Below, in pieces: positions 1-64,000 of a stretch of 64,000 bases of DNA. The notes beneath the pieces are model-generated. The model did no database searches. It worked only from the letters and a program-made list of their open reading frames with translations, and was not told the DNA's origin. Location: contig JAVLRN010000008.1 of NCBI GenBank assembly GCA_032821775.1, positions 868,001-932,000 on the forward strand, read 5' to 3'. The position numbers were made by a program, and so were the translations under genes. This DNA comes from Sanguinoderma infundibulare (Eukaryota; Basidiomycota; Agaricomycetes; Polyporales; Polyporaceae). Position 1 is the first letter of the stretch. The number at the start of each line of letters is the position of its first letter.

Positions 1-1718
1 CAGCTTCGCCAGCCCGCGGGCGTCCCTCTCGCGGAGAAGAAGGCTTACGTCGAGAAGGTTCTCGCGAAGTGCAGTCTTGAGGCATACGGGGACGCGGTTG
101 TCGGCTCCCTCAGTGTCGAGCACCGCAAGCGCACGACAATCGCTATCGAGCTCGTCGCAAAGCCGTCTCTCATCTTCCTCGACGAGCCTACGTCTGGCCT
201 CGACTCTCAGAGCGCGTGGGCGATCACGAGCTTCCTCCGCGGCCTCGCAGACAGCGGTCAGGCCATCATCTGCACCATCCACCAGCCGTCCGCGGAGCTG
301 TTCCAGGTATTCGATCGCCTTCTGCTCCTGCGGAAAGGAGGCCAGACGGTCTACTTTGGCGATATCGGCCGGCGGTCTGCAACGATGATCGAGTACTTCG
401 AGCGCAATGGTGCGCGCACGTGCTCAGATACAGAGAACCCTGCCGAGTACATCCTCGACGCCATTGGTGCCGGAGCGACCGCGACGACGTCCATCGATTG
501 GCACATGGCATGGAGCAACTCCTCCGAAGCGGCGAATCTGCAAGCCGAGCTTGAGCGCATCCACGGCGAAGGCCGCAGCAAACCCCCAGTGCAGGCGCAC
601 CTGAACAAGCCCTACCCGACTGCGTGGCTCTACCAGCTGCTTTTACTGCTGAAGCGCAACGCGCAGGCATACTGGCGCGATCCCGTGTACATCATCGCGA
701 AGCTGGCGCTCAACATCACGGCCGCGCTCCTCATCGGCTTCACGTTCTTCCATGCCAAGCTGACGATCCAGGGCACCCAGAACCACGTCTTCGCGATCTT
801 CATGTCCATCCTGATCTCCGTCGCACTCTGCAACCAGCTCCTGGTGCCATTCATCGATATGCGCAACATCTACGAGGTGCGCGAGCGCCACAGCAGGATG
901 TACAGCTGGACCGCGCTCGTCACGTCCCAGATTCTCATCGAGATTCCCTGGAACATCCTCGGCTCGTCGCTGTACTTCCTGTGCTGGTACTGGACCGTCG
1001 GCTTCCCTACTTCGCGCGCGGGGTTCACTTACCTCCTCATGGGCATTTTTAACCCCCTCTACTACACGACTCTCGGTCAGGCTGTCGCCGCGATGGCGCC
1101 CAACGCTGAGATCGCCGCACTGCTGTTCTCGTTCCTCTTCTCCTTTGTGCTCATGTTGTACGTCTTTCCGTCACACTATCATTTAAATGACAATCGCTGA
1201 CCCGCATCCTTGTGGCAGCAACGGGACCCTGCAGCCCTACAGGCTGCTCGGCTGGTGGAAGTGGATGTACCGCGTGTCGCCGTACACCTACCTCCTCGAG
1301 GCCGTCCTCGGCCAGGCGATCGGCAACCTGCCCATTACCTGTTCGCCCGTCGAGTACGCGCCGATCGCTCCGCCATCTGGACAGACCTGCGCGCAGTACA
1401 TGGGCCCTTACATCGCTCGGATGGGCGGCTACCTCGCGAACCCGGACGCGGCCGACGCCTGCATGTTCTGCCAGTTCCAGTCCACGGACGCGTTCCTGGC
1501 CGACAGCTTCAACGTGTTCTATTCTAATCACTGGCGGGACCTCGGCATCTTCGCGGGGTTCATCTGCTTTAATGTGCGTCCCGTCCTTTCAACCTGAACG
1601 AGCTCCGTCGTCCGTCGCTGACAAGACGTTGCAGTTCTTCGCTATTTACATCTTGACGTACTTTTTCCGGGTGCGGCAGGGCGATAATTTCAGAGCTCTT
1701 TGGCGCCGTGGGCGGTAG
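1..1718 (+). CDS. PDR-type ABC transporter, C-terminal half (5' partial)
   Basis: Full-size pleiotropic drug resistance (ABCG) transporter of the plasma membrane, expected to export drugs and xenobiotics using ATP. The window opens inside the second nucleotide-binding domain. The signature segment (GSLSVEHRKRTTI), Walker B plus D-loop (LIFLDEPTSGLD) and H-loop (CTIHQPS) follow in order. After these come about six hydrophobic segments of the second membrane domain and the usual YRVSPYTYL motif. Three exons fit: 1-1157, 1219-1573 and 1635-1718. The introns are 61 nt each, the reading frame is kept, and the join restores the family's FNG-LQP motif. The stop is the TAG at 1716-1718. The N-terminal half and second Walker A lie upstream of the window. 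Substrate cannot be told from sequence. Confidence 0.93.
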
Positions 1719-3268
1719 AAAGACAAGTAAACGGTTTATGAACTTGTGCTATCTAATACCTACTGGACTTCATGCATAGACTATATCGTACTCGAATACA
1801 CTCCTGTTCTGTAGCTTACGGCCATTCACGTATTTACGTATCCGAATCGTTCCTGACCGATAAACGGTAAATAAGAATCCACCTATTCTCCAACGTAAGA
1901 CTCATCGACGATTCCTCATGTCTCGCTGGCCCCAATGTGATCATCAAGCATTTCCGGAGACAAGAAGTCGAAGTATGTGCCGACAAGGCCACGGTCCAAG
2001 TTGTGAGTATGCCTCTCTTCTCGGTGACGGTCACGCGTTCTCGCCAGCTGAACACGTCTTCCGGGACTGGCACCACCATTTCTCCACACATTCTTCTTCG
2101 TTCATTGCCTCGTTTATGTACTCTTCCACGCAGTCGCTGACACTGGCGTGCCGCACCAGAGGCGTAGTCGCGCTTTCGACCTGCGACACCCCTCTGCGAC
2201 ATGCGTCCTCAGGCTCAGCTTCGTCTCCAAGACTCCATCTCTTCTCGACCCGCCACCTATCGCACAGGACAATCGGAAGGAAAGAGTCGACAAAGTTCGA
2301 CAGTAACGAACCTGCAGAACGCCACACTGTGCCATATCAAGGCTGAAAGTGCGCCGATCTTACTATCTCCTCCTAAAATGACGCTTTGAAGGACAATGTC
2401 ACTAAGTATCATTAACGCACAGATAGGTCCCGTTGGAAACTTGCACGCAGTGGCGAACCTTCCTGGTTCTTGCGCTAAGCATGAGCGGCATCATTGGACT
2501 CGAAGTTATCTTAGGGCTTTCATGTCGAGCTCAGCGAGGAGTACGCCCAGCGGGCTGGCACTGCTACATCCGTTTGTGAACGCGTTTGCATGGTGGACGG
2601 CCAGACGTCGCACGCCATGTTCCGGGAGGATGTCATACATCGGGATGTGGGCAAAACCGGGGATCAGCGCATTTGCTCACAACGACGGGGTCGGAGAACG
2701 TTCGCCTTGACGCGGCGGCGCCCTGGCTTTGCAACTGCCATCGATACTGATCTGTGGGCGATCCAAAAGAGAGGGCCATGATTTCAGGCGAGTTAAGTAT
2801 CATCAAACCTTAGAATCCATGCTCCATTGCTGATATCCAGATGCACTCAGCGTGGCCGCGGTATTTAGAGGTCAACGTGCTTGTTGGTGATGACGGGGAG
2901 AAGCAGAACTGCAAGCTGCTCCCAAGCCATGTCGGCGCCTCCGTATCGAAGGAGCTAATTTGGAGAACACTCACGTATAATACGTTGAGCTGCACCGCGG
3001 CGGTTCCTGTAGGATAAGGGTCCGAGCCAAGGGGCATGCCAGAGCCGAAGGTTTGGTTCAGCGAGCAGAGCGACTATTTCCCGTATCAACAGGTGTACAG
3101 TCCAAATCAGGCTATCTAACACACTCTTGTTCGATATCGTTACAGTCTTCGGAACAGATGTTGGCATGTAGGAAAAAGCAGGAACGCTGAGACGGTGTCC
3201 GAATCCCTCGCCTGCCCATCCTTCATTCAACCCGTCTCTCTCCTCTTCCCTCACCCGTTCCCTAGGGG
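1719..3268. other. intergenic, no recognised gene
   Basis: This stretch lies between the 3' end of the ABC transporter and the 3' end of HET protein 1. Only short overlapping ORFs occur. A 56-codon reading frame on the + strand at about 2839-3017 (starting MHSAWPRYLEVNVLVGDD) looks protein-like, but it has no partner exons that I could join, and I do not recognise it. Confidence 0.5.
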
Positions 3269-6200
3269 CTACACCGGCGATGCATCTCTCACGACCTCGG
3301 GGCCTTCCACAGCCGCATCTCCACCGGTGAGCGCATCGTCGCGCCAAGTGGCTCCTTCGGGCTCAGCTGCGTCAGGGAGCGTCGTGGTCTGTGCCATCGC
3401 AGCGAGCAGGTCAGGATGAGCATTCGGCGCGGTTGGACTGGGGAGCACCTCGACGACCAGGGCGTACTCGTCGTACCACAAAAACTCGAAGTCGAGTTGC
3501 AGAGTCAGTTCTCCTCCTGACGATGGAGCGAGAGTAGTCGTCTTCCGACCGAGGGTCCAATCCGTCTCCAAGGCAAACTCCCAATATAGGGTCTGAGCAT
3601 GGGAAGAATGTGCTTCTCCACTGTCGACGGAAGGGACGCAGGTCACATCCGCTCGCAAATCCCCGGCCCCCCTGCCTCCCATGTGTGGCGCGAGCGAGTA
3701 ATTGATGATGATACTGAAATCCAGTGTCGCAAGCGCGAGGGAATGGTGTGCGGGGGAATTCTCTTGGAAATGAATGGCGTAACCCTGAGCGTGGAGAGCA
3801 CGTCTGACATGTCCTGGTAAAGTCAACTTGACTCCCTTCCGTTGTGCTTTGGCACGCAGAAAGGAACTGTGCAGAAGATCAAGGTTGATAAGCTCCAAAG
3901 GACGGAAATGGATGTGTTCCTCAGGCTCGGGGAGAGTCTCGACCATGACGTAGTACTCGGACTGCCATGCGAGGTTCAAACCGAGGCGAAGTGTCAGGGG
4001 GGTTCCGCAAGGAGTTGCTAATGCAGCTTCTGCAGGACGAAGGGTCCATGCCCATCCACTCGTCTCGTCAAACCAGTCCATCCACCGCAGAGTGTACGGA
4101 CCATCCTGGTACCCCTCTGACTCCAGGGTAACGCGGGCTACCATCAGGAGTTCATCGTCGTCAGGCCCGTAGTGGAGCTCGTGGAAGTATTTGATAATGA
4201 CGGTGAAGTCGGCATTGGATATAGTCAAGATGTGCGTGTCGAGATCGCGTTCACCCGGGCGTTCGAAGTCAACAGCGTACCCTTCGGACTCTAGCGCCTT
4301 CCGGAGGCATCCAAGCAGGATGATGTCGATGCGCTTGTGAGGCATCCGCAGTGGGTAACCCCGATCGCCGTCGTGGGTAGGCAACCTGAATACGTCCTTC
4401 AAAGACTCTGTATCATGCATCGTCTTCGTCCCGGCCGCAATGCGGATCTCGTAAAGAGACTCCGCCAAGAGAGCAATCCCCATCTCCAGCGTGATAGCAG
4501 TAACTCCTGACGGTAGGACGAGAGTGATATTCCTCGTTTTGGTAGCGAAAGGTGGGGCCCAAGGCGTCTGAATGTCCCAGAAGGCATCAGCAAAAGGGAC
4601 GGCAGAGACATGGCGGCCATCATTGATCCCCTCGCGACTCGGCGGAGACTCCGAGACCCAGATACGGGCTGTGATGAACACGACCCCACTCTGTTGTGTC
4701 TGTTCCAACGCCATGTGCCGATACTGGATGTGAATGGTGAAAGAGTCGTTGGAGAGGACGAAGGAATGGGAATCGGGATGACATTCGGTAGGACCTTCAA
4801 TATCGGAAACAGCCTTGTAGCCATGTTTCTTCCACAGGGTAGCTTGGCTCCTCTCTGAAAGCACCAAAGTCAATGGTCCCCGATCAAGGTTGGGCTCCAG
4901 AGTGACTCGTCCAGGATGTGGAAGGTAAACGGTCTTGACCTCGGAGGACGCATAATCCCAAATGCGAGCGACATCGCTGAGGGAAAAAGTGACAATTTGA
5001 ACTGAGGACACTCGAGAACCGACTGTCAATGCTCCCGGGTAAAGGAAGAGCTGAGGTGAATAGGAGGGGGGTATATAGCAGGCCCTGCCCAGAAACATTC
5101 CCAAACCTGTGGCGCCAACCCTGGTACATCCGAGGATCGCGAGGAACCATTTCACATCCGAAATGGTGAAACGCAAAGCGTCAGGTAGTGCGTGAAGGGG
5201 ACGAATGGGTAGAAGGCGAAACTGCGTGCGTACGCCATAGGGAGTTGTTGTGTATTCAAGATCGGGGAGCTGGAAACACGTGACAGTGTCTCTAGGTGCG
5301 AGGACAATGTTGCGGCTTTGTGAGAAGTCGCTGGGTGATGGGGCAAAGAATGACCAGGAAGAACCCTGATGCATGAGTGGTGTTTGTCCAGGCATCGACG
5401 CTTGGTGTTGGATCTCGTGAAACGAGGATATGGCGCCCCAAGCGAACAAGCTCTGATCGGGGATTCTCCTCAGGATCTCCTCCTGCAATCGCCTGAAAGC
5501 TTGCTCGCCCTCTCCGTATAGCGTGGGCATGTTGATCCCGAAGATACCCAGGAGCGAGTATGCCCGGTCCTCAACCCGCGTCGTCTCCCGCTTGGCCGCC
5601 CACGACATCCGCTGCGCAACGCTTGAGCGGTCCAGCGACCCCTTGTGTGTCAAGATGTCATGGCCAATGCCTGTGATGTCAGAGACGAGCTCCGCCAAGT
5701 CGTTTTTCGTCCCTATCGATGTCCATCCCTGCGACAGAAAGATGAGCCATCGGGGCGCAATGAGCTCCTGGAGCGTCCATCCTCGCGTGAACCATCGGCT
5801 CTCGGGGAATCGGGAGTCCTTCGCAGCTACGTCATCGTCATCGGGCACGTCCGAGAGGAAGACAAAGCACATATCAGCTCTGCAGTACCAGTCGAACATG
5901 GAGTTGATGGCCTCCGACAGCTCCGCGCTGCTCGTCTTGTCGATGCAGGAGGAGTCGACCCACATGAGTCGGTAGCCGTAACGACGGGCGATCTCTGCCG
6001 TCTTCCGGATCTTCTCTGAGAGACCCCAGACGGGATCCCAGATGCCGGATAGAATAGGGAATGGGGATGGTATACCGGAAGGCCGAAGTGGGATGTCGTC
6101 GTGGTGTGTAGTCTGTGAGTCATCCGGGGGATCTTGTGTAGAGCATAAGCGAAGCCCATGCCAGTAAAACTATCAACGCACCATCGGCAGTCTCCTTGTC

Positions 6201-6530
6201 CGCCAGCCCAACGGGCTCAAGTGAGGGAGAATCACAGCGGGCCGCATCATTCACCGGCGATGGACGGAATGCGCCAGGCATGCTAAAGAGGGGAGAAACA
6301 GGCAGAGAGATGGAAAGTGAAGACGCAGGCCGAGCGACGAGAAGGGAAGATGTAGGCGGAGGGACGGGACGTGAAGATGCAGCCTTGTATGCCTCTTGTA
6401 TCTTTCGCACATCTTGATACGTCTGCTCTCCCTCAAGACTCCAGGTATGAGACAGGATGGCGTACGGGGGAGCCTGCGCAAGGTTTTGGAATTCGACGAA
6501 CTCCCCGGTGTAGGTGTCGATTAACCGCAT
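3269..6530 (-). CDS. HET-domain protein 1 with triplicated C-terminal module
   Basis: Heterokaryon-incompatibility (HET, PF06985-type) protein, a class that triggers programmed cell death after non-self recognition in fungi. Two exons, 6530-6182 and 6132-3269, joined by a 49-nt intron, give about 1070 residues. The start MRLIDTYTG at 6530 is shared with HET proteins 2 and 3. The HET domain covers roughly residues 20-330, with YAILSHTW, WVDSSCIDK, FTRGWTLQELIAPR, RMSWAA and LLGIFGI. No NACHT, WD40 or ankyrin region follows. Instead, the last ~530 residues hold three diverged copies (about 130-160 residues each) of a beta-rich module, with recurring patterns GYAV-F, H-L-LS--DF-I-I-Y and LTLRLG--L-W-SEYY. 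Function of the module is unknown. The reading frame is intact, so the gene may be expressed. Confidence 0.9.
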
Positions 6531-8420
6531 GGGCCCGGGTGCAGAAGCTGACCATCGAAGGCCCTATCAGTATCTGGAGGCACGGAACGGAAACGACCCA
6601 TACCGCGCAGTGACAGGAATGTCGGAAGAGAGGTATAGAAAGCGGGAGAGTGAGATGGGTCCTTTTCAACCTTTGTCCGAGTCTTGTGGACTTTAAGAGG
6701 TCGTCGGAAGGGGGCTGCATGGGGGGAAGTCGTTGCATTGACCGCGCTACCGCAGCAGGGGACGACATTGACCTGTGCATCAACGCCACATACACGTGGG
6801 CATCGCACTTACTATTTTAATGAGTAGCGCGGCGGAAGAGACGCTCATGGGTGATTGTAGAAACCGACTCCGTTCCCCCGTACCTCGCGATTGAGGAACT
6901 GTCTGTGTAGGCAATAAATAAAACAAGCGGACGACTGATGAGAGCGCGAACCATGTGTACGGACCTAGGCCCGACGGCCTCCGTGCACACCCCAACCCCG
7001 CCTAGCTGAAGACGCAAAAGTGAAAGGGTGAAGTTGACATGCGCGGTTCGATCTCAACGAAAGCGATGATGTGCAAAACGAAATCCCCGGACGCTCCGTC
7101 CAGAGCCCGCTGGCTGCTCCAACACTCTCCACGGCCGAGGGCTAGTACAAGTCCAAGGACGAGTGACCTCAGCCCGAGACGGAGGTGGAATGGAGGTATA
7201 GAGGTCTGGGAACAACTCAATTACAGTTCCCGTAATCGTCGACAATGACGACGATGGCAGACTGATGGCGCGCGACACAGAAACAGGATCGCTGACCCCA
7301 AGCCAAATGATGCTTCCCGTCTGTCGTGCAGCTGAGTCAAACGCGAATGCCGCTAGAGAACCGCGCCGGAGGTCGATGAAGGATAGTCGATAAACCGGTC
7401 ACTTCCGCAGCGTGCTGTCCGCAAGCGAAAGGGGAGAGTGACCACCACGCCTGGCTGGACCCTGCGAACGTGATGCCGTCGAGAGCCGCGCCAGCTCACG
7501 AACCGGAGGACCGGCGGAGGTACGCCAGCTAAGGGCTGAAGAAAGCGGTGAACACGACCAGCTGGCGCAGAGAGATACTAGTAGTAGGGATCAACGGTGT
7601 GTGAAGAAACTGTCACGGAATGCACGTACGTTTCTCCCGTCAACGGCACCAGCGGAAAGGACTCCAGGCAGCATTGGAGAACGGTCTAGATCGACACGAA
7701 GTGGCCAAACGGACGCGTTGGATACAAATAGGGCAGCTTTAAACCATCACCAATGTCAGAGACAACAAACGTGTCGTACCCAGAGGAACCGGCGGGACCG
7801 CGAGCGAATCCTTCGCGGTCCACTCGAGGGACTCGGAAATCGAACATGGCAGAGCATTCCAAAACGCACCATTTTCCCTAGAATCTCTACATAATGTGAG
7901 GCAATACTTGCGTGCCGGCTGCGCTGTTCATCACTCGACGCGATAAAAAGGCGCATGTTAGACCGGGTGACGCTGAAATCGATGAGACAGTGGTTGAGGA
8001 GAAGGGAGAAGGACAAAGTGAAATCGATTTAGACGCTCTGAGGAGAGGTGGGCGCTCCCGGTTTCTGCCATTCAGCACAGCATCTCCTCGGCCCAGCCAC
8101 CCGACAAGAGTATCGACTTGGCTTGGACTCCTTGGTCTCGAGTTAGTCACCAAGGTCAGTGAAGAAAAGCACCCTCAGTGCGAGCGTCGCCTGAAGTTTT
8201 ATATTCCAGACAACTGGTGGTGGTGGTCCCTCGAACGTCCATTGAATGAAACCTGATGATGACTCATCCAGGACATAACACAGCAATTTGGTCTGAGATT
8301 GGACTCGGATATCGAGCCCTCCTGCTCTGGCGAAAAGCGCTGCAGGTGCGTATGGGTCTGGTGCACGTCTCGCGTACCTCTGATTGAGAATCAACATTAT
8401 TGTGATTTTTCCTCTAGATC
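6531..8420. other. intergenic, no recognised gene
   Basis: Upstream region of HET protein 1 followed by AT/GC-mixed sequence. Only short ORFs lacking domain signatures or joinable exons are present. It may contain decayed repeats, but I saw no terminal repeats or coding relics. Confidence 0.5.
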
Positions 8421-9185
8421 ACTCGTTACTCGTACTGGGCCGCCGGTTCAATGCAAGCACCACTCAAGCTCGCCATAGTAGGCGGAGGGCCCTCCGCGTT
8501 CTATGTTGCACCACGGCTGCTTTCGCTCCTCCCGCAGACGAGTGCGCACGCGTCGTCGCTGAAAATACACATGTATGATCGACTATGGGCCCAGTACGTA
8601 TGGCGTTGCTCCAGACCATCCCGAAGTAAAGATGAGGACATTTGCTATGATTTTATGACCTTTTTCTCTCGACTTCGGAACGTGCTTGAATGTATGCTGT
8701 CAGCCTTTCATCAGATGCAGCACAGGCGTCGTCTTGAGCGTAGCCTCTCGTACTACATGGTGACCGAGTCCGGGCTGCCTCTATGGTATGAAGTCTAGAA
8801 GCAGGGTTCATCTTCGTGCCTTTACTCGGTTGATGAGTGCACCACTCATCCTGCAACGCCTTGCAGACGCCAGTAGACATGTCTTTTCTTGCTATGTTCT
8901 ATCCATCTCGCAACCCGACGCTACTTTGCTACAGATTATTAACATGTTTGCTCCCAGAACTGCACGCACAAGTTCGACGCCGCAGCCGCAGACCACTGCC
9001 TCCGCTTCTTCGGGAACCTCAAATCGGCTCGACCTCGCCACTCCCCCAACCCCTTCCCCTCCCCCTCCAAGCCCTCCCTCCTTACTACACCCACATCCTC
9101 TTCTCGACCGGCTGCACCGTGCCGATCCTGCACTCCGTCCTTGCCCCCTTCGCAGCATTGCGTCCCCGCGCTCTCGCTGATCTTC
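8421..9185 (+). pseudogene. truncated copy of adrenodoxin reductase gene
   Basis: This is a partial, decayed duplicate of the 5' third of the intact reductase gene at 19578-21304, in the opposite orientation. Similarity starts shortly before the ATG at 8451 (MQAPLKLAIVGGG is identical) and continues through the FAD-binding GxGPSAFYVA segment. A small deletion after MYDRLWA, where the intact gene reads PYGLVRYGVAPDHP, shifts the frame. The intron donor is also lost: the intact gene has AAAGTAAGC and here it is AAAGATGAG. Similarity resumes at the second exon (CAGAACTGCACGCACAAG, 8955-8972) and stops near 9185, at the codons for PALSL. Stops in all frames and the missing C-terminal two thirds make it non-functional. 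The nearby repeat-like sequence does not explain how it was copied. Confidence 0.88.
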
Positions 9186-9804
9186 TGGTTCTGAATAGCG
9201 TACGCAGGGGCGAGCAAATCGTCGTTCTTCCCAGCCCACTCGAGGGAAGGCGAATGCGCGTTGTGCTAGTCAAATTTACCGCATTTTTGGTCTTGGAGAG
9301 TTTCAGTGAACCACCGGGAATGACTGCGCAGACAGAGGAGATATCGGATTAGTACTCTGGAACATAGCCTACGTGGCGCCTTCACGGATGGATCACCTTT
9401 GTCGACTTGCGCCGGAGGCGATATCGGCGACTATTTTTGAGCCATGAATGCCGTTCTGGAAAGAAACGTATTATAAGTAGCGGATCATGCGGTGATGCAC
9501 TGAGAAAAGCAAAGTGCTGGACATCGGACATAATGCCGGATTGAACATCAGTGTGCACGTCTCGAGCTGGTTTCGTTCGTCGCCACTGGTTTGTGTGTCA
9601 TGTATGCGGCCTGCTTGGGGTGGTGGATGGAACATGAAGGGAAGGAAGGTACTAGTAGGAACCTGGGGAGAGTTGGTGTTCCGTTCAGGCGGTCTTCAAG
9701 ATTTGGCAATCTAGACGCCCAGTATGCCAACCGTGACACACATCGTCTAGTTTGTAGCTTCGCGTACAGCCTAATCTGTATCGTGTGTATCGATCGTATG
9801 CGCA
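9186..9804. other. intergenic with one dispersed-repeat copy
   Basis: There is no gene here. The 3' flank of the MFS transporter contains a diverged copy of a short dispersed motif at 9699-9722. Confidence 0.5.
9699..9722 (+). repeat. dispersed motif copy E (diverged)
   Basis: GGCAATCTAGACGCCCAG, preceded by AGATTT, resembles the motif at 29095, 32082 and 36213, with about three mismatches in 18. Confidence 0.45.
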
Positions 9805-11626
9805 TTACAAGTAATATCTAAAGCTCGGGTGTCTGTGTCGATATGAACAAGCCGTGAGAAAGTCGAATGTTTCAAGGAACCACCAAGGAAGGACGCACCG
9901 ATCACCAAGATCACCCAAGTCCTCTCCCAATAGATCGTCTTGCTTCGTCCGCTTCACCGTCTCGTGCGCCGCGCGGTCGCGGCTCTCGTTATCGGCCTTG
10001 TAGCTCCACCAAAGCACGGCGGCAGCGGCGAGCGCGATGACATAGCACGCGATGTTGATCGCGTGTCCCTGGACGTACCGCGGGGCCCACTCTGCGCGGT
10101 AGATCTGCCCCGAGACCGTGCCGCCGATGTTTCCGAGCGAGAAGACGATCCCGAACGCGGCGGCGCGCTTGTTCGCGCTCGCGACGTTGCTCCCGAGCCA
10201 CGTCCACGAGACGGAGACCGGGATGAACCTGCTCATTGTTAGCTGCTGGGTCCAGTCAGGGAAGCGAAGCGGATGCGAGGACGCACATGAACATGACGAA
10301 GAAGAACATGATGTAGCGCACGACGAGGTTCTCCACCGTCATGAGAACGATCAGCGCGACGATGGTCACGACGACCGCGCCGGCGTAGTGGAAGAAGAGC
10401 TTGCCGTACCGGTCGGTCGTCCACCCCGAGATCAGCACGATCACGAAGCCAAGGCCGTACGGAGGACAGGCCATGAGCGTCGCGGTCGTCCCCGAGTACC
10501 CAAGCCCCGTCACGACGGACGGCAGCGAAAGAATCACACTGTACACCGGGATGTAGATGCCGATGTATGCGACGCCCCAGACCCAGATGCGCCAGTCAGT
10601 GAACGCGGAACGGATCTGCGTGCCGCTGAAGTGCTCGTCGGCCTTCTGCGCGCGGTCGGCCTCGTTGGCGACGAGGACGACGCGCTTCTCGTCTTCAGAG
10701 AGGAAGTGCGCCGTCTCGGGATACGCTGACATGACGAAGAAGGAGATAACCCCGAGGCCGCCCGTGATGCACCCTTCGACGATGAAGATCCATCTGTAGA
10801 CTGACCGTCAGGAGATGACGGATCATGAAAGGAAATGCGTGCTTACTGCCACCCGGCAATTCCATACGTGCCGTTGAGAGCGTGGATTGCGGTCGCGAGG
10901 AGGCCGCCGAACGCCCCAGTGAGCGAAACGGTCGAGTAGAGAACTGCGAAGCGCCTCCCGAGCACTGTGCGTGGATACCAGCAGCTCACTGCGCTCGATG
11001 TACCTTGTCAATTATGCCCAAAATTCGCAAACCATGAGCGACTCACTCCAGTAAACGATGCCGGGCAAAAAGCCTGCCTCTGCGAGGCCCAGGAAGAACC
11101 GGATAGCCAGAAGACCCCCGGCGGTCTTGACAGTCGCGAACAAGGCACAAACTAAGCCCCAGATCACCTTCAATCATCTCGTTCAGACGCATGAAGATAT
11201 CTCGAGAAAGGATCACTCACAGTCAACGTAGGGATGTACCATCTAGGGCTCATTCTCCGAAGAATGATATTCGAGGGCGTCTCGAAGATGACGTATCCAA
11301 TGAAAAAGATCGAGAGCGCCCAATTGTACTGGCTGTTCGTGAGTTTCAGCGACGTCGCCAGCCCGAGCACTTTCGCATTCCCGATGTTTGCTCTGCATGC
11401 ACAGTGAATATACGAGAACGTGGACCATACGATCAGCGAATGCAAACACGCACCTGTCAATGTACGCAGACAAATAGAGAATCACCGCGAGCGGCATGAT
11501 CGCCAAGTCCACCTTCCGCCATGTACGTTTGACAAGTTCGGACTCCAAATCCCGCGCCTGTTCTAGCGCTGCCAAAGACTTCACCGAGGACGGGTAGCTT
11601 GAGGAGGCATCCGCTTTAAGCGACAT
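9805..11626 (-). CDS. MFS anion:cation symporter (Dal5/TNA1-like)
   Basis: Major facilitator of the anion:cation symporter (allantoate/nicotinate permease) family in the plasma membrane, importing small organic anions such as vitamins or ureides with protons. Seven exons fit with every phase consistent: 11626-11454, 11392-11221, 11167-11047, 10988-10847, 10793-10287, 10228-9899 and 9832-9805, giving 490 residues, typical for the family. Family landmarks are LYLSAYIDR-ANIGNAKVLGL at TM1, FETPSNIILRR after TM2, LGLAEAGFLPGIVYW, GAFGGLLA, a WIFIVEG segment and WTWLGSNVASANKRA. The last exon is only 28 nt and encodes HPSFRYYL, the usual C-terminal RY(V/Y)L ending. Start MSLKAD at 11626 was preferred to an in-frame upstream Met because family members begin with a short polar tail. 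Substrate is not determined. Confidence 0.92.
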
Positions 11627-14600
11627 CGTTTTCGAGCCGGTGCGCGCGTCGAGAGCGAGGCGCAGGTTGGGAGGAGGAACTCGCGCCCATGTTGACCGAC
11701 GAGAACGGCTTATGAGGCCGTCTTCTGATGGCTCAGCGCCCACTGTCGATATCTGCTTCGCGAATTCAAGACCGATAAGAAGGTATCTGACAGCGTGGGC
11801 TATGGTGCAATATTGCGCGGTCTGGATGGCTGGATGTTGTCATTCGCTTCAGCCGTGGGAACATGTGAGCCAAGGCGCACGCTCGTTACTTGCAGATAGT
11901 TTCTCCTTCGAGGGTCGGATAGTCGCGGGCCTTTTCCTGCTCGTAAACATGTTTTCTGCAACACAAGTATGGTCAGCGGAACGGCCTACGGCTGGGATTC
12001 AAGACAATCGATACTTCAAGTCATTCTTGTCGGATTTCGCTCGATAGGGGATTGAAATAGGCCTGGTAAGTGTCGCATCCCCTCTTTATTTCAAGGAAGC
12101 GAAGACGTTGGATTGCGAGGATGACAATATCATGGCGACGAGGTCGGGATGCAGGGTGGGTGCTAGGAGCGCACTGCGCGCAAATGGCGCGACCCGAAGG
12201 CGCGACCTACCCTAAATTCCGCTCAGCGGCCCGGCCACCGGACCGATTGTTCCTCCGTCTCGCGCACTGGACTCAACTCGTTGGGGAAGATAGTGACCTT
12301 GTCGTGGGGGCTGTTCTGCTCGTGTACCGTCGGAAAGTCGCATCGGGCAATGGTACTAGCTCTTGTCGTCGTAGCGGATTGAGAAGTAGTCGCGAAGACC
12401 CATCCTGGTCGGACGACATCGCTGGTGGCTTCACCAATCTTGACGCTACTTTGGATACTGGATGAGACCAGGAGTTGTTGAACCTCAGCGCAGATGAACC
12501 TGCAGGTATCAGCGTTGCCTCAGAGTCACCAAGAGCTCATATACCTCCATAGATACCTAGAGGCCGCATGAGGCCTCGACAGTGTTTGGTTTCTCGCTAT
12601 GGGAGAGCCCATCTAAAGGACATGCCCTTCATTAACGGCAAACTCCACTTGAGCGTTAGCCCAGATGGCTTGCAAAAGGATGCCAATACTGGAGAGCACG
12701 TCGGCCGCCAAGGACGAAATAGCGACGCTTTCCCTACGAGTCTTGGAAGTAGCGCGAATGGAACCCTCGTGCCAACGACGCGACATGTCTCCGAATGCAC
12801 AGAGACGGTAGTCCGTGGAGACGCGAACGGGCTAACAGCACATGAGCTTCGCATGTATCCATGCAAAGCATCACATTCAAAATTCAGCCTATAAGTGTCA
12901 CAGAAAGTCGAGACCTCGTTGCTGGCACCGGGCGAAGTCAGCGAGATGTTCGACACTTTCGCGGTAGCAGACTTGAATATCACTAGTTGTGGGGATTCCT
13001 TTTCTGAAGAGCCACATAACATATTCCCCGAGCTTCTCGCAAAGAAGACGTTACATATAAAAACCGACGGGCGTTTCGTGTTCGAGACCCCAGTGGGCAA
13101 TGGTACTACCATCGATGTCTTGTCCTTCCCACTGAAGCGGATCCTTTTCTATTCGTGGATTTGCGAGGATCGAGGAAGACGCCGGTACCAGTGTCCACCT
13201 GAGGTACCCGGCCATGAAGCGACGTCCAGGAACAGTCTCGCAGAACAGGCAGGCCCACGTCTCGGCACTGCGATAGACGAATGGAGCGATTGCCAGCCAT
13301 CCGCCCCCGCCGCCACGTGAACCACCGGTACCATTTACCGAGAAGAGGATAGAACTCACCAACTAAAGCGACGCCCAGAACTGCGGGAGTATGCACAGGT
13401 ACTGCAGGAACACCTCGCACTCTTTATGGACAGATCTTAAGCTTCTGAGAGAGCCTCGCAGAGCGGTGAATCGCTAGACCCAGGCCGTCGGACTTTGTGG
13501 TGTGGCGTCCTGTAGGGAAAGTTACCCAAGAAATGCAATAATGCACTATCCCGAGACATGTATGGACAGGAACCTTTTGCAGCGATGTCTTGCGGAACGC
13601 GAGATAGACGGCCATGTCGGGCACGGTACCAGTGTTCAAACTTCGTCCCGTCCTGCAAAGATCCCAAGATAATCTGTCCGTTAGTGACCGGATTGCCTGA
13701 TAGCTTGCTGACTCACCTTTTAAAGGTCTCCGCCTGCAAAAAGGAAGGTCAAAGCGAAGATGTTGGAACCAAAACAATTTGTACGTGGCAAGTCGAGCAG
13801 TGGAGCCTGGCACCTGCCAAGGCAGCGGCGCTTATCCTCGGGCTGGTGATCAAATGTGGCTGTGTAACTGCAGAAACGGATCAGGAAATTCCAACCACTT
13901 GCCGAGGTTCATGTTGCAGATGCATAAGCACGAGACAACGCCTCGAACAAGCCGGACGTACACTGAGGCAGCGCGGGAAGCAACACCCCGTAACGTGGAG
14001 CGGCGGGACATCTCGTTACACCCTGGCGATCAATGCCTAAGATGACGCCATGGAGGAAGCATGCCAGTCCTCCACTGGCAGCTGAACAACGTAAACGGGT
14101 TCGGAATAGAACATGCACCGGATGACAATCATTACGTTCGGAGCTTGTAATACCATGCGATTTCTCTTCGCATGGGTATCCTCGAAGGTAGCAGAGTCGT
14201 CGGCCAAAGGAAATTTGTACACGCTACGATGCGGATGAATCGAGATGCTTCTACAAACCGCCAATTAAGCTTCACGATGGCGCTTCCACTCGACGATGCT
14301 CATAAGATGCGCACCCTATACTCTGCATGCGAGCAGCATTCAGAACGGCATTAGAAAGAAGGTGATAACGTGCCCCCACTACGACAGGCTGCCGATAAGC
14401 CGCCTTGTTCAGGTTGCTTCTCTCTTTCGAGTGGATGGTTCCAGTCGCTCCTGTTCCAGTTACAGCAATCTACCACGTCAGCCGTCTTCGATAAGGCTTC
14501 GAAAGTTACGCACTGGCGAGAAGCGGTGTGATCGATGCGGAACATTGAACATCTATGGTAATAAAAGACCCAGTGAGAAAAAATGGGGAAGAACCCACTA

Positions 14601-16095
14601 CATGTAGATGGCGTGATTGCCAAGACAGTCTCGGGATCGGAACTCGAGCTTCGTTAATTCCTGCAGGCTCTTCGAGAAGGAGCCCTGCAAGCAAAATATG
14701 CGACAGGCTGGTCGGTGGGAGCAGAATTCCAAAAGAACGGTACTCAAGAATTTCGGAACTAGGAAGCTTCCTCATGTCAGCTGCGGGTGGATCTCACACA
14801 CCGGGGAGGGACGATGGAAAGGAACGAACCTGCCATTGCCATGAACGCGGTCGCTGCCACGGCAACTTGCGATGCATCTTCCCCTTAGTTCGATGACGTG
14901 GATTAGGGCCGGCCCTTGTTCTCGAAGATCAGGCGTGTGGCGAAGAGCCTGATGCTGGGTTATGGGCATGATGTCCAGAACCCTATTTGCGTTTATGAGA
15001 ACAAACTCGACTGAAGATGGCGGATAGACTCACCGGGATCACCGCCAAATTCGTCTTTCCATGATTCGCTTGCAGATAAATAATCGTGCGGTATCATGGC
15101 TTTGAGAATAGGACAGCCGATCGGCGTGGGTGGTGAAGGGACTTACAGCCTTAAGTCTGAGCGGCGTGTCGACAACTCAGCTGGCAGCTCAGCGGATTCT
15201 GAAGAAACACAGGCGTGCTGCAGTGGCTCTGGGCATTTTCTTTCGTCTAAGATGGTCCAGGTATGATAGCGTAGTATCGATGGTTGCGGTTCGAAGTAGA
15301 AGAATGCCATGTTGATCTCTGCAATCGGTGGTCGGAGACACGAACCTTGTCTAGGGGAGGGTGGGAACCGCTGTTCCTATTTTGGGTCGACCCGCATCAA
15401 GAATAGCGCCGTCGCGCCTGCAGCCCTTTGAACTTGAACTTGTTCCACCACCATGACTGGACTCGACCTGTCTTTACTCTGAGTACTCACATAGAAATTA
15501 CCTCAGCTTGTAAATGTTTCTGTGAGTTCACGTTCTCCAGGATTATGCTGATGTGTTCAACGCTTGTCCGATCGTACGTAGTACGTGTCAAACAGAGGTT
15601 CGCGGCTGCAATCCGGTTGAGGTGACTATGTCTTTTAGACGTTGTGATATGCTGCGCAGGTCAGCGACAATGTGTACGCTTACGCTATACGTTTTCAGGG
15701 CCACTGAGGCTCAGCGTCCAGCAGCGACAAAGGCTGGACTCGGACTATCTTTCGCCGGCAGCGGGAAGAACTGATCGGCCCCAAACTTGACGAGGAGAGA
15801 AGACCTCTTTGGATCTGGACCAACCCCGCCCACGCTCTCACGTTCCGGCGAAGGATTCTGCGGAACCTGGCTGGTCATCCGTCCCTTGCCTTCACTAGTT
15901 CGAGTCCTCTGGGCAGCCTCTCTCGCCCGAAGACAGGACGAAAGGCCGGCTTCCCACTCTCATAAGTCCTCCTTCTGACATCTGTGTACCTAAAAACTTG
16001 CATGGTCCAACATGCCGCTCATAACTTCCGGAACCATCTGGTTACTGTCAGCCAGTTATGTCCGTGCTCAATGCTTAGCGGCATCTCTGCTCCCC
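11627..16095. other. long gene-poor region
   Basis: This 4.5-kb region holds no gene I can support. Several minus-strand ORFs of 75-170 codons occur (12597-13112, 13051-13362, 13106-13420, 13424-13813), but none shows a domain, consistent splice signals or a recognisable start. It could hold a heavily decayed gene or transposon. Confidence 0.45.
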
Positions 16096-16103
16096 TATAT
16101 AAA
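16096..16103 (+). promoter_or_regulatory. TATA box of the ICMT-family gene
   Basis: TATATAAA lies about 94 bp before the ATG at 16197, which sits in a strong GCCACCATGATG start context. Confidence 0.6.
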
Positions 16104-16196
16104 GGTTGGTTCATCAACAAAACCCCTCCAAACTTCAGACGTGTGCAAACTCTGAAGCCTTGCCATATCCACCCTCATACGCTCCTCTCAGCCACC

Positions 16197-16958
16197 ATGA
16201 TGCTCGCTCTTTACCTGAAGTCGTTTCTCCTGACTAGCTCCGCTATTCTCTCCTACGCCGCCCTCATCCCACCGAAGCGGGCATCAGAGAGGACGCAAAA
16301 ACTCTACACAGGACAACTTTTCGAATACCTCGTTCGCGCATTGGCATACATCGCATGCGTACGTGCCATCTCTTCGCGGTAGACTCGACCGTGCTGAGAC
16401 GTCGTCCGTATGTAGTTCGTCATCGTCTCCCCGTCCTTCAGCCAGTCCATCATCCTGCTTTCACACGGCAAGAGCTCCATCATCGCGCCCTTCCTCTGCC
16501 CCGCGAATCCAACGCGGCTCCACCCGCTCTTCGACATGCCTCCCAGGTTCATAGTGGGAGTTGCCTTCGTCTTCGCCGGCGCGCTCTTCCGGCTGTGGTC
16601 GTACCGCGCGCTCGGCACCCTCTTCACCTACGAGGTCTCCATCAAGAATGACCACGCGCTCGTCACCTGGGGCCCGTACTCGTATGTGCGGCACCCCGCG
16701 TACACCGGCGTGCTCTTCATCCTGCTCGGCGAGCAGCTGATGCAGTTCGGCGCCGGGGAATACGTCCCCCACTGCGGCATCGCCCACACGCCGTTCGTCG
16801 TCTTCATTTACATTTGGCAATACGGCTCGATCTTCACCGTGTACTCGTTGCACAAACGGTGCGCCGTGGAGGATGGGCAGCTGGTGGAGCGGTTCGGGAC
16901 GGTGTGGAAGGACTACGCTGCGAAAGTGAGGTGCCAGTTGCTTCCGTTCTTGCTTTAG
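16197..16958 (+). CDS. isoprenylcysteine carboxyl methyltransferase family protein
   Basis: Integral membrane methyltransferase of the ICMT/PEMT fold, 234 residues. Canonical members use S-adenosylmethionine to methylate the C-terminal prenylcysteine of Ras-type proteins and mating pheromones in the ER. Two exons, 16197-16358 and 16416-16958, are separated by a 57-nt intron. The N-terminal half has three or four hydrophobic segments. The catalytic C-terminal half contains FTYEVSIKNDHALVTWGPYSYVRHPAYTG, whose GPY-Y-RHP-Y core is the family's cofactor-binding signature. It ends with KRCAVEDGQLVERFG-W--Y, the conserved RC--E---L motif. Agaricomycetes often carry several such paralogues, so this may be a relative of STE14 with another substrate. 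Confidence 0.88.
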
Positions 16959-18681
16959 ACGTTTCTGCCCGGCTTGACTAGGTACGACTGCTCTCAGCTT
17001 GTGGTAGGGACACCAGCGCTGACGGCTGTCGTACAGACATATTCAACGCTTTGGGTATCATACCATGCGGCGGCCCTCCACCGCTTTCGGAGTTTGGACA
17101 GTGCTCCTACATTACACGTCGTTATGTGACCTGCCACATAAGCTCGCGCTGTAATCTAGTCTCTTCCGCACGTCCCCGAGCTTGCCCTGTTTCGCACATC
17201 AATCTAGCAACTCCCAAGCCTCTTGGGCGTGCCTGGTGCTCAAGTGGACAACTTCCTTTCCGAGTTGATCGCGCCGATCCAAGTATTCGCCGGGCCTCGT
17301 TCTCCCGCGCTGACGACTCAAGTGAAGGTCGCTTGCCAGAACCTTGGATGTTCTTCCCGAATAGAACCTTTCATTTCCTGCTGAGATTGCATGTCCAACA
17401 GGAAACTGTTCCCGCTGGGGCCGTTCACACGGTCGGCGACGCTCACGGCCCTCGATCACACTCTGGAGCGCGGGTGTTGTACAACAGAGTTTTGTACTGG
17501 ATTCCTAAGGTGGTCGTACCACATCGGGGAATTCGGCGACAGTCAGACGTGCGCATGTTACCCCTGCTTCTCTTTCTGCCCAGAGCGATTACGGCGCTTT
17601 CAGGCTTTCAGGCTTTCAGGCTGGTGCCGCGTGGATAGAGACAGAGTTGACTGCATGATGGTGGGGAAAAGCTTCGCCTTCCCCGTCACCGAAACGTGCC
17701 AGTTAAGGCTGTTGGAATCCACGCTTTTCACCGACCTTGTGAATTCGCGCAGCGCGCCCAGCTCAATTCCAAGCAAAACTTAAACGAAACAGAACTGTGG
17801 CCAGCGTTATGTAAAGCGAAAGTGACTTGAGGACAAAGGCCTGGCAAAGGCTTGAACAACTTGTTGGTCGCTGGTCGGGAGCAGGCTACTCCTCTGGCTT
17901 GGGGCTCCCGGTGATTGCCGGATCTCGCTTCCTCCAGCAGCTAAGCGCCACGCAAGTTGGTTCGGGGCACCATGGCACACAACACATCGTTTGGAGGCGC
18001 AAAGTCATACCCACGGCATGCTATGACCGATAATAGGCGTCCGGTGTTCAAGGTAGTCTACAAGGATCGACTCCCCCAGAGTCCCACTGCTGGGCTCTAT
18101 ATGTCAGACAAACGGGTTCAAGGTGAGTGAGTAATGGTCTGCAAATACAATTCATTTGACCCCTTTCGCAGAATATCCAAAGGGCACTCAGATACTGCTA
18201 ACCAGTTCTCTAAAGATACAACACTGCAAACGGCGCAACGGAAACGCGACACCCTAGGGCGCTAGTCGTCGAATTTGGTCTGGTCACAATGCTATCGTTG
18301 TGTTGAAGTTTCACGATTGTGCGAAATAACTGTCCACCCATGCGGAATACTATCATGATCGCGCTTGCGTCGGTAATTAATGTTAGGCCGTTATTCGAAG
18401 TACGGGAATACTGCTGACCACTTGCTTCAACTTGTTGACAGAACCATAAACGAGGCTGCCCCACAACGGCGGCAAGGGTGTGGCGTATCGGCAAAGCTGG
18501 ACTATAATGCGCCACCTTGACGGTCTTTGGCTAACCGTCCTTTTCGTAGTCCAATAGTCGCGGGCATAAGCGGGTTGCCCCTTCCAAAACCCGAAAGACT
18601 TTGTAACCATCGACCATGGAAGCCTGCTCGATGGATTACGTCCTCGTATTGAGGCAAGCGGTCGAGATGGTCGAAGAGGTG
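16959..18681. other. intergenic, no recognised gene
   Basis: Short ORFs only. A small tandem repeat, three copies of an 8-bp unit (CTTTCAGG), occurs at about 17598-17622. Confidence 0.5.
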
Positions 18682-18688
18682 TATAAAA
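18682..18688 (+). promoter_or_regulatory. TATA box of DUF6914-like gene
   Basis: TATAAAA lies 98 bp before the ATG at 18780, similar spacing to the ICMT-family gene. Confidence 0.55.
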
Positions 18689-18779
18689 GATGCGGGAAGG
18701 GCACGCAAAGTCACTCCATCACCTCCGAGCTCGCATCTCGCACTCCCTTCCCGCACTCCTCCGCCTCCTCTACACATCC

Positions 18780-19238
18780 ATGGCGGCCAAGCTCACCATC
18801 GCCGTCGGCCAGTACGAGATCGAGCCGTTCAAGTACCCCCGGCTCCACTGGTCCCTCGTCGTCTTCGCCGAAGGCCAGCGCGGCGCCCACCGCTACCACA
18901 TCGTCGGCAACACGGACACGTTCGCGTTAGACTCCTCTAGTATCAACGACCTCCTATACTCCAGCAAGCTCATGGGCGGCGTGAAGGTCGGCGAGATAGC
19001 GGCGGACAAGCTCGCGTGGCTCGACGCGACGCTGCGCACGGTGCCGATCATCAAGAACAACCCGGACTTCCACTACCAGACGTGGACCGTCGAGGCGATC
19101 CGGAAGATGGCGGAGCACCCGGGGAAAGTGAAGATCCTGCCGGGGGTGACGAAGGCGTGGTTGATGGAGGAGATGGAGCGGCAGTGGAACCTGTGTGAGG
19201 AGATCAACCCGCACTACTTCGAGGTCGCGATGGGCTGA
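18780..19238 (+). CDS. small DUF6914-like protein
   Basis: Intronless 152-codon gene, starting MAAKLTIAVG at 18780 and ending TGA at 19238. The protein is soluble with no signal peptide or membrane segment. Its pattern is an N-terminal strand, then HWSLVVFAEG, a YHIVGNTD turn, and a basic C-terminal part with VPIIKNN and TWTVEAIRKM. This resembles the small fungal family DUF6914 (HW-L-V---G--YH, then VP, then W--EA). The assignment is from remembered pattern and is tentative. No function is known for that family. Strong GC-rich codon use and an upstream TATA box support a real gene. Confidence 0.75.
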   Translation: MAAKLTIAVGQYEIEPFKYPRLHWSLVVFAEGQRGAHRYHIVGNTDTFALDSSSINDLLYSSKLMGGVKVGEIAADKLAWLDATLRTVPIIKNNPDFHYQTWTVEAIRKMAEHPGKVKILPGVTKAWLMEEMERQWNLCEEINPHYFEVAMG

Positions 19239-19577
19239 GGAGCGCACCATGTTGTGGTTAGCGCTGTGCCCTTGGCGATGGTCAATGTCTCCTGTCCGTA
19301 TATTTTGTTTCTCATCTAGACGTATCATGTTGTATAGATGTTTCGCGTCGCATTCCAACTAGATCGGCGTGGTCGCAATATAGACTGTCCGTATCCATTC
19401 GTGCTATACATCAATTGGTCTGCAGAACTGGTTGCGCCATTTGCGGAACCTGCTTGCGTTCAATTCAACGTGGTTATCGCTGTGCGCTTGGCGAATTTTC
19501 TGTAAGTTTCGGCGCTAGTCTCTCGTTGAAGCTTGGAATACCGCCTTACAAATGGCCGGGCATACTGTTGCATATGG
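19239..19577. other. convergent 3' intergenic
   Basis: Space between the 3' ends of the DUF6914-like gene and the reductase. Nothing else was recognised. Confidence 0.5.
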
Positions 19578-21304
19578 TTAGCCCGGACCTCCCAACTTCC
19601 GCGACCTCGCCTTCCCAAGGAACTCGCGGGCCTCTTCCCAGCTCGTCATCCGCTCCCGTTCCTTTCCCACCGCCTCGCCTCTCCTGATCTCCTCAGCGTC
19701 GACCCTCTTCCAGTCCTCGAAGTCCGTCGCCCATCCATCTCGGAGCCCCGCCTCGACCTCGGGCGGGATTGCGTCAAAGTCGACGTCCTCCGCCGGCGGC
19801 AGCACCTCCCGCACGTCCATCTCCGCCTCCGCTGCGCGTTCCGGCTCACCCGACGAGGTTGAAAAGGAGTCAGGGAAGTGGTCGCGAAGGATGGCGTCCG
19901 CGACGGCGTACGCGTCCAGCATCGTGCTCGCGAGCACCCCGCGCGCGCCCATCGCCGCCCACCCGCTCGCGTACGCCCTCCGCACCACGCGCCCGTCCTC
20001 GCCGACGACCCTGCCTCCCGCGGCCGTCCGGATGTGGCTCAGCGCGGGGTCGTACCATGGCGCGGACGGCTCCGCGCGGTGCCCGAGCGACGTGATGACG
20101 AGGTCCGTCGACAGCGTCGAGGTCTCGCCCGTCGGCACGGCGCGCTGCGACGCGTCGAGTTTCGTGTGCGCGAGAGTGAGCGTGGGACGGGTCGGTTTGG
20201 AGGAGGATGTGGGAGGGATGAGGCCGGTGGGGGAGCGGAAGAAGTCGAGCGACCACGTCTTCTTCGTCGTCCCGAACGCGTTCTTCGACCCCTTCTGCAG
20301 CAGCTGCACCGTCCGCGTCTGCTGCCGCGTTAGTGCCTGCCCTCCTTCTCCACCTCCCTGTACCTGTGCCTGGACGGAGGGGTCGAGGGGGACCATCGCC
20401 GCGTCGGGCAAGTTCATCATCTCGCGCAGCTCCTTCGTCGTGAACGCGGCCTGGAGCGGGCCGCGCCGGCCGACGATCGAGACGTGCTCGACCGCGGACT
20501 CGCGGAGGACGGCGAGGACGGGCGCGGGGACGTCGTATGCGGCGAGGTGGGAGGGCGGGGTGAGGAGCATGCGCGCGACGTCGAGCGAGACGTTGCCCTG
20601 CCCGATCAGCGTGACGTGCCGGATGTGGGAGAGGGGTGGGGGAGGAGGATGCGAGGGGTGCTGGGTGTACCAGTGCACGAGCGAGAGCGCGGGGACGCAG
20701 TGTTGGGATGGGGGCAGGGCGGGGTGGAGGATCGGAACGGTGCAGCCGGTGGAGAAGAGGATGTGGGTGTAGTAAGGAAGGAGGGCTTGGAGGGGGAGGG
20801 GAAGGGTTTGAGGGAGTGGCGAGGTCGAGCCGATGTTGACGTTCCCGAAGAAGCGGAGGCGGGGGTCGACGGCTGCGGCGTCGAACTTGTGCGTGCAGTT
20901 CTGGCAGAAAAAAGGTGTCAGTATTCTGGAGCGAAGGAGAAACTGGTTGAGAAACGCGAAATTGCAGAGCAAGATGTCTGCCAGGTGCTCCAGGTGGACT
21001 GACCGCCCGACAAGGGCACGAAGACGTCCTCTACTTCCGGAGTTCATAACACGTTGGCAACCCGTAGTCGATCAAGTGTTACGAGGAAGACCCTTGAACT
21101 GATTCCGCTTACTTTTACTTCGGGATGATCTGGGGCGACACCATACCGCACGAGACCGTATGGGGCCCATAGTCGATCATACATGTGGATTTTCAGCGAC
21201 GGCGCGTGCGCACTCGTCTGCGGGAGGAGCGAAAGCAGCCGTGATGCCACGTAGAACGCGGAGGGCCCTCCGCCTACTATGGCGAGCTTGAGTGGTGCTT
21301 GCAT
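19578..21304 (-). CDS. ARH1: NADPH:adrenodoxin/ferredoxin oxidoreductase, mitochondrial
   Basis: Flavoprotein that passes electrons from NADPH to mitochondrial ferredoxin for Fe-S cluster, heme A and ubiquinone synthesis. Two exons, 21304-21113 and 20900-19578, give 504 residues. Their 212-nt intron falls between HPEVK and NCTHKFD. Seen in order: the FAD-binding GGGPSAFYVASRLL; YGLVRYGVAPDHPEVK; FFGNVNIG; the NADPH-binding VTLIGQGNVSLDVARMLL; IVGRRGPLQAAFTTKELREMM, with the conserved RRGP arginines; and GWAAMGARGVLASTMLDA near the C-terminus. These match the FDXR/ARH1 family throughout. A clear mitochondrial presequence is not visible, and the N-terminus begins almost directly at the FAD motif, so the true start could be upstream. 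A broken partial copy lies at 8421-9185. Confidence 0.93.
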
Positions 21305-22887
21305 TGAACCAGCGACGGTGCAGCGTAAGTAACGGTGGTGGACGACGGTGCGCACGTGGTGAGCGCTTCACGTCCGTCAGGCGCCACGGTTCTTTCCGAT
21401 GACGTTGGCCTGATGGTTTCCTCCTCCTCGGCCTCCTCGTTATCCTCCTCAAGGACTCGATGGAGCCTTGTCGAGCCTCTCTCATTTATGATTATCGTAT
21501 GCGAGGCTCAGTCTATACTTATTGTTGCCAGATGCAAGGAAATCAAGTCGTGATGGTGAGTTACTCCTGCATGACCGCTCCAGCCATTTTTCGTTTACTT
21601 ATTTGAACCGCTTTTGAGGGCTCTGCATCTCCGGTGCTCCCCCATGTGGACTATTATTGTAGCTCAGTGCTCACAGATACGTTCACACGCTATTCGCAGT
21701 TTGCATTTGACGTCATTTTAGGTATGTCGTGTGCGGGCCTGGGTCCCAAGTCGCGAGCGTGACGTCGCCGGAGTGTCGCAGACATTTCTTGAACTTTAGT
21801 AATTGACCGGTATTGGGTTGTTCTTAAGACCACGTAACATGATTGTGGAGATGGTTTACAACGTTCTGTTCTCCCCCGCGTTAGTTCCAAGTAGGGTTCT
21901 TCAAGATGTTCAAGGAAGGCTTACCTTTTGGCGATGCGGTCATCGTCGTAGGCTGCAGTGAAGCATTCTACGCCCTCGAAGCACACGTGAGTCCTTTTCC
22001 CTGTCACTTTCGTACTATGTCTCATGGCCCATGACACTGTTCGCGGTATGGGAGCGACTACTTTGCTTCCTTCTGCAATTGTAGGATGCAATCGCTAACG
22101 CCACAAAACTCAGTCCGCATTGCCCTTCAATGCTCTCTGCTTCCCTAGGCGTCCCGACGTCTGGGGACTTCGAGACAATACAGTGTTCGTCCGACCGATC
22201 GTCGCATGAGCTGGCTCACTGGTAAGTACATCCGGAACGCACGTGTCTCATGTTCGGTAACGAGACCCTGACATCTTCATCATGTATCGAATGGCCAAGA
22301 CGGACCTACATGCCAACTATACGGTATGTCTTGCTTGCACCATATATATCGAGCTGAAACATATAAGATTGTTGTGCATGGGCCGACAACGATGGTTATT
22401 CCGGTGACGTCAACACAGTAGCTTTCATGACGTGCGGATGGAAAATCTGCGCGGTTCACGGCCTGCGCGGTTCAAGGGGAAATTTTGAGGAATTATCCCA
22501 TCTTCTCCTTCAATTCCTTGCCCACATGACCGCAGGAAGACCGGGTATATGCGCTCCGAAGGCGCGTAACTCTCGCAAGGATCTTCGACCGGTTCGCTCA
22601 GCGCCCCCACAAATCTGCACCCGCATACACTCACGACGATCGTCCTCGCCTTCCCTTCTATTCGAGGAAGGTGGTGCGCTTTCGGGGGCGCTCCGACCAC
22701 CAAGGCTCCATGCAAGTGTCGACTGCATACAAGTCCACTCGCAATGGATGGCGCTAGTGTTGCTGGGTCCGGCTCGCCGCCCTGCTCCGCGTCTTGTATC
22801 CGGAGGGTACAAATGGGATGTAGCACCAAGCCTGTTGGTCAGGTTGTCCTCTAACGGCCTACTCCTCAGTGTCCTCTTCACAACGCC
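21305..22887. other. intergenic with possible unassigned exons
   Basis: Between 21906 and 22322 (+) there are exon-like pieces with plausible splice sites: an ATG segment reading MFKEGLPFGDAVIVVGCSEA that ends at a GTGAGT donor, and a later piece containing RRPDVWGLRDNTVFVRPIVA that reaches a stop. I could not join them into one gene or recognise a family. The rest holds nothing clear. Confidence 0.35.
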
Positions 22888-25486
22888 ATGCATTTTTCGG
22901 CCAGCTTCTTCCGCTCTGTCTACCTCGCAGTTGTCGTCGCATCCGCAGTGTCTGCTGTACCGTTCACGGGCAGTTTGAAGCACGCGACGATGCAAGTGCG
23001 CGAGATCGACGTGGGCAAGACAGTGGAGAGCTTCCATCCCGAGTCGTCCTTCGAGGTCGGCGCCGAGTCCACCATCTCCCCTAGGACGCCTGCTGACTTG
23101 ATTGTGTTGTAGACCTTCGGCGTCGACGGACTCGACCACCCGCTCTCCGCTCGCGACACGTTCAGTCTGGAGGATGCAGCGATGTCCTTCGTACAGTCGC
23201 ACCTCAACGTCACGGCAGATGCTGCTGTATACCGGACGGGATACGCAAACGACGTCGTCCAGCACGGATACATCCGCCAGCAGATTGTAAGTTTTTTCTT
23301 GCACTCGGAGTCCCCGGTCTGATGCTCCGTTTGTCGTAGAATGGTATCCCGGTGGCGAACGCCGTCGCGAACGTCGCTTTCAATAACGCCAACAAAGTTG
23401 TCTCGTTCGGCTCGTCGTTTGTGAAAGTGCCCTGTGCGTCCCCCGGATCCATTCTGCTTCGTAATAATGCGCTGAGACTGACGCGTGCCCCCAGCCACTG
23501 TGCCTTCCACGACACCGTCCATCTCTGCCACCAACGCGATCTCCAAGGCGGAGAGCACGCTTGGCGGAACCTACAACCAGCACCCAACCACCGTCGAGTT
23601 TGTCGCGAAGCAGGACGGCTCCCTCGCCCTCGCCCACGTCGTGCAGATCCGGAGCGATGACAAGGCGATGTGGTACGAAGCGTTCGTCGACGCGCACTCG
23701 GGGGACATCGTCCAGCTCACAGACTTCGTCTCACATGCTTCGGTAAGTGCCGTGATGAGCACGGGATGAGGAAGCAAAGACTCACCCACCATGCGACCTA
23801 TGCAGTACCGTGTGCTGCCTATCCAGAAGCAGAACATCACTCAGGGCTTCGAGACGCTCACCAACCCCCAGAACACGGCGGCGTCGCCATTGGGCTGGCA
23901 CAGCGACGGTGTCCTGAACACGACCGACACCTCGTGCGTCCCAACTTGTTCACACTCCACTTTTGACTCTCCAAGTCTGACTCCCTCTCTCACTCTGACA
24001 GAGGCAACAATGTGATCACGTACGTCGGCGTGCAGCAGGACACGACGCAGCAGTCCTCCGCCTCGCTCAACTTCGTCTACGTCGAGGACCCCACGCAGGA
24101 GCCGAGCCTCTATCAGCCGAACATCGACGCCGCGCGTGTCAACGCATTCTACGTCGTCAACACCGTGCACGACATCTCGTACCTCTACGGGTTCACCGAG
24201 GCCGCCTTCAACTTCCAGAACAACAACTTCGGGAAGGGCGGTGCGGGGAACGACCGGGTCGAGGTGTCGGTGCAAGACATTACCGGAATAAACAACGGTA
24301 AGTTTCCTTCGTGGCCGAAGCGCGAGCGCGGCTGACGTCAATTCGTTACAGCTTTCTTTTCTACTCCGGCTGAGTGAGTGCAGCGCAACGCCCTTGAAAC
24401 GTTCCACTGGACGCCGCTGACTCCTGACGGCGTCTTGCAGCGGGCAGAGCGGGTCCATGGTCTTGTACCTCTTTACTCTCACCGTTCCTGAACGGGACAG
24501 CGCGCTCGAGAACGACCTCGTCGTCCACGAGAACACACACGGCATTACAAACCGGATGACCGGGGGCGGCACTGGGCGGTGCGTAGTGTGCTTATCTCGC
24601 CGTGCGCTACTCCTGCTGACTCCGTCGTGCGATTCAGCTGCCTGCAGACCGTTGAAGCGTCCGGGCTTGGAGAGGGGTGGTCTGATGCGTTTGCAGAGTG
24701 CGTTGCGGCTGGTCATACATCCTGGTCTGGCACGTGCTGACGGATGCGTGTAACCGTTCAGGTGGACCGAGTGGACGAGCGCGACTGTCACCGACTGGCT
24801 CTTCTCTCCCTGGCTAGTCAACAACCCAGCTGGCGCGCGCACCCACCCGTACTCGACGAGCACGTGCGTGCAGCCCTTCTGGACTCGAGAACACAACTGA
24901 TGTTTTTACATCGTTTCAGAGCTACGAACCCCTTGCGGTACTCCGACCTGCTGCTCCTCGTCGAGCCTCATGGTAAGTTCTTTAGGCGAATCTGGCGCAT
25001 CCGAGGCATTTGCTCATACCAAGGTCTCGACAGCCATCGGCGAGGTCTGGGCGAACATGCTGCACAACGTCTACGCCGCGCTCGTCGCGGCGCACGGTTT
25101 CTCGGCCACGGCTAAGACTGACGCGACGTAAGTCTCCTCGTGAACTCGTAAATCCCCGACGTTCGCTGACTGATCAACGTTGCACGCAGGACCACCGGCG
25201 GAAACACCGTCTACCTCCATCTATTCATCGACGCGCTGGCCATCCAGCCTTGCAACCCGACTTGTAAGCGTCTCTCATATATTTTTCTACGCTGTCCGAG
25301 CCTGGGACTGGGACGCTGACGCAAAAGTCGACAGTCGTCAATGCGCGCGACGCGTGGATCCAGGCGGACGCGAACAGGTACAACGGCGCGAACTACTGCA
25401 CGCTCTGGAGGATGTTCGCGTCCCGCGGGCTTGGGGTCAACGCGGCTAATTTCGTCGACGACTTCTCTGTCCCTGCTGGTTGTTGA
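22888..25486 (+). CDS. secreted fungalysin metalloprotease (peptidase M36)
   Basis: Extracellular zinc endopeptidase of the fungalysin family, made as a preproenzyme. Fourteen exons with consistent phases (22888-23055, 23113-23286, 23340-23433, 23495-23742, 23806-23933, 24002-24297, 24352-24373, 24441-24578, 24638-24697, 24762-24863, 24920-24972, 25034-25127, 25190-25263, 25335-25486) give 600 residues, normal for the family. A signal peptide (hydrophobic [14 protein letters not shown]) precedes an FTP propeptide. The mature enzyme has GWHSDG, the zinc-binding helix [17 protein letters not shown] (HExxH), then [15 protein letters not shown], whose second Glu is the third zinc ligand. [13 protein letters not shown] and a Cys-rich C-terminus follow. 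HENTH replaces the more common HEYTH, which should not affect zinc binding. Likely role: extracellular protein digestion. Confidence 0.95.
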
Positions 25487-25512
25487 AGCAGAAGCAGAAG
25501 CAGAAGCCTGAG
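25487..25512 (+). repeat. AGAAGC/GCAGAA hexamer microsatellite
   Basis: About four copies of a GCAGAA hexamer directly after the fungalysin stop codon. Confidence 0.7.
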
Positions 25513-26040
25513 AGCTTCTAGGATCTCCCCAGGATCGTCGTTACTTGAAAGGTCACAGTGTACTCCTTGCAGTTTTGTGAATAATGGAAGTGGTGTTGAC
25601 GCGGACATGGTGTGCGTGGGTTGTCTTTATACACCCTGTTTGTGCGCGATGCGCCCCGCTTCCGCGCGCGCGAATGTGTCTATCGATGTAATTGAACCAC
25701 GCTTGGCAGTTGTTTATCATTGTCATGTTTTTCTCTTCCTGGCACACAATTTCACAGGTGCGCTTAGAAGCACCAGCCAGCGTGAATGTCACGATATGTT
25801 ACCTACATAAAGACTACAGAGAGCAAAGGGGGAGCTGGTCAAGTTATCGGAATTTTAGCACCCTACGGGACGTGACGTGGTTTTGGGGTTAAATCCAACT
25901 CCCAGCGCGACTGAAACCTATAGTACTATGTAATCCGTCGGCATCGGCTTGAATCGCAGAATTGGAGGTTGATTCGGCAGACGCAAGGACAGTGGGACGA
26001 GTGTGGGGTTGCGAGGGCGGGGTACGCAGCAGGAGATCCG
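25513..26040. other. intergenic, no recognised gene
   Basis: 3' flank of the fungalysin gene and of the CFEM remnant. No further coding signal was seen. Confidence 0.5.
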
Positions 26041-26284
26041 TCAGCACTGGCGGTGCACGCGTTTGAGAATGACTTGGAGGAGGAGATACTCACTTTGCGC
26101 AGTAGCAGTTGACGTCGACGATGCTCCTGCAGTTTTCCTGCGCGATCCAGAGCCTCAGACAATTGTTCGCTGCGAATCGCTCAGCTCCTGAGAGTGGTAT
26201 CGACGGAACGAGGTGCTGCTCACGGCATACGGACAAGCCACTGAGGCTCGGGAACTGTGCAGACGACGTTGCGCTGGCGCTCAT
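26041..26284 (-). pseudogene. CFEM-domain gene remnant
   Basis: CFEM domains are eight-cysteine extracellular domains of fungal surface and haem-binding proteins. Reading the minus strand from 26284, a 54-nt intron (26223-26170) joins QFPSLSGLSVC to PNNCLRLWIAQENC and then VDVNCYCA. This restores the C-xxx-C ... C ... D--C-C pattern of the domain. After NCYCAK the frame hits a stop. A one-base shift near 26095 gives SEYLLLQVILKRVHRQC and then a stop at 26041, which resembles the end of a CFEM domain but lacks one cysteine. No signal peptide is visible upstream. I judge it a broken or truncated gene, although an unresolved intron could also explain the frame change. Confidence 0.5.
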
Positions 26285-27295
26285 GTTCGCTCCGGAAGAC
26301 CAGCTCCATATCGCGCTAGCGTTGGCGGAGGAGGTAGAGGTGAACGAGCTGCTGATCGAGATGGAAGGAATGCTGCCTGTACCGGGGGCCGATGGGGACT
26401 CGGACTGGCGCAGCGGGCAGCGGGGTCAACCACGGATCACATCCCAGGTCACATCCCTCCACCTCCATTGCTTCAGCAGAAGCGCAGGCCCTGAAATTGA
26501 CCCGGATGCTTCCTGATTTCCAGAGTGCCGAGACGAGAAGCGACAGGGTATGTAAACCTGACCAGCTAACTGCCTATGTCAGGGAATCAACTAGCTCTGC
26601 GGAACACGCAAGGCCCGACTTCCAAGCCTATGCTATCCTCGGTCCTCGGGCATTGGCGTAATATGGGAAATAGAGCTGCCCCGCCAAAACTCTATAGCTA
26701 GCACATACCCATACCGAGCGCTGGATCACAGAACGGTCAAAAGGTGTGCAGCGTAGAGGTGGGAATATGAATCAGGATGACGATGGACAACCCTCAACGG
26801 GCGAGAGCTCACCGAAACCTAGCACAGAGCGCGGCGCGCGTGGAAAAGAGTCGGCGGAGGCGCGGACTCCTGAAGTCATTGATCCAGATTATTCAGACCT
26901 GTTCGGACATAAAAGATGTCAGAGTCACAAAGACGACCTATCAGGGTATCCAAGCAAACAATAATATGACGACTTGTCTTGAATGCCATCGAGGGACGAG
27001 TGAGCGCGAGGGAGGGAGGCAGTTCATGACGGTTTCGCTTTGCGGGCGTCTGAACTCCGGGTTCTTCCGTTGCCCGTATTTGGCAAGCGTCCCACGTCGT
27101 CCCGCCTCCCACGAAGTCGTCAGCGCATATTCCTCTTCCTCTTCCTCCCCACGCCGTCCGACCTCTGAATACAGCATGAGAGGTAGATATCTCTTTACTC
27201 CACTATTTATGTGTCGGTATGTTTCCCAGAATAGCGCACTAATAAGTAATGCCTAAATTCCAGGTAACATCCCATATCCTTCCTCTGAACCGGAG
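26285..27295. other. intergenic, no recognised gene
   Basis: Contains the upstream flank of the F-box gene. Overlapping short ORFs at 26746-27256 show no domain. Confidence 0.5.
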
Positions 27296-28576
27296 ATGAG
27301 GCCAGTACTGCCGATTGAGGTGATCGAGCGCATCGTAGAGCAGCTCTCCAAAGATCCTCATGCACTCGCTGCATGTTCGTTAACATGCAAGGCTCTCCTC
27401 CCCGCCTCTCGAGTCCAACTCTGGTCGGACATCACGGTCCCGATTATCGCGAATGCGCAGACTCCACGACTCTCGAGGCTCCTCAAAACGCTCGACTGCA
27501 ACACTGACCTTGCGCTCTACGTCCTGTCGTTGGACTTGGTCTGTGCCAAACGCGTTGGACGTGTAATCCCCACCTGGGATCGTGACACCCTGCGGATGTG
27601 GCAAAGGTTTCCCAACCTTCGTGCCCTCAAGTTCCGGTACCTCGGCTTCTACGTGCGGGGTCTTTCCAATCCGATCGACGACCTCTGCAAGACCATCCCT
27701 CATCTCGAGGAGCTCGTGATCGTTGATGCCATCGACGGCAATAAATACCCATCGCCGCCCTCGGAGCTGTGGCCGGACCGTGTCGCTGCCTTGAAGCGGT
27801 TTAAGCTTCTGGGCGGCTCCATCACCTGGGGCTCTCTTTCTCGAATTGCTGACGCCTTCCTTCGCCGGGGGATGCACACCTCTTTGCACGTTCTCGAGCT
27901 TGCGTGCGAGTCGCGCCCGGATCAGCAGCCTCACTCGCCGAGGGACGCTCCGTCCAAGACGTGGGCGCCGCTCATCGCATCCATCGGTCCCCAGCTGCAA
28001 CGCTTCGTCGTCCATCTGAGCGCGATCGAATGTTTTCGTAAGCATGCTCGTGCAGTCAAGAGCGCATGGTTTACTGACGTGCCGCCGGGCGATGCAGGCG
28101 AAAACCTGGACGCACTCTACTGCAGCCTCCTCCGGTGCCCAGGGCTGCGGTCTCTCGACATCGTCTGCAACATCCACGCATTCGGGTTTCCCGAGCACGC
28201 CCCGCACGATGCGCCGTTCCTGTTTATGGAGGCGCTCGCCGATGCGTTGTACACTCCCCCTGCAGAACCTGACGTCGATTCGTCACCTCTACCCCTCCTC
28301 GAGGACGTCTCTGTGCGATGGGTCCAGTATACGATTCACCCCGGGTGGGCCCAGGCTTGCAACGGACTTTCGCGCGCGCTCATCGGAGACCCCAGGAGGT
28401 ACCCGATGCTCAAGCGGGTGGAGATTGAGCAGCGCACTGTGAGCACAACGCGACGATTGCTGGCAGAGGGGTTGGGCAAAAGCTTGCAGACGAATCGTGC
28501 GGAGCTGCCGCGGGCGTTCGAGGTGATCGCGGAGGCCGGCGTTGAGCTCAAGGTGTCGGCTTTTGTGACAGTGTGA
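27296..28576 (+). CDS. F-box domain protein
   Basis: Intronless 426-residue protein. The N-terminus, LPIEVIERIVEQLSKDPHAL-ACSLTCKALLPASR, is an F-box, which in SCF ubiquitin ligases binds Skp1. The remainder looks like an irregular leucine-rich substrate-binding region, with spaced LRALKF, LEELVIVD, LRSLDIVC and LEDVSVRW segments. Such F-box/LRR-like singletons form very large families in Agaricomycetes. The target protein cannot be inferred. The reading frame is complete from ATG 27296 to TGA 28576 and codon use matches neighbours. No introns are needed. Confidence 0.88.
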   Translation: MRPVLPIEVIERIVEQLSKDPHALAACSLTCKALLPASRVQLWSDITVPIIANAQTPRLSRLLKTLDCNTDLALYVLSLDLVCAKRVGRVIPTWDRDTLRMWQRFPNLRALKFRYLGFYVRGLSNPIDDLCKTIPHLEELVIVDAIDGNKYPSPPSELWPDRVAALKRFKLLGGSITWGSLSRIADAFLRRGMHTSLHVLELACESRPDQQPHSPRDAPSKTWAPLIASIGPQLQRFVVHLSAIECFRKHARAVKSAWFTDVPPGDAGENLDALYCSLLRCPGLRSLDIVCNIHAFGFPEHAPHDAPFLFMEALADALYTPPAEPDVDSSPLPLLEDVSVRWVQYTIHPGWAQACNGLSRALIGDPRRYPMLKRVEIEQRTVSTTRRLLAEGLGKSLQTNRAELPRAFEVIAEAGVELKVSAFVTV

Positions 28577-28797
28577 GAAGTATGGAGTTAGAGATGGATG
28601 TGGCGGGGGTCGAGTGTGTGCTGCTCTTCGGACATGTCGCGCGCCTTGAACACCTCACACCAGGATGGGGACGACTCCCGCTCATCGTGGGAGGACGACC
28701 TTTACTTCGCACATGCGATGCTCGTCTTTCCTGCGGACTCGGGGAAGGATTGGAGCAAAGCTGAAGGCAAGAACAGGGGGCGGGCTGGTGGTGCGTG

Positions 28798-28990
28798 AAG
28801 CTGTGTCGACGGCCCATTCCCCCGCCGTCGATCCAGACATCCCCTCGAGCCTGCAGCAGAAGCCCGCGCTCTTGTGCAGCTTCTCGCGTTCGTGTTCTGT
28901 ACGGCGGATCTCTCGCTCGCACATGTGTCCGCGATATCGACGACGAGCGTGTCGAACAATGCATCTCGCGAGGTGCATGGTTGGTGGTGT
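28798..28990 (+). pseudogene. ghost of the F-box gene at 41693-44054
   Basis: Two short stretches match the intact F-box gene: AHSPAVDPDIPSS corresponds to NSHSPALDPDIPPS, and in another frame DIDDERVEQCIS corresponds to DIDDERVQQCVS. The order and spacing are roughly right, but the F-box itself between them is scrambled by frameshifts and deletion. It is a strongly decayed fragment, far from its parent and in the opposite orientation. Confidence 0.7.
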
Positions 28991-29545
28991 CGCCAAATAG
29001 TGGATAATAGCACTGGCCTGTAGACGCAAACACCGTGTGTTGAGAACGGAGATGAGAGCAGGGAGGTGTCCGCGGCGGACGTGCTCGGCGCGAGAAATAT
29101 GGCAACCTTGACGCCCAACGCGTACGCACGCAAGCGATGCATTGGCAGGCTGCGGGAGGCAACTGCAACTAACTGGATGGTAAAGCCGCATCATGAGACC
29201 TAGTACAAGTGCGGAAGAAACGCGATACCATGGCGTGAACATAAAAACAAGACATATCGAACCCCACGCTATCGCGCCACGGCGATCATAGTGCTAAGCA
29301 GCCAATACACCATGTCGGATGTGTTCGGAGGCCCTCTATGAATGTGAAATCCACGTCTTTCCGGTAGCTAATGTTCATGCACGCTCGTGAAGCGGCCTGT
29401 GTCGCAGTGAACCTCGGGTCATATTCGTCGCTTTGGTATAAAATGCAGGGTAGAGTCCTGGATCTACACGCGCATTGCGCACACCGTACGTTATTAAACG
29501 ATACACAGGCTCGTACAAGCTGGAGATCTCGAAACATGGACGTTT
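28991..29545. other. intergenic with one dispersed-repeat copy
   Basis: 3' flank of dioxygenase A. Apart from the repeat copy at 29095-29118, nothing was recognised. Confidence 0.5.
29095..29118 (+). repeat. dispersed motif copy A
   Basis: AAATAT followed by GGCAACCTTGACGCCCAA, 428 bp beyond the stop of dioxygenase A. The 18-bp core is identical to copy B. Confidence 0.6.
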
Positions 29546-31360
29546 TCAAGAACGACCGCTCCCCTTCTTGCTCGCCTTCTTCTTCCCTTTCTTACTCCCA
29601 TCCTTCTCCGCCGGCAAGACGAGAATCGCGTACGACAGGTAGACGCTATCCTCCCTCCATGCCTGCGCCTCGTTCCCGACGTAGTTGCACGTCTCGTCCT
29701 CATCATACTTGTAGGTGTGCAAGGTCCGCTTGAGGTCGAGCGAGAAGAACGGTACACGCTTCACGCCCTCCAGCCACGGACAGCCGCAATAGGTGTGGTT
29801 ACTCGGCTGGAAGCGAGGATCCTCGTCGTCCAAATCCTCTGTTATACTTATGAGCACATCCGCGTGGCCTTGGGTGAACGGGAACACCCGGGTGTTGCAG
29901 CTCATCTCGTAGTCTGTGTAGCAGTCGTGCTCGTCATGTGATCCCCAGGTGGCGGACGTGTTGAGCACGATTGGCAGGTGCCTGACGTCGACTCCAGGCA
30001 GAGTACGTGCTGAGTCGAGGAGGAGCGCGTCGAAGCCGCTGAGCTTGGCCGTACCGAGGCAGTACTTGCGATCCAGCAGAATCCCGAACGGCGCCTCCAT
30101 GTCGCTGATGAGCTCCGCGACGTCCCGGCGGATCTGTGATGAGCGCTCTGTGTCGCAGTCTGTGGCCGAAGTCCGGAAGAGCTTGAAGGAGATCACGGCT
30201 CTGTACCCGCAATAAATCTCGTCAACTCGGTGCGGCATGTCTGGGTAGAACGCACACCAGCGGGCTTCGTGGGCTGGGTGTATCTCCCCGTCGACATCCA
30301 AGCCACCTTCGTCAGTCGTGTCGCCGAGACCGAGAAGGAACGTCCCAACCAAGTCCTTCTGAGGAGTGTCGCGATGGGTGCGGAAATGGTCCTTGTGGCC
30401 GTAGAGATGGATCTTGTAAGGTTCGACACGGACGCCAGAGGTCGGGAAGAAGTTCTGGTCCCACACCTTGGCAATCCGTTCCAATAGTTCCGGTTCAACA
30501 CTGAAATCGGACGCTGGAATCTCCTTGGCCCGACGAACATCGGCGTTGACCTTCGTGACCTGTTCCTTCACGTCGCCGTACCCCGATACGTCCGCCTTAT
30601 CATACCATTTCTTCAGGCGCTTTTCGACGACCTCTGTCTCTTTCTCCGTGCGCAGCCTGTCCTCGAACTCGGGGCAAGGCGAGATGGTTCCATCGAACTT
30701 GCAACCGTTCCTGGTGATCTTGAGATGGAACGGCTCGTCGAGGTAGCCGGACGCGGAGTTGTGCACCTGCTGGGCATGAATATCCGACAGCTTCTCTATC
30801 ACTTCCTGTTTGGCGGCCGCAAGTGTGGTCAGTTCTGCGGTGGTTACGAGACGATGTGAGACGAACGACGTGCCTGATTCTTGGCCTCGCGTGCCATGTC
30901 TTTCTCGCTCAGCTCCTCCCGATTCGTGTCTTCCACGTTGTCTCTGGAGAGAGTCTTTGGACCGTAGCTGAGCATCATGTCGCTTAGCTGATCGAACTTC
31001 GTCGGACAATATCCGATGGCACTCAGACGGTAGTAAACCTCCTCCATCGCCTGAACGAGCTTGAGGGCAGAAGGCAGTGCCGTTACGCCAGTGACGTTCT
31101 CCCCCTGAGAACTCGGCGGTTCAGCCTAGTTGCGCAGTTATTAGCTGAACACATTGTCATAGAATTTAATAACGCCGTACGCGATTCGATCCGGAAGCCA
31201 AAGCCTGTTGGTTGGACGCCTTGGTGGCTTTGCGTTGGTGCTTGGCCGGTGGTGGTTTCTGGGCAGACGAATCGATACGAGCTTGAGAGCGCGTGGGACG
31301 ACCACCGATAGCAACCGGAGGTGGGGAGGCAGGAGCAGTGGCGGCGGACTTCCTGGGCAT
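29546..31360 (-). CDS. nuclear 2OG-Fe(II) dioxygenase A (prolyl-4-hydroxylase-like)
   Basis: 2-oxoglutarate/Fe(II)-dependent oxygenase with a prolyl 4-hydroxylase-type core, about 574 residues. Exon 1 (31360-31181) encodes a basic, Pro-rich N-terminus with a likely nuclear signal (PPPAKHQRKATK). Exon 2 starts at 31125 and exon 3 runs 30834-29546. In the core, HFRTHRDTP supplies the iron-binding His-x-Asp. EGGLDVDGE, a distal His in MPHRVDE and the 2OG-binding Arg region (GYRAVISFKLFR) follow. The C-terminus is Lys/Ser-rich. The exon 2/3 junction needs an intron of only 32-35 nt (donor at 30869 or 30866), so that splice is provisional. It is paralogous to dioxygenase B. Substrate is unknown; a nuclear protein is inferred. 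Confidence 0.85.
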
Positions 31361-32720
31361 GGTGTGGTGTATAGCACAGTACGATGAGTGGTAGAAAGAA
31401 AAGATGCATGTGGCGCAAGGCAGACGGCTGGGCCTTTATGTAAAGGCGCACCCGTCGGACTTTCAAACGTGAACGCCGCTCGCCGGCCCCAACCATCACG
31501 GCCTATTTCCCGGAGGGAGGGTATACGCTCGAATGCGCGTCGTGCATCGCCATCCAACTCCTATTGTGCCCCCAGAAAGGCAATGCTCCACGGCAAGTCC
31601 AGCCCGAGGCACACGCGCGCGACGACCCACAATCAAGTTGGCCACGGCTACGGGCACACACCACCTGTAATTCCCGCCACCGCGTGTCCTCCTTTTGAAT
31701 GCGCGCACTCGGTGTCGGACCGTCTTGATCGAGTTTCGCGAGTGCGCGAAGTTCGGATCGACGCGCGAGAGGCGCTCCCCTGCTTCTGAATTGAGCATCT
31801 CTGGCGCGGAATACTGTCGTGACTATGGTGAGACAATTTGTACGAGGCACCCAAACGGGAAGAACGAGGATCGATGAAAGCAAACGCCTGAGGGAACACG
31901 TACCTCGCTTATCTAGCGAATACGTTCACCAGTTGGTGACCAGGTGAAGTAGAGGGGCGTAGAAAGCAGTGCTTCGCGTACTTGAACGTCGATCGTGTGC
32001 TCGCAGCTGTGTTTGTGTTTGCGACCTGGATAATAGCCGAGCGCAATCGAGTTGCAACTTGCGGGGCGGTGGCCGCGCGCCAAATGTGGCAACCTTGACG
32101 CCCAATCGGACATGGTGCGATGCTAGGCGATGCCGTGGCCCTTCTCTTCCTTCTCTCACGACTTTTGTCGGACTCGCCACACCGGCGAAGATGAATGGAC
32201 CTTCTCGCAGTGGTAAGTACGTGCCAGAGATAGCTAACTCGATCGAACAGCCCTGCCAATTGGCATCCTGGTTCAGTTCACAGTTCATTCGATCCGGGGC
32301 TGGAGTTCTCGCCGTCGTACTGGTCGTTGCACTTGAAGTTGGAGGATGCCGTGTTGCAGTAATCCCGTGGACTCCGATCCGAGCGTTTTCGTTATGTGGG
32401 ACGCCATATGACTGCCCTGTGTGACGGTAGACGTCTGCGGTGTTCTTCCCGAATTCCTTGTGCGTTAATTGTGTCATTCCAATGACAGGTATGCGTTGTT
32501 CATCAGGTATTCCATTCACCAATTGCACAGCTCAATGTCATCGCCTACTAACACGTGTGCCTCTTCCAGTTATCTTATAAATGCATCCCTCAGAACTCGG
32601 GCAATAAGCCGGGTCAAGCAGCCGAGCACCTACTCCTGTTTCCTACGCCAACCTCACTCGCTGAACGGTGTGCGTCGTTTCCTTCTCATGTTCGCTGTGT
32701 ACTTACCGGCTCCGGCAGCA
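31361..32720. other. intergenic between divergent dioxygenase A and HET 2
   Basis: A shared upstream region. A CATAAAGG element near 31433-31440 (reading the minus strand) may be the TATA-like box of dioxygenase A. A copy of the dispersed motif lies at 32082-32105. No other gene was recognised. Confidence 0.45.
32082..32105 (+). repeat. dispersed motif copy B
   Basis: AAATGT followed by GGCAACCTTGACGCCCAA, 722 bp upstream of the dioxygenase A start. Confidence 0.6.
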
Positions 32721-35700
32721 ATGCGGCTGATCAACACGTATACTGGGGAGTTCGAGGAATTCGCAGATACCGCGGTCATCCCCGTGTACGCCATATTATC
32801 TCATACCTGGGATCCGAAGGGAGAACAATCGTATCAAGACGTAAAGAAGATACAAAAGAAGTACAGGACATCCCCCCGACCTGCATCCTTCCCCAGTCGC
32901 GGCGCCTTGTCTCCCAATCCGATCCCTCTGAGCGGGGCTGACGCTAGCTTGCACGAGCCATCCAGTCAGATAGACCGCGAGACCGCTGAAAGTGCGTCGA
33001 TCTCCTTGCTTGTTCGCAGTGAGCTGAGCTTATCTTTTATGACAGGTATTCCAGGTCCGTCGCGAGCAGCGCACCGCGAGAACGTTCGATTTTCCCTCAC
33101 TCCTCGAGACACGCCCATCCTATCCGGTATCTGGGATCCTTCTTGGGGCCTCTCGAAGAAGATCCGGAAGGCATGCGAGGTCGCGCGCCGTGATGGCTAC
33201 CAGTACATTTGGATCGACTCCTCTTGCATCAACAAGGCGAGCAGCACAGAGCTGTCCGAGGCCATCAACTCGATGCACAACTGGTACTGCGGAGCCCATG
33301 TCTGCTACGCCTTCCTGTCGGACGTGCCATTCGACGACGACGTGAGCGCAAGGGATTCGCGGTTTCGCCGGAGCCGGTGGTTCACCCGTGGGTGGACGCT
33401 TCAAGAGCTCATCGCGCCGCGGTTCGTGATCTTCCTCTCGGAGGATTGGAAGCGGAAGGGCATGAAAGACACATTGGTCGATGTTATCCGTGACATCACT
33501 CGTATCGACCGCGACATCCTGCTGCACGAGAAACCGCTGAGAGACGCAAGCGTCGCACAGCGAATGTCGTGGGCGGCCGATCGGGAAACGACACGGGTCG
33601 AGGATCGGGCGTACTGCCTACTGGGTATCTTCGGGATCAGCATGCCGACGCTGTACGGAGAGGGCGAGCAGGCGTTCAGGCGACTGCAAGAGGAGATCCT
33701 GAGGAGAATCCCCGACCAGAGCTTGTTCGCTTGGGGCTCCACGTACATGTTGCAAAACGCCCTACGCTTCGACCACGCATCTTTCCAAGGTCCGATAATT
33801 CCTGGAGGCTCTAAGTCTCTCTTCGCCCTGTCACCCGCATCCTTCGCCAATACCGTCGTCCGCGCCTCGCACCAAACCTTCGCAGATTTCCACCTCCCTC
33901 CCCTCGAATACAGCACCACTCCCTACGGCATTCGCACAAAACTCCTTCTCATACCCTGTAGGCCAATCCGTGTCCATGGTGAGAACGCTGAAGGGTACTT
34001 CGCGATCCTCGGATGCTCTAACCTTGACGCCGGCCCCCAAAAGCTTCTCGCTCGAGCCTGCTACATCCCCACCGCCGAGTCTCAGCCCAATTGCCTGTAC
34101 CCGGGAATGGTCGAGGTCGGGGGCGACCTCTTCGATACGCTTACTCTTTCCTTGGAGGATCTCAATTTCGGATCGCATGCATGCACCCAGATCAAGACCG
34201 TCTACCTCCCTCATCTCGATCAAGTGGACGTCTCCCCGAAACAAGTGGCCATCAATTGGAGATCTGTCGATACCCTAACTCTGACGCTTTCAGAACAGAG
34301 TCGCGCCGCACTACTACGGCAGCACCCTGGCTACACCGTTTCCGACTTTCAGCGTCCAAGTGAATACTATCCCAACACCCATTCCTTCACCCTCTCCAGC
34401 GAGTCGTTCGCCGTTCACATCAAATACCTGCACACAATATGCGAAAGCCACGAGGTCGTGATCGTGACTGCGCGTATCTGGGTCTTGTCTCTCGACGAGG
34501 ACGCCGACCAAGTGGACGATGCCGTGCCGTATGCCGCTACCACCTGGATCATCCACAGGTCCCTGTCGCCCATGACGTCTCCAATGTCAAGGAATCTTGC
34601 CCTTGTGTCGCCGTCAGGAGATGAAGTAACATTGGAGCTGTCGTTTGACCTCGTGGCGAGATCGCTTTACGACATCCACGTCGCAATCACGTCCGCGCCT
34701 CCAGACCCTCCCGAGGCTATGACTGCCGAGCATCACAAGCCAAGGATGCCTCACGGGAGCATCGAGATGATCCTCCGAGGATCCGTCAGGAACGCTTTGC
34801 GCGCGAAAGGCTACGCCGTCCATTTTGCACAGAGTCAAGACGATCCCAACACCCACACCTTGATCCTCTCCCATACCGATTTCATCATAACCATCCGCTA
34901 CTCACACAGAAACTTCGAGCTCGACCGCGACCTGCAGTCCTCGGAGCTGCTCTTCGTCGCCAGCGTGACTTTGGAGGCAAACTCGCGCGCCGACGCTTCA
35001 CATGCGTATCGGGACGGTCCGTTCACGCTGGTCTGGACGGACTGGTGCACTCCAGCGAAGGGATGGGAATGGCGCCTCGACCATGGACAGCTAGCTCTCA
35101 TCGGCCCGTCCAGAGAACCGCTGGCGCTCCGCCTCGGGCTCGAGCTAGCCTTCGACTCGGAGTACTACCTACACGTCGACGTCCTCCCCGAGCGAGGGTC
35201 TTTCCACCACCCGAAGCCTCCGAAGCACCCCTCGGAGAACCCGCTCTCCCTCGGTCTCAAAGGGCTGGCTCACCTCGGCGGAGCCATGTTGACATTGCGC
35301 GGGCGCACGAGGCGTGCGCTCGAGGCGCTGGGCTTCACCGTCCGTTTCCGAGAGGATCCGTTCGGGGTGCAGTCCCTCAAGCTTTCCTCTCCCAGCTTTG
35401 CCATCATCATCCAGTACTCGCACGTCGTCGAGGAGGACGGAACGGGGCTGACGTTGCTGGCGGACGTCAAGACGTGCGGCCCTTCCGATGATCCCCCGGG
35501 CCACGGAGCGTCATACGACCGTGACCGTAGTTCCCTCCCTTCCCATCAATGGCCGATAGTGTGGAACGTCGCTCGCACTCATTCGAGAACTCTTGGGGTG
35601 CATGAGACCATCCTCGCGCCGCAACCCGGAGTGGAGCTAACTCTGCGTCTCGGTTTCAGGATGGTGTGGTACTCCAAGTACCGCCTCGTCGTTGAGATGG

Positions 35701-35762
35701 ACAACAGATCGCCCCGTACCCAGAGCTTAGATGTGGACGATCTCTCGAGTTACAGGAGCTGA
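32721..35762 (+). CDS. HET-domain protein 2 with triplicated C-terminal module
   Basis: Paralogue of HET protein 1, with two exons (32721-32991 and 33046-35762) and a 54-nt intron at the same place and phase, giving 995 residues. The start MRLINTYTGEFEEF is aligned with the paralogues; the open frame upstream of it is taken as 5' UTR. The HET domain carries YAILSHTWDPKG, IWIDSSCINKAS, FTRGWTLQELIAPR, AQRMSWAADRETTR and LLGIFGISMPTLYGEGEQAF. The C-terminal half again holds three copies of the GY-V-F / DF-I-I-Y / LRLG--L---SEYY module. It lies between the two dioxygenases. Expected role: induction of cell death on non-self contact, by analogy with HET-domain proteins; no trigger is known. Confidence 0.9.
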   Translation: MRLINTYTGEFEEFADTAVIPVYAILSHTWDPKGEQSYQDVKKIQKKYRTSPRPASFPSRGALSPNPIPLSGADASLHEPSSQIDRETAESASISLLVRSELSLSFMTGIPGPSRAAHRENVRFSLTPRDTPILSGIWDPSWGLSKKIRKACEVARRDGYQYIWIDSSCINKASSTELSEAINSMHNWYCGAHVCYAFLSDVPFDDDVSARDSRFRRSRWFTRGWTLQELIAPRFVIFLSEDWKRKGMKDTLVDVIRDITRIDRDILLHEKPLRDASVAQRMSWAADRETTRVEDRAYCLLGIFGISMPTLYGEGEQAFRRLQEEILRRIPDQSLFAWGSTYMLQNALRFDHASFQGPIIPGGSKSLFALSPASFANTVVRASHQTFADFHLPPLEYSTTPYGIRTKLLLIPCRPIRVHGENAEGYFAILGCSNLDAGPQKLLARACYIPTAESQPNCLYPGMVEVGGDLFDTLTLSLEDLNFGSHACTQIKTVYLPHLDQVDVSPKQVAINWRSVDTLTLTLSEQSRAALLRQHPGYTVSDFQRPSEYYPNTHSFTLSSESFAVHIKYLHTICESHEVVIVTARIWVLSLDEDADQVDDAVPYAATTWIIHRSLSPMTSPMSRNLALVSPSGDEVTLELSFDLVARSLYDIHVAITSAPPDPPEAMTAEHHKPRMPHGSIEMILRGSVRNALRAKGYAVHFAQSQDDPNTHTLILSHTDFIITIRYSHRNFELDRDLQSSELLFVASVTLEANSRADASHAYRDGPFTLVWTDWCTPAKGWEWRLDHGQLALIGPSREPLALRLGLELAFDSEYYLHVDVLPERGSFHHPKPPKHPSENPLSLGLKGLAHLGGAMLTLRGRTRRALEALGFTVRFREDPFGVQSLKLSSPSFAIIIQYSHVVEEDGTGLTLLADVKTCGPSDDPPGHGASYDRDRSSLPSHQWPIVWNVARTHSRTLGVHETILAPQPGVELTLRLGFRMVWYSKYRLVVEMDNRSPRTQSLDVDDLSSYRS

Positions 35763-36580
35763 CAGGTTGGCATAAGACGAGGACGGAGGAGGCCGTGAGC
35801 CTGCCCATCAAACGCAGGCCCACCCGATTCTGCTCCGTCATCTCTTGTAATGTTTTACTTCAACACGACAGCGTCGCTACCGCGAGCACAAGACGAGCTC
35901 GCTTACCTGACACAAGATCCAACAGGGTGTACTGTGCGCCGTCTGATGCTTGCGCTCCCATGTGTGGTTGAACTGCTCCAATTCGGTTTCGCCCTCCCAG
36001 TGTGTTCATGATCGGGATCTGGCGCAGAGCAGATCGCGTCGTACAGGTGCCAGCACAGAAGCTGCCAAAAAAAGCTAAGGACCTGTCACGATTGAGAAAC
36101 CGTCACCGATGAGGATTGCATGAGGAAGAGAGAAGTCGTCCGCTGGTGGACGGGCAGAGTGGCGCTGACTCGGACGGTTAGGCGTCCTCCGGGCCGAGAA
36201 GCTATTACGGCCAAATCCGGCAAGCTTGACGCCCAAACTACCACATGTGGGCAAGCGAGTAGTCGCAAGTTGGCCTCTCCCCTCACATCATGTCTCGCCG
36301 GACGCGCCGTGGCATTCGCCTATAATTCTTACGTCTACTTTTACTGTTTCCTGGATTTTTCCTGGGTTGAACCCGGCACAGCAATTTTTCTAGGTGCGTC
36401 TGACACTCAGGCTCAGTGAAGTTCGCGCAAAAGCTGAAGCCGGTTGCAGAACGTTAGTCGCTATTCCCAATGCATATCCACAACTCTAAAATGGATTGAT
36501 ATACATTCTTAGAACGCTGACAGAACAAATACGGGATCCACCTCCAGCTCCGGAAACATCGAGACGCATGTTCAAAGGTC
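35763..36580. other. convergent 3' intergenic
   Basis: Lies between the 3' ends of HET 2 and dioxygenase B. It holds one dispersed-motif copy at 36213-36236 and no gene. Confidence 0.5.
36213..36236 (+). repeat. dispersed motif copy C
   Basis: AAATCC followed by GGCAAGCTTGACGCCCAA (one mismatch in the core to copies A and B), 345 bp beyond the stop of dioxygenase B. Confidence 0.55.
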
Positions 36581-38405
36581 TCAAGCACGACCACTCGCCT
36601 TCTTGCCCGCCTTCTTGCCTCCTTTCTGCGCACCTTCTTTCTCCTTGGCAGGCAAGACGAGCACGGCGTAAGAAAGGTATACGCTATCCTCCCGCCACGC
36701 CTGCGCCTCGTTGCCCACGTAGTTGCACTCCTCTTCTTCCTCCTGCTTGTAGGTGTGCAACGAACGCTTGAGGTCGAGCGAGAAGAACGGCACGTGCTCG
36801 ACACCCTTCAGCCACGGAGCCCCGCAATGCGCGTGGTCCTCTAGATCGCTTCCGGGATCGCCCTCTGCAGTCCTCATGAGGGCGTCGGCGTGGCCTTGGG
36901 TAAACGGATACACCCGGGTGCTGGCGCTCATGTTGTAGTCCTCGTAAGCGTCGTCCTCGTTGTACGAACCCCAGTCCGCGCACGTCTCGAGGACGATTGG
37001 CAGGTGCCTGACGTCGACCCCAGGCAGAGTACGTGCTGAGTCAAGAAGGAGCGCGTCGAACCCGCTGAGCTCGGTGGTTCCGAGGCAATACTTGCGCTCA
37101 AGGAGGATCCCGAACGGCGCCTCCATCTCGCCGATGAGCTTCGCGACGTCCCGGCGGACCTGCGACGACCGTTCCGTCTCGTTGTCCGTGGCCGAAGTCC
37201 GAAAGAGCTTGAAGGCGATCACGGCCCTGTACCCGCCCCGGACTTTGTCGACTTGGTGAGGCACGTCAGGGTAGAAGGCACACCAGCGGCCTTCGTGCGC
37301 GGGATGTTCTTTGCCGTCGACATTCAAGCCACCATCGTAAGTCGTATCGCCTAGGCCGAGGAGGAAGGTCCCAATTAAGTCCTTCTGAGGCGTGTCCCGG
37401 TGCGAGTGGAAGTGATCGTCTGGCCCGTAGAGGTGAATCTTGTACGGCTCGACGCGGATTCCTGAGTTCGGGAAGAAGTTCTGGTCCCATAGCTCCGCGA
37501 TGCGTTCCAGCAGCTCAGGTTCGACGGTGAATCCGGAAGCCGGAATCTCCTTGGCCCGACGGACTTCGGCGTTGACCTTCGTGACCTGTTCCTTCACGTC
37601 GCCGTACCCCGATACGTCCGCCTTACCATACCACTTCTTCAGGCGCTCTTCGACGACCTCTGTCTCTTCCTCCGTGAGCACAGGCGTTGTCTTATCTTCG
37701 TCCTCGAACTCGGAGCAAGGCGAGATGGTTCCGTCGAACTGGCAACCGTTCCTGGTGATCTTGAGATGGAACGGCTCGTCGAGGTAGCCGGACGCGGAGT
37801 TGTGGACCTGCTGGGCATGAATATTCGACAGCTCCTTGATCGCCTTCTGTTTGGCGGCCACAAGTGTCGTCAGTTCTGCGGTGGTTACGAGACGATGTGA
37901 GACGAACGACGTGCCTGATTCTTGGCTTCGCGTGTCATGTCTTTCTTGCTCAGCTCCTGCCGATCCTCGTTTCGCACGTCGTCTCTGGAGAGACTCTTTG
38001 GACCGCAGCTGAGCATCATGTCGCTTAGCTCATCGAACTTCGTCGGACTGTATCCGATTTCGCTTAGCTGATAGACCTCCTTCATCGCCTGAACAAGTTT
38101 CAGAGCGGAAGGCAGAGCCTCCACTCCAGCGATGCTCTCTTTCGGAGGGTCCTGCGCATCGCTCGTCTGATGACACAACGTGTGGTGGTCAGACAAAGGG
38201 ATAGGAATAGAATGCGACAACCCCGTACCGAATTTGATCCAGAGGGTCCGGCTTTTTTGCTCGCCGCCTTGGTAACTTTGCGTTGGCGTTTGGCGGGCGG
38301 TGGCTTCTGGGAAGGTGAAGCGGCGCGGGTTTGAGAGCGGGTGCGACGACGACCTGTAGTAACAGGGGGCGGGGAGGCAGGAGGCGGGGCGGACTTCCTA
38401 GGCAT
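36581..38405 (-). CDS. nuclear 2OG-Fe(II) dioxygenase B (prolyl-4-hydroxylase-like)
   Basis: Close paralogue of dioxygenase A with the same three-exon structure: 38405-38229, 38166 to about 37911, and 37875-36581, about 575 residues. The N-terminus, PPPAKRQRKVTKAASKK, is a strong nuclear-type basic cluster. The catalytic core has the iron motif HFHSHRDTP (H-x-D), YDGGLNVDGKEHPAHEGRW, a distal His in VPHQVD and an Arg-bearing GYRAVIAFKLFR. The exon 2/3 junction again requires an intron of 32-35 nt, and the sequence around it is identical to that in A. Most differences from A are scattered substitutions, which suggests an older duplication with both copies kept. Substrate is unknown. Confidence 0.86.
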
Positions 38406-38464
38406 GACGTGGTAGATGAGAGTAGAGAAAGAGATACAGTTGCGGTTGCAAGAAAGGTGGTTGG

Positions 38465-38471
38465 TCTTTAT
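38465..38471 (-). promoter_or_regulatory. TATA box of dioxygenase B
   Basis: TATAAAG on the minus strand, about 60 bp before the ATG at 38405. Dioxygenase A has a weaker CATAAAG at a similar distance. Confidence 0.5.
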
Positions 38472-38579
38472 AGTACTCGCGCTGCGGGGGGGGCGCCATC
38501 CGTCGGACTTTCAAACAATAAAAAAGCCAATGGGCCAGCGCATAGCCCGGAAATCGTAACGGCCCCACTATTGTGGGCC

Positions 38580-38593
38580 AAATATGGCAACCT
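38580..38593 (+). repeat. dispersed motif copy D (5' half only)
   Basis: AAATATGGCAACCT matches the first half of copies A and B and then diverges. It lies 175 bp upstream of the dioxygenase B start. Confidence 0.45.
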
Positions 38594-38800
38594 CCTGGGA
38601 AAAAGGATGTCTATTGCCTGGTGCCGCCCACGCCAGGCCGCGGATCGCCATGCATTGAGCATTCTCCTGGGTTCCCATGCATCCTGTGATAGACTTCTTT
38701 AGCTACTTTGACGACAATGACGTCAAAGCCGACCTGACCCGAGCCACTGGGCCACCAACCAATTTGAGGCACAGCGGCATGCAGCGCACGGAAGTGACTT

Positions 38801-39220
38801 CTATGAACGCAGTGTAAGGTCAGCCGATTGGTTTATGAGCGAGGCCTCGAAGAGCCTCTTGAATAGAGTGCGCAAAATGGTGCTTTCTACTCGGTTTCGG
38901 ACTGCGCACGGGTACCGCTTCTCGAAGTCGCTGAGCATCATATTGCGGAGTCGGCTGCCTAGCTCTGCCCCACCCGTGTAGCGGTCGAATCCAACGCCAT
39001 GCACGTTGATCTGGCTCGCGTCCTTGCTAGCATCTAAGGGATAGGAGCCGAGGAATGGATGCGAATATGGGTCGAGAGATTGTTCAGGCTCGGGGAGGCG
39101 TGAGGCTGTGGACCATGCGGCAATGGCTACCGGGCCGTGGCTGCGAATGCCGAGCAAACACAAGACCGAGGGCAGCTTGTAAGCATATAGGCAGTGACTT
39201 GAGAAGGCCTGACTACTCAC
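38801..39220 (-). CDS. unidentified ORF, possible terminal exon
   Basis: A 139-codon minus-strand frame that looks protein-like, with LPSVLCLLGIRSHGPVAIAA, then a turn-rich DPYSHPFLGSYPLDASKD and a helical, basic C-terminus (LRTLFKRLFEASL). The start is unclear, and an acceptor (CTTACAAG) near its 5' end suggests it could be the last exon of a larger gene, but no convincing upstream exons are visible. I recognise no family. It may be a relic. Confidence 0.35.
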   Translation of the reverse strand: MSSQAFSSHCLYAYKLPSVLCLLGIRSHGPVAIAAWSTASRLPEPEQSLDPYSHPFLGSYPLDASKDASQINVHGVGFDRYTGGAELGSRLRNMMLSDFEKRYPCAVRNRVESTILRTLFKRLFEASLINQSADLTLRS

Positions 39221-39994
39221 AAAACCAAGATTATCTGCTTTGGCTCCCTCTCCGCAGAACTCAATTCCATCCCAGGATGTGTTGATGCTTTGTGGAACTT
39301 TGTGTCAATCGCCGAGAGCGTGCATCGGTATCTTTTGATGAAGTTGGGGGGCGTGCATTGCTTCGTGAGCAGTGGAAGTTGAGGGGATGTCGGAACATAG
39401 TGGAAGTACAGTACCTAGGCGCGGCTCGCAGTCCTCTACGGTGGCTATCGGCAGTTGTTATCGAACTTTACATTAGGATTACAACCGTTTACTTACTTTA
39501 CTTACTCTTCGGCAACTCCCGGAAGTCCAAGTTTACAATGGCGCAGGTAATGCGGCGCCTAAAATAGAAAAGCTACCAATCGGCTTGTCATACGCAGTGT
39601 GTACACCACGGTGCTGTACTCGCGATGTGAGGCAGACAAATCGATTTGAAAACGTCCTAAAAATGCATGTGAGCATAGAGAAAATGGACTCGGGTTTGAT
39701 CGAATGTACTGTACGGGCGGCAAGTCAGGCTCGGTCTCGCTTTCAGTCATGCTATTCTTTCAAGCGAGGTGAACGCAATCACTTTGTGGATGTCAAAAAA
39801 CAGCTGTTTACTCACGTACAAGTTGACGTCCAACATCAATGGCGCACAGCCCCGTTCACAATAAGGACCCCGAGGTGCCGAGAGGTGCTAGCGTGAAATA
39901 AATGTTGTTGAAACCGTTCCGGGCTTTGAAAATGACTCCGAGTCTAGCTTCGCCAGGCATAACTGAGCGTGAGCCAGCGCACTGCGGACGTCTT

Positions 39995-40907
39995 GTAACG
40001 AGGACACGGTGCCCCAAGCGAACAAGCTCCCGTCGGATCCGCCTCAGGCCTCGGGCGTCGGGCCTCAGGTTCTTGCTCCTGTAGCCGCCTGAACGCCTGC
40101 TCCCCCTCGCCATAGAGCGTGGGCATGTCGGTCCGGAAAGATGCCCAGGCGTACGCGCGGTTCTCCGATCCGCGTCGTCTCCCGCTTGGTGGCCCAGGGG
40201 ATGCGCCAGTCCGCGACGCTCGCGTCCTGCAGCGACACGGCGATCGATGCGCGTGATGATGAGACCAGAGACGACCTCCACCAGGGTAGGGTGTCTTTCG
40301 TCCCGACGATCTTCCGCTCTGTCGAGAGACAGACGACCAGTCGCGGCGCGATGACCTAGGCTTGGCGCATCCATCCGCGCCGCGCTCTGGCGGTCGCATC
40401 GTTGACGGAGGGCACGCGTCCGGGAGGAAGGCGTAGCAAATCCCGGAGCCGCGCGGTACCAGGTGTACTGTATGTATATCGAGCGGATGGCCCACCGAGA
40501 GCTCCGAGCTGCTCGTCCCTGTCGATGCACCAGGAGTCGAGTGACCCAAAATGTATCGATAGCCACCCCGGCGCGTGACCTGAATCACATACCCGCCGGA
40601 TCTTCTCCGAGAGGCCCCAAGCGGGATGCCAGATGCTGGAAGGGACGGAATCGGGGATGGCGGCCAGGGTACTGTGGGGTATCCGAGTCAAGCGAGACAA
40701 TGGAGGAGACAGATAGCGAAGTCAGCATAACCAAGCAAGACGGAGGCCGTGCCATTTGCAGTCGAGAGCCTGTACTGTATGCTTCCTGTATCTTCCTGAC
40801 GTCTTGGCAAGTTTGCTCTCCCTCCGGACTCTAGCTATGTGACAGAATGGCGTGGGGGGGCTAAACTCGAGAACTCCGCCGTTTTTTTTCGTGTCGATCG
40901 AGCGCAT
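39995..40907 (-). pseudogene. HET-domain pseudogene
   Basis: Decayed fourth HET locus. It starts at 40907 with MRSIDTKKNGG, matching MRLIDTYTGEF of the intact paralogues. WHPAWGLSEKIRRVC (for WDP-WGLS-KIRK-C), the remnants of the ID--CID segment and YAFLPD follow. A long in-frame match, DMPTLYGEGEQAFRRLQEQ, comes near 40100. It ends at a relic of the DQSLFAWG region near 39998. Several frameshifts and small deletions separate these blocks, and the C-terminal modules are absent. It cannot encode a working HET domain. Confidence 0.85.
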
Positions 40908-41692
40908 GCCTGGAGTACATATCCCTATAACATCGGCGACCCCACACAGCATCAGTAACCCATAAGCATGAAGCGAAAGAAACGACGAGACACACACCGT
41001 GCAACGAGAAGATGACGATCGGTGGGATAGGGGACGCCGGTCGTGTTCGGGATTTGTACGACTCTTGCGGACTTACTCGTCGTGACAGCTACGCGTAGGA
41101 TGTGGAACTGAGACTTGTCAATGCATCATCTAGTACGCATATCCATCAGCTGTCAGGACACACTAGTACTGGCGAGCTGAGCACCATCTCCTAGTACCAC
41201 CTTCGTGCGCGCTCTCAGAAGCCCTAGAAGACGAGCGTAACGATCAGCAGATAATACGCCAGCAACTCGGAAAAGCAAAAGCGAAAGAGTGCAGGAAAAG
41301 AACTCGAGACCAAACCATGTATCGGTGTCCTGCTACGCACCTAGAAAATAGCCACATTGAGCACGGAAGGACGCCAGGAGCACTAAAACGAGCGTGTTAT
41401 GTAAAGCATTATGTACAGAGAGCGGACAGCAACAGACAGGAGTGCGAACCCCGATAGTTAGTATCCAGACGAAGACCATTGCTGATATCAGCGTCGTGGA
41501 GGATGCGGATGCGATGATAGTGTAGTCCATTAGACGGGGAGCGAGAGAGATGTGCGTGGAGAGGAGGACGTCCATGACCATGACGAGAACAGAGAGGGAT
41601 GCAGGACGAGCATCGACGAGAAGGAGGGTGGGTGGCAGAGGCGTATACTTTTCGCAAAGCGCAATCGACCGCACGGGCCGAGTGAGCCCCCG
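40908..41692. other. intergenic, no recognised gene
   Basis: Upstream of the HET pseudogene and downstream of the F-box gene. No coding signal was seen. Confidence 0.5.
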
Positions 41693-44054
41693 CTATTGCG
41701 GCGCGTACCCGACAAACTCGAACTGCGCCTCGCCCTCCTCGGTCGGGTTCGGCCAAACTGCCCACTCCGCCCCACTCAGAAACACCACCCTCCTCAGGCC
41801 CGGGCACGTCTTGTTCCAGAGCGCGAGGTGCGAGCGCTCGTGCACGCGCGGGAACGGCGTGTCCGTGTTCGTCGACCGTGCGCTCAGCGGCGGCGCCCCC
41901 GCGCCCAGCCCTCCCGCTCCCAGCCCTCCGACTCCTGCTGCACTGAGCCCGACGGTGGAGTTGCGCGCGGTGAGGTAGGCGGACACCGAGAAGGACGCGG
42001 ACGAGTTCGACGAGGTTGACGTCCGGTGGGCGGACAGCGGCGGGGACGCGGGCGGGAGCGGGAACTCGAGCAGGGGCGAAGTCGGGTGCGGCGGGGGCGA
42101 GTCGCGGAAGAGGGCGAGGGTGCGGAGGGCGCGGAAGCGCGAGAGGAAGCTCGCGACGAGCTTGTAGAGGATCTGGCAGATGCGCGATGCGAGAAGCGAG
42201 AGGCGTCAGTTGGGTTCGTTCAGGCGACAGAAGAGATGGAAGATAGAAGATAGAAGATGGTAGAGTGCGGAGGGAGGGCGGGGTGGAAGAAGGGGTTACC
42301 GATGCAGAAGATGGGAGAGGCTTCGCGTCAGGAAGTGGTCGCATTGTGGACGCTGAGAGATAGGATGGAAGAACGCGCTTAGGCCGCGCAGAGATGCGAG
42401 AGATGCAACTGGGCGATACGCGCGAAGAACACACCGAAAAGCACCGAGGACAAGCAACAGCGCGCGAGAGCGACCAACATCAAAGAACGCGAAAGCGCGT
42501 CCTACGCGGGGGGTAGCGACAAAAGAAACGCACAACGGGGCTCGAGCAGAGTGCGACACCGAAGAAATCACGCACCTCGTCGTCGAGCACCCAATGCACC
42601 TCGAGCGTCTCCAGAAAGTCCCCCAGCTCCGCCCCGGCCGACATGACGACGCGCTCGATCGTCCTCTGATCGATCTTGGTCGACACCGGCTGGACCGTTA
42701 CCACTTTGAGCGTGTCGCGCGCGGCGGCCAGGGCGCTCATGAGCGCCGACGGCCTTAACCCGTCGTAAAGTGTGGACTGTATGGGGACCTTGACGCGCGC
42801 GACGGGTCGGCCGGGCACGAGCGCGGCTGCTATAGATACAGGGCTTGTCAGCGTTTGTAGCTTGGGGAGGAGGGTTGCAGGGAAGGGCGAGCGGGCGACG
42901 TGTGACGGGGCGTCGGTGTCGGATTTAGAGTCGTTGCTAGGAGTCGAGGGGGTATCAGGTGTGTGGGGGGTATGTGGGCGGGAAGGATCCTTGTTGCCAT
43001 CGACGGGGTTCAACAGGGTCGGCGAGAGAGAGGGCAAGGCGAGGTCTGGGAGGTGGAGCGTATGTAAGGCGGGGTGGCGGGCGAGCCAGGAGAGAAGGGA
43101 GCGGAAGTCTTCGGGAGGGATGGTTTTAGAGTGCAAGGTCAGCGTTTGGAGGGAAAAGGTGGTGTGGGCTAGGATGCGGAGGTCGAAGTGCGGGAGGGCG
43201 AGGGTGTGGAGTTGGTCCATGTTTGTGAGCGCGATGGCGAAGGTGACTACGTTCAGGGACGTCGCGTCGCCCAAGGCGAAGCCGTCTGGCAGGGGCAGGT
43301 CGCGACAAGCGAATTTACGGACGAAGGATGCGAGATGTCGGTTCGAGGCAAGCAAGGAGACACATTGCTGGACGCGCTCGTCGTCGATGTCGCGGAGGTC
43401 GAGGTTGTCGTAAAGCGCAAGGCGCGCACCCCGCGACCACGACCTGGACACCTGCGCGAGCGAGAGGAGATCGGGCCGTGGTGCGTAGGAGAACACGAAA
43501 GCGAGGAGCTCCTGGGAAATGCGCCAGAGCGGGGGCTTGGGATGTGGGCTCGGGGGAATGTCTGGATCGAGGGCGGGGGAATGGGAATTGGCAGCGCGCC
43601 ATCGCGCAGCCTCGGCGGCCGCAGGGAGGGAAATGCTTCGCTTACGGTTTGGTCGGGGGTGTTGCTCCGGGGTTGCCACATGGTCCTCGAACTCATCCCG
43701 CTCGCCCAAATCGCTCGCTCTCCGCCCCAGGCCTGCGGGCATCCGGATATCGAGCGATGGGGCGGGGGACGGGGAGCGGCTCCGCCAGTACGCGAGGGGG
43801 CTGGCGACATTGCCGACGGGCGGATGCGCGGACTTGGGCGCGGCGGGGCGCGAGGTGAGCTTCGCGGCGAGCTTGTTGAGCGAGGAGGGGAAGTTGATGT
43901 GTTTGCGGAGGATGGATGGGGGCTTCTCGACCGAATAGATGGAGGCAGACGTCGTGCCGGACGTGCTCTTGCGACGGCCGTTGGCAGAGTCATGGAGCGT
44001 GGCAGATGAGGCGTGCCCGATGCCGTTTGTTTTGAAGCGCGAAAGGAACGACAT
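41693..44054 (-). CDS. F-box protein with low-complexity N-terminus
   Basis: Two exons, 44054-42576 and 42172-41693, give about 652 residues. A Ser/Pro/Arg-rich N-terminal region of ~165 residues precedes an F-box-like helix set (PPLWRISQELLAFVFSYAPRPDLLSLAQVSRSWSRGAR). Leucine-rich segments such as LHTLALPHFDLRIL, LQTLTLHSK and LHTLHLPDLALPSL follow, so it is probably an SCF substrate receptor. The second exon begins ILYKLVASFLSRFRALRTLALF and ends in a folded piece with CPGLRRVVFLSGAEWAVW. The 403-nt intron is long for this genome, and the first exon stays open 96 nt past the donor, so an unspliced shorter form is possible. A decayed fragment of this gene lies at 28798-28990. Confidence 0.84.
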
Positions 44055-46620
44055 GGCGGTCGGCAGCGGGACGCAAGCGGGAGTGAGGAGGACAGGACGT
44101 CAGGACATGTACAGCGAGTGTGGGCGGGAGGAGGGCGGCTGGGAGAAGGGGACGGGGAAGTTGGGAAGATGAAGCATGGCCGATGGACGACGGTGGGCGT
44201 TTTCTCCCGCGCGCTGAGCCGATCCCAACGTCGGCAACGGACGCGACTAGCGTCGTCCCAGTGTCGTCCGGACCGCCGTCTGCTCTGTTGGTGCGGCCGA
44301 CATCTTGCGCTCGTCGTCGGTGGCGTCCACGGCTCTACTTTCTTTCCTCCGATCATCTACACCTTCACGTCTTCGGTCTTGCCCATCTTTCGCCGTCCGC
44401 GAACGAACTCAGCGACTCGCGGGCAACCGAGAGGCATTCTCTTCCAGCTTGTTCTCATTCTCATGCCTGCTTGATTCCCGCTTCATGCAAGCGGTTGCCT
44501 ACTTCGCTCCTCTCACGCTGCCCAGCGCTGAGGCTGGTCATTCAAAACCAAGCCATCAGCGTCAGGGAGAGCGTTTAGATCCGCGAAGACTTCTGGAATC
44601 TGATGAGATGTGGACACGAACCAGATGGTGAGTTTCAGATCCTCTTCCCCTTGGACTCCTGGCTGCTATCATGCATTCGCTCGATCGCTGCCGCCGGATC
44701 CTTGACACGCTACCACCGATGCCATCCGCCGGCAAATTTGAGAGACGACCGGTTGGACGAGCACCACTGCGGGAGGAGCTAGAGGGTCGTTTGGGGGGAT
44801 TGTCGGACACCCCAGGCACGTTGGTTGATTGCCTCCGCTGTTTGCCATAACCGTCGTTCAACATTCCTTGCATCCGATGACTCACATTGTACCGTCCGTT
44901 TAGCCATCCGCCCTTTCCTTGTCCCCTTCACCAAACCGACTTTGGGTACACATGGCCAGAGAAGGCGGCCGACTGCCGGAGCGTACATCTCCGCTTGATC
45001 CCAAAGGCCTTTATCACTCTCATTCTCGCTAGCTTGCTCGACCGTGCCACTTTTAGTACGTACCCAATCCCCGCCAAAACTTGCTTCCTCATATGCTCCG
45101 CGTTTATTAACTTCCATACTTGATACCAGAACGTGCCTCCCGACGTCGGATACCATCCTACTGCCGAATTTGAGAAGCCGGGAGTCATCTTCCCGTCAGG
45201 TTTCACCATTTACTTCGAGCCAGTCGTGCATACATATATCGGGGTCTCATGGACGGGAACTATGGCCCCAGGGTCATCGCAGGTCGTCGGCTGTACTATT
45301 GGTGGGCCGTGGCGACGCTCTCTGCTTTGTCTTCCTCTCCTGCGTGACCCGAAGCTCCTTTATGATCATCCGCTTATGAACGTTCAACATTCTGACACGT
45401 CGCGTATTCCATGACTGGCGGTTAACTTGGCTTTTGCAATCCTCAAGATAGCGAGTAACGTCATGGTCGACCAGTTCGTACATCCGGATTCGCAATGTCG
45501 TGCGTGTATAACCGGCTAAACGCTAACCCAGTGTCCCTACTTCTCTAGACCGTCGGAGGACACCCGATTTGCAGTCATGGCGCACGGTTTGCAGTCTCGG
45601 GATCCTACTCTTCCCGCCATAATCTTTTCAAACTTAAGCCCTGCCGGCGCACGATGATGGCCGCTGCAACCGTGACCTTGACACGTAGCCGGCGTCCTGG
45701 TAAGCCAACAGTCGCCATCTCTGCACTACACCAAGTTCTGAGCCGCGGCGACGAGCTAGGACCATAGTATTCGAATTACCGGTCATGAAGGCCGGTTGGC
45801 AGGACTTCCACCCAGACCTGCCGCAATCAAAACGCAGATGAGTAGCTCTCGTGGCGACCGTGGCAAGGAAGAGCTTCATGATGCTGGGGTGTCAGTACCG
45901 CATGGATATCACCCATCCAACTCTACTCTAGTGAGGACAACTTCCTTCTCCATGCATCGACGCTGAACGTTAACGCGTTAACAGCCGCATGTCAGTGTTA
46001 TCACGGGCCTGTCCGGCGCATTGGCTGCCAGACCATCAATCCGCTGAGTCAAGCGGTGTTAGTAGGATCAATGCTCGAGATCGAGTTCGTGAGCCTCGCG
46101 GCGTCGACCTGATCCTTGTTTCCATTTTCATCCGCGTGGGACAAAGAAGTAGACAAGGTTGACGTCCGCGCATGTCACCGCTCCGCTCAGCAAGCGAGCC
46201 TCGACCCTCCTTAGCACAGCATCAGTTGGACACACGCCCTTTGCAAATGCATCCAATTGCACTTGGTATGTACCTGGGTTTCGGGACGACGAGAGGACAG
46301 CGGCCGAAGCGGACGGAGTACTCCCCCGCGGAGAACAGACGTCCTTCTAGGTTTGTCGTGAACAATGATGCACGACAGGCTCGGACGATGCATCATCCTC
46401 CACGCTGTCTTCTGGATGCTGTGTCGTCCCTCGTCCCATTCATTCGGTCACCGTTCCTGCCCTGCCCCCATGTCCTTGCTCGTCCACGACGACCGCGTCG
46501 CCCACTGTCCTTACCTCCTTCGTCTCCATCGATCTTCGCTACTTTCTTCCTTCGTTTCTGTTCACAATTTCGCGCCCTGAGGGCTAGCCCTGGTACCGCT
46601 GGCGGAGGTCTCTGGACAAG
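44055..46620. other. gene-poor region
   Basis: Upstream of two divergent genes (F-box on the minus strand, membrane protein on the plus strand). A 93-codon plus frame at 45133-45414 has a protein-like start (PPDVGYHPTAEFEKPGVIF) but no recognised family or joinable exons. Nothing else was supported. Confidence 0.45.
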
Positions 46621-49163
46621 ATGCCGCTCAACACGACCGTCTCCCACGTCAGCCCCCTGCTCTCGTACATTCCCCGGAGTGCCTGGTACGAGGGCGATTC
46701 GTCGGATCCGGACCTGGTGCGTTAGTCCGTCTGCTCGCGCTAACGGTGTTTAACTCAATTCGATGGCTTGAACATTGAAATCAATCCCCATTCGATACCG
46801 TTGCGCTATCCATCGTGACAATCGGCAGGACAAGTACTCGAACAAGAGCTACCACTACACCAACTCCACTGCGAGCGTCACCTTCACCTGGTGGGGCACA
46901 GGTGAGCCGTTCTTTTCCCCCTCCACCATGCGCATGACGCGTCTGCGGAAATCTTGCTTCTCACGCTGACGCCCTTACCTCCCGGTCCGCAGGGATTTGG
47001 TACGGCATCTCTGCCAAAATTAAGCAAGGCACCGCCCGCTGACAGACTTCTCTTCGCGTGCTTGACGGATTGACGGTTACCGGGCGGCATTGACGTCGAT
47101 AGGGTTTATGGCGGCCGCAGTACCCGGACGGGCGAGTACACGGTCGTGGTCGACCACCAGGTCGCCTACCCGGTCCCGGGGTACACAGGTGGCCCGGCCC
47201 AGCTCCAGCAGGGAGTCCTCTTTTCGGCAACGGACCTCAAGTACCTTCAACACCAGATCCGGATCACGAATACGGGTGCGAGTCTGGAGACGGGGTCCAC
47301 GTTGGATATCGATTACGTGAGTCTCGATTTTCACCACATTTGTTGGACTGCGAAAGAGCCGTTGCTTTTAGCTCGTGTACGAGACAACGCTGGACAGCAA
47401 TGGTGTTATCAGCCACAACGATTCCGGTTGTTCTTGGGGACCGGATGGGCCGAACGTTTGGCAAGTAGACGACGCATCTCAGTACGCGTCTCTTGCTCTC
47501 TTGTTCCACGCAGGTCTGTTTCTCACTTGTTATAGCACCACCAGTGACGATTTTGGAGTTATGGAACTCAACTTCACGGTACGCCGGATTTTGCTTTGTC
47601 AGAGGATGGGGAACTAAGCGCATACACCTTCTGCAGGGTACGCAGCTGCCTACCGACAATCGTGTGCCATCTGACCGCATGCAGGTGCTGGAATAACCCT
47701 CTACGGTTTCCTCGACGAAAACAGTGCCCCCCTCACTGTCTCTATCGACGGTTGGGAAGCCAAGCCCGTCGCGCCGAACACCGCAGTACCCCCACCTGTG
47801 CCTGATGTTCCTCAAGTTCTTTACACCACAGGCTACCTGGCCAGCGGGCCGCATACATTGCGCGTCGAGAACAACCCACCATGGAGGAACGGGTCCCGCT
47901 CGAAGATGAGCATCGCATATAGCCAGGTCCTGACTTCGTCGTCCTCGTCGGACGGCCCCCCACCACCAGACGGGATGCCTCCGAGGTGAGCACTGCCCTG
48001 GTCTTGCGACCTCTCTATGCAGCCTGTAACCTTTATCGAACAGCGACGGCCACCAACGGACGGTCGTGCTCGCCGCCTCCTTCAGCGCACTCGGCACCTT
48101 CCTCCTCTCTATTCTTTTCTGGCGCCTCGCAGTCTGCTACGGCAGGAGAAAAGAGAGGCGCAAAGAGACATTCGCTGCACGGCCGTTCTTGGCCCGCACG
48201 AACCCCATCCCCCAGTCTCCGCCGCGTTCACCGCGCACCCCGCGCCAGAGACGCCCAGGATGGAAGCGCGGGGACGATATAGAGGGCGACATCGCCTCGC
48301 TCGAACGCATGGTCGCCCGCATCCCGTTCGTTGGCGCGAGGAGGACAAGGCGTGCTGCCCACCGACGCGCGCCGCTGTCCGACGTCGAGTTCGCGCATTC
48401 ACGAACTTCAAGCAAGGCCGAGGAGGCCCCCGCGGACGCGCGCAGCTACGACGAGTTCGGGTACCTGTACCAGTCCCCGTACCCGTACGGGCACTCGCGC
48501 GAACGCTCGTACCCACATCCCGACCGCGACGAGCAAGAAGACATAGACATGGACTCGGAGCTGAGGCACCTCCGGTACGAGAGTCGGCACAGCCCTCGCT
48601 CGTCCGTCTCGTCCTCGTCCAGCTTGTCGTCCACCATGCGCGACTCGCTGTCGATGCACGTCACCGCGCCGCCGTCGCCCGCAGACTGGCACGCCGAGCA
48701 AAGCAGGGACCGCGTGCCGACGACGACGACGCTCCCCTTGCGCGTCAACAGCAAGCGGCAGGGACAGACGAGGAGACGGCGGTCGATCGAGAAGCCGCCG
48801 CTCGACCTCCACGTCGAGCAGCAGCTGTCGATATTCGCGAACGCGTCTGCGTCTCGGCGCGCGGCGGGCGCAGGAACGGGAACGGGAACGGGAACGGGCA
48901 TGCGCGTCGTCGGGTCGCCCGTCGTCAGCCTGCCGTCGTCGCGGCCATCGACGACGATGACGACAGGGACGGGGACGGGGATCGGGTCTTTTCCGAGACC
49001 GCTGCCTACACCTCCGCACCCGCCGCCGCCCGTGCCACCGCTCCCGATGGCTTTGCGCCAGGGGGGCATGCAGGACGCCGGTCGAGTCGAGTTTCAGAGT
49101 GCGTTCGACCCTGCGGACGTGGGACTGGGGTTGCCAGGGCCGCCGCCGCCGTATCGCCTGTAA
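46621..49163 (+). CDS. single-pass membrane protein with beta-sandwich-like ectodomain
   Basis: Nine exons (46621-46716, 46829-46901, 46993-46999, 47103-47316, 47372-47481, 47536-47578, single base 47637, 47685-47985, 48044-49163) give 654 residues. The ectodomain, about residues 1-280, has two related beta-sandwich-like parts: one with ASVTFTWWGTGIWVYGG and a second with MELNFTGAGITLYGF, each followed by a GEYTV or APLTV strand. This layout is common in basidiomycete surface proteins of unknown ligand. One hydrophobic segment (VVLAASFSALGTFLLSILFW) then leads into a ~350-residue basic, low-complexity cytoplasmic tail. The tail includes a GT dipeptide repeat and ends GPPPPYRL, a PPxY-type site that could bind WW domains of ubiquitin ligases. 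Signal peptide cleavage is not obvious. The splice model includes two micro-exons, discussed under findings. Confidence 0.8.
48872..48900 (+). repeat. GGAACG hexamer repeat in coding tail
   Basis: Four to five tandem copies of GGAACG encoding Gly-Thr repeats in the cytoplasmic tail of the membrane protein. Confidence 0.75.
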
Positions 49164-49942
49164 GGTGTCTTCGCACTCGGAACCTTACGAATTCCTGTGG
49201 TTCGTGGACTCTGGGCTGTGCGCGCGTGCGTATCATTTACTGTTATCTTTTCGGTTCCCTGTCATGGTTTCGTTTTGGCGCGTGTCGCGCATTTTGGTTG
49301 GAAGTCTCTCTCGCACACTCGTTGTATTCGCACCATGGTCGCCCATTTGCGTTGGTGTATATATTGTTTAGTACACTATCGGCCACTTTCGTTATACTGC
49401 AAAATGCTCGTGGTTCTGCGCGATCGTCGACATCCGGATTACAATGACAGGTATGTGCGTGGCTGATGTGGTCTTCTAAGTTTTCCGACGGAGTTTTGCA
49501 CAGGTTAAGTGTGGACTCCTGCCGCGGCCGAATGCGGTGTCATTCCGCTTGATACCTGCCCCAGGACTCACACGACTTTCAAAGGGAGCAGCGCCGTCTT
49601 CATATGCAGTTCATAAGCAATTCTACCTGGGTTTGCCTTCTGCAGCCTGTCATACAACCAAAAGGTCCCGCTTTCACCAGCTTCGAGTTTGAAACCAACA
49701 AGCACTTCAACCCCTCGCGGGCCTTGATCGGAGTCCAGTAGTGGAACTTTGAGCTTATGTGCGCGCCGACTGTCTGATTTGGACAGGTAGATTTGTCACT
49801 GGGGTCCTATTTCCTACCCCCACGTACACTTCTCCAGGCCTCTCGTCAACAACCTCCCTCACCGAACTTGGTGCGGGCCCTTTTCATCTTCTCTTCGTAA
49901 GTTTTTTAATGCTGATCGATACGCTTATTAGCTTCAACGCCG
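49164..49942. other. intergenic, upstream of HET gene 3
   Basis: No gene was recognised. It serves as 3' flank of the membrane protein and promoter region of HET gene 3. Confidence 0.5.
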
Positions 49943-51777
49943 ATGCGGCTTCTCAATACGCATACCGGAGATTTTGAAGAGTTTTTCAGTTCCTCAGGCA
50001 CGCCCCCGTACGCGATTCTATCACACACCTGGGATCCGAAGGGAGAACAGACGAACCAAGATGTGAGGGAGATACAACGCATATACAAGAAGTCGTCTTC
50101 CATTTCCGTCCCTATTCTCCTTGCCGGGCCCTCAGGCCGCTCTCGGGTTGCTGCCTTGGACGAGGTTGTCGAAGGTGCGTTGGTTGATATTCTTACTTGT
50201 GTGAGGTTCACTTATCTTTCCGTGCCGTACCCTTCGCGGGCTCCACACCGCGCCTAGACTCCGAGTCCGACATATGGAGTGACCATCGTCTCTCACCGAA
50301 GATCCGGGAGGCATGCAAAGTCGCGCGCCGCGACGGCTACCAGTACATCTGGATCGACTCCTCCTGCATCGACAAGACTAGCAGCTCGGAGCTGTCCGAG
50401 GCCATCAACTCGATGTACGACTGGTACCGCGGTGCGCACGTATGCTATGCCTACCTGTCGACCGTCCCCCACGACGACGCCATCCCAGACGCGAACTCCG
50501 AATTCCGCAAAAGCAGATGGTTCAGGCGGGCATGGACGCTTCAGGAGCTTCTTGCGCCTCGACGGCTTGTGTTCCTCTCGGCGGGTTGGGAGCCTATCGG
50601 GACCAAGGATACGTTGTCCGAGGTGGTCTGTGACATCACCCATATCGATCGGAGGTTCTTGACGCACGAGAAGCCGTTGAGCAAGGCAAGCGTCGCGCAG
50701 CGGATGTCCTGGGCGGCCGGACGAGAGGCGACACGGGTCGAGGATCAGGCGTATTCACTCCTGGGTATCTTCGGGATCACCATGTCGACGCTGTACGGAG
50801 AAGGTACACACGCCTTCCGACGACTACAGGAGGAGATTCTGAGCAAAATCCCTGATCAGAGCTTGTTCGCTTGGGGGTCCGTATATCCCTTGCCAACGAG
50901 TGGTACCTCGGATGACCCTCTCCGATACACTCTGCTGACGCTCGACCCTTCCGAGTCGTTCTTCGCGGTATCTCCCCTAAATTTCTTGGGAAGCAATGCG
51001 ATTGTCAGCCCATCTAGCGAAACTCTGGCATATTTCCAACTCCCTCCACTCGACTACGCCGCTACACGTGCCACTCTTCGCCTTTTGCCCATCCAAGAAC
51101 TAGACATACCGGTCTTTGTCCCCAGTGGGCCGGACAAATGGTTTCTTGCCATCCTCGGATGTTCCAGCGAGAGCGCAAACTGTGGTCCGGGGAAACTTCT
51201 CGCTAGGGTCTGCTACATGCGTGCCTCTGAGTCTCAGAGCAATCTCCTCTACCCAGGAATGATTGACATCTATTCGACGTCCGTGAACCCTGCCGACGAT
51301 GGGCCGCGTGTGGCTCATATCCTTGCTCTTTCCCCTGACGACATCAAGCGCAACTGGCGTGCACAAAAGCAGATCGAAACCATCTGTCTTCCCTATCTGG
51401 AACGAGCCACCGGCACTCCTGAACAACACATGTCGCCTGATCCATTGGCTCTGGTCCTTTCGGACTGGAGCCATGCTACGCTGCGGAAGGACTGTGGCTG
51501 CCGCGTTTCGAAGGTTCAAGGTCCTACGAAACTCCATCCTAGCTCTCATTCCTTCGCTCTCATGAGCGACAATTTCACTATCTATATCAGCTTTTTACAC
51601 ATGGTGCAAGGCGAGGATCGCGAGTTCCTGATGGTGGTCGCCCGAATCTGGATGCTGTCGCCGTCTCCTCACGACTCGCATGACCTGGACGCCATCGAGA
51701 CACGCGCACGGGTCGCTGCGCCGTATGCCGCTACTAGCTGGGTCAGCGACGGACAGTGGCCTGCAGTGTTGCCGTAG
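49943..51777 (+). pseudogene. HET gene 3, 5' part (interrupted by insertion)
   Basis: Third HET paralogue, split by the mobile element at 51774-54325. Exons 49943-50174 and 50258-51777 (83-nt intron at the conserved place) would give about 583 residues. The HET domain is complete: YAILSHTWDPKGEQ, IWIDSSCIDKTSS, RRAWTLQELLAPRR, RMSWAAGREATR and LLGIFGITMSTLYGEG. The frame then enters the first C-terminal module and ends at a TAG contributed by the first bases of the insertion. The HET domain itself has no other lesion, so a truncated HET-only protein could still be made. The rest of the gene continues in the same frame after the element. Confidence 0.85.
51767..51773 (+). repeat. apparent target-site duplication, left
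   Basis: TGTTGCC immediately before the element, repeated at 54326-54332. Removing one copy plus the element leaves the HET frame unbroken. Confidence 0.65.
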
Positions 51778-51778
51778 A

Positions 51779-51872
51779 GTATACAACGACACTTGCAAGT
51801 TCGACGCCTATTAGGCGTCTCCCACTTGCAAGTCCCCGGGATAGGCGCTGGAAAACACAGCCACATTCTCAC
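51779..51872 (+). repeat. left terminal inverted repeat
   Basis: Begins GTATACAACGAC and ends CCACATTCTCAC. It contains, in order, the palindromes GTATAC, ACTTGCAAGT (51791-51800), GACGCCTATTAGGCGTC (51803-51819) and a second ACTTGCAAGT (51824-51833). The right repeat reads the same on the opposite strand with only a few mismatches. Confidence 0.9.
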
Positions 51873-51998
51873 CTCGTCTCACCCCCATAGCGGCCTCTAC
51901 CATCCTCATTGGCCTCCCCGCCATTGGCCCGCCTCCTGCTCGTTGGTCGGCCTCACCGGCAACCATCATGAGCGCAAAAAAAGTAGATAAGTGCTTCC

Positions 51999-52007
51999 AA
52001 AAAAAAA
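51999..52007 (-). terminator. T9 tract, pol III terminator of left tRNA-like unit
   Basis: Nine Ts on the minus strand directly after the tRNA-like unit. Confidence 0.6.
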
Positions 52008-52008
52008 G

Positions 52009-52087
52009 GGTCACCCCCAGGCTTGAACCCCGTGAATGCAGTCTCCACCGCTAATCACTGATCACATTATCCACTAGACTATCACCA
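52009..52087 (-). tRNA. tRNA-like unit (degenerate), outward-facing left
   Basis: The minus strand has an A-box-like TAGTCTAGTGGAT and a B-box GGGTTCAAGCC about 45 nt later, in a unit of tRNA length followed by a T9 terminator. Stems are imperfect and I cannot assign an anticodon. Probably a tRNA-derived pol III unit rather than a working tRNA. Confidence 0.5.
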
Positions 52088-52137
52088 CTTGATATAGATA
52101 CAAAGTTTAGGCAATACATAGCCATCCTGGGCCGCAA

Positions 52138-52147
52138 ACTTGCAAGT
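52138..52147. repeat. internal ACTTGCAAGT palindrome
   Basis: Inner copy of the subterminal palindrome, followed by ACG as in the copy at 54047. It marks one edge of the captured segment. Confidence 0.7.
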
Positions 52148-52168
52148 ACGTCCCTCGACTGACCCACC

Positions 52169-53628
52169 TCAGCCCAGGTTCCTCGAGTCCGGCGTTCGCG
52201 CCCCCTTCCCGACGTCCACGCGTCGGCCCTCCCCTTTCCAATGATGTTCCGTCTGTTGCAGCGTCGTCCCCAGCGGCGAGTCCGAGAACGTCTCCCAATT
52301 GCGCTCCCTGTCCCGCTCTCGCTCCCTGTCCAGATCACGCTTGTTCGAGGACAGCGAGAGGTGCCGCGAGAGGTGCAGGTTTGATGGCGGCGGCATCGGC
52401 GGCTTCTCAAACGGCGAGTTAAAGGGTGAAGATGAGGACATCGGCGTGAGCTGTGCGCTTTCTGGCCGTTTCCGACGCCGCGGTGGCGGCACTGGTGGGG
52501 GTGAGGGATGATGCAGAAATCGCGATCGGCCAACACAGGGAGACGTGTTCGTGCTCGCTGGCATTGCACAATCCACGTCTACGCCGAGCGCAAGTGCAGA
52601 GGGCTTGCGGTCAGGGTGCGTCGGCGGAGGATCAGGCGGGAGTTCTGAGAGCGGTCTCAGCGGGGTATTAGTTGGCGATGACGCACACCGTCGCTGGGGT
52701 GGTTCAGATGCGGCACCATTTGTAGAAGCCGGAATCAGGGCGGCACGCTTGAGAGGAGATAGAGAAGCCGTTGCGACCTGCTTGAAAGATCGGGCAGGAG
52801 CGGCGGTCGAGGCAGTCGGGCTGAGATTCCGCTGTGGCGGTAGTTTGGGGACCGGATTGCGAACTGCGGTACGGTCAGCATAGATCCAGCAGACAAAGCA
52901 GAAGAGCTCACATTTTCGCTGGGGCTAATGCTGCGCATGCGCCGTCCTGAGCCACTCGAGTCGGAGCTGCTCCTTCATGATGCACTCTTACTCGAGCTTT
53001 TGCTCCGCTTGCTTCAAACTTTGTGCAATTCATGTCGCCTGCAGAGATTGCTGGATAAGAGTATTCATCATGTGCGGGATCGCGACATTGCAGGTCATGT
53101 GCAGGATGGTGGGAACAGGTGCAGGCAATTCACGATTTGCCTGCGGCTGCTGCTGATTCATAGATACATGTTGGGGAGGCGGCAGTACGGGTGGCTTCCG
53201 AGGGGGTAATGGGGGTATCTTGCTGTCCGCAGGACGTGTACCACTACCGGGGAAAACAGCCACACCCGCGGGCGCAGACTGCGGCGGGGGGACCCGTGGA
53301 AGACATATAGGGTGGAGCGTCATGCTCGAACGGACTGCAGTTGGAACGCAGCAAGCAGAAGACACGAACACACCTTGGACGAAGATGAGGGTGGGGTCCA
53401 TCTCCTTGCCATCAAGCACATGGGACACAAGCTTCAGGACGGCAAAGAACTGGCCGCCACTCAATGTATCTGCGGCTCCTAACTCGGGCGAGAAGAGCCA
53501 GAGGATCTGCAGCTGAGATGGTGAGGCACGACTGAGCCCAGATGAGGACAAGGACGCACCGAGTCAAGCGTGTTGGATGTGAGTGTGGGATAGCAGCCCC
53601 TCAGCCATGCTCGTGCTTCGCGGACCAT
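52169..53628 (-). pseudogene. captured segment of EH-domain-like host gene
   Basis: Minus-strand coding relic inside the element. From 53628, MVREARAWLRGCYPTLTSN runs to a GTGCGT donor, a 47-nt intron follows, and the next exon encodes LFSPELGAADTLSGGQFFAV with KLVSHVLDGKEMDPTLIFVQ. This order is what I recall for an Agaricomycete Eps15-homology (EH) protein related to yeast Irs4/Tax4. Further on are PPLPPRKPPVLPPP, a TLIQQSLQA helix, PTHPDRKPSA and a charged DRERERDRERNWE stretch. Introns are retained, so the copy came from genomic DNA, not mRNA. The N-terminal part of such genes is missing, and the frames between exons are not all joinable. The parent gene is not in this window. Family identity is moderately sure. 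Confidence 0.6.
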
Positions 53629-54030
53629 GGGTGGGGGAGGTCTGGAGGAGGACGGCGCCGAGTTGGATGGCTGCGTGATATGCGAGCTTGAACATGACTA
53701 TTGTTTCGAGCCTGGCGAGGAGGAGGTCTAAAGGTCGATGTTGGGGTCTGCAGGCAGATCCTGTTAGCTTTGATATCTGGAACATGAAGGCGGATGGGTA
53801 CGACAACACACGGAGGGAGGGTCAGTGCACTAAACAGTACTGCTCTGACGAAACCTATTGGTGCGAGCGCATAGGGGCAGGCGGGACAAGATAGACAGTG
53901 GCGGACGGTGTAGATGGCAGGCGGCGGGACGAGTGAGAAAGATGGCGGAGCAAGGGCTGCGAGAGCGCCTAGGGGGATAGGCGGATGGGAGGCGTGCGTT
54001 CGAAGGGGACTGATGGGATGGTGGCGGGAG

Positions 54031-54056
54031 ACTTGCAAGTTGCCCAACTTGCAAGT
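54031..54056. repeat. paired internal ACTTGCAAGT palindromes
   Basis: Copies at 54031-54040 and 54047-54056, separated by TGCCCA, at the right edge of the captured segment. Confidence 0.7.
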
Positions 54057-54124
54057 ACGCGGGACAGATTCGGCCAGGTGCTGGCGCAAAAGGTATATGA
54101 GTCTCAAACAACGTCCAAAGTTAA

Positions 54125-54198
54125 AGCCCACTTAGCTTACTTGTTAGAGCGCCTGGCTCATTTGTTGGGCACGGGGTTCGAACCCGGCTTGCTCTTAG
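54125..54198 (+). tRNA. tRNA-like unit (degenerate), outward-facing right
   Basis: A-box-like TTAGCTTACTTGTTAGAGCG and a perfect B-box GGGTTCGAACCC lie at tRNA spacing, with a TTTT run at 54199-54202. The acceptor stem is poor, so it is likely a tRNA-derived promoter unit, in mirror orientation to the one at 52009-52087. Confidence 0.5.
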
Positions 54199-54226
54199 TT
54201 TTACGGTGATTTTCTGGGCGCCACTC

Positions 54227-54320
54227 GTGAGAAGGTGGCTGTGTTTTCTGGCGCCTATGCCCGGCACTTGCAAGTGGGAGACGCCTAATAGGCGTCGAAC
54301 TTGCAAGTGTCGTTGTATAC
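54227..54320 (-). repeat. right terminal inverted repeat
   Basis: Inverted partner of 51779-51872, with ACTTGCAAGT at 54266-54275 and 54299-54308, GACGCCTAATAGGCGTC at 54280-54296 and GTATAC at the outer end. Confidence 0.9.
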
Positions 54321-54325
54321 GGCTC

Positions 54326-55053
54326 TGTTGCCATCGAGGAACATCACGCTCGTCCTGCCGTCGAAAGCCGAAGCGACGCTGAAATTCAGGTTGGACCTCG
54401 TGCAATCTTGGTACCATATCCATGTCGCGATCGCACATGCCACCAAACTCAAATCGCCTCCTCCTCCATTTCCCCCCGCTCCGTGCCCTACGGCCCCCTT
54501 CCGACCACCTTCACCAGGGGAGGAGCCTTGCCGGCTCAAGACTCCCCATACGTCGGGCATCAAGTTGATGCTCCTCGGATGCGTCGGGAGGCAATTGCAG
54601 GCGAAAGGCTACCCCGACGTTCGCTTCGAGGGCCCGAGCCAAGACAATCCCCAAACGCATACCTTGACCCTCTCCAATCCTGAGTTCATCATCACCATCA
54701 TCTTCGTCCACGAGCTCCGTGGCCCGTACAAACTCGTCTTGGCAGCCCACGTTACTCTGCGTTCTCTGCCTTTGCCGGGCGAGCCGTCGTCGTCGGCATA
54801 CCAGGATGGGCCACATACTCTGTCCTGGATGGACCGGTGTTCGATGAGCGGGGGGAAGGGATGGGAATGGAGCCTCGACCTGAGGCAGATCGCGCTAACG
54901 GGGCCATCGAGAGAACAGTTGATGTTGCACCTCGGTTTCGACCTTGCGTGGCAGTCGGAGTACTACGTCCACGCCGATATCGTCCCCCTGGATCCAGAGG
55001 CGGACGCCGCGAAGCTCCCTGTCGATGAAGTGTCGGTGGACGACCTGTCGTAA
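54326..55053 (+). pseudogene. HET gene 3, 3' part (after insertion)
   Basis: The first seven bases repeat the target site. The same frame then resumes with LPSRNITLVLPSKAEATLKF (compare RNITLVLPSGVTAITLEM in HET protein 1), finishes the first C-terminal module and includes one complete further module (GCVGRQLQAKGYPDVRFEG ... LHLGFDLAWQSEYYVHADI). It stops at 55053. Thus the original protein had two modules, one fewer than HET 1 and 2. No own promoter is expected, although transcription could start in the element. Confidence 0.85.
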
Positions 55054-55343
55054 AATGTTACAGTATGGTGGGTTGTGACTTGATTGGAGCGAAGAGAGAG
55101 GATCGACTCCAACAGAGGTCACAGACAATTGCTCTGTACGTTTCACCATGCCTCCGTCCGTTTTACTATGCCTCCATATGTTTTACTGGATATCGTTCCG
55201 ACTCTGGCAGCTACCACAATTTTTTTTCGTTCTACGGGAATAGAAATAGCACATTTTGAAGTTCGCCCCAGTTGGACGTTCGATGTGTACATTCGTGATC
55301 CATACTGCTTTACATTACAATTGTTGCATCGAACACGCCCATC
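55054..55343. other. convergent 3' intergenic
   Basis: Space between HET gene 3 and the GH115 gene. Nothing was recognised. Confidence 0.5.
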
Positions 55344-58300
55344 CTACACGCGAATGCTTTCCGGGGGGCCGAGGTAACTCGGTAGCACTCCTCCGGTGTC
55401 TATGAAGTCCACGGTTAGCAAAGCGCATAGCGACGACGAAGACGCTTCCGCGCTCACCGATGACGATCTTCTGAACGACGACCGTCGGCTCGATCATCCA
55501 GACCTATATCAATGCACGGCTCGAATGAGTAACTTTCACCCTGCGGCCCATGTCCACGAAAACTCGCCTTGAGCGTGTGCGCGCCAGGCTGGACCTGGAA
55601 GACGATCGGCACCTCGATGATGCTGTCCGCGACCCACCCGTCCGTGCCTTCCCAAGCGTCGGGCAATTCACCAGGTGTCGGAGCAGGCGGCACGAAGTAG
55701 CTCGTCTGCGCCTCTCCGTCGTCGATTTGCAGCGCTATGCCCAACGGGCGGTCGTCTCCCAAGGTATTGAGCGAGGGGGACACCATAGTCGTGATCGTCA
55801 CGTTCCCGCCCTGTGCGAAGGTATTGAAGAGGAAGAAGTCGTACTCTCTGTAACACAGGCGAGCCGTCGGTAAGTGTGTACGAGCTTTCTTTTGGCGAGC
55901 GTCGTGTTGAGATAAAGACGCGCACCGCACGATCTCGACATGCGGCGGACCCGGAAATGTCGAGAAGATGCAGGAGTACTCACATGCTAGGACCGCTGCC
56001 GGCTGTGAAGTTGAGCTCAGCGCCGCCGCGAGGCCAAGGCGTCACGCCAGAGGCAGTCTTTCCTAACCCAGGGATCTCCGTCCAGGCAATCCCCTCGACA
56101 GACGTGTTCCGAGCCGCGTGTGCGGCTTCGATAGACACCGTCCCGTCGCCCTCGACGAACCCTGTGTGCTCAGGATCAGTCCGAAAACGTCAAGACGCCA
56201 GATTGCGTGAAAATCGCACCGCTAAACCCGCTCGGCACAACAGTTTGGTTCGCTGTAAACGTCAACGCCACCGTGTTCGACATCGACGGATCGCCCTCTG
56301 CAGTCGCATCAAATACGACGAGCGCAATCTCAGCTCCAGTAACCTTGCTCCAGTCGACGCTCAGGAAGACGCGCTGTTCGGGAGCGCTGGGCGAAACGGA
56401 ACCCTGAGAGGGCGAGATGTTCAGCCAGGAGGCGTTGCTCGTCACAGCGAAGGTGAACGGGATCGGCCCGCCCGCGGAAATGTCGACGAAACGGTTGCCT
56501 GCCGGTACGAAGGGGTCCAACGACATAAACGGGTTGTTCGTCGCGATGAACGGGTCCCAGATTAACGGCGGCTCGGGGCATATTCTAGGCCCGCAATTGT
56601 ACGAACCACCTCCCGGCCTCGAAATTGTGTCAATACGAAGACAAATGTATGCGGCTCAGATCGAACGTACCAAGCACCCATGCTTCCTTCGATGGTGAGC
56701 CTCATTGCACCTAGAAGGGCTTGCTTTTTCGGTTGCATCATCGTTACAAGGGGCATCCTAGACGAGGCGTTAGTACAAAACAGATAGTTCCTGCCAAGAT
56801 AAAATATACATACGTGTTTACCATGGGCTGGTCCCAATAATAATACATGACGTGCGTTTGGTCCATGATATGGTCCCTGCGGTACCGTTAGCAATCATTC
56901 AGCTCCGAGTTGGAAAGCCGAACCATTTTCCTGGACGAGCCCTTCAGCGTCGATGCTACTCGCAAAACGGCAAGCTCACCATTGAGAATACTATGGTAGT
57001 CGATTTCGAGAGCGTAATCTTGCTCGAACAGGTTCATGACTTGCGACATGTAGTCGTTCGCACTCAGACGGGCCTGCGACGCGCGCAAGTTGTTGATCCC
57101 AGCAGAGATCCACATGTTTGTGAGGGTGAGCGTCGCCTGGACCGGGTGGTGGATGAGCTGGAAGAACGCCGGCTTCGTCTCCGATGACAGGGAGTTATAG
57201 AACCGCGTCGACGCGTTGCTGAGACCCTGAAGCATCGCGAGCACATTATCCGCCCTGTAGGTTCCATGTCAGCAGAGCTATTCGTAGGACGATCCAACAC
57301 GTACTCTCTGTAGTTCGTAAGGCTGTACACCGTCGAGTTCAGCAGCTCGGGCTTGCGCCTCGCGTTGTGGCGGGTCAGATTGTGCATGATCCCCGCAATC
57401 TCCAGAGCGTCGGCAGACGAGACGTCGAACTCGCGCTGCGCCCAACTCGTCACGAACGTGTTGAGGTTTTTCGGGTTCCACTTGGACGCATCGTAGGCGT
57501 AGGTGAGGAAGAACTCGGCGTGCATTTCGTATGGCTTAAGGTCGCCGACGTTGACGACCCAGAGCTCAGTCGCTTGGCGATTCACGACGGTGGACAATTG
57601 TTCGAAGGTCTGATAGTCCTTACATTAGAGCCTGATGCTTTCATGCAAAGGAACGCATACCTTCTCGATCTGGCTGCTCTGTAGACGGATAAGCAACGGT
57701 TCTACAATTCTAATGAGTTTTTATGCTCACAGTGATCCACTTGTAGTTCCTAGGATCGCCGACATAGTCGACCTATAGCCCAAGGTCAGCGTGAGGAGAG
57801 CATACGAACAACGAAGACCTTTGCTTACGTGGTAGTAGACACCAGATCCTCCAGTCCTGTTGCGTTCGCTTATCAAAGGGTTGCGACGAACGTTGCCCCA
57901 GCTACAATAAAAATTCAGTTGATATATGCATATTCCGTGGCAGTAAAACGCACTTGTCATCTGCCCACAGCATGATCACGTCGTCCGGCACTCGCATGCC
58001 ATCTTCGTAGTAGCCCAGCACTTCCTTGTCTGTTTCCCGAGATCAGTGACCGCGAACGACATCCACTGCATAAAGGGAAATAAAACAGCACTCACAAAGA
58101 GCCCAAACCTGAGGAATAGTCGTCACGTCTGACGTATTGAACACCTCCGTCAACATCGCTCGCTGGGCAGACACGACGTTCTCCAAAAGCTGAATGTTTT
58201 GGCCTGCTCCGAGGAGGGGCGCTGCACGTTCAGATCACAAACAAACCATTCAATTCCGGTTCGTCAACGTAACATAGCCAGAAACACCACCCACCGTCAC

Positions 58301-59717
58301 CTGCATGCCGAACAGGCAAGGCAGTTTCTATCAGCATTACGCCTTCCGCCCGAGAGCGGAGCACACGCACCGGCTCCCCGCATGCCAATCGTGAGAACCC
58401 CTTCGTACGGCCGCGCACGCTCCGCCCCGGCCTTCCAGAAGGCGGATATGTTCTGCTGGTTCGTGCCGTAATCCCACGGCCCGACTCCGAACAAATCCCA
58501 CTCGACCGGCACGGAGCGCATCATCGGCTCCTCGTGGCTCGTGCCCATCACGATCCCGTACCAGTCTGCAAGCGGCTGGTTCTGGTCGTCGTCGAGGCAG
58601 AACGCGCTACGCGTCCATGCTCAGTCTTGTTCGAGCGCGATCGCTTTGGGAGAAATACGCGTACCTGGTCCACATAGCTGTCCGAGGGAGGAGGGCAATG
58701 TCAGGGACCATCCACGTCACAATCGACGATGACGATACGTACCTGGCCACAGGTGGTTTCCCCGTAGTCGCAAAATCAGTTCGAACCTAAAGGTCGCCGT
58801 GAGCACAAATCCCGAGCCCGCACACAAGACGATACGCACAGCTTCGAGTAGAAGAAACGGTTGAATGGCGAGCCGGTGAGGGCAGCCCCGGTGCCGTTCG
58901 TGAACTTTTCCTTCGCCCAGTTGTACAGCGCCGGCTGTTCGTCGTTCAAGAAGATGGCCCGGTACTTTACCGTCGGCGTGCCGTGCGAGCACCCCGCCGA
59001 GTCAACAAATAGCGCATTGTGCTTCGTCGTCGGCACGTCCGCCCACCTATCCCACAGCAATCAGGCGTCAATTCAACACATCGCCGGTACTGAAGGTATG
59101 GCGGGACTCACCAGTACCAAGGCGAGACACCTGACCCAACGCAACAACAATTGATTAGCCACTCGAACCACATGCCGCATATACTATACAGCAGATATAG
59201 ACGAACCAAACTGTTCAGAGTGGTCATAGAGCGCATATATTGTGCCACGCTTGTCGGACCCGATCACGACGTACGCGCTCTTGATGCCCGGAAGCGGGTC
59301 CGCGACCTCCTTGGCCATGAACGCCTCCCACTTGCCCTCGATTGACGACACGTCGAGCTTCGCCCGTTTCACGACCGCGTCGATGAGCGCCGACTTGCCC
59401 AAGGTGCCCACTATGACCGGGCTGGCGTCGGCGCCGAACGAAGTCGAGTTGGACGCGAGAGGCGAGGTGACGTTCCTGAGCGTGGGCTGCACGCCCGTGA
59501 CGGACGCGATGTCGGCCGCGATGTCGAAGGCCGCGCGCTGCACGCCCGGCCATTCGTCGGGAGAGAGGAGGATAGGCGCGGCCTTGCCGCTGTTGACGAT
59601 CGTAAACGACGATTGGGAGGGTGTGAAGGTGACGCATGTGTCTTGGCCGATGGCCAGGACGGATCCGGCAAGTGCGAGGAGGCCGAGGACGGCCAGTGCG
59701 GCCCTGGGAGGAGCCAT
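55344..59717 (-). CDS. secreted GH115 alpha-(4-O-methyl)-glucuronidase
   Basis: Glycoside hydrolase family 115 enzyme, which removes (4-O-methyl)glucuronic acid side chains from xylan outside the cell. It is a large, heavily spliced gene of about 20 exons. The first exons are 59717-59207, 59130-59112, 59046-58840 and 58786-58743. MAPPRAALAVLGLLALAGSVLA is a signal peptide. Family blocks appear in order: PWYWWADVPT, YRAIFLNDEQPAL, LFELILRLRGNHLWPAMW, DWYGIVMGTSHEEPMMR, LGYYEDGMRVPDDVIMLWADD, NVGDLKPYEMHAEFF and YYYWDQPM. The C-terminal beta domain ends VLPSYLGPPESIRV. Total length, about 1000 residues, fits GH115. One late intron appears to use a GC donor (AAG|GCGAGT) before VWMIEPTVVVQKIVI. 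The enzyme fits a plant-cell-wall-degrading lifestyle. Confidence 0.95.
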
Positions 59718-62211
59718 GACGAGTCGAGCAGCAGAGAGAGCCGCAACGGCCTCCAGCTTGCGCAAAGTCGGTCTTTTATGAACGTGCGGGCACGGGATAC
59801 GCGTTGGTCGAGACTGAGACGAGGGATGGGCCTCATGATCTTGGGATGACGAAGAGGCCATGGCGGAGGTTCTTCTGGAACCGCGCCCATTACCACACAG
59901 GGACGTGTTATGCGAAGCCTTGCAGCGTGTAATACAAGAGCAGGGGGCCGTTCAGATAAAGCCGACGACTTTGGGGCGATCTGGAACGAAGTCAGTGAAT
60001 ACGTAGGCCGACGGTTCGTGGTAGTGGAGAGACGTCACCTGAACTGCTACCGTATCACGGGCCCGCATCGATGAGCGCAATCGCCGCTCGCTAACAGTCG
60101 GAGAGGTGACATCGAACTGCAGAACCGCAGAAGTCAAAGGCCCGGTTGCCGGCCGAAAGATGGTGATTGCCATAAAGATGATCACAAGTTTCGTTAGGTT
60201 CGTAATACGAGAGGAGAATCTCGAGAACGTGCATGGACTACACTGGCTAATATTTCTGCCGTCAGCTTAGGAGTCGCCCGGTGTGATACTGTGACTGCAG
60301 TCAGCCGACGATGGATGCCAAAGCGAAGCCTTGCCCTCACCGAGCGATATGGTGGCTCCAGCGGAGACGCGGTCCGCATACATACGTTCGGGGATGGCGG
60401 GCAGTGATTCCGAAGTGATCACCGTACCTAATCTTTGTGCAGAAATTCTCATGCCGACGGTCCGACAAGTCCGTCATAGACTGAGTATTGTACGTGACCT
60501 TCGAACGACGATGCTGGTGTAGCGCGAACCTATTCTGACTTGCCGAGGGATGAAAAGACCTCCCGGTAGACGATACGTAAGACGAGACATGCCGTACAAA
60601 AAACGACACGGTTTCGCAGGCTTTGCACTCCTGTTCCCATCGACCATTAGCTACACGTTCACTAACCCCATCCGAAGGACGCACCGAACTCTCAGCATCA
60701 CCACCCATGACCAAACGGCCAACGACCCCACCTGCGAGTCCGTGATCAGCACCTCCGTCGTGGCGCGATGGACTTATTTTGGGTATCAGCGGAAGCGGGA
60801 ATGTGGTCCGTTCCAAACGCACCAGGTCCGCATCGAACAAATAGCGCTTGTACCAGGTACTCCGGCGGATATCGAGAGGAGGAAACGTATACAATGGGAG
60901 ATGTCGTGTTCAGCCGCATCTTGTCCTGAGATCTCCTAGCGCGATCCGACCAAGGGTATCGCAGAGCGCGATGCCACAAACCGCGGGCACAAACTGGTGG
61001 TAAAAGGTGCCAAGAGATACTCAGGCAGAGGCAGGTAGGCAGGTGAATTGGAGAAGCAGGGACTCGGAGGAGCCACCAGCAAAAGCGCAGCCTGCCTGCA
61101 AGGCTATACTAAGCGCTAGCGGGCTATGCAAGGTTTCGCAGGATCCGGCCCCACCCTGCAGGACACTGTAGCAAGTCGCCCGATACGATAGAATGCTGCA
61201 GGGTTTCGCCGTGTACGATAAATGATTTCAGAGCATTCTAGCTCATCTGACGCACCTGACAGTTTATTGTAGAGGATTGTACTCCATTGATCGCGCACGG
61301 TCAAGTATTGCAGAACGATACAGCAATCATATTGGCCGGGAGAAACACTTGGCTGCCAATACTAGCCGGTGGGGAGCACTACTAGGACATCCCACGACCA
61401 GCCTGAGACTAGTACTCGGAAACGCAAGTTGCAAGCCATGATTCGGACGCGCGCTTGAGGGTATTAACATGGCAGACACCCATTGGGGTAAGCGCATGCG
61501 ACGCGTCCACTCGTGTCTTGATCTTATACTCCCACTATCCTGCTTGCTTGTTCAACCCATTACTACAGCCGCCATCCCACATCAGTCACGGCCTCACGCA
61601 GACCAACGGTGCCGGCGTACAGCAAAACACGACACGCTGTTCCACTTCGCAAGCCTGGCGCGAACGCGCACGACACGAAAGCACCTGCACCGAAATCCAC
61701 CGTCACCAAGGCCTCGGCTCCTTCGAGACGCGAGTAATCTTTCTTCCTTTCGTACTCCGGTCAGAAACAAAAGGGTCGAAACTGGGAAGACCAGCGCAAC
61801 CGACAACGAGGATGCGAAAGCCAGGTGAGTTCCTCCCTGGACATGACTATATGCGTCCTCATTGAGCGTGGTAGACAAGGCGAGCACGTTCCCATCATTA
61901 TGAGTCCAGTTTCGCTCATGTGAATGTCTCAGCAACTCCGCAACCACTACGATCACCGTGCATCTCGAAGGTTACCAAGTCTTCATCTCCTGCAATGGCA
62001 AGCTGCTGCCCGAATACTCTGTCAAACGTGAAGGGCACTGTGGAAAGACGATCACTTGCTTTATCCCGAGCGAGTGCGGGAAGGTGTGTTCGCCTTATGG
62101 TCCGTGTCGTACCTCTTAGAGGCAGGTGCATTCCCGTCCGAGTCCAGTTCGACTAACATGACCATCTCGCCCCCAGTCTCGCTCGCGATACTCACCACTC
62201 CTCCCTTTTAG
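59718..62211. other. gene-poor region
   Basis: Promoter flank of GH115, then 2.3 kb without a supported gene. At 61266-61282 the sequence TATTGTAGAGGATTGTA is inversely repeated near the window's end (63973-63992). Confidence 0.45.
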
Positions 62212-63345
62212 TGCCTGTCAGACTCTCCCAGAGCCTCCTCCCCCACGCCCTCAACGACGGCATCCACGCCCAGCGCTGCCTCGCCCACCTCTGTTCCAAG
62301 GCCAAGAACATTGCAAAGTACATCCACTTGAGCCGGCTCAAGGATGCAGACCACAGCATGTTCTACCGCCTCTGCTTGGCCAACATGGCGGTCAGTATCA
62401 CCACCTCGTGCTTCTCGCTCAGGCGATAATAGCCTTTAGCCTTCGGCCATGCACCGCTTCGTCGTGGGGAAGAGTCCCATTGATCTATTCCTGGCTTCGC
62501 GCGTGTACTGACGTCGTGTTGCTACCTTCTCTCAGGAATTCACGCCTCTCATCTACACGCCCACTGTTGGCGATGCCTGCCTCCAATACTCCCATATCTT
62601 CCGCCGCCTTGAAGGCCTCATCCGTGCCCTTTCTTTGTTTCCTACCGCACTGCGTCTGACCGATACCCGCCATCTAGTACATCTCTATCAAGGACAAGGA
62701 TAAGATCGGCCACGTCCTCCCCAATTGGCCTCGCAAGGATGAGGCCCGCATCTCGGTCTTCGCCGACGGCTCCCGCATCCTCGGCCTCCGCGACCTCGGT
62801 GTGAACGGTATGCCCATCTCGATCGGCAAGCTCTCGCGCTACGTCACAGGCGCCGGCATCCGCCCCGAGTCTACCATCCCCATCTGCTTCGAACTTGGCA
62901 CGTACACCCAACGGAACCTCGACGACCCGCTCTATCTCGGCCTCCGCCAGATGCGCGTCCCGATGCCGGTCATGGACGAGTTTATGGACGAGTTCATGGA
63001 CGAGATGACCAAGGCCTTCCCCAATCCTCATCCAGTTTGAGGACTTTGCGACGGACAAGGCCTTTGCGTACCTCGACCGGTTCAGGGAGCGCTATCATCG
63101 TCCTCTCGGGCTTTATCAATGCAGCTCAGCTTGCAAGTGCAGCCTCTGGTCGTCCGCTGTCAGAACACCGCATCCTCTTCTTGGGCGCTGGCTCGGCTGG
63201 TGTCGGTGTCGCGATGCAGCTGCAGAGCTTCTTCGCATTGCAGGGTTTGTCCATGGACGAGGCGCGCTCCTGCATCTACCTTGTTGACTCGCAGGTCTTA
63301 TCTTTGACGGCCGTGGCCCCATGGCCGAGCACAAGAAGTGTACGT
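62212..63345 (+). pseudogene. malic enzyme pseudogene, 3' truncated
   Basis: Relic of an NAD(P)-dependent malic enzyme (malate to pyruvate and CO2). Recognisable blocks are IAKYIHLSRLKDADHSMFYR, EFTPLIYTPTVGDACLQYSH, ISIKDKDKIGHVLPNWP, GLRDLGVNGMPISIGKLSRY, FEDFATDKAFAYLDRFRERY, GFINAAQLASAASGRPLSEH and FLGAGSAGVGVAMQL. The block that normally follows RDRYR and carries the metal-binding DDIQGTGA is deleted near 63085-63095 with a frameshift. The expected GLGDLG reads GLRDLG, and GTNTQ reads GTYTQ. A further frame slip follows LVDSQ, and similarity ends at about 63345, before the C-terminal third. An intron donor after FRRLEG is also lost. Non-functional. Confidence 0.88.
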
Positions 63346-64000
63346 GTATTTCTTCCGTGGTTTTTTTTTTTGTGACGAGTGGGTGTTTACGAGCCTATCT
63401 ACTCTTTGGCACAGGAGGTGCGGAGTCGGTCGAGCTCCACGTTCTGAGGTGGTTGCAGACGCTGAGCATCCTTAGAACACCGTGCGCGAGGACGTGGATG
63501 ACATGTATTCCGAATAGAGTACGCACGCATGTCTGAGCGCGCACACTTGACTGACGTGCCTATGTTGCTATAGGTTGTCGCAGCCCCCTTCAGGATGTCT
63601 CCGCGGGCGTATTTGTTTGTCTGCTCACTCTCTTGACGGCTCTCTGTGTTCTGCTCACCCGTTCTCATTCTGGCTGTCGATTTGCAAGTCCCTCGGTCTC
63701 TGTTTCTCTCGTGGTGCTCTCACACTGTCTCGTTGGTGACGTCCATGGTCCACACGTTGCGCGCGCGCGCGCTCGTTTTGTAATAGATGTTGTGATGTAT
63801 TGTTGTTGTGCGCTCTCCGCCCGTAGAAATTGATGATTTTCGACCATTATTAAATTTCGTGTGCATTGCATGGCCGTGGGCGAGTACCAGAGCAATCCCT
63901 GCCATGGAGCCCACCATACGCCATACAGTGACTATAGCCATTCGCCTTATACTACCATACGCCGGAGGACTATTGCAGTCCTCTACAATACCCCCCCATG
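63346..64000. other. flank of malic enzyme pseudogene
   Basis: No gene was recognised. The last 30 bases include an inverted copy of the 17-bp sequence at 61266-61282. Confidence 0.45.

Follow-up and report, generated by a model that had tools for sequence, protein, structure and literature searches.

What kind of DNA has entered a HET-domain gene of the basidiomycete Sanguinoderma infundibulare, and which enzyme moved it there? We examined this question in a stretch of 64,000 nucleotides, hereafter the window, and in the genome from which it comes. Our reading, to which we give a probability of about 0.85, is that the gene is interrupted by a 2,552-bp non-autonomous DNA transposon containing stretches that match two other loci, likely cut and pasted into place by the KDZ-type transposase of two 39.7-kb members of the same family.

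Results

The element and its insertion site

The perfect 7-bp TGTTGCC repeats on either side, noticed already in a preliminary description of the window, are target-site duplications and therefore set 51774-54325, the interval named there, as the exact bounds of the element (Table 1). The terminal inverted repeats (TIRs) given there as about 94 bp long were found, at 94 nt each and 94% complementary. Two ACTTGCAAGT palindromes flanking one GACGCCTATTAGGCGTC palindrome make up part of the left repeat, which bears out the proposal of palindrome-built ends. The outermost 5 bp (GTAGA on the left, GGCTC on the right) do not form an inverted pair but recur across the family.

The ORF at 50188-51777 matched the HET family of Pfam (PF06985) at 2.4e-14, and with the element present its frame is stopped by a TAG at 51775-51777. 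When the empty site was rebuilt from 60-bp flanks with one duplication removed, an open frame (...GQWPAVLP/SRNITLVLPSK...) ran on into the ORF at 54292-55053. The HET frame had been described as continuing in phase on both sides, and it is indeed open across the rebuilt site. The insertion would disable the HET gene.

Table 1. Features of the interrupted HET gene and of the element within it, in window coordinates.
Feature	Position	Strand	Remarks
HET-domain gene, open frame 5' of insertion	50188..51773	+	PF06985
Left target-site duplication TGTTGCC	51767..51773	.	7 bp
Element	51774..54325	+	2,552 bp, GTAGAG...GGCTC ends
Left terminal inverted repeat	51779..51872	+	Inset 5 bp
Left module, T9 run, candidate Pol III terminator	51999..52007	-	Precedes inverted repeat
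Left module, B-box-like GGTTCAAGCCT	52019..52029	-	1 mismatch to GGTTCRANNCC
Left module, A-box-like TAGTCTAGTGG	52071..52081	-	
Captured segment 1	52250..53625	-	93-94% to C11:163361-165758 (L065)
Captured segment 2	53629..53876	-	91% to C10:1092836-1093083
Right module, A-box-like TAGCTTACTTG	54133..54143	+	
Right module, B-box-like GGTTCGAACCC	54175..54185	+	151 nt from terminus
Right module, TTTT, candidate Pol III terminator	54199..54202	+	First past B box
Right module, second TTTT	54210..54213	+	Within most conserved right-end stretch outside inverted repeat
Right terminal inverted repeat	54227..54320	-	Inset 5 bp
Right target-site duplication TGTTGCC	54326..54332	.	7 bp
HET gene, same frame 3' of insertion, up to stop codon	54333..55053	+	Frame joining

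A family of copies with the same ends

The repeats of the window element occur in the genome far above chance. A search for them elsewhere, as the preliminary description had advised, gave 41 matches for the left 227 bp and 38 sites for the terminal 23-mer at up to three mismatches, compared to none for a reversed control. Seventeen copies with paired ends range from 275 bp to 39.7 kb; all begin with GTAGAG and 16 end with GGCTC. The 7-bp duplication is exact in 13 of these, has one mismatch in one and is absent in three, and its sequence varies from copy to copy. The length lies within the published range for KDZ elements (4-8 bp; typically 7 or 8). The Dada superfamily, which inserts at fixed sites in small-RNA genes, was considered and rejected on its insertion pattern, as the duplications differ per copy and the tRNA-like units lie inside the element. 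Helitrons have neither TIRs nor target-site duplications. The family has both, unlike a Helitron.

Two giant copies encode a KDZ transposase

Two members of the family, of 39,728 and 39,727 bp, each occupy their own 7-bp site with their own duplication and are 99.6% identical (163 mismatches and one gap over 39,505 aligned bases). Both carry a KDZ transposase domain (PF18758), matched over positions 6-217 of the 217-position profile at 1.6e-35 when exon pieces were joined, with a CxC2 cysteine cluster (PF18803; 1.2e-32, L025:376-1038) N-terminal to it. Reading frames stay open in both giants for the CxC2 exon, for two pieces of KDZ and for the C-terminal exon. The preliminary description had recommended looking for a copy that shares these ends and encodes a transposase, and two such copies exist. 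The same description had recognized no named superfamily, a view that we revise: by the CxC2-KDZ transposase of the giants and the 7-bp duplications, the family most likely belongs to the KDZ superfamily.

A relative at C6 bears on the link between this enzyme and the family ends. A diverged KDZ gene there (55% and 40% amino acid identity over two stretches) is separated by about 1.4 kb from a terminus beginning GAGCC, and this terminus aligned from position 1 with 13 of 15 family right ends at 73-76% over 63-71 columns, with a best E of 1.5e-6 in a small search space and one end of the C6 relative compared. On C6 the relative runs upward from about 393 kb, perhaps as far as a 78-bp match to the giant near 414 kb, and another KDZ relative is on C10 at about 2.00-2.04 Mb. 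A KDZ gene near a homologous terminus suggests a tie between transposase and ends, and the KDZ transposase of the giants likely moves all members of the family. It would act on their ends, presumably via the repeated ACTTGCAAGT palindromes.

Alternatively, the giants could carry the KDZ gene as a passenger or nested element, with another enzyme moving the family, such as a hAT transposase with 7-bp duplications or an enzyme without a Pfam model. The giant is a mosaic, and within it two inverted copies of 98 bp, 12 kb apart, may delimit a nested element; the KDZ gene, however, lies outside this pair, and no inverted repeat of at least 30 bp was found within L024 or L025, each piece being searched alone. 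Among the 108 ORFs of at least 120 amino acids listed in the four main pieces of the giant, the 35 scanned against Pfam included no transposase family besides KDZ, hAT included. hAT elements with 7-bp duplications are described in rusts, and the published Kyakuja (KDZ) termini are CA..TG without TIRs, unlike those of this family, in the available part of the source (PMC12730594). The three paired copies without a duplication also speak against our main reading. Given the homologous terminus adjoining the diverged C6 gene, we regard a passenger KDZ gene as improbable.

Captured cargo

Between its ends, the window element contains DNA from two donor loci, and a Pfam scan of three interior ORFs matched no family and no KDZ domain. 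It thus combines TIRs and DNA from non-transposon loci with no detected transposase, as in Pack-TYPE elements, and the gene-capturing TIR element without transposase that had been proposed is supported. The host-like gene segment reported inside it corresponds to captured segment 1. About 1 kb of the C11 donor is absent at window position 53287 and is present in another copy, L012. The C11 match of L012 runs to the end of the examined stretch on one side. Five copies share C11 cargo. The window copy and L021 each hold parts of one C10 locus, L021 the larger share; the cargo of L021 comes from C10, C11 and C12 loci, and L015 draws on C6 and C3 loci. The two comparisons, of the C10 locus in L021 and the window copy and of the C11 cargo in L012 and the window copy, show what appears to be capture in stages. 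We had suspected by eye that the C11 donor is an EH-domain gene; Pfam and PDB gave no support and the name was dropped.

The cargo of the giant comes from about nine loci, including a glycogen-debranching-enzyme locus (C6:1730457-1732902). In this cargo the enzyme has two reading frames with a 53-nt GTATGT...TTTTACAG stretch (L025:6247-6299) retained between them; this intron-like stretch points to capture as DNA. Cargo would be taken up piecewise as genomic DNA and then, because five copies share C11 cargo, would have been multiplied through transposition.

Ordinary duplication could also account for shared cargo if the presumed donors were old element insertions rather than sources. Donor-cargo identity (88-95%) overlaps the identity among element copies, diverged ends at a donor locus would slip past a three-mismatch pattern, and the direction of capture was looked at for the C11 and debranching-enzyme loci only. 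Against this, the donor loci contain no terminal 23-mer (the closest one noticed, L018, lies some 8 kb away from the debranching locus), the C11 open frames extend beyond both edges of the cargo in the window, and different elements carry different loci. We consider this explanation very unlikely.

Modules resembling tRNA genes in the ends

Outward-facing tRNA-like units had been claimed. They stand as modules of an A box, a B box and a T run (Table 1) and fall as recognizable tRNAs: ARAGORN found no tRNA in 22 loci, L054 and the window, and Rfam, with an E cutoff of 1 for 12 sources, gave no match; with a cutoff of 10 for single units it gave unrelated families only and no tRNA family. Outward modules are present in 28 of 29 ends examined, inward ones in none and shuffled sequences in 5 of 5,800; the 28 ends are not independent because all 29 share descent. 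These modules resemble tRNA-gene promoters and are predicted to attract RNA polymerase III (Pol III). They would recruit TFIIIC or Pol III and leave the element ends in accessible chromatin that resists silencing.

The modules may instead be neutral relics, tRNA-derived fragments inherited from an ancestor and without Pol III function, a reading that we take seriously at somewhat under even odds. The lack of a recognizable tRNA in these searches and the shared descent of the ends favor it, as does the RNAalifold result of no pairs with two-sided changes. The left B box and T run rank 89 of 289 and 208 of 290 windows in conservation, neither above its surroundings. On the other hand, 12-mer conservation outside the inverted repeats peaks at the left A box and, on the right, at a T run, the B box and the A box, and the top-conserved 12-mer in left-end positions 100-400 overlaps the left A box. 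The C6 relative has a module of different tRNA-like sequence that keeps the three signals, their orientation and their distance (A 310 and B 264 nt vs 306-311 and 253-258 in family left ends). No module was found in 17 other scanned loci; these cover KDZ or TET genes rather than known element ends, and some of them overlap.

A further proposal, which we offer tentatively and hold to be doubtful, is that in one lineage of KDZ transposons the pair of outward modules is a working part of the ends. They would be chromatin barriers carried by the element itself, protecting 40-kb copies and the genes they have captured against silencing and keeping transposase sites open. Selection would act on their promoter signals, not on RNA structure, and different lineages would have rebuilt them from different tRNA sequences. 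Fission yeast centromere 1 reportedly has a Pol III-dependent heterochromatin barrier. In both cases Pol III promoter signals border repeat DNA; that barrier is a chromosomal locus, whereas the putative modules here lie within transposon ends.

Discussion

Several known systems share parts of this picture. Kyakuja elements of Laccaria bicolor, as far as the available part of their description extends, have a KDZ transposase, 7-bp duplications and a basidiomycete host in common with the present family (PMC12730594). They are described with 5'-CA..TG-3' termini, no TIRs and a TET/JBP gene, whereas the family here has GTAGAG..GGCTC ends, 94-bp inset TIRs and lengths up to 39.7 kb. None of the 29 TET/JBP matches in the genome lies inside either giant. 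KDZ1-KDZ3 of Cryptococcus neoformans are mobile elements of about 9-11 kb with TIRs of 139-241 bp and target-site duplications of 4-8 bp (PMC12810828, seen in part). These also encode a KDZ transposase with a CxC domain in a basidiomycete, but with CxC1 rather than CxC2, and gene-fragment cargo and Pol III-like modules are not described in the available portion of that report. Compared to this published size, the transposase-bearing copies found here are about four times larger.

Plant Pack-TYPE elements are non-autonomous TIR elements with captured coding DNA that are multiplied by transposition, according to the accessible part of the source (PMC8903248). The window element is likewise non-autonomous, with TIRs and captured DNA. 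The plant elements belong to plant superfamilies, in contrast to KDZ in a fungus, and here even the copy with the transposase is pieced together from captured fragments. In Pseudocercospora fijiensis a hAT element captured histone H3 (PMC6710886, available in part), another case of a fungal TIR transposon that multiplies a captured host gene. There one housekeeping gene is combined with hAT; here several loci per element are combined with KDZ.

The findings link Pack-type gene shuffling to the KDZ superfamily in a mushroom-lineage fungus. The window provides a concrete example of a mobile element in a HET gene, where insertional loss could alter self/non-self recognition. Should the Pol III-like modules prove functional, one could test whether a DNA transposon can bring along a chromatin boundary of its own.

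Insertion site and family of copies

The preliminary description placed a gene-carrying element inside a HET-domain gene, and its account of the site holds: the terminal inverted repeats of about 94 bp are present (Table), the 7-bp repeat TGTTGCC abuts 51774-54325 on both sides, and the HET frame is in phase across the insertion. With the element present the frame meets a TAG stop at 51775-51777; it is open in the in silico empty site, from which the element and one duplication are removed. The ORF upstream of the insertion carries PF06985 (Pfam, 2.4e-14). The element starts with GTAGAG and ends with GGCTC; the inverted repeats do not include the outermost 5 bp at either end, which are unlike each other on left and right, yet recur across family copies.

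A genome search with the ends gave 41 matches to the left 227 bp and 38 sites for the terminal 23-mer with up to three mismatches, compared to 0 for the reversed pattern. The ends pair into 17 copies: the window element, 13 loci (L009-L021), two 39.7-kb giants and L027/L028, single or damaged ends (L034-L040) being excluded from this count. All 17 start with GTAGAG and 16 end with GGCTC, the exception being L011, which finishes in a left-type end. Exact 7-bp duplications flank 13 (window, L009, L012-L019, L021 and both giants) and one with a mismatch flanks L010; no target-site duplication was found at L011, L020 or L027/L028. Sizes are 275 bp (L020), 1.85, 2.3-2.6, 5.3, 6.4, 14.3 and up to 39.7 kb. 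The smallest copy is MITE-like, with both ends. The cargo matches of the 14.3-kb copy lie far apart, and it is probably an old copy with a later insertion or rearrangement inside.

Coordinates of giants, cargo and other features
Feature	Position	Matching locus	Identity or remark
Window inverted repeats	51779-51872; 54227-54320		94 nt, 94%
Giant 1	C2:40810-80537		39,728 bp; own 7-bp duplication
Giant 2	C11:555913-595639		39,727 bp; own 7-bp duplication, differing from giant 1's
L020 copy	C10:2268186-2268455		275 bp; no duplication
L027/L028 copy	C4:1976038-1990336		14.3 kb; no duplication
Window cargo 1	52250-53625	C11:163361-165758	93-94%
Window cargo 2	53629-53876	C10:1092836-1093083	91%
L021 cargo		C10:1093092-1093909	88%; neighbouring part of C10 locus seen in window copy
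L021 cargo, further stretches		C11:1047310-1048480; C12:2186593-2187463
L015 cargo		C6:617718-618555; C3:1153860-1154637	both 90%
Giant cargo, loci 1-5		C6:2319497-2321120; C12:2083275; C3:3308766-3311520; C5:1073238; C6:1730457-1732902
Giant cargo, loci 6-9		C3:4167237; C12:260842; C3:1463263; C6:2260388
Repeat in 6.4-kb element, ~220 bp	L021:2646-2867		at least 25 matches, 75-78%
Stretch in 6.4-kb element, 1.3 kb	L021:3660-4935		many copies, 69-92%
T5orf172 gene of giant	L022:3860-4873	C9:2576522; C7:400106; C4:839374; C3:3706313; C12:423043	79-86%
98-bp inverted pair in giant	C2:56651-56748 (L023:6337-6434); C2:68684-68781 (L024:8370-8467)		84%; 12 kb apart

A KDZ transposase in the giants

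The giants differ at 163 positions and one gap over 39,505 aligned bases and lie in different 7-bp duplications. An entire unit of 40 kb has thus moved, and the high identity marks the move as recent. Pfam was run on 35 of the 108 ORFs 120 aa or longer listed for the giant (pieces L022-L025; a few ORFs extend into the flank). Hits above curated cut-offs were CxC2 (1.2e-32), KDZ in separate exons (9e-25 and 5.7e-7), T5orf172 (3.6e-7) and the glycogen debranching enzyme parts hGDE_central (1.6e-54) and GDE_C (8.9e-36); all remaining listed hits among these 35 ORFs were below. With exon pieces joined, the KDZ match improves to 1.6e-35 and covers positions 6-217 of the 217-position profile. In each giant the frame is uninterrupted through the CxC2 exon, two KDZ pieces and the C-terminal exon; from the pattern of the family, DGNF, SYDIHCQ and GEPCERLWG are predicted to hold the catalytic residues. 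A transposase-encoding copy with the same ends, which the preliminary description had suggested seeking, exists, and its view that the element fits no recognised superfamily is not supported.

The T5orf172 gene, presumably GIY-YIG-like, recurs at five further places and so may belong to a mobile element rather than to the cargo. Stretches of C12:422699-429419 follow the order of part of the giant at 80-83%, with some captured fragments unmatched there, and this region is perhaps an older relative. The 98-bp inverted pair, which does not enclose the KDZ gene, perhaps bounds a nested element holding a 699-aa ORF without a Pfam family.

Within this genome, the closest relatives found for the KDZ gene are on C10 (46% aa) and C6 (55% and 40%, two stretches); two TET-linked loci reach 31-33% and six more 22-27%, in a comparison covering a minority of the genome's 87 KDZ matches. 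About 1.4 kb past the C-terminal part of the C6 gene there is a terminus (L054:79) that begins GAGCCGTCTACA; from its first base onward it can be aligned to 13 of the 15 right ends in the comparison, at 73-76% across 63-71 columns (best E 1.5e-6). Its plan is that of the window's, with two CTTGCAAG sites 26 nt apart (window 25) and a different palindrome between. No such terminus was found in the C10 pieces examined. The homologous terminus beside the C6 gene makes it unlikely that the KDZ gene is a mere passenger in the giants; support from this one end of the C6 element suggests that transposase and ends belong together. TET/JBP has 29 matches in the genome, many 2-3 kb from KDZ matches (e.g. 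C8:1011990 with C8:1014849), probably separate TET-carrying KDZ elements. Together, the HET, KDZ and TET/JBP genes point to a basidiomycete host.

Captured cargo

The host-like gene segment first noticed in the window element corresponds to a C11 locus. About 1 kb of this donor is absent from the window copy; L012, 5.3 kb long, does contain it and matches the donor over 2.85 kb at 93%. The C11 cargo is common to five copies (window, L009, L010, L012, L027/L028), so it was likely captured once and multiplied afterwards. Matching loci were found for all four interiors searched (window, L021, L015, giant), those of L011, L013, L014 and L016-L020 falling outside the search. In the giant, stretches of 77-1,037 bp, about 5.3 kb summed, match nine loci at 88-95%, matches below 88% being excluded from this number. 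The C11 and debranching-enzyme loci were the only ones inspected as genes, and we infer that the rest are also host donors; the terminal 23-mer (up to three mismatches) occurs in none of the cargo-matching loci.

In the debranching cargo, a 53-nt GTATGT...TTTTACAG stretch (L025:6247-6299) lies between the hGDE_central and GDE_C frames, within the 1,037 bp match to the debranching-enzyme locus C6:1730457-1732902 at 93%; its excision would fuse the two in frame. Retention of this intron-like stretch suggests that this cargo was captured as DNA.

Outward promoter-like modules

We scanned 450-bp ends for A-box-like, B-box-like and T4+ signals in order, using consensus strings for the two boxes. 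The 29 ends came from 13 paired copies and the C2 giant, two ends each, plus the single end L034; L020, the C11 giant, L027/L028 and damaged ends were omitted. Every end except the left one of L012 has an outward module (28 of 29) and none has an inward one, whereas 5,800 dinucleotide shuffles gave 5; the ends are related by descent and so are not independent cases. The outward tRNA-like units of the preliminary description are real as modules, though neither Rfam nor ARAGORN finds a tRNA in them. The B box lies 151 nt from right-type and 253-258 nt from left-type termini. The 64 kb window has three matches over both strands together, the element's two and one other, and in the giant's main pieces a single interior match accompanies the two end modules. 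ARAGORN does not recognise the third window match (22393-22463, + strand) as a tRNA gene.

After removal of near-identical copies, 8 left and 9 right ends served to score conservation beyond the inverted repeat. The left A box contains the best 12-mer of left ends (0.979 vs mean 0.766), and the three highest scores of right ends belong to the second TTTT (54210-54213; 0.949), B box (0.944) and A box (0.921) vs mean 0.699; the first right-end TTTT is near 0.78. The left B box (rank 89/289) and T run (208/290) count against selection on them, and the module alignments contain no two-sided pair changes. An outward module of different sequence is also present in the C6 relative, with its A and B boxes 310/264 nt from the terminus. 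No module was found in 17 other loci, a weak control because these are KDZ/TET gene loci (five overlapping C10/C6 gene pieces) and not known ends. In our reading, what selection has acted on here is a promoter signal of Pol III type and not a tRNA. A Pol III-dependent barrier is reportedly present in fission yeast, and we propose by analogy that the modules could act as a barrier.

Relation to known elements

Capture by Helitrons in fungi has reportedly been seen. Host-gene capture is described for a fungal hAT element (PMC6710886), and maize Helitrons, which can carry as many as nine gene fragments, reach 39 kb (PMC6431247). This kind of element is therefore already known.

Kyakuja families are described as making 7-bp duplications and as having CA..TG termini but lacking TIRs, with 8-bp duplications given for Zisupton and one Dileera family (PMC12730594); Cryptococcus KDZ1-3 are about 9-11 kb long, with 139-241-bp TIRs and duplications of 4-8 bp (PMC12810828). 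By its encoded domains our family is KDZ, and despite the shared 7-bp duplication we do not file it as Kyakuja because its ends differ from those described. In the open-licence literature searched, we found no report of host loci captured by a KDZ element or of Pol III modules in a TIR transposon. What look new in this family are the KDZ version of capture, the size and the ends.
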